The translations under genes were made by a program, and so were the position numbers. This document shows, in pieces, positions 1 through 64,000 of a stretch of DNA of 64,000 nucleotides. How positions within the stretch are numbered: position 1 is the first letter of the stretch; each line of letters starts with the position of its first letter. Source of the DNA: Pseudomonadota bacterium (GTDB lineage: Bacteria > Desulfobacterota > Desulfovibrionia > Desulfovibrionales > Desulfovibrionaceae); assembly GCA_018816865.1 (NCBI GenBank), contig JAHIUW010000038.1:124001-188000 (forward strand), written 5' to 3'. The notes beneath the pieces are model-generated. The model saw only the letters and a list, made by a program, of their open reading frames with translations. It was not told where the DNA came from and ran no database searches.

Positions 1-798
1 CCATTGGTCCATCCATTGCGCCAAGAGCGATGCAGAGTCGAAGAGGCCCTGTTCCCCGAAGACCTCCAGCGTGACCGTGGTCTGCGGGGCGGACCGTCTG
101 AGCAGGTCCCGTAGCAGGGCCTGGCCGTCAGGGTCGAGGGCGGTCAGTGCCTGGTGTCGGGAACCGTTTCCTGGGGCGTAGACGTGCAGCATGCGCACGC
201 GTTCCCACTCCGCCGCGCGGGCCAGGAACTGCTGTTCATAAGATAACATATGCCCCAAGTCCAGGCACAGGGATAGCCCCAGGTTTTTCGCCGCGTCCAG
301 CAGGGCCGCGAGATCGTTGCCCTCGATGTTTTCCAGGAGCAGATCGTCGCAGCGTCGGCCCGCATCCTGCCACAGGTGGCAGAAGCGTTCCAGTTCCTGG
401 CGGGTCTTTGGGGGATGCAGCACGTACAGGCTCGGGGCAAGAAAGGCGGTCCGCTGTGCGATCCCCAGGGCGGCTTGGGCCGCGGCGTCGGTCCCCAGAT
501 CCCAGGGCAGGTCCAGGGGCAGGTGCACGTGGTAGGCCAGGTCCAGGTCCGCCAGGGCGGGGGGCAGGTCATGGTCGCCGTAGGCCAGGCAGGAGGCTGT
601 TTCGAACAGACACAGCCCGACCTCGGGAAACAGGCCTTCCAGGAAGCGGCAGTTGGCGCCCACGGTGTCGGGCAGGACACAGGAGGGGGCGGCCACGCGC
701 CTGGAGAGGCCCTTCAGTTCTGCGCCGAGACGCCGATAAGACGGGTAGGAATGGCCTGCGGAAAATGCCGGGTTTCCGGCGCTGGTGTGATGGTTCAT
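1..798 (-). CDS. cbiR: CbiR-like cobamide-remodelling phosphodiesterase (TIM barrel), 3' end cut by window edge
   Basis: The reverse frame is open from ATG at 798 to the window edge, giving 266 residues without a stop. The protein resembles AP-endonuclease-2/xylose-isomerase-like TIM barrels. Likely metal ligands are visible: His128 (VLHPP), Glu156 (LLLENIEGND), Asp180 and His183 (CLDLGHML), His205 and Glu245. The N-terminal segment RFLEGLFPEVGLCLFET is of the kind found in CbiR. CbiR of Akkermansia hydrolyses the phosphoribosyl bond of cobamides so that the lower ligand can be exchanged. That this copy does so is inference from family resemblance. It could instead be another sugar-phosphate isomerase/epimerase-like barrel. 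A cobT gene lies in the same window at 24 kb, consistent with a cobamide salvage role. No clear Shine-Dalgarno was used to fix the start. Confidence 0.6.
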   Translation of the reverse strand, partial: MNHHTSAGNPAFSAGHSYPSYRRLGAELKGLSRRVAAPSCVLPDTVGANCRFLEGLFPEVGLCLFETASCLAYGDHDLPPALADLDLAYHVHLPLDLPWDLGTDAAAQAALGIAQRTAFLAPSLYVLHPPKTRQELERFCHLWQDAGRRCDDLLLENIEGNDLAALLDAAKNLGLSLCLDLGHMLSYEQQFLARAAEWERVRMLHVYAPGNGSRHQALTALDPDGQALLRDLLRRSAPQTTVTLEVFGEQGLFDSASLLAQWMDQW

Positions 799-903
799 GA
801 CCGGCCTGTGACGGAACTCGCCGTCGGGTTTCGAAAAAAGAGGTCAGGGCATGGAATTTGCTGCCTCACCGCAAAAGGCCGTTTACCGGGACTGGAGGCT
901 CCA

Positions 904-1050
904 ATGGTTACCTTCAAACGTTTTCTGCAACATCACCTGAATCCGCTGCATATCTATTGCAGGCTGCGGGACGCAGGCGTCAGGCCTCACCTGACCAGCA
1001 GGATGTGTGTGATTTACGAACGCTGGGTTTATCGGTTCCTGGCCCTGTAG
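904..1050 (+). CDS. Small conserved-looking basic protein, 48 aa, function unknown
   Basis: A short ORF opens at ATG 904 behind an excellent ribosome-binding site (GGAGG, five bases before the ATG) and ends at TAG 1050. The product is rich in Arg, His, Leu and Tyr. It contains the string HHLNPLHIYCRLRDAG, which looks like a family of tiny hypothetical proteins I associate with Desulfovibrio and Geobacter relatives. No signal peptide or membrane segment is evident; a basic amphipathic helix is likely. It sits alone between the 5' end of the CbiR-like gene, divergent from it, and the 3' end of the helicase gene, convergent with it. It accounts for most of the 300-base gap here. No function is proposed. 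Confidence 0.6.
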   Translation: MVTFKRFLQHHLNPLHIYCRLRDAGVRPHLTSRMCVIYERWVYRFLAL

Positions 1051-1101
1051 GGCCGCCGCCCAGTCATCCTTTCAGTTCCCGGATTCGTCGCGTCCTCGCT
1101 T

Positions 1102-4100
1102 CTAGCCGCCACCCAGCAGATCCAGCTGTTTCTCCTTGCGCACCTTGCGCCCCACCAGCATCGTCTTGGCAAAGGTCTCGTCCGGCAGTTCGCCCAGATA
1201 GCGCGTGGCCGGCAGCCGCAACTCGTGCCCGTAGAGCTCGCGCCTGTCCGCATGGGACAGGTGGAGCAGGGATTTGGCGCGGGTCATGCCCACGTACAGC
1301 AGACGGCGCTCCTCGGCCAGATGGTCTTCGGTCATGGTCGGTGACTGGTTGCCCGACAGGAACCCGCTGCCCGCAAAGGGCAGGATGCCGTCTTCCAGGG
1401 CGGGCAGGAACACGGCCTCGAACTCCAGGCCCTTGGCCGCGTGGATGGACATGATCTGCACCTTTTCGGCCTTGGCGCGCACCATGTCCAATTCGCTCTG
1501 CAGATGCACCCAGTTGAGCAGCTCGGGCCAGCCGCCCAATTCAGCATACGATTTGTCGAATTTCTTGAACTGGGGACTCGTCCAGAACAGGTGGTCGAAG
1601 GGCGGGTTGGTGCGCAGGTAGGCGGCCAACCCCACGGGGCCTTTGAACAGCACCCGCTCCGGGATCTCCAGGGCCAGGGTGCCGGGTTCGGGCGCGTTCA
1701 CGATGCCCAGGGTGCGTCCGGCGGCGTCCAGGATGGCTGCCATGCGTGGCTCCACCCAGAAGGCCTCGGCCTCGGGCACCGAGCAGGGCAGGCCCAGCCG
1801 GTCCAGGGTGGCGCGCAAGGGCGCGATGAGCCCCTTGAAGCGCACCAGAATCGCGATGTCACCGGGCGAGAGCAACCCGTCGGCCGCGTTGTCGGCCAGG
1901 GAATGGCTGGTGCTGCCGATGAGTTCACGGATGCGTTCGCCGATCCAGGCGGCCTCGCGTGCGCCGTCCGGGGCCTGGAACAGCCGGATGTCGGCGCGCA
2001 GATCCTTGTGGGCCTTGAGCCGCGGCGAGTGCGGGACCAGGGGGGCCGTGGCGTCCAGCACTTCCTGGGCCGAACGGTAGTTGTCCCCCAGGGTGACCAC
2101 CGTGAGCTCGGGCCACCACTGGCGGAATCGCTGCTGCACGTCGCCTGCCGTGCCCCGGAAGGAATAGATGGACTGGTTGGGGTCGCCGATGGCGAAGACC
2201 CCCTCGCCGCCCGGACAGGCCAGGGCCTTGACCAGCTGCAGTTGCAGGGCCGACAGGTCCTGGACCTCGTCCACCAGGATGTGGGTGTAGGGGTTGGCCC
2301 AGATGTCGGCCTCGACCTGTTCCAGCCAGAAACTCAGCAGGTCCGTGTAGTCCGTCTGGTTCCAGGATTCCTTGGTCTTGGTGTAGGCGTGGAACTGTTC
2401 GGCCAGCTCCATGGGCGGGGCCTGCATCCGCTCGCGGGACAGGTTGATCTGCTGCCAGGCTTCTTTCAGCGGTTTGCCCGTCAGGCCCGTGGCCTCGGCA
2501 AAGACCCGGCGCGCGCCCTCCTCGGAGAGCACCGTGGGGGCCTCGCCGTAGGAATCCACCCAGCATTCGTAGGCCAGGGCGTGCATGGTGTCGGCCCGGG
2601 GCAGGGCCATGTTCTCGCCGCCCAGGGTCAAGAGTCGTTTGGTCAGCTCGCCCGCGGCGCGGCGGGTGAAGGTCAGGGCCAGGATATGGCGCGAGGTGTT
2701 GCGTTCGCCCAGCAGGCGGCCGATGCGGCCCATCAGGGTCTGGGTCTTGCCCGTGCCGGGTCCGGCCAGCACCAGCACCGGACCGGGACCGGCGTCGATG
2801 GCGCGTTGCTGGGCGGGGTTGTACAGGACGCCTTCTCCGGCAAGCAAGGGCAGGGGCCAGGCCTGGGGCTTGGAGCCCGTGCCTGGCAGGGGCTGGACCA
2901 GGGGCTTGCGCGCCCCGGGCAGCTTGATCAGCGACCCGCCGCCCTTGATCTCGGTCTGTTCCTGGGGACTGAAAACGGAGATCACCCCGTATTGGCCGTC
3001 ATAGCCCGGTTCGCGATAGACCTCGCCCCGGCGCATGCGACCGATGCCTTCGGCCAGGGGCGTGGAGACCTTGGCGATGTCCTCCAGGGGTACGTCCTGA
3101 AGCACGGCCAACTCGGAGCCGAAGCGGGCGATGAGCCGCCCGTAGAAGGCCTTGACCTTCTTGCTGCTCGACCCGAAGCCCAGGACCTCGGAGACCAGCT
3201 CGGGCAGGGGCACCAGCGAGGTGAACCCCGGGGCATCGCTGGGCTGCTTGGGTTCTTCGCGGTCGGCCAGCTCCATCACCCGGTGCAGGACCCCCACGGT
3301 CAGCGGCTTGCCGCAGACCGGGCACAGGCCGCCGCTGGACAGGGTCTGCTGCGGTTCCATGACCACGCCGCAAGCGCGGTGCCCGTCCAGGTGATACTTG
3401 CCCTCTTCGGGGAAGAATTCCAGGGTGCCCAGGAATTTGTGGCCCAGGGCCTCGCCGCGCAGCGCCCGGTAGATGCCTTCGTAGGAGATTTCGCCGGAAA
3501 AGAGGTTGGCCTCGCGGGCCAGATTCTCCCCTGAATGGGCGTCGGAGTTGGAGATCATGCGATAGCGGTCCAGGGCGGAGAGCAGCCAGTTCATCTCCGG
3601 GTCCGAGGACAGGCCCGTCTCCATGGCGAAGATCTCTCCGGCCAGGTCCCCGAAGCATTCCTCCACGGAGTTGAAGCCGCTCTTGGAGCCGAACAGCGAG
3701 AACCACGGAGTCCAGATGTGGGCGGGCACCAGGAAGGCCTGGGGGTCGGTCTCCAGCACCATCTCCAGCAGATCGCGCGAGTCCAGGCCCAGGATGGGGC
3801 GGCCGTCGGACTTCAGGTTGCCAACCTGTCCCAGGCGCTGGTTGAAGGACCGGGCCTTGTCCAGACTGGGCATGAAGACCAGGTTATGCACCTTGCGAGT
3901 GATGTTGTGGCGCTTGTAGATGGAGCTGATTTCCGTGACCAGCATGAATCGGGTCTGTCCGCCCAGGGGGTAGCCGTCCAGGAAGGGGGTCTCGCGCTCC
4001 AGTCGGCGGCTGTCTTTGAGGACATACAGACCGCTGCCGTCGGGTTCCAGCTGCTCTGTGATCTCGGCCAGCCATTCTGGGTGGGTGAAGTCGCCGGTGG

Positions 4101-4218
4101 CCAGCACGTCCAGGCCCTTGATGCGAGCCCACGCAGCCAAGAGCCGCAGGTTCAGCTTCTTGCTTGTGGCCCGGGAGAACCGGGAGTGGATGTGCAGGTC
4201 TGCTCGAAAGATTTCCAT
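1102..4218 (-). CDS. EndoQ-like PHP nuclease fused to UvrD/Rep superfamily 1 helicase
   Basis: This single long frame joins two DNA-repair modules. The N-terminus begins with a PHP metal site (ADLHIHSRFSRAT) and continues with the LATGDFTHPEW and DAHSGEN motifs of endonuclease Q. It is followed by a zinc ribbon with cysteines near residues 282-305 (CGVVMEP then CPVCG). The C-terminal 550 residues are a UvrD/PcrA-type helicase: Walker A GPGTGKTQTL, the DEVQDLS Walker B box, the QSIYSFRG motif, and SIHAAKGLEFEAVFLP and VGMTRAK near the end. EndoQ nicks DNA 5' of deaminated or abasic bases; the helicase could unwind from the nick. I chose ATG 4218 because it puts the PHP box at the start as in EndoQ. 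ATG 4278 (20 residues longer) and TTG 4287 are alternatives; none has a good Shine-Dalgarno. Confidence 0.85.
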   Translation of the reverse strand: MEIFRADLHIHSRFSRATSKKLNLRLLAAWARIKGLDVLATGDFTHPEWLAEITEQLEPDGSGLYVLKDSRRLERETPFLDGYPLGGQTRFMLVTEISSIYKRHNITRKVHNLVFMPSLDKARSFNQRLGQVGNLKSDGRPILGLDSRDLLEMVLETDPQAFLVPAHIWTPWFSLFGSKSGFNSVEECFGDLAGEIFAMETGLSSDPEMNWLLSALDRYRMISNSDAHSGENLAREANLFSGEISYEGIYRALRGEALGHKFLGTLEFFPEEGKYHLDGHRACGVVMEPQQTLSSGGLCPVCGKPLTVGVLHRVMELADREEPKQPSDAPGFTSLVPLPELVSEVLGFGSSSKKVKAFYGRLIARFGSELAVLQDVPLEDIAKVSTPLAEGIGRMRRGEVYREPGYDGQYGVISVFSPQEQTEIKGGGSLIKLPGARKPLVQPLPGTGSKPQAWPLPLLAGEGVLYNPAQQRAIDAGPGPVLVLAGPGTGKTQTLMGRIGRLLGERNTSRHILALTFTRRAAGELTKRLLTLGGENMALPRADTMHALAYECWVDSYGEAPTVLSEEGARRVFAEATGLTGKPLKEAWQQINLSRERMQAPPMELAEQFHAYTKTKESWNQTDYTDLLSFWLEQVEADIWANPYTHILVDEVQDLSALQLQLVKALACPGGEGVFAIGDPNQSIYSFRGTAGDVQQRFRQWWPELTVVTLGDNYRSAQEVLDATAPLVPHSPRLKAHKDLRADIRLFQAPDGAREAAWIGERIRELIGSTSHSLADNAADGLLSPGDIAILVRFKGLIAPLRATLDRLGLPCSVPEAEAFWVEPRMAAILDAAGRTLGIVNAPEPGTLALEIPERVLFKGPVGLAAYLRTNPPFDHLFWTSPQFKKFDKSYAELGGWPELLNWVHLQSELDMVRAKAEKVQIMSIHAAKGLEFEAVFLPALEDGILPFAGSGFLSGNQSPTMTEDHLAEERRLLYVGMTRAKSLLHLSHADRRELYGHELRLPATRYLGELPDETFAKTMLVGRKVRKEKQLDLLGGG

Positions 4219-4402
4219 GCTCTGGGGGTGGTTGTGGAGTTCGTCGAGGACAAGGGGGACTATAGTCGCCCTGTCCATGCCCCGCAAGCGGAAAGGGACG
4301 AAGGGCTGGCGTGGGCAACCCGCCCGGGGCTGGGGGGCGTGGCTTGCGTTGGAATAGAAAAAAGTCGCTGAAATCCTGGAGTGTTATTCTGGTGTTGGTT
4401 TC

Positions 4403-4432
4403 ATCCGGGGCGCTGCGGGCAGCGCCCCGGAT
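4403..4432 (-). terminator. GC-rich hairpin downstream of trpB
   Basis: A perfect 13-bp stem (ATCCGGGGCGCTG and its complement) with a four-base loop lies ten bases after the trpB stop codon. It lacks a clear T-tract on the minus strand, so it may be a transcript-stabilising hairpin rather than a strong intrinsic terminator. Confidence 0.6.
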
Positions 4433-4444
4433 GGTCGATTCGCT

Positions 4445-5653
4445 TTAGGCGGGCGCCTGGATCAGGCCGTCGCTGAGCATCTGCTCGATCTGGGCCACGT
4501 CCTTGTCGCCGCGTCCGGACAGGTTGACCAGGATGATCTTGTCCTTGTCCAGGGTGGAGGCGAGTTTCATGGCGTGGGCCAGGGCATGGGCGGATTCCAG
4601 GGCCGGGATGATGCCCTCGGTGCGTGACAGCACGAAGAAGGCCTGCACCGCGTCGCTGTCGCTGGCCGTGAAGTATTCGGCGCGGCCGATATCCTTCAGG
4701 TAGCTGTGTTCGGGGCCGACGCTGGGGTAGTCCAGCCCGGCGGAGATGGAGTAGACCTGGGCGGCCTCACCGTTTTCGTCCTGCAGCATGTAGGATTTGA
4801 AGCCGTGCAGCACCCCGGGGGTGCCCAGGGTCAGGGTGGCGGCGTGGTCGCCGGGGGTCAGGCCGCGGCCCGAGGGTTCCACCCCGTGCAGCTTGACCGC
4901 TTCGTCGCCCAGGAAGTCCGCGAACAGCCCGATGGCGTTGGAGCCGCCGCCCACGCAGGCCACGAGATAGTCGGGCAGGCGGTGTTCCAGTTCCATGATC
5001 TGTGCCTTGGCCTCGCGGCCGATCACGGACTGGAAGTGTTTGACCATGGCCGGGTAGGGATGTGGTCCCACGGCGGAACCCAAAAGATAGAATGTGTTCT
5101 GGGCGTCCTGGAGCCACAGCCCCAGGGCCTCGTCCACGGCCTCCTTCAAGGTGCGCTGGCCGCTCATGGCCGGGATCACGGTGGCGCCCATCATCCGCAT
5201 CCGGAAGACGTTCAGTTTCTGGCGCTCGATGTCTTCGGCGCCCATGACGATGGTGCAGGCCATGCCCATCAGGGCGGCGGTGGCGGCGGTGGCCACGCCG
5301 TGCTGGCCCGCACCGGTCTCGGCGATGATTTTTTTCTTGCCCATGCGCTTGGCCAGCAGGATCTGGCCCAGGGTGTTGTTCACCTTGTGCGCGCCCAGGT
5401 GGTTCAGGTCTTCGCGCTTCAGATAGATTTTCGCGCCACCCATGGATTTGGTGAGGTTTTCGCAGAGGTACACGGGCGAGGGCCGACCCGTGTAATGGCG
5501 TTGATAGTATTCGAACTCCGCGATGAAGGCGGGGTCGTCCTTGTAGCGCTTAAAGGCGGCGTTCAACTCGTCCATCACCGCGATGATCTCCGGCGGCAGG
5601 AACTGTCCGCCATGGTCACCGAAAAAACCTTTTGCGTCGGGAAGCTGGGTCAT
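4445..5653 (-). CDS. trpB: Tryptophan synthase beta chain
   Basis: The product (402 aa) is a TrpB1-type tryptophan synthase beta subunit, a PLP enzyme that condenses indole with serine. The PLP lysine is Lys90 in HLGAHKVNN. The phosphate-binding glycine string GGGSNAIG and the [19 protein letters not shown] segment are intact, and length matches the family. ATG 5653 is preferred over the longer frame because AGGAGAGG stands just upstream of it. The gene is alone: no trpA or other trp gene is adjacent, which is unusual because trpB and trpA are normally neighbours. Upstream lies a leader peptide with three Trp codons and an attenuator hairpin (separate entries), so expression is probably controlled by tryptophan supply. 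Confidence 0.97.
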
Positions 5654-5694
5654 GCTGATTCCTCTCCTTTGGGCGGGCAACCGCATCGTGGGCC

Positions 5695-5729
5695 ATAAGA
5701 AAACCGCGGCTGGTGTCCCTGCCGCGGTT
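5695..5729 (-). terminator. trp attenuator: Rho-independent hairpin in the trpB leader
   Basis: On the minus strand a stem AACCGCGGC/GCCGCGGTT with a ten-base loop is followed directly by TTTTCTT, 42 bases before the trpB start. It is the terminator of an attenuation switch. Its 5' arm contains CGCGGC, which can pair with GCCGCG (minus strand of 5780-5785) at the end of the leader-peptide hairpin to form an antiterminator. Confidence 0.85.
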
Positions 5730-5760
5730 GGTCTGTTGCATTATCATGAAACTTCTGTCG

Positions 5761-5844
5761 TTACATGCAAGCGCACCCACGCGGCCCTGTGGAACAGGGC
5801 CACCACCAGAATAGGTTGGTATGGGCGGTGCGAAGGGTCTGCAT
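5761..5844 (-). CDS. trpL: trp leader peptide with three consecutive Trp codons
   Basis: A 27-codon reading frame (ATG 5844, TAA 5761-5763) encodes a peptide with the run NLFWWWP. The three tandem TGG codons lie at 5800-5808. They sit at the 5' edge of a 7-bp hairpin GGCCCTG/CAGGGCC (minus strand of 5783-5801). A ribosome stalled on the Trp codons would cover the first arm and release the second arm, CAGGGCCGCG, to pair with the 5' arm of the terminator. This is the classical trp attenuation layout. An in-frame ATG at 5856 could be the true start. A TTGACA hexamer (minus strand of 5876-5881), overlapping the stop codon of the GntR gene, may be the -35 element; the -10 is weak. Confidence 0.85.
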   Translation of the reverse strand: MQTLRTAHTNLFWWWPCSTGPRGCACM

Positions 5845-5877
5845 GGCCAGAACCATGCCTGCAACGTGGGACACGTG

Positions 5878-6543
5878 TCAAGCCTCGCTGACGTTGTCCA
5901 TCTTTAGCGCGTTGTAGGAGAACTCCACCAGGTAATCCAGCAGGGCCTCGGAAGCGGCCACGGCCAGGGTCTCATCTCCTCGGGCCACGGCCTGCATGAT
6001 GTCGCTGTGCAGGATGGCTCCGTCCATGATGGTCCCGTTGCGCCGGATATAGAGGAACCAGAAGCGGCGCGAGAGACCGTGCAACGGGCTCATGACGCGG
6101 GAGAAATAGTCGTTGGTGGTGGCTTGGGCCAGGATGTCGTGCGCCTCGCGGATATCTTCCAGCAGGGCCACATGGTCTTCGTTGTTGGCGGCTGCGATCA
6201 TGGAATCGGCCAGGCGCAGCATGCGCCGTTTCTGTTCCACGGTGCCACGCATGGTGGCGTAGCGGATGCACAGCGGCTCAAGCCCCCGGCGGACTTCGAG
6301 CAGTTTCAGCTGGTTTTCCACGGTGATCTGCGGGAAGCAGACGCCCCGGCGGGGGTGGATCTCCACCATCTTGTCGTGGCACAGGCGCTGCAAGGCCTCA
6401 CGCACCGGGGTGCGGCCCATATCGAGCATGGTGGCCAGTTGTTTTTCCGAGTACATGACTCCGGAGTCCAACTCGTTGAAGATAATCATCCGCTCCAGAA
6501 TGGAACGGGCCTCTTCGGCTAAGGTGGTCGACTTCTTTTTCAT
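5878..6543 (-). CDS. GntR-family transcriptional regulator, FCD subfamily
   Basis: The protein (221 aa) has an N-terminal winged helix with the GntR signature (YSEKQLATMLDMGRTPVREALQRL at about residues 30-55) and an all-helical FCD ligand-binding domain. That domain carries the metal/ligand residues of the class: Arg and Glu in LEVRRGLEPLC, His in EAHDILA, and His in HSDIMQAV. FCD regulators usually sense small carboxylic acids. ATG 6543 is supported by AGGGGGA upstream; the longer frame to 7053 is a shadow of the divergent gene. The gene is divergent from the GDSL hydrolase, which may be its target. The stop codon overlaps the putative -35 hexamer of the trpL promoter. Confidence 0.9.
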   Translation of the reverse strand: MKKKSTTLAEEARSILERMIIFNELDSGVMYSEKQLATMLDMGRTPVREALQRLCHDKMVEIHPRRGVCFPQITVENQLKLLEVRRGLEPLCIRYATMRGTVEQKRRMLRLADSMIAAANNEDHVALLEDIREAHDILAQATTNDYFSRVMSPLHGLSRRFWFLYIRRNGTIMDGAILHSDIMQAVARGDETLAVAASEALLDYLVEFSYNALKMDNVSEA

Positions 6544-6586
6544 GAGTTCCCCCTGTGATAGGTGCTTTCTTTCGTTGCACCAAAAG

Positions 6587-6606
6587 TCCGGCTTTGGCAA
6601 ACCGGA
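6587..6606. promoter_or_regulatory. Candidate operator between GntR regulator and GDSL gene
   Basis: An imperfect 20-bp palindrome, TCCGGctttggcaaaCCGGA, sits in the divergent intergenic region. Its position suits a binding site for the GntR regulator. This is inference from symmetry and location only. Confidence 0.3.
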
Positions 6607-6678
6607 GTTGTTAGGTAAGGATATGCCTGGACACGGAATGGAGCTCTCAATGCAAGCATCTACTAGAAGGGGGCGGTC

Positions 6679-7266
6679 ATGGTGATCTGCTTTTTTGGGG
6701 ATTCGCTGGTCAACGGCACCGGGGATCCGGCCTGTCTGGGCTGGGCCGGTCGGGTCTGCGTGCCGCTGATGGCCTCGGGCCGGGCCCTGACCTACTACAA
6801 TCTCGGGGTGCGCAAGCAGGCCAGCCGGGAGATTCTGCCGCGCTGGGAGGGCGAGTTCAGCCAGCGCAGGCTGGAGGGCTTTGAGTCGCGGCTGGTCTTT
6901 GCCTTGGGTACGGCGGATACGGCGATCCTCGACGGCAGGCGGCATGTACCCCTGGAAGAGACACGAACCAACGCCCGGGCAATCCTGTCCCGCGCCACGG
7001 GGTTGGCGCCGGTGCTGTTCGTGGGGCCGCCCCCGGTGAGCGACGAGGGGCATGCCCTGAGAAATCGGGAGATCAACAGCGTGCTGGGCACGGTCTGTGC
7101 CGAATTTGGTGTGCCCTATCTGGATGTCTTCTCAAGACTCCATGCCTCACAGGCCTATCTCAAGGATGTTCGCGGCAACGATGGGGTGCATCCGCGCAGT
7201 GCGGGGTATGGGGTGTTGGCGGAGATGGTTAGTGGTTGGCCGGGGTGGACCGAGTGGTTCATTTAG
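6679..7266 (+). CDS. GDSL/SGNH-family hydrolase
   Basis: The protein (195 aa) is a cytoplasmic SGNH hydrolase. Block I with the nucleophile Ser is FGDSLVNGTG at residues 5-14, and block V with the catalytic Asp and His is DGVHPRSAGY near residue 175. Such enzymes hydrolyse esters, thioesters or acyl groups; the substrate cannot be read from sequence. There is no signal peptide. The ATG follows GGGGGCGGTC. Divergent from the GntR gene. A palindromic repeat element begins four bases after the stop codon. Confidence 0.88.
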   Translation: MVICFFGDSLVNGTGDPACLGWAGRVCVPLMASGRALTYYNLGVRKQASREILPRWEGEFSQRRLEGFESRLVFALGTADTAILDGRRHVPLEETRTNARAILSRATGLAPVLFVGPPPVSDEGHALRNREINSVLGTVCAEFGVPYLDVFSRLHASQAYLKDVRGNDGVHPRSAGYGVLAEMVSGWPGWTEWFI

Positions 7267-7270
7267 TTGG

Positions 7271-7394
7271 CAGGGCGTTGAAAAATAATCATCTGCGGCG
7301 TTGCTGCGAAAAATTCGAGTTCTTACGTATGCTTAATACGCTGCGATCTCGAATTTTTCTTGCGCCTAGCATCTGATCATTTTTGAACGCCCTG
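7271..7394 (+). repeat. ~125-bp palindromic element, copy 1
   Basis: Outer arms CAGGGCGTTGAAAAA and TTTTTGAACGCCCTG enclose an inner imperfect palindrome centred on TACGTATGCTTAATACG. It starts four bases after the GDSL stop codon. The same design recurs at 37864, 39533, 53029, 53894, 56353 and 56581, with weaker forms at 23832 and 42368. Within each well-preserved copy the outer arms match each other although they differ between copies. A G opposing a G in the TTGAAAA/TTTTGAA part of the stem is conserved. Confidence 0.85.
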
Positions 7395-7432
7395 CGGGAG
7401 AAGGGGAAGTTGGTGTTTTGTCTGCTAACTGC

Positions 7433-7538
7433 GAAATAGGTATGGTGTCCCCCTAATTCAAATTCAAATTCAGATATGTCGCTTGCCACGTTAAGAAATA
7501 GGTATAGTGTCCCCCTAATTAATTCGTGTCCCCCTAAT
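7433..7538. repeat. Short direct repeats with GTGTCCCCCTAATT core
   Basis: Two copies of a 26-base unit that share gaaataggtat and end in gtgtccccctaatt occur at 7433-7458 and 7495-7520, differing at one base. A third partial copy (GTGTCCCCCTAAT) is at 7526-7538. A run of AATTCA repeats lies between the first two. Repeats with the GGTGTCCCC core are often found beside REP-type transposase genes; none is visible here. They mark the edge of the AT-rich island. Confidence 0.7.
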
Positions 7539-7574
7539 CCTTGATTCTTAATTCTGGCCCTATTCCCCACTTTG

Positions 7575-8137
7575 TTATTTTTTCCATTCACCATATAAAG
7601 TTATTCTTAGTGTTTTATCGTTTTCATATGAGGATAGTGTGATTGAAGCTGATGTTCTGTTTTTGAACCAATGCGTTGTTTGTATTTTTTTACATTGAGT
7701 AGTGTGCTGTTGTTTTCAGTATTTTGAAATTTAGGATATCCATATCTTTTTTCGAATAGATTGACCATCGACTGATATTCATCGTTATTTGAGTTTGATT
7801 TGTAAAGGTACAGCCTTATTGTTTTGCCTTTGCTTGTTATGATGTATGTTTTAAATGGTATATTATTAATATGTAATTCATTTATGACGTAGGAAAGTTC
7901 GAACCATGTATCTAATGGACCACGTTCATTTTCGTAGTGTAAATAATCAATCTGTGTTGGAACTAATAGTTTTGAGCTAAATTTTTGTTTCAGTTCTATC
8001 GCTGTATCTCCCCATTGAATTCCTAAGATGTTATCTATGCGTTCATAATTTGTTGCTTTTGCAAAAACTAAAGGTGATGTTGATAATATGGATATCGCCA
8101 AAAAAGTCGTTAATGCTTTTTTTGCGTTAGATTTCAT
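7575..8137 (-). CDS. AT-rich secreted hypothetical protein, apparently frameshifted near its C-terminus
   Basis: The annotated frame (ATG 8137) has a signal peptide (MKSNAKKALTTFLAISILSTSPLVFA) and a mature domain of about 100 residues beginning with GIQWGDTAIELKQKF. It resembles secreted hypotheticals with a WG repeat followed by a KRYG motif and a strand-rich C-terminus. The frame ends at 7607. At a run of seven A residues (minus strand, near 7690) a one-base shift opens a better C-terminus, THWFKNRTSASITLSSYEN then LRITLYGEW, ending at TAA 7575-7577. Eight A residues would restore one continuous frame. The gene is strikingly AT-rich compared with all neighbours, which suggests recent acquisition. 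It may be a pseudogene, a slippage-read gene or a sequencing artefact. AAGGAG lies 13 bases before the ATG. Confidence 0.65.
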
Positions 8138-8342
8138 TTTTTTGCCTAAGCTCCTTGTGTGGAGTTTGTGCGCGCGTGGTGGGATGGTCCATGCCCGAGT
8201 AGCAGTCGCCCGGAATTACGCGCAAAAAAAAGCCAACCCGAACGGACGCCAAAGAGGCTGCCGGGGTGGCGCTTGCGAAGGAACACGGGTTCCGGGGGCA
8301 GGGGCGAAGGGGAGCCTCCTGCTGGAGACTCCCCGGAAATGC

Positions 8343-8432
8343 TTAGTACTCGCCGTTTTTCCAGGACTGCTTGATGTAGAACAGACAGATGCCGACACCA
8401 ACCATACCGAGGATGAAAAAGAAGAAATCCAT
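8343..8432 (-). CDS. Small single-span membrane protein, 29 aa
   Basis: A short frame from ATG 8432 to TAA 8343-8345 encodes a 29-residue protein, MDFFFFILGMVGVGICLFYI followed by a polar tail KQSWKNGEY. GGAG stands six bases before the ATG, so translation is likely. The first twenty residues form one transmembrane helix with an N-out or N-in short tail and a basic/aromatic C-terminal segment. Such tiny proteins often are accessory subunits of membrane complexes, but no partner is adjacent. A hairpin (8309-8334) follows. It lies just downstream of the rRNA methylase gene and in the same direction, so it may also be carried on that transcript. Confidence 0.6.
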   Translation of the reverse strand: MDFFFFILGMVGVGICLFYIKQSWKNGEY

Positions 8433-8482
8433 AGCACACTCCATTTCGTTGAAATATTCACAAACCCCATACAGGGGAATTG

Positions 8483-9853
8483 TCAGGATTTCAAGCGTTC
8501 CAGCAGGGCCACGCACTCAATGTGCGGGCTGTGCGGGAAGAGGTCGAAGGGCCGGGTCTCGACCAGGGCATAGCCCTCGGCCAGCTGTTTTACATCGCGG
8601 GCCAGGGTCGCTGGGTTGCACGAGATGTAGACGATGCGTTCAGGGGCCAGTTTCAGCAGCGCGGCCGCGGCCTCGGGATGCATGCCCGAACGCGGCGGGT
8701 CCGTGATCACCACGTCCGGATGCTGCTCCAGGTCCTTCAAGGTCAGCAGCACATCCCCGGCGATGAACTTGCAGTTGGTGAAGCCATTGAGTTTCGCATT
8801 GGCCTCGGCGTCATGCACGGCGGCGGCCACGGTCTCCACTCCGGTCACGGACGCGGCTTGTGCGGCCAGGGCCAAGCCCAGTCCACCCGATCCGCAGTAC
8901 AGGTCCAGCACATGCTCGGTCCCGGTCAGGGCGGCGGCGTTGCGCGCGGCGGCATAGAGCAGCTCGGCGGCCAGGGTGTTGGTCTGGAAGAAGGAATCCG
9001 GCGAGATGCGGTAGCGGATGTCGCCCACCTGCTCGTCGATGCTGCCCTGCCCGAGGTGGAAGACCTGACGTTCGCCCTGGGCGATGGCCGGTCGTGCCTT
9101 GCGGGTGGAATGGACCACCGTGGTCAGGCCCGGAAAGCGGTTGCGCAGGTCTTCGGCCAGGGAGCGGACCGCCCCGCCATCCTGGGCCGGTGAGGTGATG
9201 ATCTGGACCATGGTCTGCAAGGTCGCCTTGGTCTCGCGCACCACCAGAAAACGCCACAGTCCCTGGCGGGTGCGGGGATCGTAGCTGGGGATGCTGGTGT
9301 TGCGGCAGAACTCCCGGGTGTGACGCACGATCTCGGCGCATTGTGGAGAGGGCAGGTGGCATTCCTCGATGTTCACGACGCGCTCGGAGCCCCGGCGGTG
9401 CAGGCCCAGGGACAGCGGACCGCCCTCGGTGCCGCCGCCCGCGAAGGCGAATTCCATCTTGTTACGGAAGCCGCGCAGCTCCGGAGAGGCCTGGGCCGGA
9501 TGGACCAGGGGGTCCTTGATGTGTGCGATGCGCGACAATTGGTCACGGACGTGTTCGGCCTTCCACTTCAGCTGCTCGGCGTAATCCAGGTCCTGAAACA
9601 TGCATCCGCCGCATTTTCCAAAATGCAGGCAAAAGGGCTGGGTCCAATGGGGGGACTGCTCCAGGACCTCGTCGGCCGTGGCCTCGGCAAAACGCTTGGC
9701 GGCCTTGGTGACCGTGGCGCGGACCTTCTGGCCGGGCAGAGCGCCCTCCACGAAGACCACGAAGCCCTCGGTCCGGGCCACGCCGCGTCCGCCGAAGGCC
9801 ATGCGTTCGACGTTCAGTTCCAGTGTTTGTCCATTGTGAAAAAATTCGCTCAT
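8483..9853 (-). CDS. rlmD: 23S rRNA (uracil-5-)-methyltransferase, RlmD/RumA family
   Basis: The protein (456 aa) is a class I SAM-dependent m5U methylase. It has an N-terminal TRAM domain, a 4Fe-4S cluster motif with Cys75, Cys81 and Cys84 (CLHFGKCGGC), the SAM-binding motif LDLYCGSGGLGLALA, the DPPRSG motif, and the catalytic cysteine in YISCNPATLARD. Length fits RlmD-type enzymes, which methylate U1939 (E. coli numbering) in 23S rRNA; RlmCD or TrmA-like specificity cannot be excluded. ATG 9853 begins the TRAM domain correctly; the 21 residues upstream in frame look non-coding. Confidence 0.9.
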   Translation of the reverse strand: MSEFFHNGQTLELNVERMAFGGRGVARTEGFVVFVEGALPGQKVRATVTKAAKRFAEATADEVLEQSPHWTQPFCLHFGKCGGCMFQDLDYAEQLKWKAEHVRDQLSRIAHIKDPLVHPAQASPELRGFRNKMEFAFAGGGTEGGPLSLGLHRRGSERVVNIEECHLPSPQCAEIVRHTREFCRNTSIPSYDPRTRQGLWRFLVVRETKATLQTMVQIITSPAQDGGAVRSLAEDLRNRFPGLTTVVHSTRKARPAIAQGERQVFHLGQGSIDEQVGDIRYRISPDSFFQTNTLAAELLYAAARNAAALTGTEHVLDLYCGSGGLGLALAAQAASVTGVETVAAAVHDAEANAKLNGFTNCKFIAGDVLLTLKDLEQHPDVVITDPPRSGMHPEAAAALLKLAPERIVYISCNPATLARDVKQLAEGYALVETRPFDLFPHSPHIECVALLERLKS

Positions 9854-9939
9854 TGTGTTTTTCCCAGGCCCAGTGGCTTGACTTTTTGGATTATTCAGAC
9901 AATTTTCTTCGGGCATAACGCCAACGAAGGAGTAGAAAT

Positions 9940-10080
9940 ATGGGTGTCGTTCTCGAACTGGCCAGCAACGCGTTGCATAGTACCCCCCAGGGCTTCCTGG
10001 GTGTCAGCCTGATCTTTATCTACATGGTTGTAATCGTCGGTACGGCGCTGTACCGCATCAAGCAGCACGGCCACCACTAG
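9940..10080 (+). CDS. Small single-span membrane protein, 46 aa
   Basis: ATG 9940 follows AAGGAG by six bases. The 46-residue product has a hydrophobic helix (about residues 19-37, FLGVSLIFIYMVVIVGTAL) and a basic His-rich tail YRIKQHGHH. It is followed by a strong intrinsic terminator at 10141-10180, so it seems to be its own transcription unit. It is divergent from rlmD. A weak promoter TTGACT (9878-9883) with AATTTT 17 bases on could drive it. No family was recognised. Confidence 0.65.
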   Translation: MGVVLELASNALHSTPQGFLGVSLIFIYMVVIVGTALYRIKQHGHH

Positions 10081-10140
10081 GCCCGATCCGACGCGTGGGT
10101 GTCCATCAATACCGGCGCATCGTCAAGCTGAATTTCCTAG

Positions 10141-10180
10141 GCCAACACGCGGGACCTGATCCCGGCGTGTTGGCTTTTTT
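10141..10180 (+). terminator. Rho-independent terminator after the 46-aa membrane protein
   Basis: GCCAACACGC pairs with GCGTGTTGGC around a GGGacctgatCCC inner stem, followed by TTTTTT. It also lies just beyond the 3' end of the convergent regulator gene. Confidence 0.9.
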
Positions 10181-10186
10181 GCGTCC

Positions 10187-11179
10187 TCAATCCGCCTTGC
10201 CCGGCAGCGCCCCCAGGAGCGAAAACCGGCTCCGGTAGCGTCCGGGCGGCAGTCCCGTCACGGCCTTGAAGCGCCTGTGAAAGGCCGTGGGGTCGGTGTA
10301 ACCGCAGGCCGCAGCCACCTCGTCCACGCTCTGATCCGTATTCTCCAGCAGCCTTTTGGCTGTTTCCACCCGCAGTCGTTGCAGGTATTCGCTCGGGGTG
10401 TCGCCCGTGGCCCGGGTGAAACGCCTGGTGAAGGTGCGCAATCCCAGGCCCGCCACCTGGGCCATCAGGGGCACGCTCAGCGCTTGGGTGTGGTTGTTCT
10501 CCAACCAATCCTGGACCTCTTCCACCCGCTTGTCGCCGTGGCCTTTCTGTCCGGCGAAGATGCGATACGGGGACTGCATGTCCCGGCGGGTGTCGATGAG
10601 CAAGAGCTTGGAGCACGCCGCAGCCAGCTCGGAGGAGCCGAATCGGCCCGCCAGGTGCAAGGCCAGATCCAGATAGGCGGTCACCCCTCCCGCACAGACC
10701 GTGTCTCCATTATCCACTAACATACGCTCCGGGCGCAGGTCCACGTCGGGATAGCGGCTTCGGAATCTGCTCACCAGCGCCCAATGGGTGGTGGCCTGGC
10801 GTCCGGTCAGCAACCCGGCCTCTGCCAGCAGGAAGGCCCCGGCACAGACCGAGCAGACCACGGCCCCCTGGCGGTGGGCCCTGCCCAGCCAGTCCAGGGT
10901 GGCTTCATCCTCCAGGGCGGCGTCCAGGCCGTCCATGATGGCCGGGACAATGACCATCTGCGGCGCTGGACGCTCGCCAATGGAGGAGGATGGTGCCACG
11001 GCCTGGCCGCTGTGCGCGGTCACGGGCCTGCCGTCGCCGGTCACGATGTCCAGCTGCGTGAACAGCGCGTTGCCCCCCATGCCGCGCCAGAGACTTTCGG
11101 CGGTCAGGAGCACGTCCAGGGTGCCCACCACACTGGAATGGACGCACTGCTGCGGGGCGAGGATGGCGACGGTTGGCAT
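10187..11179 (-). CDS. GlxA-type AraC-family regulator with DJ-1/PfpI domain
   Basis: The protein (330 aa) has an N-terminal DJ-1/PfpI amidotransferase-like domain (residues 3-190, with the nucleophile-elbow-like VCSVCAGAFLLAEAGLL) and a C-terminal pair of AraC helix-turn-helix motifs (about residues 225-325, ending CGYTDPTAFHRRFKAVTGLPPGRYR). This architecture is the GlxA group. Members control genes for small nitrogenous compounds in several bacteria. It is divergent from a cysteine hydrolase gene, which is its likely target. A 16-bp palindrome lies between the two genes. Confidence 0.92.
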   Translation of the reverse strand: MPTVAILAPQQCVHSSVVGTLDVLLTAESLWRGMGGNALFTQLDIVTGDGRPVTAHSGQAVAPSSSIGERPAPQMVIVPAIMDGLDAALEDEATLDWLGRAHRQGAVVCSVCAGAFLLAEAGLLTGRQATTHWALVSRFRSRYPDVDLRPERMLVDNGDTVCAGGVTAYLDLALHLAGRFGSSELAAACSKLLLIDTRRDMQSPYRIFAGQKGHGDKRVEEVQDWLENNHTQALSVPLMAQVAGLGLRTFTRRFTRATGDTPSEYLQRLRVETAKRLLENTDQSVDEVAAACGYTDPTAFHRRFKAVTGLPPGRYRSRFSLLGALPGKAD

Positions 11180-11207
11180 CTCGGTTCTGTCCTATATGGC
11201 AAGTAAT

Positions 11208-11223
11208 TTGTCAAATCAGACAA
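11208..11223. promoter_or_regulatory. Candidate operator in the GlxA-type regulator/hydrolase intergenic region
   Basis: A perfect 16-bp inverted repeat TTGTCaaatcaGACAA stands 29 bases upstream of the regulator start and 60 bases upstream of the hydrolase start. TTGACA on the minus strand overlaps it. Its role as an operator is inferred from position. Confidence 0.4.
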
Positions 11224-11282
11224 TTCCGCAAGCCGGATGCACGGGCTAGGGTCTGGGGAACACCGCAACCACAGGAGGCGCC

Positions 11283-11855
11283 ATGCCGAGTGAAACGAAA
11301 ACAGCCCTGGTGATCATTGATGTGCAGAAGGATTATTTTCCCGGCGGAAACTGGGAGCTGGAAGGGGCCGAGCTGGCAGGCGAGCGCGCCGGGCAGGCCC
11401 TGGCCCAGGCCCGAAAGAGGGGGCTGGCGGTGATCCATATCCGTCACGAGGCCCCCGAGGGCTTTCCGTTTCTGGCGGCGGGCACCCGGGGGGCTGAGAT
11501 TCATCCCTGCGTTGCGCCTCGTGAAGGGGAAGCCCTGATCCGCAAGTCCCGGCCCAATTCGTTTCTGGGGACGAACCTCCAGGAAGAGTTGGATGGAGCA
11601 GGAATCAAGCATCTGGTGGTCGTGGGCATGATGACCAACAACTGTGTTGACGCCACCGTGCGCGGCGCAGTGGAGTCGGGCTACAGTTGCACCGTGCTGC
11701 ACGATGCCTGTGCGGCCATGGCCTTTGAATTTCAGGGCGAGTCCCTTCCCGCGCCTTTGGTTCAGGCGGTCTTCATGGCCGAGCTGGCCTTTGCCTATGG
11801 TACGGTGCTCGGTGTCGGGCAATGGCTGGACCCGATTCAAGAAGAAGGACAATAG
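11283..11855 (+). CDS. Isochorismatase-like cysteine hydrolase
   Basis: The protein (190 aa) belongs to the isochorismatase-like cysteine hydrolase superfamily (nicotinamidase, carbamoylsarcosine amidase and relatives). The catalytic triad is visible: Asp in VIIDVQKDYF (about residue 14), Lys in LIRKSRPNSF (about 87), and Cys in MMTNNCVDATVR (about 120). A non-prolyl cis-peptide position precedes the Cys as usual. The substrate is not evident. GGAGG precedes the ATG closely. Divergent from the GlxA-type regulator, followed by an intrinsic terminator. Confidence 0.88.
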   Translation: MPSETKTALVIIDVQKDYFPGGNWELEGAELAGERAGQALAQARKRGLAVIHIRHEAPEGFPFLAAGTRGAEIHPCVAPREGEALIRKSRPNSFLGTNLQEELDGAGIKHLVVVGMMTNNCVDATVRGAVESGYSCTVLHDACAAMAFEFQGESLPAPLVQAVFMAELAFAYGTVLGVGQWLDPIQEEGQ

Positions 11856-11865
11856 CAGGCGACCC

Positions 11866-11905
11866 AAAAAAACCGTTGCGCAGGGTGACTGCGCAACGGT
11901 TTTTA
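11866..11905 (+). terminator. Bidirectional intrinsic terminator
   Basis: AAAACCGTTGCGCA pairs with TGCGCAACGGTTTT and is bordered by A and T runs, so it can end both the hydrolase transcript and the convergent rfbA transcript. Confidence 0.9.
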
Positions 11906-11923
11906 AAAGTTTTGAGAAAATTT

Positions 11924-12796
11924 CTAGCTATGATCGGCTGCCAGATCCACAAGGTATTTGCCGTAGCCGGTCTTGGCCTGGGCCTCGCCCAGTTCGCGCA
12001 TCTGGGCCAGGCTGATGTGGCCCATGCGCCAGGCGATCTCCTCCAGGCAGGCCACGACCACACCCTGGCGTTCCTGCACGGCCTGCACGAAATTGGCGGC
12101 CTGGAGCAGGGATTCATGGGTCCCCGTGTCCAGCCAGGCCAGCCCGCGCCCGAAGAATTCCACCTTCAACTTGCCCCGTCGCAGGTATTCGTTGTTCACG
12201 TCGGTGATCTCCAGCTCGCCGCGCGCCGAGGGTTTCAGTCCCTTGGCGATCTGCACCACGCTGTTGTCGTAGTAGTACAGACCCGTGACCGCGAACTTGC
12301 TCTTGGGCTTGCTGGGCTTTTCCTCGATGCTGATGACGTTGTTCAGCTGGTCGAATTCCACCACGCCGTAGCGTTCGGGGTCCTTGACCTTGTAGCCGAA
12401 AACCACGCCGCCTTCTTCCAGACGGGCGCAGGTCTGCAGGGTTACGGACAGGCCCTGGCCGTAGAAGATATTGTCGCCCAACACCAGACACACGCTGTCC
12501 TGGCCGATGAAGTTCTCGCCCAGGATGAAGGCCTGGGCCAGTCCTTCGGGTTGGGGCTGGACCTTGTATTTGATGGTCAGGCCCAGCTGCGAGCCGTCGC
12601 CGAACAGGTCCTCGAAGCGCGGCAGATCGTGCGGCGTGGAGATGATCAGGATCTCGCGGATGCCCGAGAGCATCAGCGCAGAGAGCGGGTAGTAGATCAT
12701 GGGCTTGTCGTAGATGGGCAACAGCTGCTTGCTCACCGCGCGGGTGATGGGGTGCAGCCTTGTGCCCGAGCCGCCGGCGAGGATGATGCCTTTCAT
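11924..12796 (-). CDS. rfbA: Glucose-1-phosphate thymidylyltransferase
   Basis: The protein (290 aa) is RfbA/RmlA, which makes dTDP-glucose from dTTP and glucose-1-phosphate, the first step to dTDP-rhamnose and other deoxysugars of surface polysaccharides. The nucleotide-binding loop [14 protein letters not shown] is at the N-terminus, with [18 protein letters not shown] and the [16 protein letters not shown] product-binding region later. ATG 12796 has GGAG five bases upstream; the GTG at 12802 lies inside that site. The other dTDP-sugar genes (rfbB, rfbC, rfbD) are not adjacent. An extended -10 element is found upstream. Confidence 0.96.
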
Positions 12797-12867
12797 GGAC
12801 ACTCCGGAAATCGTGGTTAGGTTTTACTTCGGCCAAGGCATTGAGTACCCTGCGAATCTTCCGGGAA

Positions 12868-12876
12868 ATTATATCA
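12868..12876 (-). promoter_or_regulatory. Extended -10 promoter element for rfbA
   Basis: The minus strand reads TGATATAAT, a perfect -10 hexamer with the TGN extension, about 72 bases upstream of the rfbA start. No good -35 is present at the usual distance, as expected for an extended -10 promoter. Confidence 0.55.
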
Positions 12877-12922
12877 TTTTTCCTGGGAACGAAACCCCCG
12901 GCCCCTGCCGGACGGATGATGG

Positions 12923-13624
12923 ATGCGACCGTATTTTTCCTTTCCCTTCGTGATCATGGCGGCCCTGGGCCTGTTTCTGCTTCTGGCAGTGCTGTTCATC
13001 CTGGTCCAGGTGGGGCTGGTCACCGTGGCCTTCGCCAAGCTGGGCCTGAGCCCGGGTCAGGCCTTGCTGTGGCTGGTGGCAACGCTGCTCGGCAGCGGCG
13101 TGAACCTGCCGCTGTACAAGACCCGGCGTCTGGTGCGCCGCCCCATGCTGCGCGGCCAGTTCTACGGCTTTGGCGCGGGGATGCCCCCGCGCATGGACAC
13201 CGAGGCCGAACTCACGGATCAGGTCGTGGCCGTGAACGTGGGCGGCTGCGTCATCCCCTGCCTGTTGTCCTTCTATTTCCTGTCCAACATCGGGCTCTCG
13301 GCCGGGACTTTGCTGGCCGTGGCGGTCACGGGAGCATTTTGCTATTTTCTGGCCAGACCCATCCCGGGCAAGGGCATCGGCATCCCCGTGCTGTTGCCGC
13401 CCCTGGGCGCGGCCCTGGCAGCCTTGCTGCTGGCGCCTCCGGATGTCAGCCCCCAGGTGGCCTACATCGCGGGCAGCATCGGCACCCTGGTGGGCGCGGA
13501 CATCCTGCATCTGATGACCCCCAGGACCAAGGCCCTGCTGGACGCGCCCGTGCTGTCCATCGGCGGGGCCGGGACCTTTGACGGAATCTTTCTGACGGGG
13601 ATCATCGCCGTGCTGCTGGCCTAG
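12923..13624 (+). CDS. DUF1614 family membrane protein
   Basis: The protein (233 aa) is an integral membrane protein with about six or seven hydrophobic helices. The signature segments of DUF1614 are present: NLPLY near residue 60, VAVNVGGCVIPCLLSFYF near 120, and the C-terminal GSIGTLVGADILHL and SIGGAGTFDGIFLTGI. The family is found in many anaerobes and archaea and has no assigned function. The start is uncertain, since ATG 12923 has no strong ribosome-binding site. It is followed 59 bases on by the MogA/MoaB-like gene on the same strand. Confidence 0.85.
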   Translation: MRPYFSFPFVIMAALGLFLLLAVLFILVQVGLVTVAFAKLGLSPGQALLWLVATLLGSGVNLPLYKTRRLVRRPMLRGQFYGFGAGMPPRMDTEAELTDQVVAVNVGGCVIPCLLSFYFLSNIGLSAGTLLAVAVTGAFCYFLARPIPGKGIGIPVLLPPLGAALAALLLAPPDVSPQVAYIAGSIGTLVGADILHLMTPRTKALLDAPVLSIGGAGTFDGIFLTGIIAVLLA

Positions 13625-13683
13625 TTGACGCGACTCGTTTCCAGGCCGTGCGACATGAGGCAACGAAAACAAGGACAGAGGAC

Positions 13684-14496
13684 ATGAACGAATCCTACGC
13701 CCCCTTTACTCTGGCCGTTTCCCTGGACCTGCCGCTGGCTGCCGGAGAGACCATCATCGTCGCCCCGGCGGGGGCCCTGGCACCGTCGCCGACACTCAGG
13801 GCACCGGATGGGCTGCCCCTGCTGCCAGTGGGCGCACGCATCGGCCAGGAGGACTGTCCGGACGATCTGCTGGTGGAGTCCGTGCTCTGGCTGCCCGCCG
13901 CTGAACCCGGGCAACCGGCGCTGCGCGGGCTGCTGTTGCGCGCCCTGACGGCGGTGGCCTTCCCCGCTGGCCGCCTAGACGCCATCGCTCAGCGCCGGGG
14001 CATGGCCGTGGCCGTGGTCATCCTGAGCGACAAGGGTGCGCGCGGCGAACGCAAGGACGAGTGTGCACCGCTGATCCACGCCGCCCTGCAAGGCAAGCTG
14101 GATATCTGTCATGTCCGCGACTGGATCATCCCCGATGATCCGACGATCCTGAAGGCCTTGCTCATGGACCTCTGTCTGACCCAGCGCTTTGATCTGGTGC
14201 TGACCAGCGGCGGCACGGGCGTGGCTCCCCGCGACCTGACCCCCGAGGCGACCCTGGCGGTCATCGAGAAGCGGCTGCCCGGCTATGAGCGGGCCATGAC
14301 CGCCGCCAGTCTGGTCAAGACTCCGCACGGGGCCATTTCGCGGGCCGTGGCCGGGACCTTGGGCGGGGCGCTGGTGGTCAACCTGCCCGGCAGCCCCAAG
14401 GCCGTGACCGAGAATCTGGCACCCCTGGTGCCCACCCTGAAGCATACCATCATGAAGCTCCAGGGCGACCCCACGGACTGCGCTTTGATCAAATAA
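13684..14496 (+). CDS. MogA/MoaB-type molybdopterin-binding protein with an N-terminal extension
   Basis: The C-terminal part (about residues 108-265) is a MoCF-binding domain: VAVVILSDKGARGERKDECAPL, the DLVLTSGGTGVAPRDLTPEAT substrate loop, and the closing AISRAVAGTLGGALVVNLPGSPKAV. MogA adenylylates molybdopterin before metal insertion. The first 105 residues are a separate domain I do not recognise, possibly a degenerate MOSC-like or MoeA-like module. Sulfate reducers use Mo/W enzymes such as formate dehydrogenase, which fits. ATG 13684 is preceded by AGAGG; the upstream in-frame ATG 13648 has none. Confidence 0.88.
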   Translation: MNESYAPFTLAVSLDLPLAAGETIIVAPAGALAPSPTLRAPDGLPLLPVGARIGQEDCPDDLLVESVLWLPAAEPGQPALRGLLLRALTAVAFPAGRLDAIAQRRGMAVAVVILSDKGARGERKDECAPLIHAALQGKLDICHVRDWIIPDDPTILKALLMDLCLTQRFDLVLTSGGTGVAPRDLTPEATLAVIEKRLPGYERAMTAASLVKTPHGAISRAVAGTLGGALVVNLPGSPKAVTENLAPLVPTLKHTIMKLQGDPTDCALIK

Positions 14497-14569
14497 GTCC
14501 TGTGGCCGGGAGTGGCCCAAAAGCTGGAGCTGTAGAAAGCTCCCGGCCTCGCGGGCCAGGACAACGTTC

Positions 14570-14600
14570 AGGGGCGCTTTTCCAAGCGCCCCTTCCTTTT
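14570..14600 (+). terminator. Intrinsic terminator after the MogA/MoaB-type gene
   Basis: AGGGGCGC and GCGCCCCT form a stem around TTTTCCAA, followed by TCCTTTTATT. Confidence 0.8.
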
Positions 14601-14628
14601 ATTGCCTCAGCTCATCAGGGATTGCCCT

Positions 14629-14772
14629 GGTCCCCCGAATCGCCCCCGGTCCCACGAATCGCGCCCCCTGGTCCCCCGAATCGCCCCCGGTCCCACGAAT
14701 CGCGCCCCCTGGTCTCACGAATCGCCCCTGGTCCCACGAATCGCGCCCCCCGGTCCTACACCTCGCGCCCCG
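14629..14772. repeat. C-rich tandem repeat, 41-bp period, about 3.5 copies
   Basis: Units begin at 14629, 14670 and 14711, with a partial unit at 14752. Each 41-base unit is made of two related halves, one of 19 and one of 22 bases, both built on GGTCCCnCGAATCGC. The first two units are identical. The array lies between a terminator and the 3' end of the IclR gene. It is not a CRISPR: there are no unique spacers and no long repeat. Confidence 0.85.
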
Positions 14773-14809
14773 CACACCCTCCGGCCCCGTGAGCTGTTCC
14801 CCCGAGGGA

Positions 14810-15583
14810 CTAGAACTGCGATCCGATCAGCCCTGCGACCTCCAGGGCCACGGGCGCGAGTTCCTGTTCCACGCGCTCTTCGGTCCACTCCGAGTGTTTG
14901 GCGGAGATGTAAACGGCGGCCAGCGGCGTGCCGTGGGTGTCGGTGACGGCGGCGGAGACGGCGATCTCGCCTGCCAGGAATTCCTGGGCGGAGACGCAAT
15001 AGCCCTTGTCGCGGGCGCGCTGCACCAGCTCCATGTTGGCCTCGGTTCCGATCACGGTGTGCGGGGTGAAGGGCTGCTGGTCCGAACGCTCCATGATCTC
15101 CAGCACGTCCTTGTCGTCCATGTGCGCCAGGATGGCCCGCGCACCGCAAAAGGCCGGGATGCGGCGGCCAGGCAGGGTGCTTTCGAACAGCAGGAAGCGC
15201 TGTGGCAGGCGTATCAGATAGATCAGGTCCAGGCCGTCGAGGGTGCCCAGGTAGATGGAGTTGCCCGTGTGTTTGCGCGCCTCGAGCAGGAACGGGGTGG
15301 CGATCTCGACCAGGCGGTTGCCCTTGAGGAAATCGTAACCCAGGGCCATGACGCGCGGGGTCAGGGTGAAACGTTTGCTGGTCTGGTCCTTGGCGAGGTA
15401 ACCCAGCTGTTCCCAGGTGTGCAGGAACCGCTGGACCGCGCTGCGGTTCAGGCCGGTGATCTCCGATATCTCGGTCAGGCCTAAGCTCTTCTGTCGGGAA
15501 TGAAAGGCTTCAAGAATGAGCATGCCCCTGCCCAGGGAGGCCACGAAGAGCGCATCGTTTCGTTTCTTTGTCTTTTGTGCCAT
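14810..15583 (-). CDS. IclR-family transcriptional regulator
   Basis: The protein (257 aa) has an N-terminal winged helix (LGLTEISEITGLNRSAVQRFLHTWEQLGYL at about 33-62) and the IclR effector domain (FCGARAILAHMDDKDVLEIM, then GYCVSAQEFLAGEIAVSAAV). IclR regulators control catabolic operons in response to small acids and similar ligands. It is divergent from a TRAP transporter operon at 15990, which is the probable target. GGGAGAGGC precedes the ATG. Confidence 0.92.
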   Translation of the reverse strand: MAQKTKKRNDALFVASLGRGMLILEAFHSRQKSLGLTEISEITGLNRSAVQRFLHTWEQLGYLAKDQTSKRFTLTPRVMALGYDFLKGNRLVEIATPFLLEARKHTGNSIYLGTLDGLDLIYLIRLPQRFLLFESTLPGRRIPAFCGARAILAHMDDKDVLEIMERSDQQPFTPHTVIGTEANMELVQRARDKGYCVSAQEFLAGEIAVSAAVTDTHGTPLAAVYISAKHSEWTEERVEQELAPVALEVAGLIGSQF

Positions 15584-15989
15584 GCCTCTCCCGCGGGTTT
15601 GGTGTCTGCGTCATCGCCGTAAACATCCGAAGGTATATATTGTTTCGTGCAAAATATCACCCTTGTCGCTTGACATTTATGGCCGTGCAGATAGATTGCA
15701 TGTAAATACATAGTATTGCAATGCAATAAGTTCTGCCGAATTGAAAGTGCAGGACGAGGGTCCCTTTACAAGAGGAAGGGACGTTGCGGACAACAGCGGC
15801 CTCCGCTGGTTGTCCGGCCCAGTGCCCTGACTTGCAGGGGCCGAGGGATGACATGCCCGGGACATGGTCTGTGTATGAAAAGCCACTGGCCACGGTGCCC
15901 GGTTTCGGAGCCCGGCGACGGGGACGGCCTGAGAAAGGCTGTGTCGCACGGTTGTGCCTTGCTTAACCTTTAGACGAGGAGACGACTTC
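15584..15989. promoter_or_regulatory. Divergent control region and structured leader between IclR gene and TRAP operon
   Basis: This 400-base gap has no gene. It holds an AT-rich core around 15690-15730 with a perfect 13-bp inverted repeat AATACataGTATT (15705-15717) and a palindromic ATTGCAAT just after it, likely regulator sites. Toward the transporter the sequence can form two stems: GTCCCTT/AAGGGAC near 15759-15781, and GGACAACAGCGG paired with CCGCTGGTTGTCC near 15788-15815. These suggest a structured 5' leader on the dctP transcript. No known riboswitch motif was recognised. Confidence 0.45.
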
Positions 15990-17000
15990 ATGAAACGCTT
16001 TGCTCTGATCATTTTAATGCTGCTGCTGACCCTTCCGGCTAGCGCCTTGGCCGCCACGTCCATCAAAATGAGCTACAACGGTCCGCCCAGCGGGGACGAC
16101 AATGCGGTGCACGCCTTTGCCACCACGTTCAAGTCTCTGGTGGAGACGGCCACGCATGGCGACGTGCAGGTCACGCTCTTCCCCAACAGTCAGCTGGGCA
16201 ACGAAGAACAGCGCATGGAGCAGACCATGACCGGCGCGGTGATCAACGTCGCCTCCTACGGCGGCCTGCAGACCGTGTTCCCCGAGATGTTCGCCACCAA
16301 CATCCCCTTCCTGTTCGACAGCTACAAGGCCGCGCATCTCTTTTTCGATAACAGCGAGTTCATGAACAAGTCCCGCAAGACCCTGCGCGAGCGCACCGGC
16401 ATCGAACTGCTGGAAGTGGTTGAAGAGGGTGGTTTCCTGGCCTTCACCGGCAATAAACCCATCCATTCGCCCGCCGATTTCAAGGGTCTGACCTACCGCG
16501 CCATGGACACCAGCCAGGTGGCCATGTACGAGGCCTTCGGCGCCGCCGGCACCCCGATTCCCTGGACCGAGGTTTATCTCGCGCTCAAGACCGGCGTGGC
16601 CGATGGCCAGATGAACCCTCCCACTTACATCATCATGGGCAGCTTGTATGAGGTCCAGAAGTACCTCTGTCTGGCCAATGTGCAGTACTCCGACCAGTTC
16701 CTGCTGATGAACGGCGAGACCCTGGACGCCATGCCCGCAGCACAGCAGCAGGCCGTGCGTCAGGCCGCCCGCGAGGCCAATGCCAAGACCCGTGAGTTCG
16801 TCGAGTCCCAGGTTGACCAGCGCGTGGAGTTCCTGGCCTCCAAGGGCATGGTCGTCTACCAGCCCACCCCCGCCCAGTTGGCCGAGTTCAAGGCCTTGGG
16901 CAGCCCCTCGTATGTCAACTGGCTCAAGGAGCAGGTCGCCCAGGAATGGATTGATCTGGCCCTTGCTGAAGCTAAAAAGGCCAATGACGAGGCCAAATAG
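15990..17000 (+). CDS. dctP: TRAP transporter substrate-binding protein, DctP family
   Basis: The product (336 aa) is the periplasmic receptor of a TRAP transporter. It has a signal peptide (MKRFALIILMLLLTLPASALA) and the DctP fold. Typical segments are LFPNSQLGNEEQRMEQ, the FKGLTYRAMDTSQVAMYEAFGAAGTPIPWTEVYLALKTGVADGQMNP substrate region (with the conserved Arg in YRAMD that salt-bridges a carboxylate ligand), and a long helical C-terminus. ATG 15990 follows GAGGAG. It is the first gene of a dctP-dctQ-dctM-dipeptidase operon, so the ligand may be a peptide-like or amino-acid compound, but an organic acid is equally possible. Confidence 0.94.
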   Translation: MKRFALIILMLLLTLPASALAATSIKMSYNGPPSGDDNAVHAFATTFKSLVETATHGDVQVTLFPNSQLGNEEQRMEQTMTGAVINVASYGGLQTVFPEMFATNIPFLFDSYKAAHLFFDNSEFMNKSRKTLRERTGIELLEVVEEGGFLAFTGNKPIHSPADFKGLTYRAMDTSQVAMYEAFGAAGTPIPWTEVYLALKTGVADGQMNPPTYIIMGSLYEVQKYLCLANVQYSDQFLLMNGETLDAMPAAQQQAVRQAAREANAKTREFVESQVDQRVEFLASKGMVVYQPTPAQLAEFKALGSPSYVNWLKEQVAQEWIDLALAEAKKANDEAK

Positions 17001-17510
17001 ATGAATTCATTCGCCTCCTTATGCAAGAAGGCTTCTGACGTGCTGGAGCGCCTCTGCCTGTTTGGGGCAGGGGTGCTCCTCCTCGTTAATCTTGCCGATG
17101 TGATGTTGGGTGTCTTTGGCCGGTTCTACCGCCCGCCCATGTGGACCATGGACTTGGCCAAGATCACGCTGGTCTGGATGGTGATGCTCGCGGCCGCTCC
17201 GGCATTGAAGCGGGGCGAGCACATGGCCATCGAGATCATCGTCAACAAGCTGCCCGATAATTTGCGTTGGCTGGTGGTCTGGTTGCGGCGCATCGTCTTT
17301 GTCTGCGTGCTCGTGGCGATGATCATCCTGGGCTTCAACTATGCCTACAAGCTGCGCCTGCTGACCATCATGACCCTGAACATCAAAATGGCCGTGCCGC
17401 TCTTGGCCGTGCCCGTGGGCATGAGTCTGATGCTCCTGGAATATCTGCTGGGCCAGTTCGTCCCCGTCGGCGGCACGAAGACCGATCAACCCGAAGGAGG
17501 CGTGTCATGA
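17001..17510 (+). CDS. dctQ: TRAP transporter small permease, DctQ family
   Basis: The protein (169 aa) has four predicted membrane helices and the DctQ motif region PPMWTMDLAKITLVWMVMLAAAPALKRGEHMAIEI. The start codon directly abuts the dctP stop. The stop overlaps the dctM start by four bases (ATGA), which indicates translational coupling. It forms the membrane complex with DctM that imports the DctP-bound substrate with sodium or protons. Confidence 0.93.
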   Translation: MNSFASLCKKASDVLERLCLFGAGVLLLVNLADVMLGVFGRFYRPPMWTMDLAKITLVWMVMLAAAPALKRGEHMAIEIIVNKLPDNLRWLVVWLRRIVFVCVLVAMIILGFNYAYKLRLLTIMTLNIKMAVPLLAVPVGMSLMLLEYLLGQFVPVGGTKTDQPEGGVS

Positions 17511-18790
17511 CCATCGTCCTGCTGCTCGTCTTCTTTGTGATGCTCGTCACCGGGATGCCGCTGTTTGCCGCCATGCTGACCACGGCTTTTGCCGGGTTTG
17601 CCTGTGTGGGCGATTATTCGCAGTTCCGGCTCATGATCCAGCAGTTCTATGGAGGCATGGAGCCCTTCTCGCTGCTGGCCATCCCCTACTTCATCCTGGC
17701 GGGCGAGCTGATGAGCTGTACGGGGCTCACGCCCCGGCTGTTGCGTTTTGCCGAGGCCCTGGTGGGGCACTTCAAGGGTGGCCTGGGCTATGTGACCGTG
17801 GTGGCCAGCATCATCTTCGCGGGTGTCAACGGCTCAGCCGCCGCCGATGCCTCGGCCGTGGGTTCGATCATGATCCCGGCCATGAAGGAGGGCGGCTATC
17901 CCGACTCTTACGCCGCCGGACTCACCGCGGGCAGTTCACTGATCGGCCCCATCATCCCGCCCAGCATCTTCATGATCCTGTTCGGTGCCATGACCAAGAC
18001 CAACGTGGGCGCCCTGTTCATGGCGGGCGTGATCCCTGGCATCCTGCTTGGTGTGGCCTTCATGGTGATGCACAAATTCAACGCCACGCGTCTGAATCTG
18101 CCGCGGGTGAACCAGCGTTTTTCGTTTGTCAACCTGCTCAAGGCCAGTTTGGGTGCCATCACCGCGCTCATCGCGCCGGGCATCATCATCGGCGGCATCC
18201 TCTTCGGGTTCATGACCCCCACGGAGTCCGGTGCCGTGGCCAGTCTCTACGTGTTGCTGGTGGGCCTTCTCTGGACCCGCGAGTTGACCCTGCAGGGCGT
18301 GCTCCAGGCGGTGTCCAACACCGTGCGTCTGAGCAGCGTGATCTTCGTGGTCATTGGCGCGGCGACCATCGTGGGCTGGATTCTGGCCTCGGAGCAGGTG
18401 CCCCAGGCCATGGCACCCGTGGTCATGAAATACGCCACCACCCCGTCCATGGTCTTGCTGCTGATCAGCGTGATCATCTTCGTGGTGGGCATGTTCATGG
18501 AAGAGATCGCGGCTCTGGTGCTGCTGACCCCGGTGTTCTATCCCCTGGCCATGGCTGCGGGCATCGACCCGTTGCATTTTGGCATCGTCATGACGCTGAA
18601 CATCACCATCGCGCTGATCACGCCGCCCATGGGCGCGTGTGTGTACATCGTGTCCTCGGTGGGCAACGTGCCCCTGGAGAAGATGTTCCGGCACATCTGG
18701 CCGTTCGTGCTCGTGGCGTTGGTCTGTCAGGTGCTGCTGATCTTCGTGCCGGCCATCTCGCTGTGGCTGCCGCGCATGCTTGGCTACTAG
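17507..18790 (+). CDS. dctM: TRAP transporter large permease, DctM family
   Basis: The protein (427 aa) has about twelve membrane helices and the DctM signatures PFSLLAIPYFILAGELMS and VNGSAAADASAVGSIMIPAMKEGGY, SSLIGPIIPPSI, and the final GACVYIVSSVGNVPLEKM. It is the transport channel of the system. ATG 17507 has GGAGG upstream and overlaps the dctQ stop. Confidence 0.95.
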   Translation: MTIVLLLVFFVMLVTGMPLFAAMLTTAFAGFACVGDYSQFRLMIQQFYGGMEPFSLLAIPYFILAGELMSCTGLTPRLLRFAEALVGHFKGGLGYVTVVASIIFAGVNGSAAADASAVGSIMIPAMKEGGYPDSYAAGLTAGSSLIGPIIPPSIFMILFGAMTKTNVGALFMAGVIPGILLGVAFMVMHKFNATRLNLPRVNQRFSFVNLLKASLGAITALIAPGIIIGGILFGFMTPTESGAVASLYVLLVGLLWTRELTLQGVLQAVSNTVRLSSVIFVVIGAATIVGWILASEQVPQAMAPVVMKYATTPSMVLLLISVIIFVVGMFMEEIAALVLLTPVFYPLAMAAGIDPLHFGIVMTLNITIALITPPMGACVYIVSSVGNVPLEKMFRHIWPFVLVALVCQVLLIFVPAISLWLPRMLGY

Positions 18791-18800
18791 GAGCAGGATC

Positions 18801-19601
18801 ATGAACAAGACCATCCATACAGGCGAAAGCAGGCTCGCCGCCCCCGGTGCGCAGGACGCTCCGCCCATTGCGGCGGGGGAGAAGCCTTCCTGGGACACCG
18901 TGTTCACCGTCCCCGTGCAGGACTGCGGCGAACCTCTGATGCCGTTGTCCCTGGCCCCGGAGCGCTATCTTGTGCGTCCGGCTTACCACGCCGCGGGGAT
19001 TCCGGGCGCGCTGCCTGAATGCTATGCCCGCGAGGGCCTGCGCAGGCGATTGCTGGTGGCGCAGGACCTGTTGCCCGTCAATCTGCGTCTGGTCATCCTG
19101 GATGCCTGGCGCAGCGTGAAGGTGCAGACCTCGCTGTTCACCCAATGCCGCTCGGCCCTTAAACACGCTCATCCCGAGAGCGATGATCTGGAACTGGAGC
19201 GCATGACCTCGCGTTTCGTGGCCCTGCCAAGCCTTGACGAGCAGCGGCCCTCGCCGCACGTCACGGGCGGGGCCGTGGACCTGGCGCTGGCCTCCACCGA
19301 GGGCTCGCCCCTGTGGTTTGGCGCGGCCTTCGACTATCCCGGGGAGGTCTCCGCCACGCGGCACTTCGAGGAACGCCTGGAACGGGGCGAATCCCTTGAG
19401 GCGCGCGAGACCGAGGCCCTGGATAATCGCAGATTGCTGCATCACGTCATGCTCGAGGCCGGGTTCGTGAACTACCATGCCGAATGGTGGCACTACGAAT
19501 ACGGCACCCAGCGCTGGGCCTACGTCAAGGGACTGGACCAGGCCAAGTACAGCGTGACCCAGCCCAACCTGAATCCCTTCGAGGCCTTGGCCCGGGGCTG
19601 A
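18801..19601 (+). CDS. VanX-like D-alanyl-D-alanine dipeptidase (M15D)
   Basis: The protein (266 aa) is a zinc dipeptidase of the VanX/DdpX family. The active-site residues are present: Arg104 in DAWRSVKVQ, the zinc ligands His153 and Asp160 in SPHVTGGAVD, and the catalytic Glu228 with zinc ligand His231 in AEWWHYEYG. No signal peptide is seen, so it is likely cytoplasmic. It follows dctM by ten bases behind GGAG and ends the TRAP operon. The arrangement suggests that the imported ligand is a dipeptide such as D-Ala-D-Ala or a related wall fragment that this enzyme cleaves, much as DdpX works with a peptide ABC importer in E. coli. That is inference. Vancomycin resistance is not indicated because vanH and vanA are absent. 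Confidence 0.9.
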   Translation: MNKTIHTGESRLAAPGAQDAPPIAAGEKPSWDTVFTVPVQDCGEPLMPLSLAPERYLVRPAYHAAGIPGALPECYAREGLRRRLLVAQDLLPVNLRLVILDAWRSVKVQTSLFTQCRSALKHAHPESDDLELERMTSRFVALPSLDEQRPSPHVTGGAVDLALASTEGSPLWFGAAFDYPGEVSATRHFEERLERGESLEARETEALDNRRLLHHVMLEAGFVNYHAEWWHYEYGTQRWAYVKGLDQAKYSVTQPNLNPFEALARG

Positions 19602-19634
19602 GGCCTCTGCCGCAAGGCGAAAAGCATAGCTCAA

Positions 19635-19678
19635 TGCCCCCCTTCACGGTGAACTCCGCCTTGAAGGGGGGCTTTTGT
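19635..19678 (+). terminator. Intrinsic terminator of the TRAP operon
   Basis: GCCCCCCTTCA pairs with TTGAAGGGGGGC and is followed by TTTTGTT. Confidence 0.9.
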
Positions 19679-19828
19679 TATGGGGTCCTGCGCTGGGGGC
19701 TGCCTGAGGTCTCCGCTGCCAGGCCGTGGCCCTGAGGGGACCATGGGGGAGCGGTGTGGCAGCCGCAGGCTTGAGGCTCGCGGATGGCCGCCTAAGCACG
19801 GGGAGCCGTTTATCGTCAGGGGCGTGGA

Positions 19829-20128
19829 TCAGAGGATCTGGCGCAGGGCCCAGACCAGGGCGATGCCCACGGCCATGGACAGGGGCAGGTTTTTGGTCCT
19901 GGCCACCACGGCCAGGGTGCCCAGGGCCGCGCCGGCCTCGGCGGGCCCCTGGGTGAAGGCGGCGGGCGCGATGATGGAGACCAGCACCGCCCCCGGGATG
20001 GCCGACAGGAAGGCCTCGGTGCGCGGGGTGATGCGCACCCGGTTGGTGATGAACAGGCCCGCGGCGCGGGTCAGATAGGTGACTGCGGCCATGCCCGCGA
20101 TGGTCAGCATGGGGGTGGCGTCAGTCAT
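19829..20128 (-). CDS. azlD: AzlD-family branched-chain amino acid export subunit
   Basis: The protein (99 aa) has three to four hydrophobic helices and the AzlD pattern MAAVTYLTRAAGLF near the N-terminus, AFLSAIPGAVLVSIIAP in the middle and AVGIALVWALR at the end. With AzlC it exports branched-chain amino acids and analogues. Its start overlaps the azlC stop by eight bases, which indicates coupling. Confidence 0.88.
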   Translation of the reverse strand: MTDATPMLTIAGMAAVTYLTRAAGLFITNRVRITPRTEAFLSAIPGAVLVSIIAPAAFTQGPAEAGAALGTLAVVARTKNLPLSMAVGIALVWALRQIL

Positions 20129-20825
20129 GGCGCAAGGCCCCTGTCAGTCCCCCCGCCAGTCCGCCGGCCAGGATGTACCACTTGCCGGGCAAGAGTTGTG
20201 AGCAGATAACGGCCACGATCCCCGCCGCGAGCCAGATGGGCAGGTCCGACTTGCCACGCCACAGTCCGGCCAACAGCGCGATGAACGCGGCCGTGAAGGC
20301 GAAGTCCAGGCCGAAACGCGCCGGGTCCGGGACCATGGCTCCGGCCAGCAGTCCGCCCAAGGAGGCTGCGAGCCACGTGGCGAACAGCACCAGCCCGGAG
20401 CCCAGCATGAACGCACCCCGGCGCTGCCCGTCCGCGAAGTCCTTGATGGTCAGGGCCCAGCTCTCGTCTACCATGAAGAACAGGCTGCCGTAGGCCTTGA
20501 GGGGTGATAGCCTCGAGAACCAGGGCTGGATTGCCGCGCCCATGAGCACGTGGCGCAGGTTGACGATCAGCGCCATGATGATCAGCGGCCCCACGGGCAG
20601 GGGATCCAGCCAGAGGTCCAGGGCCACGAACTGCGAGGCCCCGGCGAAGACCAGAGCGCTCATGGCCGTGACCTCGCCCGGGGTCATGCCCGCCTGACCG
20701 GCCAGCATGCCGTAGACCAGGCCGTAGACGGCCACGCCCATGGCCACGGGCAGGGTCTTCATGGCCCCGGCGCGCAGGCCCTGGGCATCGAAGGTCACGG
20801 TTGGTGAGGCTGAGGTGTGCATCAT
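20121..20825 (-). CDS. azlC: AzlC-family branched-chain amino acid exporter
   Basis: The protein (234 aa) is an AzlC/YgaZ membrane protein. The signature GVAVYGLVYGMLAGQAGMTPGEVTAMSALVFAGASQFVAL near residues 30-70 and the NLRHVLMGAAIQPW motif are intact. Two ATG codons stand side by side at 20825 and 20822. It forms an operon with azlD. Confidence 0.92.
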   Translation of the reverse strand: MMHTSASPTVTFDAQGLRAGAMKTLPVAMGVAVYGLVYGMLAGQAGMTPGEVTAMSALVFAGASQFVALDLWLDPLPVGPLIIMALIVNLRHVLMGAAIQPWFSRLSPLKAYGSLFFMVDESWALTIKDFADGQRRGAFMLGSGLVLFATWLAASLGGLLAGAMVPDPARFGLDFAFTAAFIALLAGLWRGKSDLPIWLAAGIVAVICSQLLPGKWYILAGGLAGGLTGALRHD

Positions 20826-20889
20826 CGGGTCCTGGTGTCTGCATGGTCCAAAGTCATATGTTTATAGGACATGGGTGCTAAGTGGACAA

Positions 20890-20930
20890 CAACAAAAGAA
20901 ATCCCGCCGGGCGTGGTTGCCGGGCGGGAT
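20890..20930 (-). terminator. Intrinsic terminator of the purU transcript
   Basis: On the minus strand ATCCCGCCCGG pairs with CCGGCGGGAT around a short loop and is followed by TTCTTTTGTTGTT. Confidence 0.88.
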
Positions 20931-20965
20931 GATCTTGCAGGCTGGCCCAGGGGAGGGCGCGCGGG

Positions 20966-21832
20966 CTACTCGAAGACGATGGTCTTGTTGCCCGTCAGGA
21001 TGATGCGGTCTTCCAGGAACCACTTCACGGCGCTGGCCAGGATGGTGCGCTCCAGTTCCTGGCCCAGGTCCTTCATCTGCTCCACGGAATGGCGGTGCGA
21101 GACGCGCGCCACGTCCTGCTCGATGATCGGCCCGGCGTCCAGTTCCTCGATGACGAAGTGCGCGGTGGCCCCGATGAGCTTCACGCCCTTGTCGTAGGCC
21201 TGGCGGTAGGGGTCCGCCCCCACGAAGGCCGGGAGAAACGAGTGGTGGATGTTGATGATCTGCTGCGGGAAGTGGGACACGAAGTCCCCGGACAGGATTT
21301 GCATGTAGCGGGCCAGCACCACCAGCTCCACCTTGCCGTGCATCAGTTCCAGCATGGCCCGTTCGCTGGCCGCGCGATCTTCCTTATGCACAGGGATGTA
21401 GTGGAAGGGGATGCCGTAGGCCTGCACGGCCTCCTTGAGGTCCGGGTGGTTGCTGATGACCATGGCGATCTCGGTGTGCAGTTTGCCGCGTTTGTAGAGC
21501 CACAACAGTTCCTGCAGGCAGTGGTCCAGCCCGGAGACCAGGATGGCCGTGCGCTTGGTGTTCGCGCCGTAGCTGATGTGCCACTGCATGTCGAACTTGG
21601 GCGCGATGACCTCGGCAAAGGTCTTTTCCAGGGCCGGGGCTGAGATGTCCATGTGCGGGGTCTGGAACTCCAGGCGCATGAAGAAGTTGCCGCCTTCGGC
21701 GTCCGTTGAATATTGGTCCAGGGTGGTGATGTTCACCCCGTGGGAGTAGAGGAAATTCGTGACCGAGGCCACGATGCCCGGCTTGTCCGGGCAGGTGATC
21801 AGCAGCCGGGCGATGTTCGCGAGATGATCCAT
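20966..21832 (-). CDS. purU: Formyltetrahydrofolate deformylase
   Basis: The protein (288 aa) splits 10-formyl-THF into formate and THF. An N-terminal ACT domain (residues 8-80, LLITCPDKPGIVASVTNFL) is followed by a formyltransferase-like catalytic domain with the Asn-His-Asp triad region IINIHHSFLPAFVGADPYRQAYDKGVKLIGATAHFV and DAGPIIEQDV. It balances the C1-folate pool. The purN gene at 53 kb uses the same cofactor. The upstream PPOx gene ends three bases before the purU start, so the two are cotranscribed. Confidence 0.96.
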   Translation of the reverse strand: MDHLANIARLLITCPDKPGIVASVTNFLYSHGVNITTLDQYSTDAEGGNFFMRLEFQTPHMDISAPALEKTFAEVIAPKFDMQWHISYGANTKRTAILVSGLDHCLQELLWLYKRGKLHTEIAMVISNHPDLKEAVQAYGIPFHYIPVHKEDRAASERAMLELMHGKVELVVLARYMQILSGDFVSHFPQQIINIHHSFLPAFVGADPYRQAYDKGVKLIGATAHFVIEELDAGPIIEQDVARVSHRHSVEQMKDLGQELERTILASAVKWFLEDRIILTGNKTIVFE

Positions 21833-21835
21833 GGC

Positions 21836-22315
21836 CTAGTCGTTCCATCCATGTTTTGCGCCGCGCATGGATTCGATGTCCAGACGCATGACGCTGGTTT
21901 TGGCCAGGACCTTTTCCAGGAAGTCCTCGTCCTTGAACTCGGTGTCCGAGTAGTGGGCCATGATCTGCTTCATGCCGTGCAGTTTCTCTTCCCTGGTCTC
22001 CAGAAAGCTGGCCATGCCGTAGCCCACGATGCTGCGAAAACGCATGGTGAAACCGCAGGGGGCGTCGCCCTCGATCAGGGCCACGTCGGTCTCCATCTCG
22101 AAGCAGACCCTGGGGTTGGCGCGCAGCATGTCCGCCTTCTTGCCTCTGGGGGACGAGTGCAGAAACAGGCAATTCTCGCCGAGGCCGTAGTTCATGGGCA
22201 CCACATAGGGCTCGTTACCCGCGCACATGCCCAGGCGCAGAATCTTGGCCCGCTCAAGCACATGGAGCAGTTCGTCCGGGTCCGTGATTTCGCGTTCGGG
22301 TTTGCGGTCGATCAT
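21836..22315 (-). CDS. Pyridoxamine 5'-phosphate oxidase-like flavoprotein (Nim-type)
   Basis: The protein (159 aa) is a split-barrel FMN-binding protein of the NimA/PPOx-like group. Typical features are the LRLGMCAGNEPYVVPMNYGLGENCLFLHSSPRGKKADML region and a C-terminal VMRLDIESMRGAKHG. Some relatives reduce nitroimidazoles; most have unknown substrates. ATG 22315 is chosen because AAGGAGG lies eight bases upstream. It leads a two-gene unit with purU. Confidence 0.88.
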   Translation of the reverse strand: MIDRKPEREITDPDELLHVLERAKILRLGMCAGNEPYVVPMNYGLGENCLFLHSSPRGKKADMLRANPRVCFEMETDVALIEGDAPCGFTMRFRSIVGYGMASFLETREEKLHGMKQIMAHYSDTEFKDEDFLEKVLAKTSVMRLDIESMRGAKHGWND

Positions 22316-22415
22316 GGCGGTTCCTCCTTGTCGTGGAAATCGTCCGGGATTTGTATGCCAACCCTGCTCCGGCTGCAAGCAGGGCCAGGGGACGCAAAAA
22401 TCCTGGGAAGCGGTC

Positions 22416-23081
22416 TTAACCGTCCAGGTCCAGGCGCGAGGCCAGGGTCAGGGTGCGGCGCGGCCCGCCGGATGTGTGGCGGCGCAGCAAGGCGGCCAGA
22501 TCGTCGGCGGTGTCCAGGTCGGGCAGTGTGGGCAAGAGATGGACGGCCTGCCCGGCACGCTCCAGGGCGGCCAGGCTGGCGGCCAGGACCTGCGGGCTGC
22601 TCCAGGGGATGTCCGTAAAGGCCGTGGGTTGAAAGCGCTCGCGACTGAAGCCGATCAGGGTGTAGCCACCGTCGTCGCTTGGGGCCAGGACGGCCTCTTC
22701 CCTGTCCAGGGCGGCGAAGGCCGCCTGCAACAACTCGGGAGTGATCTCGGGCAGATCACTGCCCACCAGCACCACTTGCTCGGCCCCCTTGGCAAAGGCC
22801 GTCTCGAAGGCGTGGCGCATGCGGTCGCCCAGGTCGTCGCCTTCCTGGAGTTGGAAGGACCGATCCCGCCCCAGCCAGTCGCGGTACGCGTCCAGCGGGG
22901 CGATGGGGCTATGGCACAGGGTCAGGGGGAATCCGGCAGTGGCCATGGCCTCCAATTGGTCTTGGACCATGGCGTCGTAGAGTTGCACGGCGTTGTCATC
23001 GCCCAGGCGGGCGGCGATGCGTGTCTTGACCAAGCCGGGCAGGGGCAGTTGCACCAGGACCAGCAGGCGTCTAGCGGTCAT
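22416..23081 (-). CDS. Glycosyltransferase-like protein, DUF2064/arsenosugar type (TIGR04282-like)
   Basis: The protein (221 aa) begins LVLVQLPLPGLVKTRIAARLG, a nucleotide-sugar binding pattern of the DUF2064 group, and has VLVGSDLPEITPELLQAAF and the APSDDGGYTLIGFSR motif. Relatives named TIGR04282 are associated with arsenosugar biosynthesis but also occur widely without arsenic genes. Its start overlaps the next gene's stop by 11 bases, so the two glycosyltransferases are coupled. Confidence 0.85.
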   Translation of the reverse strand: MTARRLLVLVQLPLPGLVKTRIAARLGDDNAVQLYDAMVQDQLEAMATAGFPLTLCHSPIAPLDAYRDWLGRDRSFQLQEGDDLGDRMRHAFETAFAKGAEQVVLVGSDLPEITPELLQAAFAALDREEAVLAPSDDGGYTLIGFSRERFQPTAFTDIPWSSPQVLAASLAALERAGQAVHLLPTLPDLDTADDLAALLRRHTSGGPRRTLTLASRLDLDG

Positions 23082-23778
23082 GGTTTGTCCCGAAGCCGTA
23101 GAAGCGGGCCAGGCGTTCGGGGGAGGCCCCGAAGTGGTAAAGGGTGCGGATGAACAGGTTGCGGGCCGTGCAGCGCAGGATACCTTCCTGTTGCCAGCGC
23201 CGGGGCGAGGTACTCACGGCCTCGCGCAGCAGGGCGATGCGATCCCCTCGCCGCTGGATGCGTTGCATGAGTTCCAGGTCCTCCATCAGGGGGATCTCGG
23301 CGTAGCCGCCGCGGTGCAGGAAATAGTCGCGCCGGAAGAATTGGGCCTGGTCGCCGTAGGGCACGCGCGTCAGCCGGGTGCGGACGTTGGCCGCCGCCGC
23401 GATGAAACGCAGTCCCGGCCCGCAGTCCTGGGGGAAACCCAGGGCAAAAGCCCCGGCCACGGCCTTGTGCCCCAGGGCTTCGTCCAGCAGGAGCAGGGCG
23501 TGTTCGGGCAGGCGCGTGTCGGCATGCAGGAACAGCAGGCTCTGCCCTGTGGCGCGCATGGCCCCTGCATTCATCTGCCGGGCGCGGCCCGGTGGGCTGG
23601 ACAGGGCCCGGGCATCCACCGTGAGGGCGGCCAGGGTGTCGGCCTCGGGTGCGCCGTCCACCACCAGGACCTCCACAGGTCCGGGCGCGGGCAGGTCGCG
23701 CACGTGCTCCACCAAGGCGTTGATGCCGAGGGCCTCGTGCAGGACCGGAATGATCACGGAGATGAGGGGCTTATCCAT
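23071..23778 (-). CDS. Family 2 glycosyltransferase, arsenosugar type (TIGR04283-like)
   Basis: The protein (235 aa) is a GT-A fold family 2 glycosyltransferase. It starts ISVIIPVLHEALGINALVEHV, has the LVVDGAPEADTLA and SLLFLHADTRLP metal-binding (DxD-like) segments, and the PLMEDLELMQRI acceptor region with the catalytic Glu-Asp. In many genomes it is paired with the DUF2064 protein as here. No arsenic methyltransferase or radical SAM gene is adjacent, so arsenosugar synthesis is not established for this locus. Confidence 0.85.
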   Translation of the reverse strand: MDKPLISVIIPVLHEALGINALVEHVRDLPAPGPVEVLVVDGAPEADTLAALTVDARALSSPPGRARQMNAGAMRATGQSLLFLHADTRLPEHALLLLDEALGHKAVAGAFALGFPQDCGPGLRFIAAAANVRTRLTRVPYGDQAQFFRRDYFLHRGGYAEIPLMEDLELMQRIQRRGDRIALLREAVSTSPRRWQQEGILRCTARNLFIRTLYHFGASPERLARFYGFGTNHDR

Positions 23779-23831
23779 GACGCGAGTGTAGCGCGCCCTT
23801 GCGTGGATGGAAAGTCCGCAGTGCTAGAAAG

Positions 23832-23938
23832 CGGTCGTCTGAGGGGTTGGCGCGAGCCATTCAACATCTTGCGTAGGGCGAGCTGCGCTTTGATCTTGAA
23901 TGGCTCCTTACGCCGGGTATCCGGCCACTGTTGAACGA
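23832..23938. repeat. Diverged copy of the palindromic element
   Basis: An imperfect palindrome with arms AGCCATTCAA and TTGAATGGCT carries CTTGCGTA, TTACGCC, GTATCCGGCC and TTGAAC blocks in the same order as the ~125-bp element. The outer arms no longer pair well. It lies between the start of the glycosyltransferase gene and the end of cobT. Confidence 0.45.
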
Positions 23939-23972
23939 CCACCCCTGGGGGTGATTTCCACACAAGAGGGGC

Positions 23973-25055
23973 TTAGTTGCTGCCTGCGGTGACACCGGCT
24001 TGGGAGAAGGTGGCCATGTTGTTGTAGATATTGGCGGAGCAGCGCAAGAGGTACAGGGCGATGGCCGCCCCGGTGCCCTCGCCCAGACGCAGGCCCAGGT
24101 CGAGCATGGGCTGGGCCTGCATGGCCTGCATGGCCTTGAGGTGTCCAGGCTCGGCCGAGGCGTGGCTGAAGAAGGCGTAATCGCTGACCGTGGGGCAGAG
24201 TTTCCAGGCCGCGGCAAAGGCGGCAGTAGAGATGAATCCGTCCACGACCACGGCGAGGCGGTTCTTGGCCGCGCCGATGATCAATCCACTCAGGGTGGCG
24301 ATCTCGTAGCCGCCCAGGGCGGCCAGGATGCGCAGGGGGTCCTGGCTGGTCACTGCCCCGGCATTCACGGCCAGGGCCTGCTCAATGATCTTGCATTTGG
24401 CGCTGACGCCTTCGGCAGGCAGGCCCGTGCCCGGCCCGGTCATGTCGCAGGGAGACATCCCGAAGTAGGCGCAGTACAGGGCGGTGGAGGGTGTGGTGTT
24501 GGCGATGCCCATCTCGCCGGTGCCCAGGGCGCGCAAGCCTTCGGCGGCGGCCCTGTCGGCCAGTTCGATACCGTTGAGCAGGGCCTTCAGGCATTGTTCA
24601 ATGCTCATGGCCGGGCCCTCGGCGATGTTCTCGGTGCCTTCGGCGACCTTCATCTGGATCAGCCGCGGGTGCTCGGCATAGGGGCCGCCCGCGCTGCCCG
24701 CGTCCACGACCTTGACGTCGATGCCGCCGGTCTCGGCCAGGACATTGATGCCCGCCCCCCCCGCCAGAAAATTGGCCACCATCTGGCGGGTGACTTCCTG
24801 CGGGAACAGGCTGACGCCGGTCTTGGCCACCCCATGGTCGCCTGCGACGGTGTAGATGCGGGCCGGGTCAACGCCCGGGGTGCCGCCCTGGGCGATCATG
24901 GTCAGCCGGGCGGCGAAGTCCTCCAGGCATCCGAGGCTGCCCTTGGGTTTGGTCAGGTCATCCAAATGGGCCCGGGCCGCTGGTTCCAGGGCGGGATCAA
25001 GGGGGGTGACGGCGTTCAGGGCCTGTGCCAGACGGGTCTGCAGATCGGTGTTCAT
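23973..25055 (-). CDS. cobT: Nicotinate-nucleotide--dimethylbenzimidazole phosphoribosyltransferase
   Basis: The protein (360 aa) activates the cobamide lower ligand as alpha-ribazole phosphate. Signatures include TKPKGSLGCLEDFAARL, YTVAGDHGVAKTGVS, FLAGGAGINVLAE, and the catalytic region ALGTGEMGIANTTPSTAL with the base Glu of the family near the C-terminus (LGLRLGEGTGAA). ATG 25055 has AGGA upstream; the longer frame to 25202 overlaps the divergent Hsp20 control region. Read with the CbiR-like gene at the window start, it supports cobamide salvage or remodelling. No cobalamin riboswitch was recognised upstream. Confidence 0.95.
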   Translation of the reverse strand: MNTDLQTRLAQALNAVTPLDPALEPAARAHLDDLTKPKGSLGCLEDFAARLTMIAQGGTPGVDPARIYTVAGDHGVAKTGVSLFPQEVTRQMVANFLAGGAGINVLAETGGIDVKVVDAGSAGGPYAEHPRLIQMKVAEGTENIAEGPAMSIEQCLKALLNGIELADRAAAEGLRALGTGEMGIANTTPSTALYCAYFGMSPCDMTGPGTGLPAEGVSAKCKIIEQALAVNAGAVTSQDPLRILAALGGYEIATLSGLIIGAAKNRLAVVVDGFISTAAFAAAWKLCPTVSDYAFFSHASAEPGHLKAMQAMQAQPMLDLGLRLGEGTGAAIALYLLRCSANIYNNMATFSQAGVTAGSN

Positions 25056-25156
25056 GATAGTTGTCCTGTGGAAGTCGGTTTGGATCGCGTTGCTCGGTCG
25101 TGGGCAGCAGACGCTCCTTACCCGTCGCGGGGTGGTCTTGGCAAGGCAGCGGGACA

Positions 25157-25184
25157 TTGACAGCGGCCCTGGAATGAATATTTT
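25157..25184 (+). promoter_or_regulatory. Sigma-70-type promoter for the Hsp20 gene
   Basis: TTGACA (25157-25162) and TATTTT (25179-25184) are 16 bases apart, 54 bases upstream of the Hsp20 start. No CIRCE element was seen. Confidence 0.5.
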
Positions 25185-25237
25185 GAGCTCTAGCGGTGAC
25201 ATGGTTTAGGCAACACCAAAGCGGAGGCGGCCCGGAC

Positions 25238-25681
25238 ATGGCCAAGTACGACGACAATCCCTGGGATCGGCTCGAGGCACTCGCCCAAGGCATGGACAGG
25301 ATCGCCGAGGGTCTGTCCGGCAGGATGGAATCCCGCGCAGGGCGGCACCTTCGACAGCCCTTGTCCAATGTGCTGGAGACCGCCGATGGGTTGACCATCG
25401 AGGTGGAGTTGCCCGGAGTCCGGCAGCAGGATGTGGCCGTGGAACTGGTCGGCCGCAAGTTGTCCGTGTTCGGGGAGACGCGCCTGAACAACGATGTGGA
25501 AGGCGGTGTCTACAACGTCATGGAACGATGCCCGGGATCGTTCGGCAGGGAGTTTGTCCTGCCCGGAGAGTTGGCTGCCGACCACGTGAGTGCCGTGTTC
25601 GCCGATGGCCTGTTGACCATCACCGTGCCCAAGCAAGTCCGGGACAGGAAGAGAACCGTCAGGATCGAGATCTCCGACTAG
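25238..25681 (+). CDS. Hsp20/alpha-crystallin small heat-shock protein
   Basis: The product (147 aa) has the alpha-crystallin domain at residues 45-140 (LSNVLETADGLTIEVELPGVRQQDVAVELV, then FVLPGELAADHVSAVFADGLLTITVPK) and a short N-terminal arm. It would hold unfolding proteins in the cytoplasm. ATG 25238 is taken as the start; GGAGG lies ten bases before it. An in-frame GTG at 25196 would add 14 residues. It begins a run of three protein-quality genes with htpX and a DegP-like protease. Confidence 0.9.
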   Translation: MAKYDDNPWDRLEALAQGMDRIAEGLSGRMESRAGRHLRQPLSNVLETADGLTIEVELPGVRQQDVAVELVGRKLSVFGETRLNNDVEGGVYNVMERCPGSFGREFVLPGELAADHVSAVFADGLLTITVPKQVRDRKRTVRIEISD

Positions 25682-25736
25682 GCCCGGGCCTTTCGCCGGT
25701 ATCTTTTGGACACACATCCCCTGGAGTTGAGCGACG

Positions 25737-26585
25737 ATGACCAGCCAGTTGAAGACGGCCCTGCTGCTGGGCCTGTTGACGGGCCTGCTGATGCTGATCG
25801 GCGGTGCTATGGGCGGCCGTGGCGGTCTGGTGATCGCCTTTGTCCTGGCCATGGCCATGAATCTGGGCAGCTATTGGTATTCCGACAGGATCGTGCTGTC
25901 CATGTACCGCGCCAGACTGCTCGGGCCTGGTGACGCGCCCGGGCTGTACGCCATGTTGCAGGAACTGTCCGCCAATGCGGGCATCCCCGTGCCGCGCCTG
26001 GCCCTGATCCCCCAGCAGGCCCCCAATGCCTTTGCCACCGGCCGCAACCCGGACAATGCCGTGGTGGCCGTGACCGAGGGCCTGATGCGCCTCTTGACCC
26101 CCGAGGAGATCAAGGGAGTGCTGGCCCATGAGCTTGGGCACATCGCCAACCGCGACATCCTGATCCAGAGCGTGGCCGGAGTGTTGGCCGGGGTGATCAT
26201 GTACACGGCTTCCATGATCAAGTGGGCGACCCTGTTCGGCCTGGGTGGCCGCAGCGACGAAGAGGGCGGCAACCCCATCGCGGCCTTGGCCCTGGCGTTC
26301 ATCGCCCCGGTGGCGGCCATGTTGATCCAGATGGCCATCTCCCGGTCCCGCGAGTATCTGGCCGATGCCTCGGGTGCGCGCTACAGCGGCGCCCCTGGTC
26401 AGCTGGCCTCGGCCCTGGGCAAGATCGCCGGCTACGCCGAGCAGGCCCCCATGCAGGGGGGCAACGAGGCAACGGCGCACATGTTCATCATCAATCCCTT
26501 CATGGGCGGCGCGGCCAAGTGGTTCAGTACCCATCCGCCGGTGGAGGACCGCATCCGTCGGCTGGCGGAATTGGAGCGCGGCTAA
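25737..26585 (+). CDS. htpX: Zinc metalloprotease HtpX homologue
   Basis: The protein (282 aa) is an M48 membrane protease for misfolded membrane proteins. The zinc site is HELGH at residues 131-135, with a further Glu in SREYLADASGARYSG. Two helices lie at the N-terminus and two more near 150-205. GGAG stands nine bases before the ATG. The next gene, a periplasmic protease, starts two bases after its stop, so both are cotranscribed. Confidence 0.96.
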   Translation: MTSQLKTALLLGLLTGLLMLIGGAMGGRGGLVIAFVLAMAMNLGSYWYSDRIVLSMYRARLLGPGDAPGLYAMLQELSANAGIPVPRLALIPQQAPNAFATGRNPDNAVVAVTEGLMRLLTPEEIKGVLAHELGHIANRDILIQSVAGVLAGVIMYTASMIKWATLFGLGGRSDEEGGNPIAALALAFIAPVAAMLIQMAISRSREYLADASGARYSGAPGQLASALGKIAGYAEQAPMQGGNEATAHMFIINPFMGGAAKWFSTHPPVEDRIRRLAELERG

Positions 26586-26587
26586 TC

Positions 26588-27997
26588 ATGTTTCGGACAC
26601 TTTTCGCAGCCTGCGCGCTGCTGTTTCTCCTCGGCGTTCCCGCTGCTGCGGATCAATCTCTGACCCATCCTGCGACGCCCCGCGTGGTCTCGACGCCCCC
26701 CGCGGTCTCGGCGACCCCTGCGCTGAACCTGCGTCTGACCCCGGTGGTGCGCGCCGTGCAGGCCGTGGCCCCGGCGGTGGTCAACATCACCACGGCCCGG
26801 GTGGTGGAGCGCGACGTCAATCCCTTCGGGGGCCTGTTCGACGAGCGGCTGATGCCCCCGCAGTTCAGGGAATTCTTCGGCCCCAGCGGGACCCGCCGGT
26901 TTACCCAGCAGAGTCTGGGTTCGGGTGTGATCTTCGATGGCCACGAGGGGCTGGTGCTGACCAACGCCCATGTCATCGCCGGGGCTACGACCATCACCGC
27001 CCGCCTGTTGGATGGCCGCGAGTTCGAGGCTGAACTGGTGGGCTCGGACACGGATTTCGATCTTGCCGTGCTGCGGCTGGCCGATGCCGTGGACCTGCCG
27101 CAGGTCAAGGTGGGCGATTCCTCGGACCTGCTGATCGGTGAGACCGTCATCGCCATCGGCAATCCTTTCGGGTTTTCGCATACCGTGACCACGGGTGTGG
27201 TCTCGGCCATGGGCCGCACCGTGCGCACCGAGCAGGGCGCGCACACGGACTTCATACAGACCGATGCGGCCATCAATCCCGGCAACAGCGGCGGTCCGCT
27301 GCTGAACATCCTGGGCGAACTGATCGGCGTGAACACCGCCATCCAGGCCGGGGCCGAGGGCATCGGGTTTGCCATCCCCATCTCCAAGGCCAAGCGCGTG
27401 GTGGCCGAGATTCTGGACCAGGGCTTCGTGAGCCAGATCTGGCTCGGGATCGCCGGGCAGAACGTGGACCAGTCCACAGCCAACTATTTTAACCTGGATT
27501 CTGTGGGTGGGCTGCTGGTGACGGATGTCTTTGAGGACACCCCGGCCGCCCGCGCCGGGCTGGTGCCGGGCGACGTGCTGCTGACGTTGCAGGGCAATGC
27601 GGTGGAGGACAAGGAGCACTACCTGCAGCTCTTGCGCAATTATGTCCAGGGGCAGAGCCTGGAGCTGACGGTCTTTCGCGCGGGTCAACCCGTGGAACTG
27701 ACCGTGCAGCCCGTGCCCGTGTCCATCGAGAGGATGCTGGGCCTGGCCTGGCAGCGCTGGGGCATCCGTTGCGGCCCGCCGGTTGGCCAGGGGGTCAGCG
27801 TGGTCGCTGTGCGGCCGAGTTCGCCTGCGGCCAAGCTGGGGCTCATCGCCGGCGACGTGCTGGTCAAGGTCGGCGGTATCCGCATGACCGGGAGTGCTGA
27901 TTTCGGAGGCTCGTACATGCGTTACCGCATGCAGAATAGCCTGTTGATGCTAGTCTTGCGGGCTGGGCGGACCTACTACGTGCGGCTCAATGTCTAG
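26588..27997 (+). CDS. DegP/Do-like periplasmic serine protease with two PDZ domains
   Basis: The protein (469 aa) has a signal peptide (MFRTLFAACALLFLLGVPAAA), a trypsin-like domain with the triad His in LTNAHVIAGA, Asp in DTDFDLAVLRL and Ser in NPGNSGGPLL, and two PDZ modules (VTDVFEDTPAARAGLVPGDVLL and VAVRPSSPAAKLGLIAGDVLVKVGG). It would degrade or chaperone misfolded envelope proteins. A Pro/Thr/Ser-rich linker follows the signal peptide. It is longer at the C-terminus than minimal HtrA proteins. Cotranscribed with htpX. Confidence 0.95.
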   Translation: MFRTLFAACALLFLLGVPAAADQSLTHPATPRVVSTPPAVSATPALNLRLTPVVRAVQAVAPAVVNITTARVVERDVNPFGGLFDERLMPPQFREFFGPSGTRRFTQQSLGSGVIFDGHEGLVLTNAHVIAGATTITARLLDGREFEAELVGSDTDFDLAVLRLADAVDLPQVKVGDSSDLLIGETVIAIGNPFGFSHTVTTGVVSAMGRTVRTEQGAHTDFIQTDAAINPGNSGGPLLNILGELIGVNTAIQAGAEGIGFAIPISKAKRVVAEILDQGFVSQIWLGIAGQNVDQSTANYFNLDSVGGLLVTDVFEDTPAARAGLVPGDVLLTLQGNAVEDKEHYLQLLRNYVQGQSLELTVFRAGQPVELTVQPVPVSIERMLGLAWQRWGIRCGPPVGQGVSVVAVRPSSPAAKLGLIAGDVLVKVGGIRMTGSADFGGSYMRYRMQNSLLMLVLRAGRTYYVRLNV

Positions 27998-28036
27998 GGA
28001 ACCCGGGCTTGCGCTCCTGATTCCGGATTTCGCCGC

Positions 28037-28065
28037 TTGACACCCGGTTTGGCAGCGGCTATTGC
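28037..28065 (+). promoter_or_regulatory. Sigma-70-type promoter for the ferredoxin gene
   Basis: TTGACA (28037-28042) and TATTGC (28060-28065) are separated by 17 bases. The transcript would have a leader of about 130 bases before the ferredoxin start. Confidence 0.6.
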
Positions 28066-28200
28066 GTTTTTTCTAGATGCAGTGCCAGCCCCGGACATCA
28101 ATATGTGATTGCCTTCAATTACAGGCAATTAGGGGTTGGGCGGCAATTAGGACCACACTCCCGCCTAGCGGGAGGGCAAAAAAAATATTGGAGGTTCCCG

Positions 28201-28389
28201 ATGGGTTACAAAGTGACTGTAGACACCGACAAGTGCGTAGGCGACGGCGAGTGCGTGGATGTTTGCCCCGTGGAAGTGTACGAGCTTCAGGACGGCAAGG
28301 CCGTGCCTGTGAATGCTGAAGAATGCCTGGGCTGTGAGTCTTGCGTGGAAGTGTGCGAGGCTGACGCCATCGAGATCGAGGAAGAGTAA
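28201..28389 (+). CDS. Ferredoxin III-type 3Fe/4Fe ferredoxin with Asp ligand
   Basis: The protein (62 aa) is a small bacterial ferredoxin. The second cluster has a normal motif, CLGCESCVEVCE. The first reads CVGDGECVDVCP, so the usual second cysteine is Asp: C-x2-D-x2-C-x3-CP. This is the motif of Desulfovibrio africanus ferredoxin III, where the cluster interconverts between 3Fe-4S and 4Fe-4S and can take up another metal. The rest of the sequence also resembles that protein closely. ATG 28201 follows TTGGAGG. It is monocistronic, with its own promoter and terminator. Confidence 0.95.
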   Translation: MGYKVTVDTDKCVGDGECVDVCPVEVYELQDGKAVPVNAEECLGCESCVEVCEADAIEIEEE

Positions 28390-28425
28390 CCACTCTTTCA
28401 TCGACACAATAGATTCCAAAAGCTG

Positions 28426-28453
28426 AGGGAGCGGTGCTGTGGTGCCGCTCCCT
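28426..28453 (+). terminator. Terminator after the ferredoxin gene
   Basis: AGGGAGCGG pairs with CCGCTCCCT around TGCTGTGGTG, followed by TTTGCT. A weak T-tract. Confidence 0.7.
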
Positions 28454-28477
28454 TTGCTGCATCTTGGAGCCGGGACC

Positions 28478-28506
28478 TTGACGCGCGGCAGGCGTCGAAA
28501 TAAATT
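28478..28506 (+). promoter_or_regulatory. Sigma-70-type promoter for the YkgJ-TPR-HEAT gene group
   Basis: TTGACG (28478-28483) and TAAATT (28501-28506) are exactly 17 bases apart, 114 bases before the first gene. Confidence 0.6.
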
Positions 28507-28620
28507 TCGTCCTGCGGGGGTGACAATCCCTGTGGAAGCATTAGAAAAAGCAACAGGTTCAACGGTCCGGGCTGCCGGCATTGCGGTGGGTCAGGATCAT
28601 ACGGTACGGAGCGAAAGGAT

Positions 28621-29487
28621 ATGGAATTGGATTTCAGCGACTTTTTCAAAAAATACGAGCGGCTGGTGGCCGAGGTCGACAAGGCCTTTGGGCAGGTTCA
28701 GGCCCAACACGGAGAGTGTATCAACTGCGGCGAAGGCTGCAGCGATTGTTGCCACGCCATGTTCGACCTCTCCCTGATCGAAGCCCTGTATCTGAATCGC
28801 AAGTTCAACACCACGTTCGAAGGTCAGCGGCGCAGTGAACTCCTGGACCGGGCTGACAAGGCCGACCGTCGGGGCTACAAGATCAAGCGCGAGGCCTTCC
28901 ACCTGTCACGCGAAGGCGCCAGGACCAGCGAGATTCTGGAGGCCATCGCCAAGGCCCGGGTCCGCTGTCCCCTGTTGGGAGCCGACGACAAGTGCGAGCT
29001 TTACGACGCACGGCCCATTACCTGCCGGCTGTACGGCATCCCCACCTCCATCGGTGGCAAGGCCCATACCTGCGGCAAGGCCGGTTTCAAGGAGGGTGTG
29101 CAATACCCCACCGTGCAGATCGAAAAGCTCCAGGATCGGCTGGCCATCCTCTCTGACGAATTCGTGCGCTCGCTACGCACCAAATATTCCCGTCTCGCCG
29201 AGACCTATGTCCCGGTGTCCATGGCATTGATGAACAAGTACGACAGCGAGTATCTTGGCATCCTGGGCGATGAGGAGTGGGAAAAGATCGAGAAGGTCAA
29301 GGCCACCATGGCCGGGGCCACGCGGTCGACAGCCCCGGCATCCGCGCCGGGCGGTGTTGCGGCTCAGACCTTTGATGGCGAGGGACAGGCGCGACCTGCG
29401 GCCTGCACCTCGTGCGACGAAAAACAGGGTTCGGATGCCTGCAGCACCTGCGGCACACTGAACTGGGAACTTGGCGGTAAGGAGTAA
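28621..29487 (+). CDS. YkgJ-family cysteine-cluster protein
   Basis: The protein (288 aa) has the YkgJ metal-binding pattern: CINCGEGCSDCCHAMFDLS near residue 33, CPLLGADDKCELYDARPITCRLYGIPT in the middle, and a Cys near CGKAGF. These probably bind Zn or an Fe-S cluster; the function of the family is unsettled. Beyond residue 230 there is an Ala/Pro linker and a second Cys-rich tail (CTSCDEKQGSDACSTCGTLNW) that looks like a zinc knuckle. It heads a run of five tightly spaced genes. Confidence 0.88.
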   Translation: MELDFSDFFKKYERLVAEVDKAFGQVQAQHGECINCGEGCSDCCHAMFDLSLIEALYLNRKFNTTFEGQRRSELLDRADKADRRGYKIKREAFHLSREGARTSEILEAIAKARVRCPLLGADDKCELYDARPITCRLYGIPTSIGGKAHTCGKAGFKEGVQYPTVQIEKLQDRLAILSDEFVRSLRTKYSRLAETYVPVSMALMNKYDSEYLGILGDEEWEKIEKVKATMAGATRSTAPASAPGGVAAQTFDGEGQARPAACTSCDEKQGSDACSTCGTLNWELGGKE

Positions 29488-29493
29488 CAGCGT

Positions 29494-29877
29494 ATGGCCA
29501 GAAGGACAGTATTGCCGACTCTGACCTCCGAGCAGGAGGCGATGAAGCTCAACATGTACGAGCGGCTCTCCCCCCGCAGGCGCAAGTTCATCGACAGGGT
29601 TGGGTTTGATAACTGGGATCCGTTCCCCGAGCCCAACGACCCCATGGACATCCGCCGGGATGCCGAGACCGGGCAGACCATTCAGGATCTGGTGCGCACC
29701 TTTATCCGTACCAAATCCATGAGCGGCAAGATCGGCGCGCAGTACAGCCGGGGAGCCCACGAGCTTGCCATGGGCATCGTCAACAAGGACGAGCGTTTTC
29801 GCGGCATGTTCGAATTCATTGTTTTTTACAACGAACTCCTCAAGTCTCAGGGCAAGGAAATGAACTGGGATTTCTAA
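29494..29877 (+). CDS. Conserved-looking hypothetical protein, 127 aa
   Basis: The protein starts six bases after the YkgJ stop. It has no signal peptide or membrane helix. It is rich in charged and aromatic residues, with segments YERLSPRRRKFIDRVGFDNWDPFPEPNDP and RGMFEFIVFYNELLKSQGKEM. The Asp-Pro-Phe-Pro stretch and conserved neighbours suggest a Desulfovibrio-specific accessory factor. I do not recognise the family. Confidence 0.8.
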   Translation: MARRTVLPTLTSEQEAMKLNMYERLSPRRRKFIDRVGFDNWDPFPEPNDPMDIRRDAETGQTIQDLVRTFIRTKSMSGKIGAQYSRGAHELAMGIVNKDERFRGMFEFIVFYNELLKSQGKEMNWDF

Positions 29878-29918
29878 CGACCACTCCGGGCCCGGCCCGG
29901 TGAACCCAAGGACGAATC

Positions 29919-30533
29919 ATGGACACCAAAGCAAAGACCACCGATGAATACATCGACGAATTGAAGGCCCAGCTGGCCGTCAATCCCACCTGTGCCAACC
30001 ATCATTACAACCTGGGCGTGGCCTTTCTCGCCAAACGCATGTGGCAGGAGGCCGAGGAGGCTTTCCGCGACGCGGTGGAGAATTCACCGCGCATGGCCGA
30101 GGCCCACGTGCAGCTCGGCGGCATCTGCCTGCAGCGCGGCGACATTGACGGCTGCATGAATTACAACAAGCACGCCAAGGGCTGCCGTCCGCAGTTCGCC
30201 GTGCCCTTTGCCAACATCGCTTTCTGCTATCTCCAGAAGGGTGATGTGGACGGAGCCATCGTCAATCTGAAGAAGGCCCTCAATCGCGACCCCAATTTTG
30301 TCCAGGCCCTGGCCACCTATGGCAGCGCCTTGATCCTTGACGGGCAGCTCGATGAGGCCAAGATCCATCTGGATAAGGCTTTGAAGTTGCAACCCGTTTT
30401 CGGTCCGGCTTGGAACAACATGGCCCTGTATTGGCTGGAGATGGACGACAAGGACCAGGCCCGTGAGTGCATCAAAAAGGCCCAGGAATGTGGCTTTGAA
30501 GTGGTCGAGGGACTGATCGAACAGGTGGGCTAG
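29919..30533 (+). CDS. TPR repeat protein
   Basis: The protein (204 aa) is composed of about four or five tetratricopeptide repeats (NHHYNLGVAFLAKRMWQEAEEAFRDAVENSP, then AEAHVQLGGICLQRGDIDGCMNY, AVPFANIAFCYLQKGDVDGAIVNLKKALNRDP, and so on). It lacks a signal peptide, so it is probably a cytoplasmic scaffold. It lies in the same direction as, and close to, the YkgJ and HEAT genes. Confidence 0.93.
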   Translation: MDTKAKTTDEYIDELKAQLAVNPTCANHHYNLGVAFLAKRMWQEAEEAFRDAVENSPRMAEAHVQLGGICLQRGDIDGCMNYNKHAKGCRPQFAVPFANIAFCYLQKGDVDGAIVNLKKALNRDPNFVQALATYGSALILDGQLDEAKIHLDKALKLQPVFGPAWNNMALYWLEMDDKDQARECIKKAQECGFEVVEGLIEQVG

Positions 30534-30624
30534 GTTTTTGCGCGCCCTCTCCGGAGGGCACCAGGACAGCACCATACCCCGGTGATGATCGTTTTCCGGG
30601 GGGGGGGCATCCAGAGAGGGAGCC

Positions 30625-31329
30625 ATGTCGCGATTTCGCAGTCTGAAGCTCAGGGTCCAGGCGATTCTGGGGCAAGAGGACTGGCAGGACCGGCTCGGTT
30701 CGGAACTGGCGGTCATGAATGCTCAGGAATTGGTGGGTCCACTGTTTTCCCTGTTGCTGCATCCACACGAGGAAATTCGCTGGCATGCAGTGACGGCCCT
30801 GGGGGCCACGGTGGCCCGCATGGCCGACGAGGAGATGGAGCGGGCGCGCGTGGTGATGCGCCGTTTCCTGTGGCACATGAACGAGGAGTCGGGCAACGTG
30901 GGTTGGGGCATCCCCGAGTCCATGGGCGAGGCCATGGCGCGCCACCCGAGACTGGCCGAGGAATACTACAAGAAGCTGGCCTCCTACGTGCAATGCCCCG
31001 ACTGTCTGGGTGACAACAATTACGTGGATCATGCCCCCCTGCGCCAGGCCACTTACTGGGGGCTGGCGCGGCTGGCTCAGGTCCGCCCGGGGCTCGCCGT
31101 CTTCGCTGCCGCAGAACTGCTGGGAGCCTTGACGGTCGAGGACAGCCCCGTCTCCCAGGGCCTGGCCTGTTGGGCGCTGGGGCTCATGGGTTCGACTGCC
31201 GCCAGGCCCGCTCTGTTGGCCCTGGCGGAGCGCGATGACCCCCTTGAATTGTACCGCGATGGAGCGGTGGAACATCTGACTCTTGGTGCGTTGGCCCGCG
31301 AGGCGCTGGCGACCCTGGAAAAGGAGTGA
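30625..31329 (+). CDS. HEAT-repeat-like protein, DVU0298-type
   Basis: The protein (234 aa) is alpha-helical with HEAT-like repeats (HPHEEIRWHAVTALGATVARMADEE, LRQATYWGLARLAQVRPGL, VSQGLACWALGLMGSTAARPALLALAERDDP). A Cys pair occurs in the middle (QCPDCLGDNN). It resembles the DVU0298 family of Desulfovibrio, whose function is unknown. The ATG follows GAGGGAGCC. The next gene overlaps its end region by starting four bases later. Confidence 0.8.
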   Translation: MSRFRSLKLRVQAILGQEDWQDRLGSELAVMNAQELVGPLFSLLLHPHEEIRWHAVTALGATVARMADEEMERARVVMRRFLWHMNEESGNVGWGIPESMGEAMARHPRLAEEYYKKLASYVQCPDCLGDNNYVDHAPLRQATYWGLARLAQVRPGLAVFAAAELLGALTVEDSPVSQGLACWALGLMGSTAARPALLALAERDDPLELYRDGAVEHLTLGALAREALATLEKE

Positions 31330-31333
31330 TGCC

Positions 31334-31603
31334 GTGAAGGACGAACGCGGCCTGTACTATTACCCGAGCATGCAGACCCGGGATGTGCGCATGTACGTGC
31401 GCCAGGGTGAGACCGGAGAGGTTGAGTTCAGGATGTGGCATGTGCAGCACCAAGAGGTCTGGGACAAGCACGAAAGGATCACTCACGACGTGGTCAAGAC
31501 CGCGTCCCGAATGTATAAGAACGAATCGCGCAACCCTTTGGCCCTGTACGATGAGGATGTGGCCCAGCGCCTCCTCGAGGATGAACGCAAAGGGTTTGCG
31601 TAG
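31334..31603 (+). CDS. Small hypothetical protein, 89 aa
   Basis: A GTG start at 31334 is chosen because AAGGAG, lying across the HEAT gene stop, stands seven bases upstream. The product is hydrophilic and beta-rich, with YYYPSMQTRDVRMYVRQGETGEVEFRMW followed by an acidic helical end. It has no recognised domain. It is the last gene before a terminator and is translationally coupled to the HEAT gene. Confidence 0.75.
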   Translation: MKDERGLYYYPSMQTRDVRMYVRQGETGEVEFRMWHVQHQEVWDKHERITHDVVKTASRMYKNESRNPLALYDEDVAQRLLEDERKGFA

Positions 31604-31624
31604 CAGATAGAATGATCAACTTCA

Positions 31625-31656
31625 GCCCCCGCGGTTATCTGCGGGGGCTTTTTTTA
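31625..31656 (+). terminator. Intrinsic terminator of the YkgJ-TPR-HEAT group
   Basis: AGCCCCCGC pairs with GCGGGGGCT around GGTTATCT, followed by seven T residues. Confidence 0.92.
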
Positions 31657-31704
31657 TGAAAATCAGGTGCGTTGGTGCGTAGGCGATTATTTTGCAGAAA
31701 GGCA

Positions 31705-31733
31705 TTGACTTAATAATGGTAACCGTTACTATT
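31705..31733 (+). promoter_or_regulatory. Promoter with an embedded 19-bp near-palindromic operator
   Basis: TTGACT (31705-31710) and ACTATT (31728-31733) are 17 bases apart. The spacer and -10 contain AATGGTAACCGTTACTATT (31715-31733), a palindrome with one mismatch around a central C (GTAAC-C-GTTAC core). A protein bound there would block RNA polymerase. The regulator is unknown. Confidence 0.5.
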
Positions 31734-31893
31734 TAACTGTCATCCCGATGATGACTCGAATCCTCCTCTCTATGAGTTAGATTTGACGAAGTATTCACAC
31801 CTGGCACCGGTGGCGGCTCGCCGCCGCCGGGAATTTCCCCGGGCGAGACAGGTGCGGACCGGGCGTCCGCGAAAAGGAGTCAAGGAGGTTGCA

Positions 31894-32247
31894 ATGGGAC
31901 AACTCAGGCAATTCAAGGACTTGGAGATCGATTGGGAAATGACTCCCGAGGATGCCGTGGGCCTGTACCTGGAATGGGGCAATAGCGGGTATGGCGGCAG
32001 TTACGAGAACAGGGTCAAGAGCAAGAACGATTATTCCAACTATTTTGTGGTCTACACCTGGGATGAGCACCCGAAGGTCTGTCTGGTGAGGCGCAACTCG
32101 GAAGGTGCGGAGGACTTGGCCTGTCTGCTGGTGCCCAGTGAATTGCTCGGCGCGGTGCGCGAGGACATGGGCAAGCTGAAGGGTGTGTTCCCGGTGAACG
32201 AGGCCCTTCGCAATTGGCTTGAACGGGAATTGTACACCGAGGCATAA
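31894..32247 (+). CDS. DVU0772-like small protein
   Basis: The protein (117 aa) begins MGQLRQFKDLEIDWEMTPEDAVGLYLEWGN and contains NYFVVYTWDEHPKVCLVRR. It resembles the DVU0772 family of short cytoplasmic proteins in Desulfovibrio, of unknown function. ATG 31894 stands nine bases behind AAGGAGG, so translation should be strong. It is a single-gene unit with a regulated-looking promoter and its own terminator. Confidence 0.75.
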   Translation: MGQLRQFKDLEIDWEMTPEDAVGLYLEWGNSGYGGSYENRVKSKNDYSNYFVVYTWDEHPKVCLVRRNSEGAEDLACLLVPSELLGAVREDMGKLKGVFPVNEALRNWLERELYTEA

Positions 32248-32289
32248 GAATTATTCGAAATTATTGATAGATAGTCATTGGCCCCCACA

Positions 32290-32326
32290 CAAACAGGGTT
32301 CGGACAAGCGTCCGGGCCCTGTTTTT
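32290..32326 (+). terminator. Intrinsic terminator after the DVU0772-like gene
   Basis: AAACAGGG...CGGAC pairs with GTCCG...CCCTGTTT and is followed by more T residues. Confidence 0.9.
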
Positions 32327-32588
32327 TTGGGGCTGGGTTGACGCAAGGACCAATTTTTATGAGGAGAAATTGCTTGCACTAGAATGCCACGGGTGTATTT
32401 ATATAATCACGAGTAGTGGTGTGGGAGATGGCCCCGGGCGTGGATGGAAGGCCGCGGCTGGAAGACGGTGTCCAAGGCTGGTTGCCCGCACTGCACAACT
32501 TCGTTGATTCAGGGAGATCCCTGTCTGCCGTTTGATCGGCACGGCCTGTAATTGCCTGTGATTAGTCAATGTGCTCGGGCATTTTGGG

Positions 32589-32617
32589 TTGACAAAGATT
32601 GGGTTTCTTCCTAGCGT
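32589..32617 (+). promoter_or_regulatory. Candidate promoter of the dsrABD operon
   Basis: TTGACA (32589-32594) and TAGCGT (32612-32617) are 17 bases apart. Transcription would start about 175 bases before dsrA. The wider 550-base gap upstream of dsrA (32248-32798) has no gene; it also holds an AT-rich TTTATATAAT stretch near 32397-32406 that could be a second -10, and a GC stem CGTGCC/GGCACG with inner GGCGG/CCGCC at 32652-32690. Confidence 0.5.
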
Positions 32618-32633
32618 CTTGTAGGCTTTTTTG

Positions 32634-32651
32634 TTGTGAATTACTTCACGA
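32634..32651. promoter_or_regulatory. Rex-type redox operator upstream of dsrA
   Basis: TTGTGAATTACTTCACGA matches the Rex consensus TTGTGAAnnnnTTCACAA at 13 of 14 defined positions. It lies just downstream of the candidate promoter, where a repressor would block transcription. Rex senses NADH/NAD+ and controls energy genes in sulfate reducers. Confidence 0.65.
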
Positions 32652-32798
32652 CGTGCCTTGGCGGACCCGCCATGTCGTTGGCACGTGCGACAAGAAGCCG
32701 GGACAAAGCTGCGACCAGACACTCCCGCAAAGGAGAAAGTCCGGGGGTGGCTGCTTTTGATGAGGCAGAAACATCTATTCAGACAATGGAGGAAGAGA

Positions 32799-34112
32799 AT
32801 GGCAAAACATGCAACTCCGTTGTTGGACCAATTAGAGTCTGGGCCCTGGCCTAGCTTCGTGTCCGACATCAAACAGGAAGCCGATAACAGGCACGCGAAT
32901 CCCAATGGAGTCGAGTACCAGATCCCCGTGGACGTCTGTGACGACCTGCTGGGTCTGCTCGAGATGTCCTATGTGGATGGCGAGACCCACTGGAAGCATG
33001 GTGGTATCGTCGGCGTGTTCGGCTACGGCGGTGGCGTTATCGGTCGTTACTGTGACCAGCCCCAAATGTTCCCCGGCGTGGCTCACTTTCACACCGTCCG
33101 TGTGAACCAGCCCTCCGGCAAGTACTACTCCACCGATTATCTCCGTTCGCTGATGGACCTCTGGGACTTCCGTGGTTCCGGTCTGACCAACATGCACGGC
33201 GCCACCGGCGACTTGGTGTGGCTGGGTACGACGACTCCTCAGCTCGAGGAGATCTTCTACACCCTGACCCACGACCTGAACACCGACCTCGGTGGTTCCG
33301 GTTCCAACCTGCGTACCCCTGCTGACTGCCTCGGCCAGTCCCGCTGCGAGTACGCCTGTTACGATGTGGCCGCCCTGTGCTACCACATGACCATTGAGTA
33401 TCAGGACGAACTGCACCGTCCCGCGTTCCCCTACAAGTTCAAGTTCAAGTTCGACGGCTGTCCCAACGGCTGTGTGGCGGCCATCGCCCGCTCCGACTTC
33501 TCGGTCATCGGCACCTGGAAGGACGACATCCGCATCGACCAGTCCGCCGTTGCCGCCTACGTGAAGGGCGAATTCGCTCCCAACGCCGGTGCCCACTCGA
33601 CCCGCGACTGGGGCAAGTTCGACATCGTCAAGGAAGTGGTCAATCTCTGCCCCACCGGCTGCATGTCCTACGATGGTTCCAAGCTGACCATCGACAACAA
33701 GGAATGCTACCGCTGCATGCATTGCATCAACACCATGCCCCGCGCCCTGAAGATCGGCACCGAGACCGGTGCTTCCATCTTCGTCGGCGCCAAGGCTCCG
33801 ATCCTGGACGGCGCTCAGATGGGTTCCCTGCTCGTGCCTTTCGTCCCTGTTGAGGGCGAATACGACGAGGTCAAGGAAGTCGTTGAGAACCTGTGGGATT
33901 GGTGGATGGAGGAAGGCAAGAACCGCGAGCGTATCGGTGAAACCATCCGTCGCATGGGCTTCCAGAAGATGCTGGAAGTGACCAACATCAAGGCCGATGC
34001 CCGTCACGTCCAAGAGCCCCGCACTAACCCCTACATCTTCTGGAAGGAAGAAGACGTAGAGGGCGGCTGGCAGCGCGACATCAACGAGTTCCGTAAGAGA
34101 CACCAGAGATAG
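32799..34112 (+). CDS. dsrA: Dissimilatory sulfite reductase alpha subunit
   Basis: The protein (437 aa) is DsrA, which with DsrB forms the siroheme enzyme that reduces sulfite in the terminal pathway of sulfate respiration. The siroheme/4Fe-4S cysteines are Cys177 and Cys183 (CLGQSRC) and Cys221 and Cys225 (CPNGC), the same numbering as in Desulfovibrio vulgaris. A ferredoxin domain follows with Cys284, Cys288, Cys303, Cys306 and Cys309. ATG 32799 follows GGAGGAAGAGA; the upstream frame is non-coding. It is cytoplasmic and heads the dsrABD operon. Confidence 0.99.
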   Translation: MAKHATPLLDQLESGPWPSFVSDIKQEADNRHANPNGVEYQIPVDVCDDLLGLLEMSYVDGETHWKHGGIVGVFGYGGGVIGRYCDQPQMFPGVAHFHTVRVNQPSGKYYSTDYLRSLMDLWDFRGSGLTNMHGATGDLVWLGTTTPQLEEIFYTLTHDLNTDLGGSGSNLRTPADCLGQSRCEYACYDVAALCYHMTIEYQDELHRPAFPYKFKFKFDGCPNGCVAAIARSDFSVIGTWKDDIRIDQSAVAAYVKGEFAPNAGAHSTRDWGKFDIVKEVVNLCPTGCMSYDGSKLTIDNKECYRCMHCINTMPRALKIGTETGASIFVGAKAPILDGAQMGSLLVPFVPVEGEYDEVKEVVENLWDWWMEEGKNRERIGETIRRMGFQKMLEVTNIKADARHVQEPRTNPYIFWKEEDVEGGWQRDINEFRKRHQR

Positions 34113-34124
34113 GGGGTCTAGACA

Positions 34125-35270
34125 ATGGCATTCATTTCTGCTGGGTACAATCCCAAAAAACCGATGGAAAACCGTATCACGGACATCGGTCCCCGTAAGT
34201 ACGATCAGTTCCTGCCGCCCGTCCTCAAGGACAACTACGGCAAATGGGACTATCATGAAATCATCGAACCCGGTGTGCTGATGCACAAGGGTCTGTCCGG
34301 CGACGAGGTCTACACCGTCCGCTGCGGCGGCGCCCGCCTGATGTCCGTGACCCTGGTGCGCGAGATCTGTGACATCGGTGAAAAGTACTGCGGCGGCTAT
34401 GTTCGCTTCACTACCCGTAACAACATCGAGTTCATGGTCGGCACCAAGGCCGAGGCCCTGGCCCTGAAGGCCGAGCTGAACGGACGCAAGTTCGCAGCCG
34501 GTTCCCACAGGTTCCCGGTCGGCGGCACCGGTGCTGGTATCACCAACATCGTGCACACCCAGGGCTGGGTGCACTGCCATACCCCCGCGACCGACGCGTC
34601 CGGCACCGTCAAGGTTGTCATGGACGAGTTCTTCGAGGACTTTGGCGCGCACAACATGCCTGCTCCGCTGCGCATCTCCATGGCTTGCTGTTTGAACATG
34701 TGTGGCGCGGTGCATTGCTCCGACATCGCCATCCTGGGCTACCACCGCAAGCCGCCCCTGGTTGACAACGAGTACGTTGACAACCTGTGCGAGATCCCCT
34801 TGGCCGTTGCCGCCTGTCCGTTGGGCGCCATCCGTCCGACCAAGGTCGAAGTCAACGGTAAGGAAGTCAAGTCCGTGGCCATCAAGCAGGAGCGCTGCAT
34901 GTTCTGTGGCAACTGCTACACCATGTGTCCTTCCCTGCCGCTTTCCGACAAGGAAGGCGACGGTCTGGTCATCATGGCCGGCGGCAAGATCTCCAACCGC
35001 ATCACCAATCCCAAGTTCTCCAAGGTCGTCGTGGCCTTCATCCCGAACGAGCCCCCGCGTTGGCCTACTCTGGCCAAGGTGATCCGTAAGATCGTGGATG
35101 CCTACTCCAAGGACGCCAACAAGTACGAACGCGTTGGTGACTGGGCCGAGCGCATCGGCTGGGAGCGTTTCTTCGAGAAATGCGACCTGGAGTTCACTGC
35201 ACACCTCATCGATGACTTCCGTGATCCGGCGTATTATACTTGGCGCCAGACCACGAACTTCAAGTGGTAG
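34125..35270 (+). CDS. dsrB: Dissimilatory sulfite reductase beta subunit
   Basis: The protein (381 aa) is DsrB. The siroheme/Fe-S region shows Cys in [13 protein letters not shown] and the CCLNMCG triplet. The ferredoxin domain has [14 protein letters not shown] followed by [16 protein letters not shown]. It holds the catalytically active siroheme in characterised enzymes. It begins 12 bases after dsrA. Confidence 0.99.
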
Positions 35271-35288
35271 TCAGCTGATAATCAAACC

Positions 35289-35312
35289 GGGGCGCAGGGC
35301 AACCTGCGCCCC
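35289..35312 (+). promoter_or_regulatory. Stem-loop between dsrB and dsrD
   Basis: GGGGCGCAGG pairs with CCTGCGCCCC around a four-base loop (GCAA). No T-tract follows, so it is more likely a transcript-stability or processing hairpin that sets different DsrAB and DsrD levels than a full terminator. Confidence 0.6.
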
Positions 35313-35333
35313 GACTACACAAGGGGTGTCTCC

Positions 35334-35576
35334 ATGGCATTAGATGTTGCCGAAGCAAAAAAGGCGATTTTGGAATTTTGTGCTTCCAAGAACAAGACGA
35401 AGTTCTATTTCAACGATTTCACCAAGCTTTTCCCCGATGAAAAGAGCCGTGATGTCAAAAAGATTTTGACCGCATTGGTGAACGAGGAAGCCATGGAATT
35501 TTGGTCTTCCGGTTCCACCACGATGTACGGCGTCAAGGGTGCTGGCAAGCAGCACGCTAGCGAAGGCGAAGACTAG
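35334..35576 (+). CDS. dsrD: DsrD, allosteric activator of sulfite reductase
   Basis: The protein (80 aa) is a small winged-helix protein found next to dsrAB in sulfate reducers. The sequence MALDVAEAKKAILEFCASKNKTKFYFNDFTKLFP and the C-terminal FWSSGSTTMYGVKG are typical. DsrD is reported to stimulate DsrAB rather than to bind DNA. It is the marker that separates reductive from oxidative dsr operons. Confidence 0.98.
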   Translation: MALDVAEAKKAILEFCASKNKTKFYFNDFTKLFPDEKSRDVKKILTALVNEEAMEFWSSGSTTMYGVKGAGKQHASEGED

Positions 35577-35727
35577 ACCGAAATTCTTCTTTGGGAAACG
35601 AGCGGCACCGCAAGGCAGCCGAATCTTCCCTGTCGCCCCTAGCGGGCTGATGAAACGGTTTTGAGCCGATTCTTATGGGTCTGTTGGGCCCTTAAGGGTC
35701 GGCTTTGTCGTAGGAGCAATAGTCACC

Positions 35728-37116
35728 GTGAACAGCATCTTCATCCCGCGCCTTGTGGTGACCGGTCTGTCGGGCGGGGCGGGCAAGACCATCAATTCCT
35801 TGGGGCTGGTCCGTGCCTGGACCGAGGCCGGCAGGTCCGTGGCACCCTTCAAGAAGGGGCCGGATTATATCGACGCGTCCTGGCTCGGCCTTGCCGCCGG
35901 GCGTCCCGCAGCCAATCTGGACCCCTATTTCATGGAGCCTGCGACCATCCGTTCCCTATTCGCGCATCGGGCGCAGGGGGGGGACATTGCCGTGATCGAG
36001 GGCAACAGGGGGCTCTTCGATGGCATGGATGTGGACGGCAGTTGCTCCACGGCTGAACTGGCGCGGATTCTCGATGCCCCGGTGCTGCTGTCCATGGACT
36101 GCACCAAGATGACGCGCACCGCCGCCGCCATCCTCTCCGGGATCGCCGGGTTCGAGGACGGTGTCCGCCTGGGCGGGGTGATCCTGAACCGCACGGCCAG
36201 CGACAGGCATCGTTCCATCCTGACCCGCGCCATCGAGCAGTACACCGATGTGCCCGTACTGGGTGCGCTGCCCAAAATTTCGCCGGACCCGATCCCGGAA
36301 CGGCACATGGGGTTGATCTCCAACCGTGAATTCGATGGTCAGGATGGGATTCTGGCAAATCTGGCGCGCATCATGCGCGAGAACTGCGACCTGGATCGCA
36401 TCTGGGACCTGGCCAGCTCGGCGGGCGAATTGAGCGGTGTCGCCCCGCTGTGGCCCCAAGCCCCCAAGCCCGCCGAGGTGACCATTGGCTATGTGCGCGA
36501 CGCGGCCTTGTGGTTCTACTACGAGGAGAACCTCGAGGCCCTGGCTCGCGCCGGTGCGCACCTCGTGGAGTTGTCGCTGTTGGACAACGCACCGTGGCCC
36601 GAGATTCATGGTCTGTATCTGGGAGGCGGCTTCCCTGAGACCCTGGCCGAAGAACTTGCCGCGCGAGCGGACATGGGTGAGCGGGTGCGCTCCCTGTCCG
36701 AGGCGGGGCTGCCCATCTACGCCGAATGCGGCGGATTCATGTTCCTGACCGAGAGCGTGACCTGGAACGGTAAGACCTGGCCCATGGCAGGGGTGCTTCC
36801 GGTGCGCACGGATCTCTGCGCAAGGCCGCACGGCCTGGGCTATGTGCGGGCCCAGGTTGTGGCGGAGAACCCCTATCATCCTCTGGGGTCGACTCTGATT
36901 GGTCATGAATTCCACTACTCGCAGTGTCTGAGCAACACCCCCGCCGGCAGCCTGCCCATGGCCCTGCGCATGGAACGCGGCACGGGTATGCTCGCCGGTT
37001 TCGATGGCTTTATGGTGCGCAACACCTTTGCCTGCTATACTCATATCCATGCCCTGGGGACACCTTGGTGGGCTGAGAATTTCGTGCAGGCAGCCAAATC
37101 GTGGAAGGAGGGATAA
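35728..37116 (+). CDS. cbiA: Cobyrinate a,c-diamide synthase homologue (CbiA/DsrN type)
   Basis: The protein (462 aa) has an N-terminal ATP-grasp-like P-loop (VVTGLSGGAGKTINSLGLVRAW) and a C-terminal class I glutamine amidotransferase domain with the nucleophile Cys in LPIYAECGGFMFL and the final His in FACYTHIHALG. CbiA amidates side chains a and c of cobyrinate. Located directly after dsrABD it matches DsrN, thought to amidate siroheme to the siroamide used by DsrAB. Both roles remain possible. A GTG start at 35728 is used; GGAG stands 12 bases upstream. The 150 bases between dsrD and this gene show no riboswitch. Confidence 0.93.
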   Translation: MNSIFIPRLVVTGLSGGAGKTINSLGLVRAWTEAGRSVAPFKKGPDYIDASWLGLAAGRPAANLDPYFMEPATIRSLFAHRAQGGDIAVIEGNRGLFDGMDVDGSCSTAELARILDAPVLLSMDCTKMTRTAAAILSGIAGFEDGVRLGGVILNRTASDRHRSILTRAIEQYTDVPVLGALPKISPDPIPERHMGLISNREFDGQDGILANLARIMRENCDLDRIWDLASSAGELSGVAPLWPQAPKPAEVTIGYVRDAALWFYYEENLEALARAGAHLVELSLLDNAPWPEIHGLYLGGGFPETLAEELAARADMGERVRSLSEAGLPIYAECGGFMFLTESVTWNGKTWPMAGVLPVRTDLCARPHGLGYVRAQVVAENPYHPLGSTLIGHEFHYSQCLSNTPAGSLPMALRMERGTGMLAGFDGFMVRNTFACYTHIHALGTPWWAENFVQAAKSWKEG

Positions 37117-37121
37117 GCTTC

Positions 37122-37865
37122 GTGCGTTTTGCCGTGCTCTCGGATGTGCATGCCAACCTCCCGGCCTTTGAGGCCGTGCTGGCGGACATGGAGTCCTGCT
37201 CCGTGGACAGGGCCCTGCACCTGGGCGATATCGTGGGCTACGGGCCTGACCCCGAGGCCTGCGTTGCCCTGATGCGGGCACGCAACATCCCCTCCGTGCT
37301 GGGCAACCACGAGCAAGCTCTGCTCCACGACAATGCCAAACGTTGGTTCAACACCAACTCGCGCAAAGCCGTGGACATTACTGCCGCTCTGATCTCGGAC
37401 GACACGCGCCAGTGGTTCGCCACGTTGCCAACCTCCATCGCCTTTGACCGCTATCGTTTCGTGCATGGCTTCCCCAAGGACAACGCCTTCTACTATCTCT
37501 ATCAGGCGGATGAGGAGAAGTTGGAGGAGGCGTTTTCAAGTATGGTCATGGCCGTGTGTTTTGTGGGGCACACGCACATGTTGGAGCATGTCGAGTGGGA
37601 CGGTCTGGAGGTTGAGCGCAAGGAACTCCCCCCAGGCTTGAGACGTTTGAATCCCTTGGCCAAGCACATCATCAACGTGGGCAGCGTGGGTCAACCCCGT
37701 GACGACTACGATTATCGCGCCAAGTATGTCCTGTTCGACGATGCGCTGTGGGATATCGAGGTCCGGGCCGTGGACTACGACTACCGTGACGTTGCCCGGC
37801 GCATCCTGGCCCTGGGCATGCCCGCAACGTATGCCACGCGCCTCTCCGGCCCCGGCAACCTGTAA
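37122..37865 (+). CDS. YfcE/MJ0936-type metallophosphoesterase
   Basis: The protein (247 aa) is a calcineurin-like phosphoesterase. Metal-binding motifs are FAVLSDVHANLPAFEAVL, LHLGDIVGYGPDP, VLGNHEQ, VHGFP and FVGHTHM followed by NVGSVGQPRDD. Such enzymes hydrolyse phosphodiesters or act as protein phosphatases; the substrate is unknown. GTG 37122 has GGAGG ten bases upstream and is preferred to ATG 37101, which overlaps the cbiA end. It follows cbiA closely, so it is likely the last gene of the dsr operon. Confidence 0.88.
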   Translation: MRFAVLSDVHANLPAFEAVLADMESCSVDRALHLGDIVGYGPDPEACVALMRARNIPSVLGNHEQALLHDNAKRWFNTNSRKAVDITAALISDDTRQWFATLPTSIAFDRYRFVHGFPKDNAFYYLYQADEEKLEEAFSSMVMAVCFVGHTHMLEHVEWDGLEVERKELPPGLRRLNPLAKHIINVGSVGQPRDDYDYRAKYVLFDDALWDIEVRAVDYDYRDVARRILALGMPATYATRLSGPGNL

Positions 37866-37987
37866 AGCTGCTGAAAAGAAGCCGTCTGCTTCGTTACTTC
37901 AAAGAATTGAAACCCTCGCGTATCTTGAATACGCGTCGGCCTTCAATTCTTCTCGTGCCTTGCATCCGACTCCTTTTGAGCAGCTTT
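37864..37987 (+). repeat. ~125-bp palindromic element, copy 2
   Basis: Arms AAAGCTGCTGAAAAG and CTTTTGAGCAGCTTT enclose an inner palindrome with CTCGCGTATCTTGAATACGCG at its centre and the blocks GTCTGCTTCGTTA and GCCTTGCATCCGAC. The left arm begins inside the stop codon of the phosphoesterase gene. Confidence 0.88.
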
Positions 37988-38176
37988 TGCAGTTTTTGTA
38001 TTGATCGGCTTTACGAAGGCTATTGTTATGCCGGGAGGCTGGCCGCCAGGGCTCAGTGGGCAACCGGATTTTTGAAACCGATTTGACATCGCGTTGCTGG
38101 CTGTGGCGTTGAGCAAATACTTTTTCAAACATGGGACGGTTCAAACGCAGGCGTTAGGATTTGAGGGAATGTACCA

Positions 38177-39544
38177 ATGAAGACCATCGGCAAATACCAG
38201 ATTCTGGGGTTGCTCGGGCGGGGCGGCATGGGCACGGTGTACAAGGCCCGGCACCCGGAACTCGGGCGCATCGTGGCCTTGAAGTTGCTGGCACCCATGG
38301 ACATGCTGGAGGCCATTATCGGACTCCCGGAGCTGACCCGGCGTTTTGAAGCCGAGGCGCGGACCATGGCGGGCCTGAATCATGAGAACATCGCCACGGT
38401 CTGGGATCTGGAGCGCGATGACCGGGGACGACCGTTCTTCATCATGGACTATTTCTGCAACAACGTGGGAGCCGTCATCGGCGAGACCTACCGCGTAGAG
38501 GCCCCTTCCCGCGTGCTGCGCATCGATCGCGCCGCGGACATCGCGAGGCAGACCCTGGAGGGTCTGGCCCGGTTGCATGCCGCCGGGATTGTGCATCGCG
38601 ACATGAAGCCTTTTAATCTGCTGCTCACAGCGTCCGGTGGGGTCAAGATCATCGATTTCGGCCTGTCCAAGCTGCGCGGGGAGCAACTCAAGCTGCACGG
38701 CTCGGAAAAGGTGGGCTCGCCCTATTACGCGCCCCCGGAGCAGGAGGCCGACGCCGAGTCCGTGGGGCCGGCGGCAGACCTGTTTTCCGTGGGCGTGATG
38801 TTGCAGCGCATGTTGACCGGACGTCTGCCCCAGTTGTCCTGTGATCCCCCCAGCGCCTGCAATCCTGATCTGGATTTCCAGTGGGACAGCTTCCTGGTGC
38901 GCGCGGTGGCAGAGTCTCCTGACGAGCGTTTTGCAAGCGCGCGGGCGATGATCGAGACCTTGGATGTGCTGCTGGCCGACTGGCGGGCGCGCACGGCCAA
39001 TTCCTGCGTCCTGCCTTTGGATTCGGATGCTGCTGGACCCGTGACCAATGCGGACAAGTCGCCTTCAGGACCTCCACGGTCCGGGTCCCTGAGGACAGGA
39101 CCCAAGGTCGGACCGGAGTATTTCGGTCTGGACGAATTGTGGCGGCCGCAACGCTATGCGGCCAATGAGTTCGCTGCCCGGGGCGACGGCACCGTGTTGC
39201 ATCAGGAGACGGGGCTCGTCTGGCAGCAGGGTGCGAGCGACTATCCCCTGACCCGGGATGAGGCTCAGGACTATGTGGACGGGCTGAACAGTCGGGGCTA
39301 CGCGGACTGTGCGGATTGGCGCTTGCCCACGGTGTCGGAACTCATGACCCTGCTGACCCCGGTGGCCCAGGGCAGGGATTTCTGCGTGGCGCCGGTCTTC
39401 GACACCTCGCGCTCACGCCTGTGGTCCTGCGACCGACGCACGTTTGCCCAGTCCTGGTCCGCGGATACCGAGTTGGGCTTCATTTCGGCCCATGACCACA
39501 CCTGTCACAACTACGCCCGCGCCGTCTGTTCAATAGACCGTTGA
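38177..39544 (+). CDS. Ser/Thr protein kinase with C-terminal DUF1566 domain
   Basis: The protein (455 aa) has a Hanks-type kinase domain at residues 5-265: the G-loop LLGRGGMGTVYKAR, the VAIK-like Lys in IVALKLL, the catalytic HRDMKPFNLLL, the DFGLSKL metal loop and the APPEQEADAES activation end. An HRDLKPxN-type loop with Met for Leu is seen. After a Pro/Ser-rich linker (residues 270-310) the C-terminus (320-455) is a DUF1566/Lcl_C domain: VLHQETGLVWQQGASDYPLTRDEAQDYV, DWRLPTVSELMTLL and YARAVCSIDR. There is no transmembrane helix between the two, so both are cytoplasmic. The last residues and stop codon lie in a repeat element. Confidence 0.9.
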   Translation: MKTIGKYQILGLLGRGGMGTVYKARHPELGRIVALKLLAPMDMLEAIIGLPELTRRFEAEARTMAGLNHENIATVWDLERDDRGRPFFIMDYFCNNVGAVIGETYRVEAPSRVLRIDRAADIARQTLEGLARLHAAGIVHRDMKPFNLLLTASGGVKIIDFGLSKLRGEQLKLHGSEKVGSPYYAPPEQEADAESVGPAADLFSVGVMLQRMLTGRLPQLSCDPPSACNPDLDFQWDSFLVRAVAESPDERFASARAMIETLDVLLADWRARTANSCVLPLDSDAAGPVTNADKSPSGPPRSGSLRTGPKVGPEYFGLDELWRPQRYAANEFAARGDGTVLHQETGLVWQQGASDYPLTRDEAQDYVDGLNSRGYADCADWRLPTVSELMTLLTPVAQGRDFCVAPVFDTSRSRLWSCDRRTFAQSWSADTELGFISAHDHTCHNYARAVCSIDR

Positions 39545-39658
39545 AAATCGGTCATCTGGTTCGTTGCCGCAAAAAGATCGAACTCTTGCGTATGCAGAAT
39601 ACGCGGCGAGCTCGATCTTTTTTTGCGCCTTCCATCTGGCCAATTTTGAACGGTCTAT
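39533..39658 (+). repeat. ~125-bp palindromic element, copy 3
   Basis: Arms ATAGACCGTTGAAAAT and ATTTTGAACGGTCTAT enclose the inner palindrome with TGCGTATGCAGAATACGCGG. The left arm supplies the final codons IDR and the stop TGA of the kinase gene, so the element is fused to the reading frame. Confidence 0.9.
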
Positions 39659-39712
39659 GGGAGTGAGGCACTGCATAGACGTCTTTAGACAACCATCCCG
39701 GGCCCGTCAGAG

Positions 39713-41515
39713 TTAGTAGAACAGGCTGATCATGGCCGTCAGCACCACCAGAAAGAGCAGGGTCAGGGGGGTCCCGGCCTTCAGGAAATCCCGGCTGGAA
39801 TATCCGCCTGGGCCCATGTACAGGGCGTTGACTTGATGGGTCGGCAGCAAAAAGGAATTGGATGCGGCCAGGGCCACCACCAGCGCGGCCAGGCGCGGGT
39901 CCGCTCCCACCTGCATGGACATGTCCACCACCAGCGGGATTAGCAGGGCCACGGCCCCGACGTTGGAGACGACCAGGGAAAAGGCCGTGGAAAGCGCCCC
40001 TACGATGAAGATAAAGACCACGGGCGAGGGGGTGCCCACCAGGGCCATCAGGTGCGAGGCAAGCCAGGTGGCGGTGCCGGTGGTCTGCATGGCCGTTCCC
40101 AGGGGGATCAGCCCGCCCAGCAGGAAGACCGTGCGCCAATCCACGCCGCGATAGGCCTCGTCGATGGTCAGCACCCGCGCCAGGATCATGCCCAAGGCTC
40201 CGGTCATCAGGCACACGGACAGGGGCAGGTCCGAAAGGATGATCAGCAGGGTGGACAGGCCGAAGGCCCCCATGGCCCGCACGGCCATCTCGGGGTGCAG
40301 CACCTCATGGTCCAGGGATTGGGCAAAGAGAATATCGCGCCGGGGGCGCATGCGATGAAAGCTCTCCCACGAGCCGTGCATCAGGATCGAGTCGCCCGCC
40401 TGCAGGCCCTTGCTCCAGAAGTCGGTAAAGCTGGTCTCGGTGCCGCGGGTGTGGGACAGGGGCGTCATCAGGTGATTGTGCCGGAAACGGATATCGGCGA
40501 TGGTCTTGCCCACGAATTCCGAGTGCAACGGGATCAGGGCCTCCAATACGCCAGAGACGTCGTCGGACATGCGCTCGGCAAACAGGTCCAGCCCCGACTT
40601 GATGGTGAACCCGTAGGCCTCGGCCAATCTGTTCAGCTGCTCGCTGCTGCCGAATGCCGCCAGGATCGCTCCCGGGGGGATGCGCATGTCACGGTCAGGC
40701 GGGGCCATCATGTCTCGCCCGTCACGCAGGGCCATGCCCACCGCGTGGATGTTGAACCCTTCGCACAGGCTGCGGATGTGCAGTTCTTCGTCCAGGACCT
40801 GTGGTGCCTGGATTTCGTGCAGGCTGCCCAGTTCCGGATAGAAGATCATCAGGTCCTGGTCTTGGGGTTGCGTGGCGGCCTCGGGTTTACGTCCGGGCAG
40901 CACCATGCGACCGGCGACGATGAAGTACAGAATCCCCGTGGCAACCAGGGCCAGGCCCACCGGGACGACGCTGAACAGGTTGAATGGGGCGAGGTTGTAA
41001 GGCCGGATCAGGTCGTTGAGCATGATCAGCGGGCTGGAACCCACCAGGGTGACCGTCCCGCCCAAAATGGCCGAGAAGCCGATGGGCATCAGCAGTTGGG
41101 AGACCGGGATCCCCGAATGGCGCGACAGCCTGCGGATGGCGGGCAGGAACAGCGCAGCCGCCCCCACGTTCTGCATGAAGCTGGAGATGATGGCCACGGT
41201 CCCGGCCAGCAGGATCAGGATTCTGCTTTTGCTCTTGCCTGCCAAGCGCATCAGCGGCTTCATCAGTCGGCTGATGATGCCCGTGTGGTCCAGGCCGCGG
41301 CCCATGATGATCACGGCGATGATGGAAATGACCGCATTGCTGGACAGGCCGTCGAAGGCATGGCGACCATCGATGAGACCTGTCAGAGGCAGGGTCACCA
41401 TGATCAGGATGGCCACCACGTCCACACGCAGCCATTCGGTCAGGAACAGGAGGATGGTCAGGCCCACCAGGCCCAGCATCAGGATCATCTCTGAGGTCAG
41501 TTGCGGAAGTTCCAT
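39713..41515 (-). CDS. SLC13/DASS-type permease with two TrkA-C domains
   Basis: The protein (600 aa) has two blocks of about five to six membrane helices separated by about 200 cytoplasmic residues that form two TrkA-C (RCK_C) domains. Helix motifs include FMQNVGAAALFLPAIRRLSRHSGIPVSQLLMPIGF, LGGTVTLVGSSPLIML, SNVGAVALLIPLVVDMS and FLLPTHQVNALYMGPGGY. Such SLC13-like carriers move sulfate, carboxylates or other anions; in a sulfate reducer sulfate import is attractive but unproven. ATG 41515 begins the first helix; no clear ribosome-binding site. Confidence 0.88.
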   Translation of the reverse strand: MELPQLTSEMILMLGLVGLTILLFLTEWLRVDVVAILIMVTLPLTGLIDGRHAFDGLSSNAVISIIAVIIMGRGLDHTGIISRLMKPLMRLAGKSKSRILILLAGTVAIISSFMQNVGAAALFLPAIRRLSRHSGIPVSQLLMPIGFSAILGGTVTLVGSSPLIMLNDLIRPYNLAPFNLFSVVPVGLALVATGILYFIVAGRMVLPGRKPEAATQPQDQDLMIFYPELGSLHEIQAPQVLDEELHIRSLCEGFNIHAVGMALRDGRDMMAPPDRDMRIPPGAILAAFGSSEQLNRLAEAYGFTIKSGLDLFAERMSDDVSGVLEALIPLHSEFVGKTIADIRFRHNHLMTPLSHTRGTETSFTDFWSKGLQAGDSILMHGSWESFHRMRPRRDILFAQSLDHEVLHPEMAVRAMGAFGLSTLLIILSDLPLSVCLMTGALGMILARVLTIDEAYRGVDWRTVFLLGGLIPLGTAMQTTGTATWLASHLMALVGTPSPVVFIFIVGALSTAFSLVVSNVGAVALLIPLVVDMSMQVGADPRLAALVVALAASNSFLLPTHQVNALYMGPGGYSSRDFLKAGTPLTLLFLVVLTAMISLFY

Positions 41516-41683
41516 CGTTTGTGTCCGGGTGACAGTGTGTCGGGAGTTCACGTTCCATGATAGCAGGGCACGGGGCTTGGGGGCAAGGGTGTTGCCGATT
41601 CTTTGCGCCACACCCGCGGCCCTTGCTTCCGGGGCGTTCATGGGGTAGCCAACGAGGGTCACATTTTCGAGGAGGACTCACGG

Positions 41684-42367
41684 ATGAACGAAGCCGAACG
41701 CATTGATAAAAGAACCTTTTGCGAGCGTTGCGGGACCTGCTGCATCAAGGGCGGCCCCACGCTGCACACCGAGGACCTGCGCCTGTTCAAGGATGGTCTG
41801 CTGAACTACCGACAGGTGTACACCCTGCGCAAGGGCGAACTGGTGCAGGAACAGATCCAGGGAGGCCTGCTGCCCCTGGAGGAAGAGATCGTCAAGATCC
41901 GGGGCATTGGCGACAGCCGTTGGACCTGCCTGGTCTACGACGACGACGAGAAGGAATGTACGATCTACGAAGACCGCCCTGCGGAGTGCAGCATCTTCAA
42001 CTGCTGGGCCCCCGAGGACCTGGAGGCCATGTACCGCAAGGGTCGTCTGACTCGACTGGACATCGTGCCCCAGGGCAGTGCCCTGGCCGAGCTGATCACC
42101 ACCCACGAGGCCGAGGTGCCCGTGGCCGGGATCGAGGCATTGGCCGTGGCCTTCTTGAAGGGCGACGAGGCCGCCGGTTCCAGACTGGCCGACAAGATCC
42201 TCTGGGATGCGGCCTTCCGCTCCGCCTTTGCCGAGAAGACCGAAACGGGCGACGAGGAGATGAATTTCTTCTTTGGCCGTCCGCTGAAGCTCGTCATTCG
42301 CCAGTTCGATCTGGAGATTGTGCGGGGTGAGGAAGGGCAGTATCTGGTCCGCAAGACCAGTGAGTAG
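41684..42367 (+). CDS. YkgJ-family cysteine-cluster protein
   Basis: The protein (227 aa) carries the YkgJ pattern CERCGTCCIKGGPTL at residues 13-27 and CLVYDDDEKECTIYEDRPAECSIFNCW near 82-108, likely a metal or Fe-S site. Its remaining half is helical and acidic. It differs from the YkgJ protein at 28.6 kb and lacks that protein's Cys-rich tail. GGAGG precedes the ATG. It is divergent from the SLC13 permease. Confidence 0.88.
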   Translation: MNEAERIDKRTFCERCGTCCIKGGPTLHTEDLRLFKDGLLNYRQVYTLRKGELVQEQIQGGLLPLEEEIVKIRGIGDSRWTCLVYDDDEKECTIYEDRPAECSIFNCWAPEDLEAMYRKGRLTRLDIVPQGSALAELITTHEAEVPVAGIEALAVAFLKGDEAAGSRLADKILWDAAFRSAFAEKTETGDEEMNFFFGRPLKLVIRQFDLEIVRGEEGQYLVRKTSE

Positions 42368-42472
42368 GGTGATGAAAAAGGGCTGTCTGCGTTGTGGAGT
42401 GAATTGTTGGCAAGTCTTTAGCACTTACAGGATCTTACGCCTCGCTTCCAATCCTTTTTGAACGTCCTTGAT
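42368..42472 (+). repeat. Diverged palindromic element after the YkgJ gene
   Basis: Directly after the stop codon, GATGAAAAAGGGCTGTCTGCGTTGT and CGCCTCGCTTCCAATCCTTTTTGAACGTCC occur in the order of the ~125-bp element, but the centre is degraded and the outer arms match only in part. Confidence 0.5.
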
Positions 42473-42508
42473 GCCCTTCGAAAGAATCGAGAGGCACAGG
42501 AATATTTC

Positions 42509-42539
42509 AAAGGCCGCGTCCCATGAGGGCGCGGCCTTT
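42509..42539. terminator. Bidirectional hairpin between convergent genes
   Basis: AAAGGCCGCG and CGCGGCCTTT form a stem around TCCCATGAGGG between the YkgJ gene and the convergent perM gene. Confidence 0.75.
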
Positions 42540-42595
42540 GTTGTGCAGGGAATACATCCGGGTGGTGACATACGCCAAATCGCAATCATGCGTTT

Positions 42596-43699
42596 CTAAG
42601 CGGCGTTCTCGTCCCCTTGGGTCAAGTATCGCTGGTACCAGGCCCAGAGCAGGCAGGTCAGGGGGATGGCGATGAGCAGCCCCAGCATGCCCAGCAGTTT
42701 GCCCCAGACGGACAGGGACAACAGGATCACGGCGGGGGACAGCCCGGTTGCCTGACCCATGATGCGTGGGGTGAGCACGGCGTCCTGGATGAGCTGGACC
42801 ACGGCGAAGACCGTTAGAATCAGGGCGAGGGTGGTCCAGAGGTCCGTTCCGGTCTCCAGGGCATGGATGGCCCCCAGGAAGAACGCGGGCACGAACCCGG
42901 CCAGTTGCAGGTAGGGCACCATGTTCAACAGGCCGATGAACAGCCCCAGCAGGATGCCCAGCGGCAGGCCGATGAGCCCGAAGCCCAGGGAGAACAACAG
43001 GCCCACGCAGGCGGCCACGACGGCCTGCGCCCGGAAGTAGCGGCCCATTGCCGTCTGGAAATCCTCGGCAAAATCCACCACGAGAGCCCTCTGCGCCGGG
43101 GGGATGATTTGCGTCCAGTTGTCGCGTACGCGCCGGTAATCCAGCATCAGGAAGACGGTGTAGAGCATGATTACCACCAGCCCGGTCAGCCCGGCCAGCA
43201 GTCCCGCCGCCCCGCGCATTACACCCCAGACCCCGGGCAGCACCTTGGCAGCCATGGCCTTGGCCATGGCCAGGGCGTCGCCGCCCTTGAACATGTCCTG
43301 AATCTCGGGCCGGGAAGCCACGTCTCGCAGGGCCTGCCAGATGTCAGGCGGCAGGTGTTTGGCGGCTCGTTCGGCCAGTTCGGAATTCTGCAGCACCTCG
43401 GACAACAAGCGCCCCATATGCGCCACCTCGCCGCTGATCAGCGGGGCTGTCAGGGCCAGGGCGGCGGCCAACGCGGCCGCCACCAGCAGCAGGGTCCCCA
43501 ACACGGCCACGGCGCGGTTTTTGACCAGCCGCTCCAGCCGTTCGGCCAGCGGATTCATGAGGTACGCGGCCAAGAGCGCGATGCAGAACGGGACCAGGGC
43601 GTCGGACAGATACCGCGCCAGCCAGACCAGGGCCGCGGTCATGCCAAGAGCAAGGACGATGCGTGTCAGGCGGTCCAGGGTGTAGGGCGGAGAGTTCAT
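42596..43699 (-). CDS. AI-2E/PerM-family transporter
   Basis: The protein (367 aa) is an AI-2E family membrane protein with about eight helices. Typical segments are YLSDALVPFCIALLAAYLMNPLAERLERL near the N-terminus and LGILLGLFIGLLNMVPYLQLAGFVPAFFLGAIH and LTPRIMGQATGLSPAVILLSL later. Members export autoinducer-2 or act in ion homeostasis; role here unknown. ATG 43699 overlaps the DUF3999 stop by four bases (ATGA), with AGGA upstream. Confidence 0.92.
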   Translation of the reverse strand: MNSPPYTLDRLTRIVLALGMTAALVWLARYLSDALVPFCIALLAAYLMNPLAERLERLVKNRAVAVLGTLLLVAAALAAALALTAPLISGEVAHMGRLLSEVLQNSELAERAAKHLPPDIWQALRDVASRPEIQDMFKGGDALAMAKAMAAKVLPGVWGVMRGAAGLLAGLTGLVVIMLYTVFLMLDYRRVRDNWTQIIPPAQRALVVDFAEDFQTAMGRYFRAQAVVAACVGLLFSLGFGLIGLPLGILLGLFIGLLNMVPYLQLAGFVPAFFLGAIHALETGTDLWTTLALILTVFAVVQLIQDAVLTPRIMGQATGLSPAVILLSLSVWGKLLGMLGLLIAIPLTCLLWAWYQRYLTQGDENAA

Positions 43700-45087
43700 G
43701 GGGAGTCCTTTTGGGCGTTGCGAAGTGTTGATTTTTTGAGGAGCAGGATGATCCACAGAGCGAGGCAGGCGCTGACGATCAGCAGAATGAAAAGGAACAG
43801 GGTGTGCTCCGTTGCGGCTGTTTGTGCCGGGCTTGCCGTGGTCTGTGCTGCGACAGCGGTGGCGAGGACCGTGCCCACAACTGCTGGGGAATAGTCCAGC
43901 GATTCCCAGTTGCTCCGGGTGATCATGGAGGAAAGGTCATACTGGGGAAATCGTGGCAGGGTCTCGCCCAACTGTCCGAAATGCAGGGCGTAAGGGCCGC
44001 CGTCTTCATCCGCCACAAAGAACACCATGCGCCGAAGCAGGGTAAAGGTCAGTCCCGTGACGTCCAACGGCGGGTTGTCTCCGTCATGCATGAGTAATTG
44101 CTGGAAGCGATGGAACCCGGTGCCGAGATCGAGTTTCAAAGCCTCTTCCCTGCCTGGACCGCGCTGCAATGTGCCGCCGCCTCTTTTGCGCAGGCGGCTT
44201 GTCCCTGGTTCGTTGGAGACCAGCCACTCCACTCGCCGGGAGAAGGCCGGGGACGAGGTCTCCAGCGCGATTGTTTCCATGAAGATGGGTTCGGGGAAGC
44301 TGAGGCGCGACTCGCCATCCTGGGAGACGACGTTGAAGGCATCACTCTGGATGGCTACGGTTTCCCTGCGTTCTTGGAGGGAGGGTTGCAAGGCGGTCAG
44401 GGAGTCGATGCGTAGCAGAGAAGTGCGTTGTTCAAAGATCATGATGCGCAGGTCTGCCAATGACACGCCCACGGTCCGAAGTGTTTCCGGCAATTGTTCC
44501 GCGATGGAGAGGCGCAACCGGAACAGGGAATGATGTGTCTCGGGGAGGTCGATGCGGGTTTTGCGAAGGTCCACCCGCGAGGAAAAGTCGTACACGGGCT
44601 CCCCTTTCAGGGTTTCCCAGCTGCGGCCGTCGCTGGAGCCTTCCACTGTGCACCAGTAGGCAAAATCGCGGTTCCTGGTGCCCAGGTCCAGGGCGACGAT
44701 GCCTCCAGGGCGCGCGGCTTTGGTATTGGAAAACTCGGCCACAAGTTCGATGGTCCCATCGTCCACAAAAGAGGTCACCTTGAGCGGGTGTTTCTGTTCA
44801 GGACGGGCGGGGTGGATCATGGGCAGGACGGTGAACGGCACCTCACCACCTTGGGAGTTCTGGAGTCTGAGCCCTCCACAAGAAGGATGGACACCACCGC
44901 TCAGGTACTCGGTGGGAAACTCCGCCATGTATAATCGGCCTTTGACAAAGCCGCCTGGGGGGGCATTGACGTCGGCCATGTATTGGAAATCCAGCAGGGC
45001 AGGTGCGTCCGAGGCCAGGGTTGGGGCGCACGGCAGGCACAACAGCGCGAGCAGAGTGAAGAGAGTACCTCTGATCGTTTTGGTCAT
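43696..45087 (-). CDS. DUF3999-family periplasmic protein
   Basis: The protein (463 aa) has a signal peptide (MTKTIRGTLFTLLALLCLPCAPTLA), a long beta-rich ectodomain starting APALLDFQYMADVN, and one C-terminal membrane helix (LFLFILLIVSACLALWIILLL). DUF3999 proteins usually neighbour DUF2339 proteins and have no assigned function. It is coupled by ATGA overlaps to DUF2339 upstream and PerM downstream. Confidence 0.88.
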   Translation of the reverse strand: MTKTIRGTLFTLLALLCLPCAPTLASDAPALLDFQYMADVNAPPGGFVKGRLYMAEFPTEYLSGGVHPSCGGLRLQNSQGGEVPFTVLPMIHPARPEQKHPLKVTSFVDDGTIELVAEFSNTKAARPGGIVALDLGTRNRDFAYWCTVEGSSDGRSWETLKGEPVYDFSSRVDLRKTRIDLPETHHSLFRLRLSIAEQLPETLRTVGVSLADLRIMIFEQRTSLLRIDSLTALQPSLQERRETVAIQSDAFNVVSQDGESRLSFPEPIFMETIALETSSPAFSRRVEWLVSNEPGTSRLRKRGGGTLQRGPGREEALKLDLGTGFHRFQQLLMHDGDNPPLDVTGLTFTLLRRMVFFVADEDGGPYALHFGQLGETLPRFPQYDLSSMITRSNWESLDYSPAVVGTVLATAVAAQTTASPAQTAATEHTLFLFILLIVSACLALWIILLLKKSTLRNAQKDSP

Positions 45088-47168
45088 GACTTGTCCTCTA
45101 AGGATTGCCAGGGAGATTTGTTTGCAGGGCTGGTGGTTCGATGACCGGATGCGTCGGGGATGGGAAGGGCAGACTGGAGGCGATCCTTGAAGCGGTAATA
45201 GAGGAAGGAAGAACCAACCAGCAAGAGCCCGAGGAAGATGAAGGACACGATGCGATAGGGCGTGGAGACTTGCGCCATGTCAACCAGAAAGACTTTGCCC
45301 AGGGTGATGGCGAACAACGAGAGTGCTGCCATGCGCGCAACGTGGAGGCGAAGGCGAAAGCCTGTAATCATCAGTCCTACGGCGTACAGTGCCCAGAGAA
45401 CGGAGTAGGCCATGGCGCGCGCCCGGGGCATGTAGTCCCAGAACCAGGCGGAAACCTCAACGCTACTGACTGCGAAGACCAGGATGGCGAAGCATGTGGC
45501 GCTGGCCTGCAAGATGTCTTGGCGTAATTTTTCCGTTGCGGGGTCTTCTAGGGTTGTCTTGCCCGTCAGACGAATGACCCCCCACAGGACCAGAGTAATG
45601 GCTGCGAGGCAGGTGTAGCGTTCAACCCACGTGGCCTCGAAGCCGTGTGCGAAGTGGGTCAGTTTGCGGAGGTTCCAGGCCAGGGGATAATCGTACAGTA
45701 CCAGTTTGCACAAGGCGAGGCCCATGAGCGCAGTGGCCCAGGCCATGGTGGATCTCCGCTTCAGGTGCAGGCCCACCCAGAGCAGGCCCAAAGCCATGAA
45801 CGCCCAGAAGGACGTGACCACACCGCGGGACAGCAGGATGGGGGCGGTGATGGCAAGGTACAACGCGGCGTTGAAGAGCATCACGGGGAAGGAAATGAGG
45901 TCATCCCGGTGCCTTCTGTACAGGGAGGTTGCCAGGGCCAGGAACAGCAGGGAATAGCCCAGGGAGAGGAGGCCGCACCAGTCCTGGCCGTGGACGTGTT
46001 TGATGAGCAGATAGCTGGCCCCAAAGGAGAGCATCGCGCCGGGCACGGGGAGGTAGGCGTTGGAGAAGGAGCCGGTGTCGATATTGCGCATGTCGCCCAC
46101 AAACGGCACCAGGGTAAAGACCAGCAAGAACCCTTGAAACAAGAAGAGGGCGGGCCAGAATGATTCGGCCAGGCTGTGAGGGGAATAGGACGAAGCCACA
46201 AGGATCCATGTTGCCACAAGGGCGATGCGCGAGAGCACGCCCCAACGTTTCTTGAAGGCCACTGCCAGCACTCCGACATCCAGCAGGAGGAGATAAGAGT
46301 AAAGGGTGATGCGGTCGGTGGCGCCCGTGGAGAGCATGGCGGGTGTCAGGAAGCCACCTAGAATGCCCAGCACGGCCAAGCCCATGGTGTCGTAGCTCAG
46401 GGCGAGCGCGATGGCCAGGGCAGTGGTCAGTATCATGACCCCGAAGGCCGTGGCCTGTGGGATCAGCTCATAGATCTGGGAGGCAGCATAGGATGCGAAA
46501 TACAGGACGGAGATGCCACCTCCGGCGATCCACAGTCCATAGCGGGAAAAGCCCCTGCGGCGGAAAATTTCGCCACCAGCCAGAAACGCCAAGCCCCAGG
46601 CATACGCCATGGACACGCGTCCGGCGGGACCAACCCAGCCCTGATCAAAGGAGTATTTCAGGAAATAGCCTACGCCGAAGATCATGACGATCAGACCAAT
46701 GCCCAGTAGCCATTTCTGGCCGAGTTTGGTCTCAAAGGCCAGGGAATCAACAGATTGTCTGGCTGATGCAGGGCTTTCTGCTTTTTGAGGAGTATCAAAG
46801 GTAAAGGTTGCTGCTGCGGAGGGCGCGGCCAGCGACGGCGTCTCCGTTGCGGGAGCTGGGCTGGGCGTTTGTATTTCGGGTCTGGGCACGGAGACGATCG
46901 TTTCGGCCCTGATCTCCTGTTGCTCAATGGGTCTGGGCTGGGGCGGTTCAGTCAGGGGGGGCCCCATGATGATGCGCAGGTCTTGGACAGAGGCACTCAT
47001 GGCGTCCAGACGGGCGACGGCATCGCTTTGGATGTGTCGCAGTTGCTCGATTTCCAGGGTCAATGAGTCGTAGATGCTCGAGGCAGAAGCGGACAATGTT
47101 TTGCCACAGACTGGGCAAGCCGCGGCATCGGCCGTTGGTAGGGGTGAATTACAGTGTGGGCAGTGCAT
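45084..47168 (-). CDS. DUF2339-family polytopic membrane protein with N-terminal zinc ribbon
   Basis: The protein (694 aa) begins with a zinc ribbon (CPHCNSPLPTADAAACPVCG), a short coiled coil (LEIEQLRHIQSDAVARLDAMSASVQDL), and a Pro-rich linker. From about residue 165 it has some twenty hydrophobic helices with the DUF2339 core LGQKWLLGIGLIVMIFGVGYFLKYSFDQGWVGP. DUF2339 is of unknown function, perhaps in the cell envelope. ATG 47168 follows GGAGG. It leads a three-gene, overlapping operon with DUF3999 and PerM. Confidence 0.9.
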   Translation of the reverse strand: MHCPHCNSPLPTADAAACPVCGKTLSASASSIYDSLTLEIEQLRHIQSDAVARLDAMSASVQDLRIIMGPPLTEPPQPRPIEQQEIRAETIVSVPRPEIQTPSPAPATETPSLAAPSAAATFTFDTPQKAESPASARQSVDSLAFETKLGQKWLLGIGLIVMIFGVGYFLKYSFDQGWVGPAGRVSMAYAWGLAFLAGGEIFRRRGFSRYGLWIAGGGISVLYFASYAASQIYELIPQATAFGVMILTTALAIALALSYDTMGLAVLGILGGFLTPAMLSTGATDRITLYSYLLLLDVGVLAVAFKKRWGVLSRIALVATWILVASSYSPHSLAESFWPALFLFQGFLLVFTLVPFVGDMRNIDTGSFSNAYLPVPGAMLSFGASYLLIKHVHGQDWCGLLSLGYSLLFLALATSLYRRHRDDLISFPVMLFNAALYLAITAPILLSRGVVTSFWAFMALGLLWVGLHLKRRSTMAWATALMGLALCKLVLYDYPLAWNLRKLTHFAHGFEATWVERYTCLAAITLVLWGVIRLTGKTTLEDPATEKLRQDILQASATCFAILVFAVSSVEVSAWFWDYMPRARAMAYSVLWALYAVGLMITGFRLRLHVARMAALSLFAITLGKVFLVDMAQVSTPYRIVSFIFLGLLLVGSSFLYYRFKDRLQSALPIPDASGHRTTSPANKSPWQSLEDKS

Positions 47169-47369
47169 GGTGCCTCCGTAACAGTTTTCAAATATTGTAC
47201 AGTAAGAATTTGAATAGTTCAATTACGGCGGGGAGGTGTGCAAATGGACCGTAGGGCGCCCGTCTCCGGGAAGGCACAAGGCTTCTGACGTTTTTCCAGA
47301 TAGGAAGGACCTCGTTGTTGGACAGAAAGAGCGAAGGGTTCGGGGGGAGCGCGGGATCACGAGCCCGGG

Positions 47370-48647
47370 CTATTCGCCGTGGCCCGTGAGGGTCAGATAC
47401 AGCAGTTCGTCCATCACACCGAGGAGCTCCGCAAAGATGCCGCCATGGTCCATGCGGCTGCCGAACAGGGCCATGCGCTGCTCGGAGAGCACGCTCTCGG
47501 GGATGGTGTTGGCCGTGCCCGAGGTGGTCATGGCCAGTCGCTCGGAGAGCAGGTAGCCCGTCAGACCGTAGCGGAACAACTCCAGGGTCTCCAGGAATTG
47601 GGGGGCGTGCTCGCGCCAGTACTCCCTGGCCTCGGAGCAGGGAGGGACGGACTGCGCTTGGCAAACCATGGAGTACAGGGCGTTCAGGCTCGCACCCGGG
47701 ATGCCGCGCCGCCAGCCCAGCAGCCAGGAGTTGCGCCGGAAGAAGAGCAGTTCCTCCATGCCCTCGCGGATGCTCGCTTCCAGCCCGGCCTTGGCCAGGG
47801 CCAGGTCCTGGCCCCCGTCGGCGTCGTTCCAGCGCCGGGGCAGGGATTCCAGATTCCAGGCCGGTGTCAGGGCCGCTCCGTCATGTGTGGCCAGGCCCGT
47901 GAGTTCGCGGATCAGATGCGCCAGCCAGAGATTGGCGTCGCGCGAGGCCGGGGTCTCCAAGTGCGTATAGCTGAGCACGTAACGCCCTTGGCCATAGCCG
48001 CCTTCCACCAGGCAGGGCTGGTCCACCATGAACTGCGGCCAGATGGACAGGCCGTAGATGGTTTCCAGGTCCCCCAGCGCGCCCCGGGGGATACTTTGCA
48101 GGGGGATGTCCGCCACCCAGAAGTCCGGGCCCGGGGCCTCGTAGGCGGCCAGGATATTGACCTCTCCCTCAGGCGAGGTTTCGAAGCGGGCGGGCCACCA
48201 CACGGGCAGCAACGGCGAGGCGCCGAGACTCGGCGGGATCAGGCTGCTGTCCAGGGCCGGGCGGACCCGCATGTGTCCGCTCATGGCGTGTTGCAGGCGG
48301 TCCGTGAAGGCGCGGCGTTTCCAGGGGCAGAGCCCCAAGCCGTGCCTGCCGGAAAGCCCCAGCCCCGCCCCGCCGCAGAAACCGAAGTAGACGCCGCCGT
48401 GGGAAACATAGTCGCGGATCTCACGCACCCCGTCCTTGCCCAGCAGCTCGAATTTTCGCCGGGCCAGTCCTCCGGGCACCACAAGGGCTGCCGGGGGCTT
48501 GCGGGACAAGAGTCCCTGGGATATCTCCTTGGCACGGACAAGACGGTGCGGCAGGCCGAAGGCCTTGAGCGCCCGCCAGATAAGCAGTCCCCAGAGGTGT
48601 GACTCGTCCCAATAGATATAGATGCTTGACATTGCTGCTGTGCTCAT
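47370..48647 (-). CDS. Biotin-protein-ligase N-terminal-like (BPL-N) glutamine-amidotransferase-fold protein
   Basis: The protein (425 aa) has a class I GATase-like N-terminal domain: YIYWDESHLWGLLIWRALKAF, LVVPGGLARRKFELLG and the elbow-like VYFGFCGGAGLGLSG with a Cys. This is the BPL_N fold. The C-terminal 180 residues are helical and unrecognised. It has no biotin ligase domain and its role is unknown. ATG codons at 48647 and 48632 are both possible. It is divergent from valS. Confidence 0.75.
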   Translation of the reverse strand: MSTAAMSSIYIYWDESHLWGLLIWRALKAFGLPHRLVRAKEISQGLLSRKPPAALVVPGGLARRKFELLGKDGVREIRDYVSHGGVYFGFCGGAGLGLSGRHGLGLCPWKRRAFTDRLQHAMSGHMRVRPALDSSLIPPSLGASPLLPVWWPARFETSPEGEVNILAAYEAPGPDFWVADIPLQSIPRGALGDLETIYGLSIWPQFMVDQPCLVEGGYGQGRYVLSYTHLETPASRDANLWLAHLIRELTGLATHDGAALTPAWNLESLPRRWNDADGGQDLALAKAGLEASIREGMEELLFFRRNSWLLGWRRGIPGASLNALYSMVCQAQSVPPCSEAREYWREHAPQFLETLELFRYGLTGYLLSERLAMTTSGTANTIPESVLSEQRMALFGSRMDHGGIFAELLGVMDELLYLTLTGHGE

Positions 48648-48653
48648 TAGGCT
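48626..48653 (+). promoter_or_regulatory. Candidate valS promoter
   Basis: TTGACA (48626-48631) and TAGGCT (48648-48653) are 16 bases apart and overlap the start of the divergent BPL-N gene. Confidence 0.4.
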
Positions 48654-48750
48654 GTTAGTCCGCGCGGCGCGGGGGTTTCCGTGCCGCGTTTATGCTAGCA
48701 GCCTATTCCCTAAGGAAATTTCGATAGAAAGTGAAGATAAGGAGCATTTG

Positions 48751-51408
48751 ATGGCCACTAAAACCTTGTCCAAGGGCTACGAACCGGCGGAAGTCGAGAG
48801 CCGCTGGCGTGAGTTCTGGATCGAGAATAAGACATTCACGCCCGATATGGACGCCGAGGGCGAAGCCTATTCCATCGTCATCCCGCCGCCCAACGTCACG
48901 GGTCAGCTGCATATCGGCCACGCCCTGAACCTGACCCTGCAGGACATCCTCTGTCGCCATGCCCGCCAGCTGGGTAAGAAGGTGCTCTGGGTGCCCGGCA
49001 TGGACCATGCGGGCATCGCCACCCAGAACGTGGTGGAGCGCAAGCTGGCCACCGAGAACCTAACCCGCGAGGACCTGGGCCGCGAGAAGTTTATCGAACG
49101 CGTCTGGGAGTGGAAAGAAGAATACGGCGGTAAGATCCTGAATCAGATCCGGCGCATGGGCGCGTCCGTGGACTGGACCCGCGAGCGCTTTACTATGGAC
49201 GAGGGCCTGTCCCGCGCCGTGCGCCAGGTCTTCGTGCGCCTCTTCGAGGAAGGCCTGATCTACAAGGGCAACTACATCATCAACTGGTGCAACCGTTGCC
49301 ACACCGCCCTGTCTGATGACGAGGTGGAGCATTCCGCGCACAAGGGCCACCTGTATCACGTCAGCTATCCCCTGGCCGACGGCTCGGGCAGCCTGATCGT
49401 GGCCACCACTCGCCCCGAGACCATGCTGGCGGACACTGCCGTGGCCGTGCATCCCGAGGATGAGCGCTACAACGAGCACATCGGCAAGTACGTCGTGCTG
49501 CCCGTGGTCGGCCGCAAGCTGATCGTCATCGGCGACAAGTACGTGGACCGCGAGTTCGGCACCGGTTGTCTGAAGGTGACCCCGGCCCACGACATGAACG
49601 ACTGGGAACTGGGGCGCAAGCACGGCCTTGAGACCATGAGCGTGTTCACCGACGAGGGTCGTTTGAACGACAACGCCCCCGAAGAGTTTCGCGGCCTGGG
49701 CATCATCGAGGCCCGCGAGAAGATCGTCAAGCTCCTGGACGAGCAGGGCCACCTGATCAAGATCGAGGAGCACGACCACAACGTGGGCGAATGCTACCGT
49801 TGCAAAAACGTGGTCGAGCCCCATGTCTCCACCCAGTGGTTCGTGTCCGTGAAGCCCCTGGCCGAGAAGGCCGGTGCGGCCGTGCGCAATGGCGACACCC
49901 GCATCCTGCCCGCCACCTGGGAGAAGACTTATTTTCATTGGCTGGACAATATCCGTGACTGGTGCATCTCGCGCCAGCTGTGGTGGGGTCACCGCATCCC
50001 GGCCTGGACCTGCGAGGAGTGCGGCGAGTTGATCGTGCCGCGTGAGGACCCCACGTCCTGCCCCAAGTGCGGAGGCACGCTCACCCAGGACGAGGACGTG
50101 CTGGATACTTGGTTCTCTTCGGCCCTGTGGCCGTTCACGACCATGGGCTGGCCCGATGAGACCGAGGAACTGAAGACCTTCTATCCCACCTCCTGCCTGG
50201 TCACCGGATTCGACATCCTGTTCTTCTGGGTGGCGCGGATGATGATGATGGGTCTGCAGTTCATGGACAAGGTGCCTTTCAACGACGTCTACATCCATGC
50301 CCTGGTGCGCGACGCCGAGGGCAAGAAGATGTCCAAGTCCACGGGCAACGTCATCGACCCGCTGGCCATGTGCGACAAGTACGGCACGGACAGCCTGCGC
50401 TTCACCCTGACCGCGTTCGCGGCCATGGGCCGGGACATCAAGCTCAGTGAAGACCGCATCGAGGGCTACCGCCACTTCATGAACAAGATCTGGAACGCGG
50501 CGCGGTTCGCCATGATGAACCTGCCCGACGAGGCTCCCACGGCGAACCTTGCCGATGCCAAGGCCGTGTATCATCGCTGGATGCTCTCGCGCCTTGAGGA
50601 ATTGAAGGACGAGATGGCGGCGGCCATTGCCGGCTATCGTTTCAACGAGGCGGCCCAGTGCATCTACAAGTTCACCTGGAACGAGTTCTGCGACTGGTAT
50701 CTGGAACTGATCAAGGGCGACTTGAACGGGGAAGACGAAGAGGCCCGCGCCCTGGCCCAGACCGTGCTCTACACCGCGCTGACTGAGATCCTGACCCTGG
50801 CGCATCCCATCATGCCGTTCATCACTCAGGAGATCTACGCCACGCTGCCCGGCAAGGACGGGGCGAATCTGGCCGCCGAGCTGTACCCCGAGCGCAGGCC
50901 CGAGCTGCGTGACAAGGACGTGACCGCGCAGATGGAGCTGTTGAGCGGTGTGATCACCTGCGTGCGCACCATTCGCGCCGAGTTGAACATCAAGCCGTCC
51001 CTGGAGCTGGAACTGCTGGTCAGGACCGTACGCGACGAGGACGCCGCGTTCATTCTGGAGCATCAGGGCCTGATCCGTTCCCTGGCGCGGGTGGGCAGTG
51101 TCTCCGCTGGTCCCGAGGTCAAGGGCCCCAAGGCCTCGGCCTCCAATGTGGTTTTGGGCAACGAGCTGTTCGTACCGCTCACCGGCGCGGTGGACTTCGA
51201 CGCCGAACTGGCCCGCCTGGACAAGGAAATGGGCAAGATCGAGAAGACCCTCGGCGCGGTGGAGAAGAAGCTCTCCAACACGGGCTTCACCGACAAGGCC
51301 CCGGCCGAGGTCGTCGAGGGCGAGCGCGTCAAGGCCGCCACCTATCGCGAGACCCTGGAAAAGCTGGGCGACCTGCGCAAGCGATTGGCCGACGCGGCCG
51401 GGAACTAG
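48751..51408 (+). CDS. valS: Valyl-tRNA synthetase
   Basis: The protein (885 aa) charges tRNA-Val. Class I motifs HIGH (residues 54-57) and KMSKS (526-530) are intact, and the editing domain lies between. A WCISRQLWWGHRIP segment and C-terminal coiled coil (ELARLDKEMGKIEKTLGAVEKKL) are typical. ATG 48751 follows AAGGAGC; the frame upstream is non-coding. Confidence 0.99.
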   Translation: MATKTLSKGYEPAEVESRWREFWIENKTFTPDMDAEGEAYSIVIPPPNVTGQLHIGHALNLTLQDILCRHARQLGKKVLWVPGMDHAGIATQNVVERKLATENLTREDLGREKFIERVWEWKEEYGGKILNQIRRMGASVDWTRERFTMDEGLSRAVRQVFVRLFEEGLIYKGNYIINWCNRCHTALSDDEVEHSAHKGHLYHVSYPLADGSGSLIVATTRPETMLADTAVAVHPEDERYNEHIGKYVVLPVVGRKLIVIGDKYVDREFGTGCLKVTPAHDMNDWELGRKHGLETMSVFTDEGRLNDNAPEEFRGLGIIEAREKIVKLLDEQGHLIKIEEHDHNVGECYRCKNVVEPHVSTQWFVSVKPLAEKAGAAVRNGDTRILPATWEKTYFHWLDNIRDWCISRQLWWGHRIPAWTCEECGELIVPREDPTSCPKCGGTLTQDEDVLDTWFSSALWPFTTMGWPDETEELKTFYPTSCLVTGFDILFFWVARMMMMGLQFMDKVPFNDVYIHALVRDAEGKKMSKSTGNVIDPLAMCDKYGTDSLRFTLTAFAAMGRDIKLSEDRIEGYRHFMNKIWNAARFAMMNLPDEAPTANLADAKAVYHRWMLSRLEELKDEMAAAIAGYRFNEAAQCIYKFTWNEFCDWYLELIKGDLNGEDEEARALAQTVLYTALTEILTLAHPIMPFITQEIYATLPGKDGANLAAELYPERRPELRDKDVTAQMELLSGVITCVRTIRAELNIKPSLELELLVRTVRDEDAAFILEHQGLIRSLARVGSVSAGPEVKGPKASASNVVLGNELFVPLTGAVDFDAELARLDKEMGKIEKTLGAVEKKLSNTGFTDKAPAEVVEGERVKAATYRETLEKLGDLRKRLADAAGN

Positions 51409-51514
51409 AGAGGCCGGCCCCGAATCCCTAGCACTATTTGGAAGGGGGACCGGGGAATCCGTCGAGACGATGGGTTCCCCGGGTCATCCCCTCCCCAACC
51501 CGAAGGACATATTC

Positions 51515-53023
51515 ATGGCAGACGTTTATCTGATTGGTGCCGGCCCCGGCGATCCGGGCCTGCTCACCGTGCGGGGCAAGGAACTCATCGAGACCTGCGA
51601 CATCATCGTCTACGATTATCTGGCCAATGCGGAGTTCCTGGACTACGCCCGGCCCGATGCCGAGATCATCTATGTCGGCAAGAAGGGCGGCGACCACACC
51701 CTGCCCCAGGACAAGATCAATGATCTGCTGGTGGATCGCGCCAGCCAGGGCAAGACCATCGCCCGCCTGAAGGGCGGCGACCCCTATGTCTTTGGGCGTG
51801 GCGGCGAGGAGGCCGAGGAGCTCATGGCCGCGGGCCTCACCTTCGAGGTCGTGCCCGGCGTTACCGCGGGCGTGGCCGCCGCTGCCTACGCGGGCATCCC
51901 GGTGACCCATCGCGATCATACCACCAGCGTCTGCTTCATCACCGGGCACGAGGACCCCACCAAGGAAAAGTCCGGCCATGACTGGGATGTTTACGCCAAG
52001 TCCACCTCGACCCTGGTCTTCTACATGGGCGTGGGCAACCTGCCGATGATTGCCGAACGGCTCATCTCCGGGGGCCGCGATCCCAAGACCCCGGCGGCCC
52101 TGGTGCGTTGGGGCACCCGCTGCAATCAGGAGTCCATGGTCGCCACCCTGGAGACCGTGGCCGACGAGGCCGCCCGGCGTGGCTTCAAGGCCCCGAGCAT
52201 CATCATCGTTGGCGGCGTTTGCGGGTTGGCGGACAAGCTGTCCTGGTTCGAGAAGCGTCCGCTCAAGGGCAAGGGCGTGGTGGTGACCCGCGCCCGCGAA
52301 CAGGCCAGCGGCTTTGCCGAGACCCTGCGCGAGATGGGGGCCTGCGTCTTCCAATTCCCGACCATCGAAATCAATCCCCTGCCTGATTACGCCGAGGTCC
52401 GCGCGGCCATCGCCCAGGTCGCTGAATACGACTGGCTGGTGTTCACCTCGGTCAACGGCGTGCTCAAGTTCTGGGACCAACTGGACGCCATGGACCTGGA
52501 CACCCGAGTGCTGGGCGGACGCAAGGTGGCGGCCATCGGGCCGGCCACGGCCGAGGCCCTGGTGGCGCGCGGTGTGCGTCCCGATTTCGTGCCGCCCAAG
52601 TACGTGGCCGAATCCGTGGTGGCCGGGCTCATCGAGCGCGGTGTGGGTCAGGGCACCAAGGTGCTCATCCCAAGGGCCAAGGTCGCCCGCGAGATCCTGC
52701 CCGAGGAACTGGCCAAGGCCGGGGCTGTCGTGACCGTCCTGCCGGTTTACGAGACCGGGCTGAACGAGGGCGGGCCCGAGAAACTCATCGCCAAGCTGGA
52801 CGCCGGGGAAGTTCACTACGTGACCTTCAGCAGTTCGAGCACGGTGGAGAATTTCTTCCAGCTCCTTGCCCCGGAAAAGCTCAGGCAGTATCCAGGAGTG
52901 AAACTGGCCTGCATCGGCCCGGTGACGGCGAAGACCCTGGCGGAGTATGGCTTCACACCCGATATTCAGCCCGAGGACTACACAATCCCGGCTTTGGCTG
53001 CGGCCTTGGCCGCTGATATCTAG
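51515..53023 (+). CDS. cobA-hemD: Uroporphyrinogen-III C-methyltransferase/uroporphyrinogen-III synthase fusion
   Basis: The N-terminal half (residues 1-245) is SUMT: VYLIGAGPGDPGLLTVRG, the KGGDPYVFGRGGEE motif and VTHRDHTTSVCFITGHE. It methylates uroporphyrinogen III to precorrin-2. The C-terminal half (about 255-500) is HemD (GVVVTRAREQASGFAETLREMG, WLVFTSVNGV, TFSSSSTVENF). The fused enzyme channels hydroxymethylbilane to precorrin-2, the branch point to siroheme for DsrAB and to cobamides. This fusion is common in Desulfovibrio and Clostridia. AAGGA precedes the ATG. Confidence 0.97.
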   Translation: MADVYLIGAGPGDPGLLTVRGKELIETCDIIVYDYLANAEFLDYARPDAEIIYVGKKGGDHTLPQDKINDLLVDRASQGKTIARLKGGDPYVFGRGGEEAEELMAAGLTFEVVPGVTAGVAAAAYAGIPVTHRDHTTSVCFITGHEDPTKEKSGHDWDVYAKSTSTLVFYMGVGNLPMIAERLISGGRDPKTPAALVRWGTRCNQESMVATLETVADEAARRGFKAPSIIIVGGVCGLADKLSWFEKRPLKGKGVVVTRAREQASGFAETLREMGACVFQFPTIEINPLPDYAEVRAAIAQVAEYDWLVFTSVNGVLKFWDQLDAMDLDTRVLGGRKVAAIGPATAEALVARGVRPDFVPPKYVAESVVAGLIERGVGQGTKVLIPRAKVAREILPEELAKAGAVVTVLPVYETGLNEGGPEKLIAKLDAGEVHYVTFSSSSTVENFFQLLAPEKLRQYPGVKLACIGPVTAKTLAEYGFTPDIQPEDYTIPALAAALAADI

Positions 53024-53028
53024 GTGGT

Positions 53029-53150
53029 GGGCTGCTGAAAAACGCACGCTCACTACGTTGCCGCGGGAAAATCAAGTTTTCGCGTATGTTGAATACGCGT
53101 CGAACTTAATTTGCCCTAGCGTCTTGTTATCGCACATTTTTGAGCAGCCC
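53029..53150 (+). repeat. ~125-bp palindromic element, copy 4
   Basis: Arms GGGCTGCTGAAAAA and TTTTTGAGCAGCCC enclose a palindrome with TTCGCGTATGTTGAATACGCG at the centre. It begins five bases after the cobA-hemD stop codon. Confidence 0.88.
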
Positions 53151-53223
53151 AGGCGCTGATTCAATTTGCACTTTGATAACCGGGGGCTTGGGTTGTTAAG
53201 ATCACTTCTCTGAGGAGCAATCA

Positions 53224-53895
53224 ATGGCCTTGAAACTGGCAGTCCTGGTGTCCGGAAGTGGTTCCAACCTGCAGTCCATCATCGACCGCATCGAGGATGG
53301 TTCTCTGGATGCCGAGATCCGGCTGGTGCTGTCCAACAAGCCGGATGCCTATGGTCTGACCCGAGCCGAAAAGCACGGTCTGCCCACGGTTGCCCTGGAC
53401 CACACCGCCTATGCCAGTCGCGAGGACTTCGACGCCGCCATGGTCCAGAAGATCAACGCCAGCGGCGCAGAGGTGGTGGTCCTGGCCGGATTCATGCGTC
53501 TCTTGACTCCGGTGTTCATCGATGCCTTTGCGACCATCGTCAACATCCATCCGGCGCTGTTGCCCAGCTTTGCGGGCTGTCACGGCCAGCGCGACGCCGC
53601 AGGCTACGGGGTCAAGATCTCCGGGGCCACCGTGCATTTCGTGGACGAGATCATGGATCACGGCCCGGTGATCATCCAGGCGGCTGTGCCGGTCCTGTCC
53701 GGTGAGGATGGGGACAGCCTGGGGGCGCGCATCCTGGAGTTCGAGCACCGCATCTATCCCCAGGCCTTGCAGTGGCTGGCCCAGGGCCGGATCTCGCTCA
53801 AGGATCGGCATGTGCTGCTGGCGGAGGCGGGCATACCCAAGGCGGCACTTTGTGCACATGGGCTGGTGAATCCGCCTCTGGAAGATGGTTTTTAA
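53224..53895 (+). CDS. purN: Phosphoribosylglycinamide formyltransferase
   Basis: The protein (223 aa) transfers the formyl group of 10-formyl-THF to GAR in purine synthesis. It has the phosphate-binding start AVLVSGSGSNLQSIID, and the catalytic Asn, His and Asp are found in INIHPALLPSF and TVHFVDEIMDHGPVIIQ. The loop FAGCHGQRDAAGYG is slightly different from the usual form. GAGGAG precedes the ATG. It is flanked on both sides by the palindromic element. Confidence 0.96.
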   Translation: MALKLAVLVSGSGSNLQSIIDRIEDGSLDAEIRLVLSNKPDAYGLTRAEKHGLPTVALDHTAYASREDFDAAMVQKINASGAEVVVLAGFMRLLTPVFIDAFATIVNIHPALLPSFAGCHGQRDAAGYGVKISGATVHFVDEIMDHGPVIIQAAVPVLSGEDGDSLGARILEFEHRIYPQALQWLAQGRISLKDRHVLLAEAGIPKAALCAHGLVNPPLEDGF

Positions 53896-54018
53896 CAGTC
53901 CTTTGAAAAGCAGTTGTCTGCTTTGTTGCTACGTCGGTTTCAACTCTCGTGTATTTGTATACACGTCGATTTGAAACCTCCTCGCGTCGTGCATCCGACC
54001 GTTTTTGAAAGGACTGTT
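53894..54018 (+). repeat. ~125-bp palindromic element, copy 5
   Basis: Arms AACAGTCCTTTGAAAA and TTTTTGAAAGGACTGTT enclose a palindrome with CTCGTGTATTTGTATACACG at the centre. The left arm begins in the TAA stop codon of purN. Confidence 0.9.
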
Positions 54019-54052
54019 GGAAAATACCCAGCTGACACTACCCGGAGGAGTT

Positions 54053-54610
54053 ATGACGGATCAGTTTCAGTTCAGCCTGACGGACCAGGAGAAACAGGCG
54101 CTCAAGGACCTGGTGCGCCTGTCCATCGCTAGCCGTCTGTTTCCACAGCAAGGGATCCAGCTTCCCGACGCCCCGAGCGGCAAATTGCAAGAGCCTTTGG
54201 GCGCCTTCGTGACCCTGCATCTGGACCAGCGGCTGCGCGGCTGCATCGGGCATCTGGTGGGCGACGCCCCCCTCTGGGAGACCATTGCGGACATGGCCCA
54301 GGCTGCGGCTTTTCAGGACCCGCGCTTCTCGCCCCTGGGCGAGGACGAATTCGAGCGTCTGGAGTTGGAAATCTCTATTCTCTCGCCGCTCACACGCTGC
54401 TCCGATCCGGCACTGGTGGAGATCGGTCGCCACGGTTTGTTGATCCGGCATGGAGGGCATTCCGGCCTGCTGTTGCCGCAGGTTCCGGTGGAGTGGCAAT
54501 GGGACCGGGAGCAATTCCTTGCCCAGACCTGCCGCAAGGCCGGGCTTCCCCCCACGGCCTGGCGTGACCCCCAGTCCGTGTTGTTCTGGTTCGAAGCTGA
54601 AGTTTTTTAA
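54053..54610 (+). CDS. AMMECR1-domain protein (AmmeMemoRadiSam system protein A-like)
   Basis: The protein (185 aa) is an AMMECR1 domain. The core motif LRGCIGHL is present in a context of GAFVTLHLDQRLRGCIGH, with PLWETIADMAQAAAFQDPRF and HGLLIRHGGHSGLLLPQVP later. In many bacteria it is linked to a Memo protein and a radical SAM enzyme; neither is adjacent here. GGAGGAG precedes the ATG. The function is not established. Confidence 0.9.
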   Translation: MTDQFQFSLTDQEKQALKDLVRLSIASRLFPQQGIQLPDAPSGKLQEPLGAFVTLHLDQRLRGCIGHLVGDAPLWETIADMAQAAAFQDPRFSPLGEDEFERLELEISILSPLTRCSDPALVEIGRHGLLIRHGGHSGLLLPQVPVEWQWDREQFLAQTCRKAGLPPTAWRDPQSVLFWFEAEVF

Positions 54611-55133
54611 GACAAAGGATAGAGATATCCTATACCGGAGCACCCCGGCCCGCATCGCGGGCCGGGGTGCTCCGGTCTCTGGACCCCCTTGCCCAGCAAA
54701 CACGGCCTGTCGTGACACCCAGGTGACTTGTCAACATGTGGATATAAAACTGCAATCTTTTTTTTATCCACATGTTGACTGATATGTCAGGCTGTTTTTC
54801 TGTGTACTGGTGCTGGCTGGGAGAGGTTTTACAGGGCCATGGATTGGGATGGCACGTGTAGCAAGCTGAAAAATATAGTGAAAACAGTATCGGTAACAAT
54901 TCTGAGCGGTTTTACCGGGCCGCAGGGACCAGGCGTAGGGCTGGGCTCCGCGGCCTGATCGGCTTGCACAAAGCTGTGAATAAGCTGGAAACCATACAGG
55001 ATGGGGTTTGACAAGAATTCTTGCGACCAGCATAGGGTTTGCGAAGCGAGTGCGAATCACTCATTGTTTTTCGGCGGGTGGTGTGATCGCCCGGGAATCC
55101 AGATAATTAGTCCACACTTGAGGAGGATGTTTG
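54611..55133. other. Gene-free region upstream of HU with DnaA-box-like sites
   Basis: No gene was found in these 520 bases. It contains a large perfect hairpin (54635-54675), a 15-bp inverted repeat GTCAACATGTGGATA/TATCCACATGTTGAC (54730-54744 and 54765-54779), and a promoter for HU (TTGACA 55008-55013). The second arm carries TTATCCACA (54764-54772), a perfect DnaA box; the first carries the one-mismatch ATATCCACA on the minus strand (54737-54745). TTATTCACA on the minus strand (54975-54983) is a third. Confidence 0.55.
54635..54675 (+). terminator. Perfect 19-bp hairpin after the AMMECR1 gene
   Basis: CCGGAGCACCCCGGCCCGC pairs fully with its complement around ATC. There is no T-tract after it, so it may act as a Rho-assisted or stability hairpin. 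Confidence 0.6.
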
Positions 55134-55415
55134 ATGTTCACCAAAGCTCATTTCATCGAGACCCTGAAGGACGAACTACCCGAAGTTTTTCCTACCAAGG
55201 CAGCGGCCGAAAAGGCCTTTGACAAATTCTGCGCGGTCATCGCCGCCAAGCTGAATGCCGGTGACCGTCTGCGCCTGCCCGGTGTAGGCTCCTTCAGCGT
55301 CAGCGAACGTGCTGCCCGCACTGGCCGCAATCCCCAGACGGGCAAGGCCATCAAGATTCCTGCCCGTAAAGTTGTGAAATTCTCCGTAGCCAATGGTCTC
55401 AAAGACAGCCTGTAG
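55134..55415 (+). CDS. HU/IHF-family DNA-binding protein
   Basis: The protein (93 aa) is a nucleoid protein of the HU family. It has FIETLKDELPEVFPTKAAAEKAFDKFCAVIAAKLNAGDRLRLPGVGSF and the arm GRNPQTGKAIKIPARKVVKFSVANGLKDSL with the Pro of the DNA-bending beta arm. ATG 55134 follows GAGGAGGATG. A TTG just before it is not used. A terminator follows at once. Confidence 0.95.
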   Translation: MFTKAHFIETLKDELPEVFPTKAAAEKAFDKFCAVIAAKLNAGDRLRLPGVGSFSVSERAARTGRNPQTGKAIKIPARKVVKFSVANGLKDSL

Positions 55416-55435
55416 GCCACACGACGGAGATTATC

Positions 55436-55472
55436 AAAAGGCCGCCGGATCCCCCCGGGGGCCTTTTTTTTG
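55436..55472 (+). terminator. Intrinsic terminator of the HU gene
   Basis: AAAGGCC(GCCGG) pairs with (CCGG)GGGCCTTT, followed by eight T residues. Confidence 0.92.
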
Positions 55473-55530
55473 GTCCAGGGGACCTGCCATTGATCTGTTT
55501 TACCACATGTGGAGTATTCGGCTTTGCAAA

Positions 55531-55568
55531 GCAACAGGCCGCCCGGAGTTCTCCGGGCGGCCTGTTGC
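55531..55568 (-). terminator. Hairpin downstream of trmJ
   Basis: GCAACAGGCCGCCCGGAG pairs with CTCCGGGCGGCCTGTTGC. It abuts the trmJ stop codon and is followed on the minus strand by TTTGC. Confidence 0.75.
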
Positions 55569-55570
55569 TT

Positions 55571-56344
55571 TTAGAGGTCGTGGCGGTCGCCGGCTACCGG
55601 GGCTGTTCCCTGGCCCCTGGCCTTGCCCGCGATCCATTTGACCTGGCGGCAGATCCCCATGAGCATGGTGAACGCCGGGCGGTCCAGGGGCGTACGCGTC
55701 AGGAAATGGCGCAGAGGCAGAATCCTGTAGTCCGGATTGTCCGGCTTCAGAAAGTCGATGGCCAGCAGGGTCTCCTGCAGGTTGGCAACCAGCAGTTCCT
55801 GTTCCGCGTGGGTCGTCAGGTTGGCGTTGCTGGGTGGTGTGCTGGCGGTGTGGCCCTCTATGGACCGGGAGAAGCACTCGTAGAGCACGACCAGCACGGC
55901 CTGGGCCAGGTTCAGTGAGCTGGCCTCGGGCACGGTGGGGATGGTGATCAGGTCGTTGCAGATCTCGGTCTCGGCATTGGTCAGGCCGCGGTCCTCGGGT
56001 CCGAAGACGATGGCGATATTGCCCTGGATGCGCTGCTCGTTGATCTTCGCGGCGGCCTTGGCCGGGGACAGCAGTCCCTTGCGCCAGCCTCCGATGCGGG
56101 CCGTGGTGCCGTAGACGTGGGTAAAACCGCTCAGCGCCGAGGGCAGATCGTCTGCGAAGCGCATCTGGCGCAGGATGGCGGCTCCTTTGGGGGTGGCCAA
56201 AGAGCCGGCCTTGTCCAGGTCCCAGTTGCGTGGGGTGATGACGATCAGGTTGTCGCAGCCCATGTTGGCGCAGGCGCGCGCGGCGCTGCCCACGTTTTCG
56301 GGCATTTTGGGATGGAAGAGGACGATGGTCAGATTCTCAAGCAT
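55571..56344 (-). CDS. trmJ: TrmJ-type tRNA/rRNA 2'-O-methyltransferase (SPOUT)
   Basis: The protein (257 aa) is a SPOUT methylase with a trefoil knot. Motifs are LFHPKMPENVGSAARACANMGCDNLIVITP, GNIAIVFGPEDRGLTN and SSLNLAQAVLVVLYE. TrmJ modifies position 32 of tRNAs. ATG 56344 is chosen; a palindromic element begins nine bases upstream of it, so the ribosome-binding site (GGGAACC) is squeezed between them. Confidence 0.9.
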   Translation of the reverse strand: MLENLTIVLFHPKMPENVGSAARACANMGCDNLIVITPRNWDLDKAGSLATPKGAAILRQMRFADDLPSALSGFTHVYGTTARIGGWRKGLLSPAKAAAKINEQRIQGNIAIVFGPEDRGLTNAETEICNDLITIPTVPEASSLNLAQAVLVVLYECFSRSIEGHTASTPPSNANLTTHAEQELLVANLQETLLAIDFLKPDNPDYRILPLRHFLTRTPLDRPAFTMLMGICRQVKWIAGKARGQGTAPVAGDRHDL

Positions 56345-56352
56345 ATTGGTTC

Positions 56353-56476
56353 CCAGCTGTTGAAATTCCCGCGATAGGCGGCGTTGCATCGTCAAGGCCG
56401 ACCCCTCGCGTACCTTTAGTACACGTCGGGCCCTCCCTTGTCTCGCGCCTTGCTCTCGCGGTTTTTGAACAGCCTG
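56353..56476 (+). repeat. ~125-bp palindromic element, copy 6
   Basis: Left arm CAGCTGTTGAAA and right arm TTTTTGAACAGCCTG flank a palindrome with CTCGCGTACCTTTAGTACACG at its centre, in plus orientation. It lies immediately before the trmJ start and about 105 bases from copy 7. Confidence 0.8.
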
Positions 56477-56580
56477 CGGGAAGAGGAGCTCTTGCGAGCA
56501 GCGTCCTGTGCTTTTGGACCGCTTCAAGGGAAGAAGGGGGTGGCTCTTGTCGGGAGGCTCGTGCCCTTCCTAAGATCTAT

Positions 56581-56707
56581 GGCGAAGCGTTCAGGGGCTG
56601 CGAGGGCAAGGCTCAAAAAGCGAACAAGGCCGATGCGTATCGAGATATACGTGAGGGCTTGTTCGCTTTGCGGCAACGCAGCCATCGGGGCTGCTGAGCG
56701 CTTCGCC
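56581..56707 (-). repeat. ~125-bp palindromic element, copy 7
   Basis: On the minus strand GGCGAAGCGCTCAGCAG and CTGAACGCTTCGCC form the outer arms around GGCTGCGTTGCCGCAAAGCG and an inner palindrome with ACGTATATCTCGATACGCATC. It begins one base after the ychF stop codon, in the direction of ychF. Confidence 0.85.
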
Positions 56708-56708
56708 G

Positions 56709-57809
56709 CTAGACGTTGAAGAGGAAATGCATCACATCGCCGTCTTTCACGATGTACTCCTTGCCTTCCACGCGCAGCACGCCCTTGGCGCGGCAGGCCG
56801 CCTCGGTGCCGTAGGTCACGTAGTCGTTGTAGGCGATGACCTCGGCGCGGATGAAACCGCGCTCGAAATCCGTGTGGATGACCCCGGCGGCCTGGGGGGC
56901 GGTGTTCCCCTGGTGAATGGTCCAGGCTCGGACCTCCTTGACCCCGGCCGTGAAATAGCTGGCCAGGCCCAAGGTGTGGAAGGCCTGGCGGATGATCTTG
57001 GTCAGGCCGCATTCGGTGACGCCGTAACTCTCCAGGAATTCCCCGATCTCGCTGTCGTCCAGACCCACGAACTCCTCTTCCATCTTGGCGTTGATCTTCA
57101 GGACCTCGGCCCCGCGCTGCGCGGCCAACTGGCGCACCGCGATCACGGCGGCGTTGTCCTCGGTGAGGCCGTCCTCATTGACGTTGCAGCAGTAGATGAC
57201 GTTCTTGGCGGAGAGCAGGGCCATCTCCTTGATCAGTTCGCGGGCTGCGGGGGTCTCGCGCTCGGGGAAGCTGGACGCCGGCTTCAGGGCGTTCAGGTGC
57301 TCCAGCAGCTTTCTGCCTACTTCCAGCTTGGGTCCCAGGGTCTTGTCGCCCTTGATCTGCTTGGACAGGCGATCCACGCGGGTCTCCAGACCCTGGGCAT
57401 CGGCCATGATCAGCTCGGCCTCAATGACTTCGATGTCGCGTACCGGGTCGACGCTGCCGTCAACGTGCACCACGTCGTCGTCCTCGAAGCAGCGCACCAC
57501 GTGCAGGATGGCGCTGGATTCGCGGATGTTGGCCAGGAACTTGTTGCCCAGGCCCTCGCCCTTGCTCGCTCCCTTGACCAACCCGGCAATGTCCACGAAG
57601 TCCACGGTGGAGTGCAGCACGCGCTGGGGTTTGACCAGCTCGGTCAGCTTGGCCAAGCGTTCGTCGGGTACGGGCACCACGGCCTTGTTGGGCTCGATGG
57701 TGCAGAAGGGGTAGTTGGCGCTCTCGGCGTTCTGGGCCTTGGTCAGCGCGTTGAACAGGGTGGACTTGCCGACGTTGGGCAGTCCGACGATTCCTATACT
57801 CAGTGCCAT
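56709..57809 (-). CDS. ychF: Ribosome-associated ATPase YchF
   Basis: The protein (366 aa) is an Obg-type P-loop protein, redox-regulated ATPase YchF/OLA1. It begins [20 protein letters not shown] (P-loop), has the [23 protein letters not shown] switch, and a C-terminal TGS domain ([35 protein letters not shown]). The G4 motif is altered to NVNEDG, which explains ATP preference. GGAG lies eight bases before ATG 57809. Confidence 0.97.
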
Positions 57810-58040
57810 GGGGTGATCTCCGAAAAAAGAAGGTGTGCGGCACGCGGGAGAGATAAGAAGCAAGATGGGCCGCGCGCGTCGCCGCGTTCCCTCTATCAGT
57901 ATGGGCGCGCAAGGGCAAGCAGTGGCCCTGGGCCCGCCAAGGGCAGGGGTGTGGGGCGCAGGTCTTGCGGTTTTAGCGGGGGTTGCACCCTAGCCTGCAA
58001 CAATCGATTTTGGTAGGGAGGGGTGATCTGGAGGAACATC

Positions 58041-59099
58041 ATGAGCGGAAACACGTTGGGGACCATCTTTAAGCTGACCACCTTTGGCGAATCCCACGGC
58101 CCCGGATTGGGGGGTGTGGTGGACGGCTGCCCGGCGGGCATCATTCTGGACGAAGGGCTCCTCCAGCGCGAGCTGGACAGGCGCAAGCCCGGCCAGGGGC
58201 TGGCTTCCACCGCCCGCAAGGAAAGCGACCGGGTGGAGATTCTGTCCGGTGTGTTCGAGGGCCGGACCACCGGGACCTCCATCGGTTTCCTGATACGCAA
58301 CGAGGACCAGCGCTCACGCGACTATTCCATGATCAAGGACGTCTACCGCCCTGGCCATGCGGACCTGACCTACGACGCCAAGTACGGCAGGCGCGATTAT
58401 CGCGGCGGCGGGCGGTCCTCCGGGCGCGAGACCGTGTCCCGCGTGGCGGGCGGGGCCGTGGCCTGTGCGTTGCTGGCCTCTGTGGGCATCGAGGTGGCTG
58501 CCTATACCCTGGAACTGGGCGGTATCCGCGCCCAGGCCCAGGACCCCTGGGGCGCCCAGGAACGCCCGTTCTTCGCCCCCCAGGACGAGGTTGTCGCCCT
58601 CTGGGAGGAGCGGATCATGGAGGTCAAGGGCCAGGGCGATTCTTTGGGGGGCATCGTCGAGGTCATCGCCCGCGGCGTTCCCGCTGGGTTGGGCGAGCCC
58701 GTGTTTGACAAGCTGGATGCCCGGCTGGCCTATGCCCTGATGGGCGTGGGCGCGGTCAAGGCCGTGGAGATTGGCTCAGGCCTTGCGGCGGCACGGTCCC
58801 AAGGCAGCCTGAACAACGACCCCATCCTGGCCGACGGTTTTGGCTCCAACTCTGCAGGCGGCATTCTGGGTGGCATCTCCAGCGGCCAGGACATCGTGGT
58901 CCGCGCCGCAGTCAAACCCATCCCGTCCATCGCCGTGGAACAGACCACCCGCACGGCCCAAGGCGTCGAGACGGTCTTGCGCGTCGCAGGCCGGCACGAC
59001 ATTGCAGCCATCCCGCGGATCAACCCCGTGCTCAAGGCCATGGTCATGTTGACCCTGGCGGATATGCTGCTCCTGCAACGGCGTATGGATCGCCCCTAG
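58041..59099 (+). CDS. aroC: Chorismate synthase
   Basis: The protein (352 aa) converts 5-enolpyruvylshikimate-3-phosphate to chorismate using reduced FMN. Signatures are TFGESHGPGLGGVVDGCPAG, RGGGRSSGRETVSRVAGGA and the terminal R-hINPV segment PRINPVLKAMVMLTLAD. Chorismate feeds tryptophan synthesis (trpB at 5 kb). GGAGG precedes ATG 58041. Confidence 0.98.
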   Translation: MSGNTLGTIFKLTTFGESHGPGLGGVVDGCPAGIILDEGLLQRELDRRKPGQGLASTARKESDRVEILSGVFEGRTTGTSIGFLIRNEDQRSRDYSMIKDVYRPGHADLTYDAKYGRRDYRGGGRSSGRETVSRVAGGAVACALLASVGIEVAAYTLELGGIRAQAQDPWGAQERPFFAPQDEVVALWEERIMEVKGQGDSLGGIVEVIARGVPAGLGEPVFDKLDARLAYALMGVGAVKAVEIGSGLAAARSQGSLNNDPILADGFGSNSAGGILGGISSGQDIVVRAAVKPIPSIAVEQTTRTAQGVETVLRVAGRHDIAAIPRINPVLKAMVMLTLADMLLLQRRMDRP

Positions 59100-59174
59100 A
59101 TTTCTGGGTGCCGCTATTTCGTTAATGTAGTCATATTTAGTGATTAACTGTTTTTTGCAGTCCGTCAGCTGGCT

Positions 59175-59210
59175 GAGGGGGGCGGGCCGGAATTCCGGCC
59201 CACCCCCCTC
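59175..59210. terminator. Bidirectional hairpin between aroC and the RND operon
   Basis: GAGGGGGGcGGGCCGG pairs with CCGGCCCaCCCCCCTC around AATT (short palindrome). It separates two convergent genes. Confidence 0.7.
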
Positions 59211-59275
59211 GGTGGTTTCCAAGCTGCTCGTGTCCTGTCTCGGACGAAAGCCCTGGCGGTGTCTTGGGCGAGGAT

Positions 59276-62200
59276 TCAGATCGACTGCGGATCGGCCTGA
59301 CCGGACTTGTGCCGGGCCTTTTTCCTGCGGGCCAGGCGTTCCTGCAGGCCCATCAGCAGATCCCATTCCACGGGCACGATGAACAGGGTCAGGAAGGTGG
59401 CTGTGGCCAGTCCCGTGACAAAGGTCGAGGCCATGGTGCCCCAGACCAGGGAATAGCTGGGGAAGCCCAGCGCCATGGGCAACAACCCCAGGGTGGTGGT
59501 CAGTGTGGTCAGCAGGATGGGCCGCAGCCGGACGCGGATGCCATGCTCGATGGCCTGACGTCGGGTCAGGCCGCTTTGGTAGCCCTTGTTGATGAAGTCG
59601 ATGAGCACCAGGGAATCGTTGACCACCACGCCGGTCACGCCCACCACGGCAATGAAGCTGTTGATGGTGAACAACGACTGGGTGAACAGTTTGCCATAGA
59701 CCACGCCGATCAGCGAGAAGACCACGGCCGAGAGGATGATCAGGGGCTGCAGGTAGGATTTGAACTGCGTGGCCAGGATCAGGTAGATGATCAGCACGGC
59801 CACGCCGAAGGCGTAGGTCAGGGAGATGTACGAGCGTTTGGTGTCTTCGTGCCCGCCGCCAAAGGCCAGGGTCGCCCCCGGGAAACTGGTGCGCAATCCG
59901 TCGTAGAACTGAGTCACGCGGTTGACGATCACGGCCGACGAGATCTGGGCACCGAGCTTGATGTTGGCGGTGATGGTCTGGCTGCGTTGGCCCTTGTAGC
60001 GTTTCAGTTCCCCGGGTTCGTTGTAGGCCGAGGGCACGGTGATGTCGCCCAGGCGTACCGGGCCCGAGGGATGCTCAAGCACGGGGATGCGCAGAGCGTC
60101 TTCCGGTGTGGCGAGGCTCTTGGGCGCGATGCGCAGTTTCAGATCGACTTCCTCGTCCGCGAGGCGGAACTTGCCCAGGTATCGGCCATCGAGCACCGAC
60201 GCAGCCATCAGCGCCACATCGCCGGAGGCCAACCCGAACTCATGGGCCCGCTTGTGGTCCACGGCCAACCGGAACACGCGCTGGGATTGGCCCAAACCGT
60301 CGTCCAACTGGGTCAGGTGAGGGGCCAGTTCCGGGTCCGTGCGCAACAGTTGCATGATGGCCGCAGACAGTCCCTGGATGGATTCTTCGTTGTTGCCCAC
60401 CACGCGCACGTTGACGTCCTTGCCCGTGGGCGGTCCGTCCTTTTCGGCGCGCACGGTGATGCGTACCCCATCCTTGGCAAAGGTCTGAATCAGCCGCTCG
60501 CGCATGATCTCCAGGTAGGCCAGGGGGTCGTCGAAGTCGCGCTTTGCCTTTTCGGGCAGGGTGACCATGACCGTGCCGTAGTTGGAGCCCCAGACCTGCT
60601 GATAGTCCTCGTCGATGGTGAAGCCGGCGAATCCGGCGGCGGAGCGTGCCTGGCCGGGGCCGTCCTTCATGATCCACTCGGAGATCTCCTTGGCCTTGGC
60701 CGAGGTGGCCTCGATGTTGGTGGAGGCCGGGCCTTCAATGAAGGCGTAATAGAGGTTGTAGTCGTCCGGGTAGAATTTGATCTTGATCAACGGGATCGTC
60801 CCGCTCAGGGAGACGCCCATGATGACGATGGCGGTGATGAAGGTCGTCAACACCAGCAACAGGCTGGAGATGCGCCAGCGCATGGTCAGGGCCACCAACC
60901 TGTCGGTCCAGCGCCTGAGCACGCGCAGCAGGGCGTTGTCCTCCTCAAGCAGGGATTCCTGGGTGGCGTTCTCCTTGGGGCGCGGCCCCCAGTCGAAGTA
61001 GTGCAGGGGCAGGATGAACAGACACTCGAAGAGCGAGGCCACGATGGCGAAGGCCACGGCCTTGGGGATCAGGGCGAAGAACTCGCCCGTGGGGCCAGTC
61101 ATGATTAGCATGGGCAGAAAGGCTGCCACAGTGGTCATGGTGGCCGAGATCACTGGGATCATGACCTCTGAAGCGCCATTGACGATGGCCTCTCGGAGAG
61201 GAGCGCCCTGCTGGACGTGGCGGTAGATGTTCTCCACCACCACGATGGCGTCATCCACGATGATGCCCGAGACCAGGACGAAGGCGAAAAGGGTGATCTC
61301 GTTCAGGGAGTTGTCAGTGACCCACATCAGAATCATGGTCACCAGGAAGGAAAAGGGGATGCCTACGGTGGTCAGGGCCGCGTTGCGCGGGCCCATGAAG
61401 TACCAGATGATGCCGCAGACCAGCACGATGCCCACCAGCAGGTTCCAGCCCAGGGTGTCCATGGAGTCGTTGATGTAGGAGGTGGAGTCCTGGGTGATTA
61501 CGAGTTGAACCCCTTCCTTATCCAGGGCCGGGGCGAAATCGGCCAGAATGGCGTCCACCCGTTCCTTGATGTCCAGGGCGTTGCCCGCCTCGGACTTGAG
61601 GATCTTCAGGGTCACGCAGTCCTGGCCGTTGATCGAGGCGATGACCGACGGGTCGCGGTAGCCCCTTTCAGCCCTTGAGGCTACGTCGGCCACGGTGACG
61701 AACGACCCATCCAGGTCGGTGCGGACCAGCGTGCCCATGACCTGGTCGCGGGTCCGGAACTTCTCATCAACGCGCACGACGAAGTCACCGGATTCGTTGT
61801 TGTAGTCACCGGCAGGGATGGACTGGTTGGCGCTTTGCAGGGCGCTGGCGACCTCGTTGAAGGTCACGCCCAGAGCCGTCAGGCGGGCCGGGTCGAGGTA
61901 GACATGAAACTCGCGCTTGTATTCGCCCTCCAGCTTCACCTCCTGCACCCCCGCAATCTGCGAGAGCGGGACCTTCATTTCCTTGGCCATCAGGGTCAGG
62001 GCGCGGTTGGAGCGCTGGCCCATGAGGTTGATGGAGACTACGGGCAGCCAGTCCGAGGTGGTGATCAGGGTGAACCGCGGCGGGTCCGCCTCGTCGGGCA
62101 GTTCATCCAGCCTGGACAGAATCTTGAACCGGAGCTCGTCGTAGAGTCCATCGTAGTCGGTGTCGTCCAGGAACTTGATCACCAGCCCCGAGGTCTCATG

Positions 62201-62458
62201 GGAGGATCTGGATTCGATGAACTCGACGTCCTGCAAGTCCTCAAGGGCGTCTTCGAGCTTGCGGGTGACCAGGGCCTCGACATCCGTGCTGGAGGCGCCG
62301 GGATAGGTCGTGTGGATGAAGACCTTGCCGAAGTTCACCAAGGGATAGCGTTCCACGGGCAGTTGCATCACGGAGAACGCGCCCGCCACCATGAGCAGCA
62401 CGAAGATCAGGTTGAAGAAGACCTTTTGGGCCAGGGTGAAACGAATCACGGGGCGCAT
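59276..62458 (-). CDS. RND efflux transporter, inner-membrane permease
   Basis: The protein (1060 aa) is an HAE1/AcrB-like RND pump with two repeats of six helices and large periplasmic loops. It starts with a helix before PVERYPLVNFGKVFIHTTYPGASSTDVEALVTRKLED, has the proton-relay helix with two Asp (GIIVDDAIVVVENIYRH) and the repeated counterpart VTGVVVNDSLVLIDFINKG. It would export toxic compounds from the periplasm through an outer-membrane TolC-like partner not in this window. The adaptor gene lies three bases upstream, and a TetR gene precedes both. Confidence 0.96.
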   Translation of the reverse strand: MRPVIRFTLAQKVFFNLIFVLLMVAGAFSVMQLPVERYPLVNFGKVFIHTTYPGASSTDVEALVTRKLEDALEDLQDVEFIESRSSHETSGLVIKFLDDTDYDGLYDELRFKILSRLDELPDEADPPRFTLITTSDWLPVVSINLMGQRSNRALTLMAKEMKVPLSQIAGVQEVKLEGEYKREFHVYLDPARLTALGVTFNEVASALQSANQSIPAGDYNNESGDFVVRVDEKFRTRDQVMGTLVRTDLDGSFVTVADVASRAERGYRDPSVIASINGQDCVTLKILKSEAGNALDIKERVDAILADFAPALDKEGVQLVITQDSTSYINDSMDTLGWNLLVGIVLVCGIIWYFMGPRNAALTTVGIPFSFLVTMILMWVTDNSLNEITLFAFVLVSGIIVDDAIVVVENIYRHVQQGAPLREAIVNGASEVMIPVISATMTTVAAFLPMLIMTGPTGEFFALIPKAVAFAIVASLFECLFILPLHYFDWGPRPKENATQESLLEEDNALLRVLRRWTDRLVALTMRWRISSLLLVLTTFITAIVIMGVSLSGTIPLIKIKFYPDDYNLYYAFIEGPASTNIEATSAKAKEISEWIMKDGPGQARSAAGFAGFTIDEDYQQVWGSNYGTVMVTLPEKAKRDFDDPLAYLEIMRERLIQTFAKDGVRITVRAEKDGPPTGKDVNVRVVGNNEESIQGLSAAIMQLLRTDPELAPHLTQLDDGLGQSQRVFRLAVDHKRAHEFGLASGDVALMAASVLDGRYLGKFRLADEEVDLKLRIAPKSLATPEDALRIPVLEHPSGPVRLGDITVPSAYNEPGELKRYKGQRSQTITANIKLGAQISSAVIVNRVTQFYDGLRTSFPGATLAFGGGHEDTKRSYISLTYAFGVAVLIIYLILATQFKSYLQPLIILSAVVFSLIGVVYGKLFTQSLFTINSFIAVVGVTGVVVNDSLVLIDFINKGYQSGLTRRQAIEHGIRVRLRPILLTTLTTTLGLLPMALGFPSYSLVWGTMASTFVTGLATATFLTLFIVPVEWDLLMGLQERLARRKKARHKSGQADPQSI

Positions 62459-62461
62459 TGG

Positions 62462-63466
62462 CTACTCCTTGCCCGGCAGCAGGAAGCGGTCGCCGGGGCG
62501 GATGCCTTCGCCGCTGATGCGCAGCAGCGAACCGTCCGGACCGCCGTGGTTGCCCAGAATCATGACCCGGATGCGCTCGCCGCTCGCGCGGGTCACCCAG
62601 TGGTCCTCGTAGCGTTCATCAATGGCCGTACGCGGCAGGAGTACGGCGCCGGTGGCCTCGGGCATCTCCAGGGAAAGGATTGCCCTGAGCCCGCCGCGCA
62701 TCTCGGGCAGGCCGGTGTCCACGGCCAGGTCCACGGCGATCTTGCGGGTTTCGGCATCGAAGCCGGGGTTCACGCGCTCCACCCGGGCCGGGACCGTCAG
62801 GCCCAGTTCGGGCATGGTCAGACTCAGGGTGTCCCCCATGCGGCGCAGGGTTGCGTACTCTTCCGGGGCCAGGGCAAAAGGCACCAGCAGGGTCGTGAAG
62901 TCCCCGGCCCGGCCAATCAACTGTCCAGAACCCACCCACTGCCCAGGTTCCACGTCGCGGGCCGTGACTCTCCACCCTGTGGGGGCGCTGATGCGGGTGC
63001 GCGCCAGGCGTTCCTCAAGGACCTTTTCCTGAACCACCAAGGCCTCCAGCTCAAAGCGGCTGGCGGTCAGGGTCTGCTCCAGGGCGTCGAGGGACGCTTG
63101 CGGGGCCGTGTTCTTGGCGACCAACTGGCGGTAGCGAACGGTTTCCTGCTCGTTGAAGGCGATGCGTGAGCGCAGCTGGGCCTGCTGGACGCGGTTGCTG
63201 TCCAGATCCAGCTGGATGAAGGTGTCGTCGATGCGGGCAAAGAGTCCATCCTTGGCGATGGTCTCGCCGATCTTCGTCTTGACGGAGATGATCCGCCCCG
63301 CCTCTTCGGCCATCAGGTCCAAGGTGGCCCTGGCGCGGGTGAAGCCGGTCAGCATGACCTCGCGCGAGGAGGCCTGGGCCGTGACCTCGGCCGCCGGGGC
63401 AACGCCTGCTGCGAGAATCAGAAAGAGGATCGCCAGCGAGGCGATACGGCTGCGAACTGTGAACAT
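62462..63466 (-). CDS. RND efflux periplasmic adaptor (membrane-fusion protein)
   Basis: The protein (334 aa) has a signal peptide (MFTVRSRIASLAILFLILAAGVAPA), a helical hairpin (residues 90-150, QQAQLRSRIAFNEQETVRYRQLVAK), and a lipoyl/beta-barrel part with RISAPTGWRVTARDVEPGQWVGSGQLI. It links the RND permease to an outer-membrane channel. The cysteine of a lipoprotein is absent, so it is not lipid-anchored in the AcrA way. It starts six bases after the TetR stop. Confidence 0.93.
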   Translation of the reverse strand: MFTVRSRIASLAILFLILAAGVAPAAEVTAQASSREVMLTGFTRARATLDLMAEEAGRIISVKTKIGETIAKDGLFARIDDTFIQLDLDSNRVQQAQLRSRIAFNEQETVRYRQLVAKNTAPQASLDALEQTLTASRFELEALVVQEKVLEERLARTRISAPTGWRVTARDVEPGQWVGSGQLIGRAGDFTTLLVPFALAPEEYATLRRMGDTLSLTMPELGLTVPARVERVNPGFDAETRKIAVDLAVDTGLPEMRGGLRAILSLEMPEATGAVLLPRTAIDERYEDHWVTRASGERIRVMILGNHGGPDGSLLRISGEGIRPGDRFLLPGKE

Positions 63467-63471
63467 GGCTG

Positions 63472-64000
63472 TTAGTTCCCCCCAAAGGAGTTCTTGAAAT
63501 GCTCCAAACCTCCCACGCAGAACTGGAAGACGTGCTCCGTGGCGAAGGTGATGAAGTTTGGGTCCAGCAGGAACGCCCCCTTGTCCGGTGCCAGACGTTG
63601 GATGATGGACTGGGAATAGTAATAGTGCAGGGGCTGGCTGATCACGCTGGCCAGACACATCTCGATGATTCTGGGGGGGGTGTCGTAGCCCAGGATGGCC
63701 ACTAGGATGGAGTACAATTCCTCGCTGTCCGGGCCGATGTGGTTCTTGACGATGCTGTCCAGGACCCCGGTGGGCCGGGCCACCTCCAGCATGAAGATGG
63801 TGCCCAGAGCCATGCATTCCTCGGGGTCCTTGTCGGGATAGGCGCTGGGCAGGACTTCCTCGAAGGTGGCCCTGATGAAGGCCTTGAGCCGGTCATGGGG
63901 CGGGGCGTCGGCCCCCAGGTAAGGGGTCCGGGCTTCGCGGGTGACCTGGAAAATCTCGTGCACCACCTGGGCATAGAGCTTTTCCTTGTCCCCATAATGA
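63472..64000 (-). CDS. TetR-family regulator of the efflux operon, 5' end cut by window edge
   Basis: The frame is open to the window end. The visible N-terminal part HYGDKEKLYAQVVHEIFQ is the end of the TetR helix-turn-helix domain, and the C-terminal ligand domain resembles CecR/YbiH (DUF1956): YPDKDPEECMALGTIFMLEVARPTGVLDSIV and DTPPRIIEMCLASVISQPLHYYYSQ. It is the first gene of the regulator-adaptor-pump operon, so it probably represses it in response to toxic ligands. Confidence 0.88.
   Translation of the reverse strand, partial: HYGDKEKLYAQVVHEIFQVTREARTPYLGADAPPHDRLKAFIRATFEEVLPSAYPDKDPEECMALGTIFMLEVARPTGVLDSIVKNHIGPDSEELYSILVAILGYDTPPRIIEMCLASVISQPLHYYYSQSIIQRLAPDKGAFLLDPNFITFATEHVFQFCVGGLEHFKNSFGGN

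Follow-up and report, generated by a model that had tools for sequence, protein, structure and literature searches.

The question raised by this locus is whether a tryptophan synthase beta gene (trpB) that stands alone carries a tryptophan (Trp) attenuator of its own, and how its control relates to that of the main trp genes of the same genome. Ribosome-mediated attenuation is a model of gene control, and most knowledge of it stems from a small number of operons that have a dedicated leader peptide; in Escherichia coli trpL, Trp codons in a short open reading frame (ORF) are combined with alternative 1:2, 2:3 and 3:4 hairpins and a terminator with a U run. An earlier note on a 64-kb stretch of a Desulfovibrionaceae genome (hereafter the window, C11:124001-188000 of a 3.64-Mb genome) had described such an attenuator in front of an orphan trpB. 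Our analysis makes it highly probable that the element is a ribosome-mediated tryptophan transcription attenuator of the stand-alone trpB. This reading is based on the elements present, their predicted folding, conservation and covariation, from which we infer where transcription starts, that initiation is leaderless, that ribosomes stall, how the leader responds to Trp and what TrpB does.

Leader elements upstream of an orphan trpB

All leader parts were found in order at a single locus on the minus strand, and the coordinates given in the earlier note proved correct (Table 1). The three Trp codons that it had placed at 5800-5808 are there (TGGTGGTGG, 5808-5800), a 1:2 hairpin reaches into them with arms overlapping the last two Trp codons, and the GCCGCG segment proposed to pair with the terminator lies at 5785-5780, where an alternative 2:3 pairing is predicted; the terminator and its TTTTCTT tract are likewise present. 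The features that mark a ribosome-mediated trp attenuator are therefore seen together, namely a short leader ORF with Trp codons before a trp gene, an intrinsic terminator between this ORF and trpB, and mutually exclusive 1:2 and 2:3 pairings, the former strongly supported and the latter with a weak partner test (see below). A simple scan listed no promoter at the leader; it also listed no terminator here, as its loop limit was 8 and the actual loop is longer.

Table 1. Features of the trpB leader and its surroundings in the window, and the predicted attenuator before trpE
Feature	Position	Strand	Remarks
GntR-family gene upstream of leader	5878-6543	-	same direction as trpB; stop codon overlapped by TTGACA
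TTGACA, probable -35 box	5876..5881	-	overlaps stop codon of upstream GntR-family gene; assigned by spacing to leader ATG
CATGGT, tentative -10 box	5852..5857	-	3/6 to consensus; inferred from spacing only
Leader ORF, 27 codons (MQTLRTAHTNLFWWWPCSTGPRGCACM, then stop)	5761..5844	-	ATG at 5844; in frame with Trp codons
Three Trp codons (putative sensor)	5800..5808	-	TGG TGG TGG
Hairpin 1:2	5781..5803	-	arms 5803-5794 and 5790-5781; -19.3 kcal/mol; covaries
Segment 2 (GCCGCGTGGGT)	5775..5785	-	predicted antiterminator partner of segment 3
Terminator hairpin 3:4	5702..5729	-	segment 3 core 5727-5721, segment 4 core 5710-5704; -20.4 kcal/mol; covaries
T tract TTTTCTT	5697..5703	-	read in sequence
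Shine-Dalgarno AAAGGAG of trpB	5664..5670	-	read in sequence
Orphan trpB, 402 aa	4445..5653	-	canonical TrpB (TIGR00263)
Predicted Trp attenuator before trpE, outside the window	G000:C11:95297-96127 (L117:10298-11128)		Trp codons in C-terminal tail of TyrA-like enzyme

The orphan TrpB scored 596.8 bits against TIGR00263 (cut-off 392.45) and contains the expected TrpB motifs, which we take to be the catalytic motifs. As had been noticed before, trpA is not adjacent and trpB stands alone: the only trpA match of the genome (C11:102113) lies outside the window, beside a second trpB (C11:100650; the pair at C11:100.6-102.8 kb). Of the other trp genes, which the earlier note had proposed to locate, trpE, the second trpB and trpA form a cluster on C11; upstream of the latter two, the order is aroA, a TyrA-like prephenate dehydrogenase gene, trpE and then a TrpG-like ORF (TrpG by eye). 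This cluster is separated from the orphan trpB by about 26 kb (nearest ends), and the two TrpBs are 50% identical. Since the second trpB and the only trpA lie together elsewhere, the trpB of the window is a stand-alone duplicate. Viral carriage of the orphan trpB was rejected, as none of 18 pattern matches in viral contigs was a relative. A large GC-rich inverted repeat without a T run was observed after trpB (4402-4433, minus strand), and trpB may be monocistronic; an ORF at 1102-4287 of the same strand joins a TIGR00375-like N-terminal half (below cut-off) to a UvrD-type helicase half.

The leader is conserved before orphan trpB genes

A TrpB match of some kind was found in 280/288 genomes of the family. 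Among 74 upstream regions of orphan trpB (68 family loci and 6 Desulfovibrionales-side loci), 57 combined a Trp run, an ATG in frame with it and a hairpin with a T run, and 51 of these 57 leaders came from 14 family genera. Similar leaders, for which a search had been proposed, are thus found before orphan trpB at Desulfomicrobium-side loci as well as in 14 family genera. The 17 regions left out comprised eight of genus g12 (six with a WW leader of other layout, one cut by a contig end and one without TGGTGG), two with leaders that were missed by the script and found by the covariance model (G120 and G256), and seven with no such leader at all. Among 37 named loci examined, six were added, 8 were flagged as duplicates and others repeat family genomes; a locus of Desulfomicrobiaceae with a WIWW ORF (L025) was left out. 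Outside the order, 11 of 12 named loci had no TGGTGG ORF, and the ORF of the twelfth (L079) lies 329 nt upstream and is not leader-like. Of the 57 leaders, 42 entered alignment A1, 34 alignment A2 and 51 the segment 5 test, and all 57 were used in the partner (derangement) test.

The 188-nt leader folded better than its dinucleotide shuffles (z -3.0, with 2/200 equally good). With a covariance model built from 34 relatives, the window's genus being left out, the leader scored 57.5 bits, and its E value over the 64-kb window was 1.2e-10. When the same model was run over the whole 3.64-Mb genome, the leader had an E value of 6.7e-9 and the next place one of 0.004; this second-best match (C33:86314) was rejected as a candidate, being at the end of another ORF and without a Trp-codon run in a leader-like ORF. 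In a congener genome, the best match had an E value of 6.0e-10, and the next (0.03) was the congener's trpE site. Many other weak matches also lay at the ends of unrelated genes. A chance origin of the leader was rejected on the basis of this out-of-sample model. Covariance model R1 matched 98/288 family genomes at E <= 0.01 and 105/348 class genomes at E <= 0.001; by coordinates, its strong matches lie directly before trpB places, while the weaker ones include other genes and chance.

Covariation was then evaluated for the predicted stems. Across the 42 aligned sequences, 95.2% of cells in stems 1:2 and 3:4 were paired, 7/18 pairs had changes on both sides, and such both-side changes amounted to 38 cells versus 8.2 in shuffles. 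The summed score of 1:2 with its own arms exceeded all 3600 derangements (15 groups, one sequence per genus or group). In 2:3, 92.5% of cells were paired, and a double change replaced C-G by U-A; its partner test was weak, as 135/3600 derangements reached its own score, because the segments hardly vary.

These alignments bear on the simplest alternative, that the hairpin merely terminates the GntR-family gene upstream and that the Trp codons occur by coincidence. The hairpin does lie about 150 nt beyond the stop codon of the GntR gene, which runs in the same direction as trpB, but the Trp-codon ORF, 1:2 and the terminator are conserved together before trpB, whereas a relative of the GntR protein was found upstream of only 2/57 leaders, both of congeners (700-1100 nt searched). 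The leader is therefore not tied to the GntR gene, and we rejected this alternative as very improbable. Judged from sequence, the Trp attenuator of the lone trpB is real and conserved.

Leader start and reading frame

To characterize the 5′-end of the leader, promoter and initiation signals were compared among the 57 leaders. TTGAC(A) was found 35-42 nt before the leader ATG in 55/57, and the -10 hexamers were poor. A Shine-Dalgarno (SD)-like 4-mer between positions -18 and -4 relative to the leader ATG was seen in 5/57 leaders and was absent from this interval in the window, so that SD-led leader translation was rejected as a general rule; the comparison figure of 57/57 with an SD-like motif before trpB came from a looser search over the whole post-terminator region. 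The first ATG after TTGAC was in frame with the Trp run in 57/57, a number biased upward as the selection required some in-frame ATG. The leader mRNA is thus probably near-leaderless, with a transcript starting a few bases before the AUG.

The missing SD would also suit a different sensor (T-box tRNA binding, a TRAP-like protein or a riboswitch), with the ORF untranslated, as 52/57 leaders have no SD-like motif before the ATG. Against it stand the frame of that first ATG in the selected leaders and the Rfam searches: no match, including none to a Trp leader family, was obtained at gathering score over the whole 64-kb window, and only three weak plus-strand matches, none of them to a Trp leader, appeared at E up to 10 in 5600-5950 (351 bases). 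An Rfam Trp leader, a T-box and a known riboswitch were accordingly rejected, and we regard a sensor of this kind as scarcely credible in comparison with a translated Trp-codon ORF.

In 47/57 leaders, the frame is closed by a stop within the 1:2 hairpin, 15-21 nt downstream of where the first Trp codon begins. The window and its congener have no stop just after WWW; their ORF runs to 48 nt, past segment 2, and in the window it ends with a TAA at 5763-5761. The ORF likewise continues past segment 2 at six Desulfomicrobium-side loci (39-48 nt), and in two other leaders it reaches 33 nt. On paper, the switch would still be workable, with the passing ribosome covering or uncovering segment 2.

Predicted folding and proposed mode of action

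Folding in the alternate states, as the earlier note had suggested, was carried out with masks at the predicted ribosome positions. The naked RNA and the RNA with a ribosome mask on the leader stop codon both folded into 1:2 and 3:4, and with a mask on the first Trp codon and the polymerase not past segment 3, 2:3 formed with 8 pairs. For the complete leader, the minimum-energy fold retained 3:4 also when a ribosome masked the Trp codons. As 3:4 remains the minimum once segment 4 is present, antitermination must be kinetic.

Based on these predictions, RNA polymerase would start just before the leader AUG, and a ribosome would initiate the leader peptide without an SD site, presumably by leaderless initiation. 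When charged tRNA-Trp is scarce, the ribosome would stall on the three Trp codons and cover segment 1, so that segment 2 could pair with the emerging segment 3, no 3:4 terminator would form and trpB would be transcribed. When Trp is plentiful, the ribosome would move through segments 1 and 2 and reach its stop at 5763, 3:4 would form and transcription would end in the T tract; if no ribosome is loaded, 1:2 would form, with termination likewise. TrpB would then make tryptophan from indole and serine, or serve as extra TrpB for the cell's TrpA, only at Trp shortage. Very probably, then, the leader controls a spare trpB of a sulfate reducer via three Trp codons, as far as sequence comparison can tell.

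The earlier description as a ribosome-stalling attenuator holds. It is supported by the conserved frame of the Trp codons, the covarying hairpins and the place before orphan trpB in 14 genera among the leaders analysed; the element is not textbook in every respect, as no SD is seen before the leader ATG and the frame continues past segment 2.

Additional pairings in the leader

Two further pairings were recognized among the leaders. In the first, RNA downstream of segment 2 pairs with the region of the start codon: own partners scored 227 versus 179 (sd 8.8), and 0/3600 derangements reached this value over 15 groups. This pairing was visible when the window's naked leader was folded (about 5845-5835 with 5778-5764) and was not found in genera g9, g6 and g43. 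It would clamp the leader AUG in untranslated RNA.

In the second, a segment 5 located between the T tract and the trpB SD in relatives (e.g., L103, L156, L143, L141) could pair with the terminator loop and segment 3 in the read-through mRNA, near the trpB SD, which would add a translational layer to attenuation. Over 14 genera, its own partners outscored every one of 3600 derangements (251.6 vs 197.6, sd 9.8), different sequences pair in different genera, and p <= 0.05 against shuffles was reached in 36/51 leaders. However, no segment 5 could be detected in the window's genus (p 0.73 and 0.79; by duplex energy, p 0.055 and 0.13), and it was also undetected in 13 other leaders and at the six Desulfomicrobium-side loci. 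A second control layer in the read-through mRNA is a guess, and we consider this extended reading unlikely, if less so than the alternatives above. In Mailhella-type and g13 leaders (L139, L140 and L089), segment 5 looks by eye to be complementary to the trpB SD too, which would allow a translational switch in a few species.

A second, predicted attenuator before trpE with the TyrA tail as leader peptide

That a Trp attenuator should precede trpB instead of the usual trpE had been pointed out as unusual. The trpB leader is real, but trpE also has a predicted attenuator, with the C-terminus of TyrA as leader peptide. This site gave a weak covariance model match in the window's genome (C11:96017-96127; 22.1 bits, E 0.18), and its congener counterpart scored 30.1 bits. 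The TyrA-like gene ends in LLSARANWWWRNGQSGGGV and a stop codon, with three Trp codons in frame and a G-rich segment 2 reaching the stop, followed by a terminator and then trpE. In folding, masks on the Trp codons gave 2:3, and a mask at the stop codon blocked 2:3, so that 3:4 formed. The own partners of 2:3 beat all 3600 derangements (0/3600; 35 sequences, 15 genera), and single-sequence shuffles in the window's genus gave no support for 2:3 at this element (z 0.1, G001); the support for 2:3 thus comes from the partner test over genera.

To evaluate how common this arrangement is, 70 of 261 genomes with a match were examined for TyrA tails, and the tail motif was found in 65, with WWW in 50 and WW in 15 (the window's genome, G000, was added by hand to the partner test). 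Terminators with a score of at least 20 followed 34 WWW tails versus 0 WW tails (Fisher p 1.4e-6, shared ancestry being ignored); among the 16 WWW tails without a terminator of score 20 or more, a hairpin was visible by eye in two (G000 and G008). Downstream of the 34 tails with a terminator, a trpE motif was present in 26 and none was found in 8, and two of these 8 (G079 and G015) had no convincing 2:3 pairing. The best segment 2 started 13-19 nt after the third Trp codon in 27/34, 8-11 nt in five and at least 60 nt in two, and 13-19 nt is about where a stalled ribosome would uncover segment 2.

WW or WWW also occurs at loci where trpE is close by and no terminator lies before it (e.g., L239, L243 and L253); therefore, the Trp motif of the TyrA tail seems to predate the switch. 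In g18, trpE has a free-standing WWW leader before it, and TyrA is elsewhere. From its sequence, the main trp cluster of the window's genome appears to be under a second switch, of which the sensor would be the tail of an ordinary enzyme gene.

Taking both elements together, we consider it rather likely that Desulfovibrionaceae have a two-part Trp attenuation regulon. One part would be the near-leaderless orphan trpB leader, with a start-codon region clamped by RNA after segment 2. In the other, the main trp genes would in many genera have no leader peptide of their own, and the C-terminal WWW tail of the upstream TyrA would serve as one, making a full-length enzyme gene the Trp sensor of trpE; a pre-existing Trp-Trp tail motif would have become a sensor once a terminator arose downstream.

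Leaders of related type were also observed before other genes. In genus g40 (L220, L221 and L222), a WLW leader with a terminator precedes an aldolase gene, which in L222 encodes 2-amino-3,7-dideoxy-D-threo-hept-6-ulosonate synthase (ADH synthase) of the alternative aromatic pathway. Genus g19 (L196 and L197) has a second WW-R leader of this type; the one in L197 precedes a PaaK-like aryl-CoA ligase (below the family cut-off) that possibly serves to obtain Trp from indoleacetate.

Comparison with known systems

The open-licence literature yielded no paper on an orphan trpB leader or a TyrA-tail attenuator: the words trp and tryptophan are absent from an Oleidesulfovibrio ncRNA survey, and neither a Desulfovibrio trpB attenuator nor a tyrA-trpE attenuator is named in the relevant parts of PMC2965389, PMC3766115 and PMC11124144. 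A regulon survey confines TrpR to gammaproteobacteria (PMC5343134), and our findings suggest a way of Trp sensing outside this group. The sulfate-reducer family seems to use attenuation for a stand-alone trpB, apparently without an SD at the leader. The predicted TyrA-tail attenuator is the more surprising part; if true, this sensor before trpE would illustrate how an ordinary gene can give rise to a leader peptide.

The leader of the window shares with trpL of the E. coli trp operon the Trp-codon ORF, the alternative hairpins and the terminator. Unlike E. coli trpL, it would control an orphan trpB and not trpE, no SD was seen, the ORF of this genus extends beyond segment 2, and no Rfam Trp leader matched. 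The principle of trp attenuation is also outlined in PMC7298713. In Sinorhizobium meliloti, trpL (peTrpL/rnTrpL) is leaderless, its leader RNA beginning at the trpL ATG (PMC7298713); a near-leaderless start is likewise predicted in the window, where promoter spacing and the lack of an SD fit such a start. The S. meliloti trpL lies in front of trpE(G), and both its RNA and its peptide function in trans. In Corynebacterium diphtheriae, attenuators have been described before two units that begin with trpB, trpB1EDGC and trpB2A, one of the attenuators having a WWW leader peptide (PMC1262725, PMC5784534); there, however, trpB heads operons with trpE or trpA, while the window trpB is alone and the trp cluster is elsewhere.

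Within the same bacterial group, an attenuator on aromatic biosynthesis was predicted in Desulfovibrio vulgaris, ahead of aroA' of the aroA'-to-trp supraoperon (Merino website; Table 7, PMC1173090). It differs in being placed ahead of aroA', and the pertinent part of that paper mentions neither an orphan trpB leader nor a TyrA tail (PMC1173090). For the TyrA tail, the closest likeness is found in Chlamydia YtgCR, where a WWW motif in a full-length protein gene acts as a Trp sensor (PMC7755916), and Trp codons thus lie within a full-length gene in both cases; in YtgCR, Trp starvation lowers a trans-acting repressor, whereas stalling in the TyrA tail would favour read-through in cis into the genes that follow.
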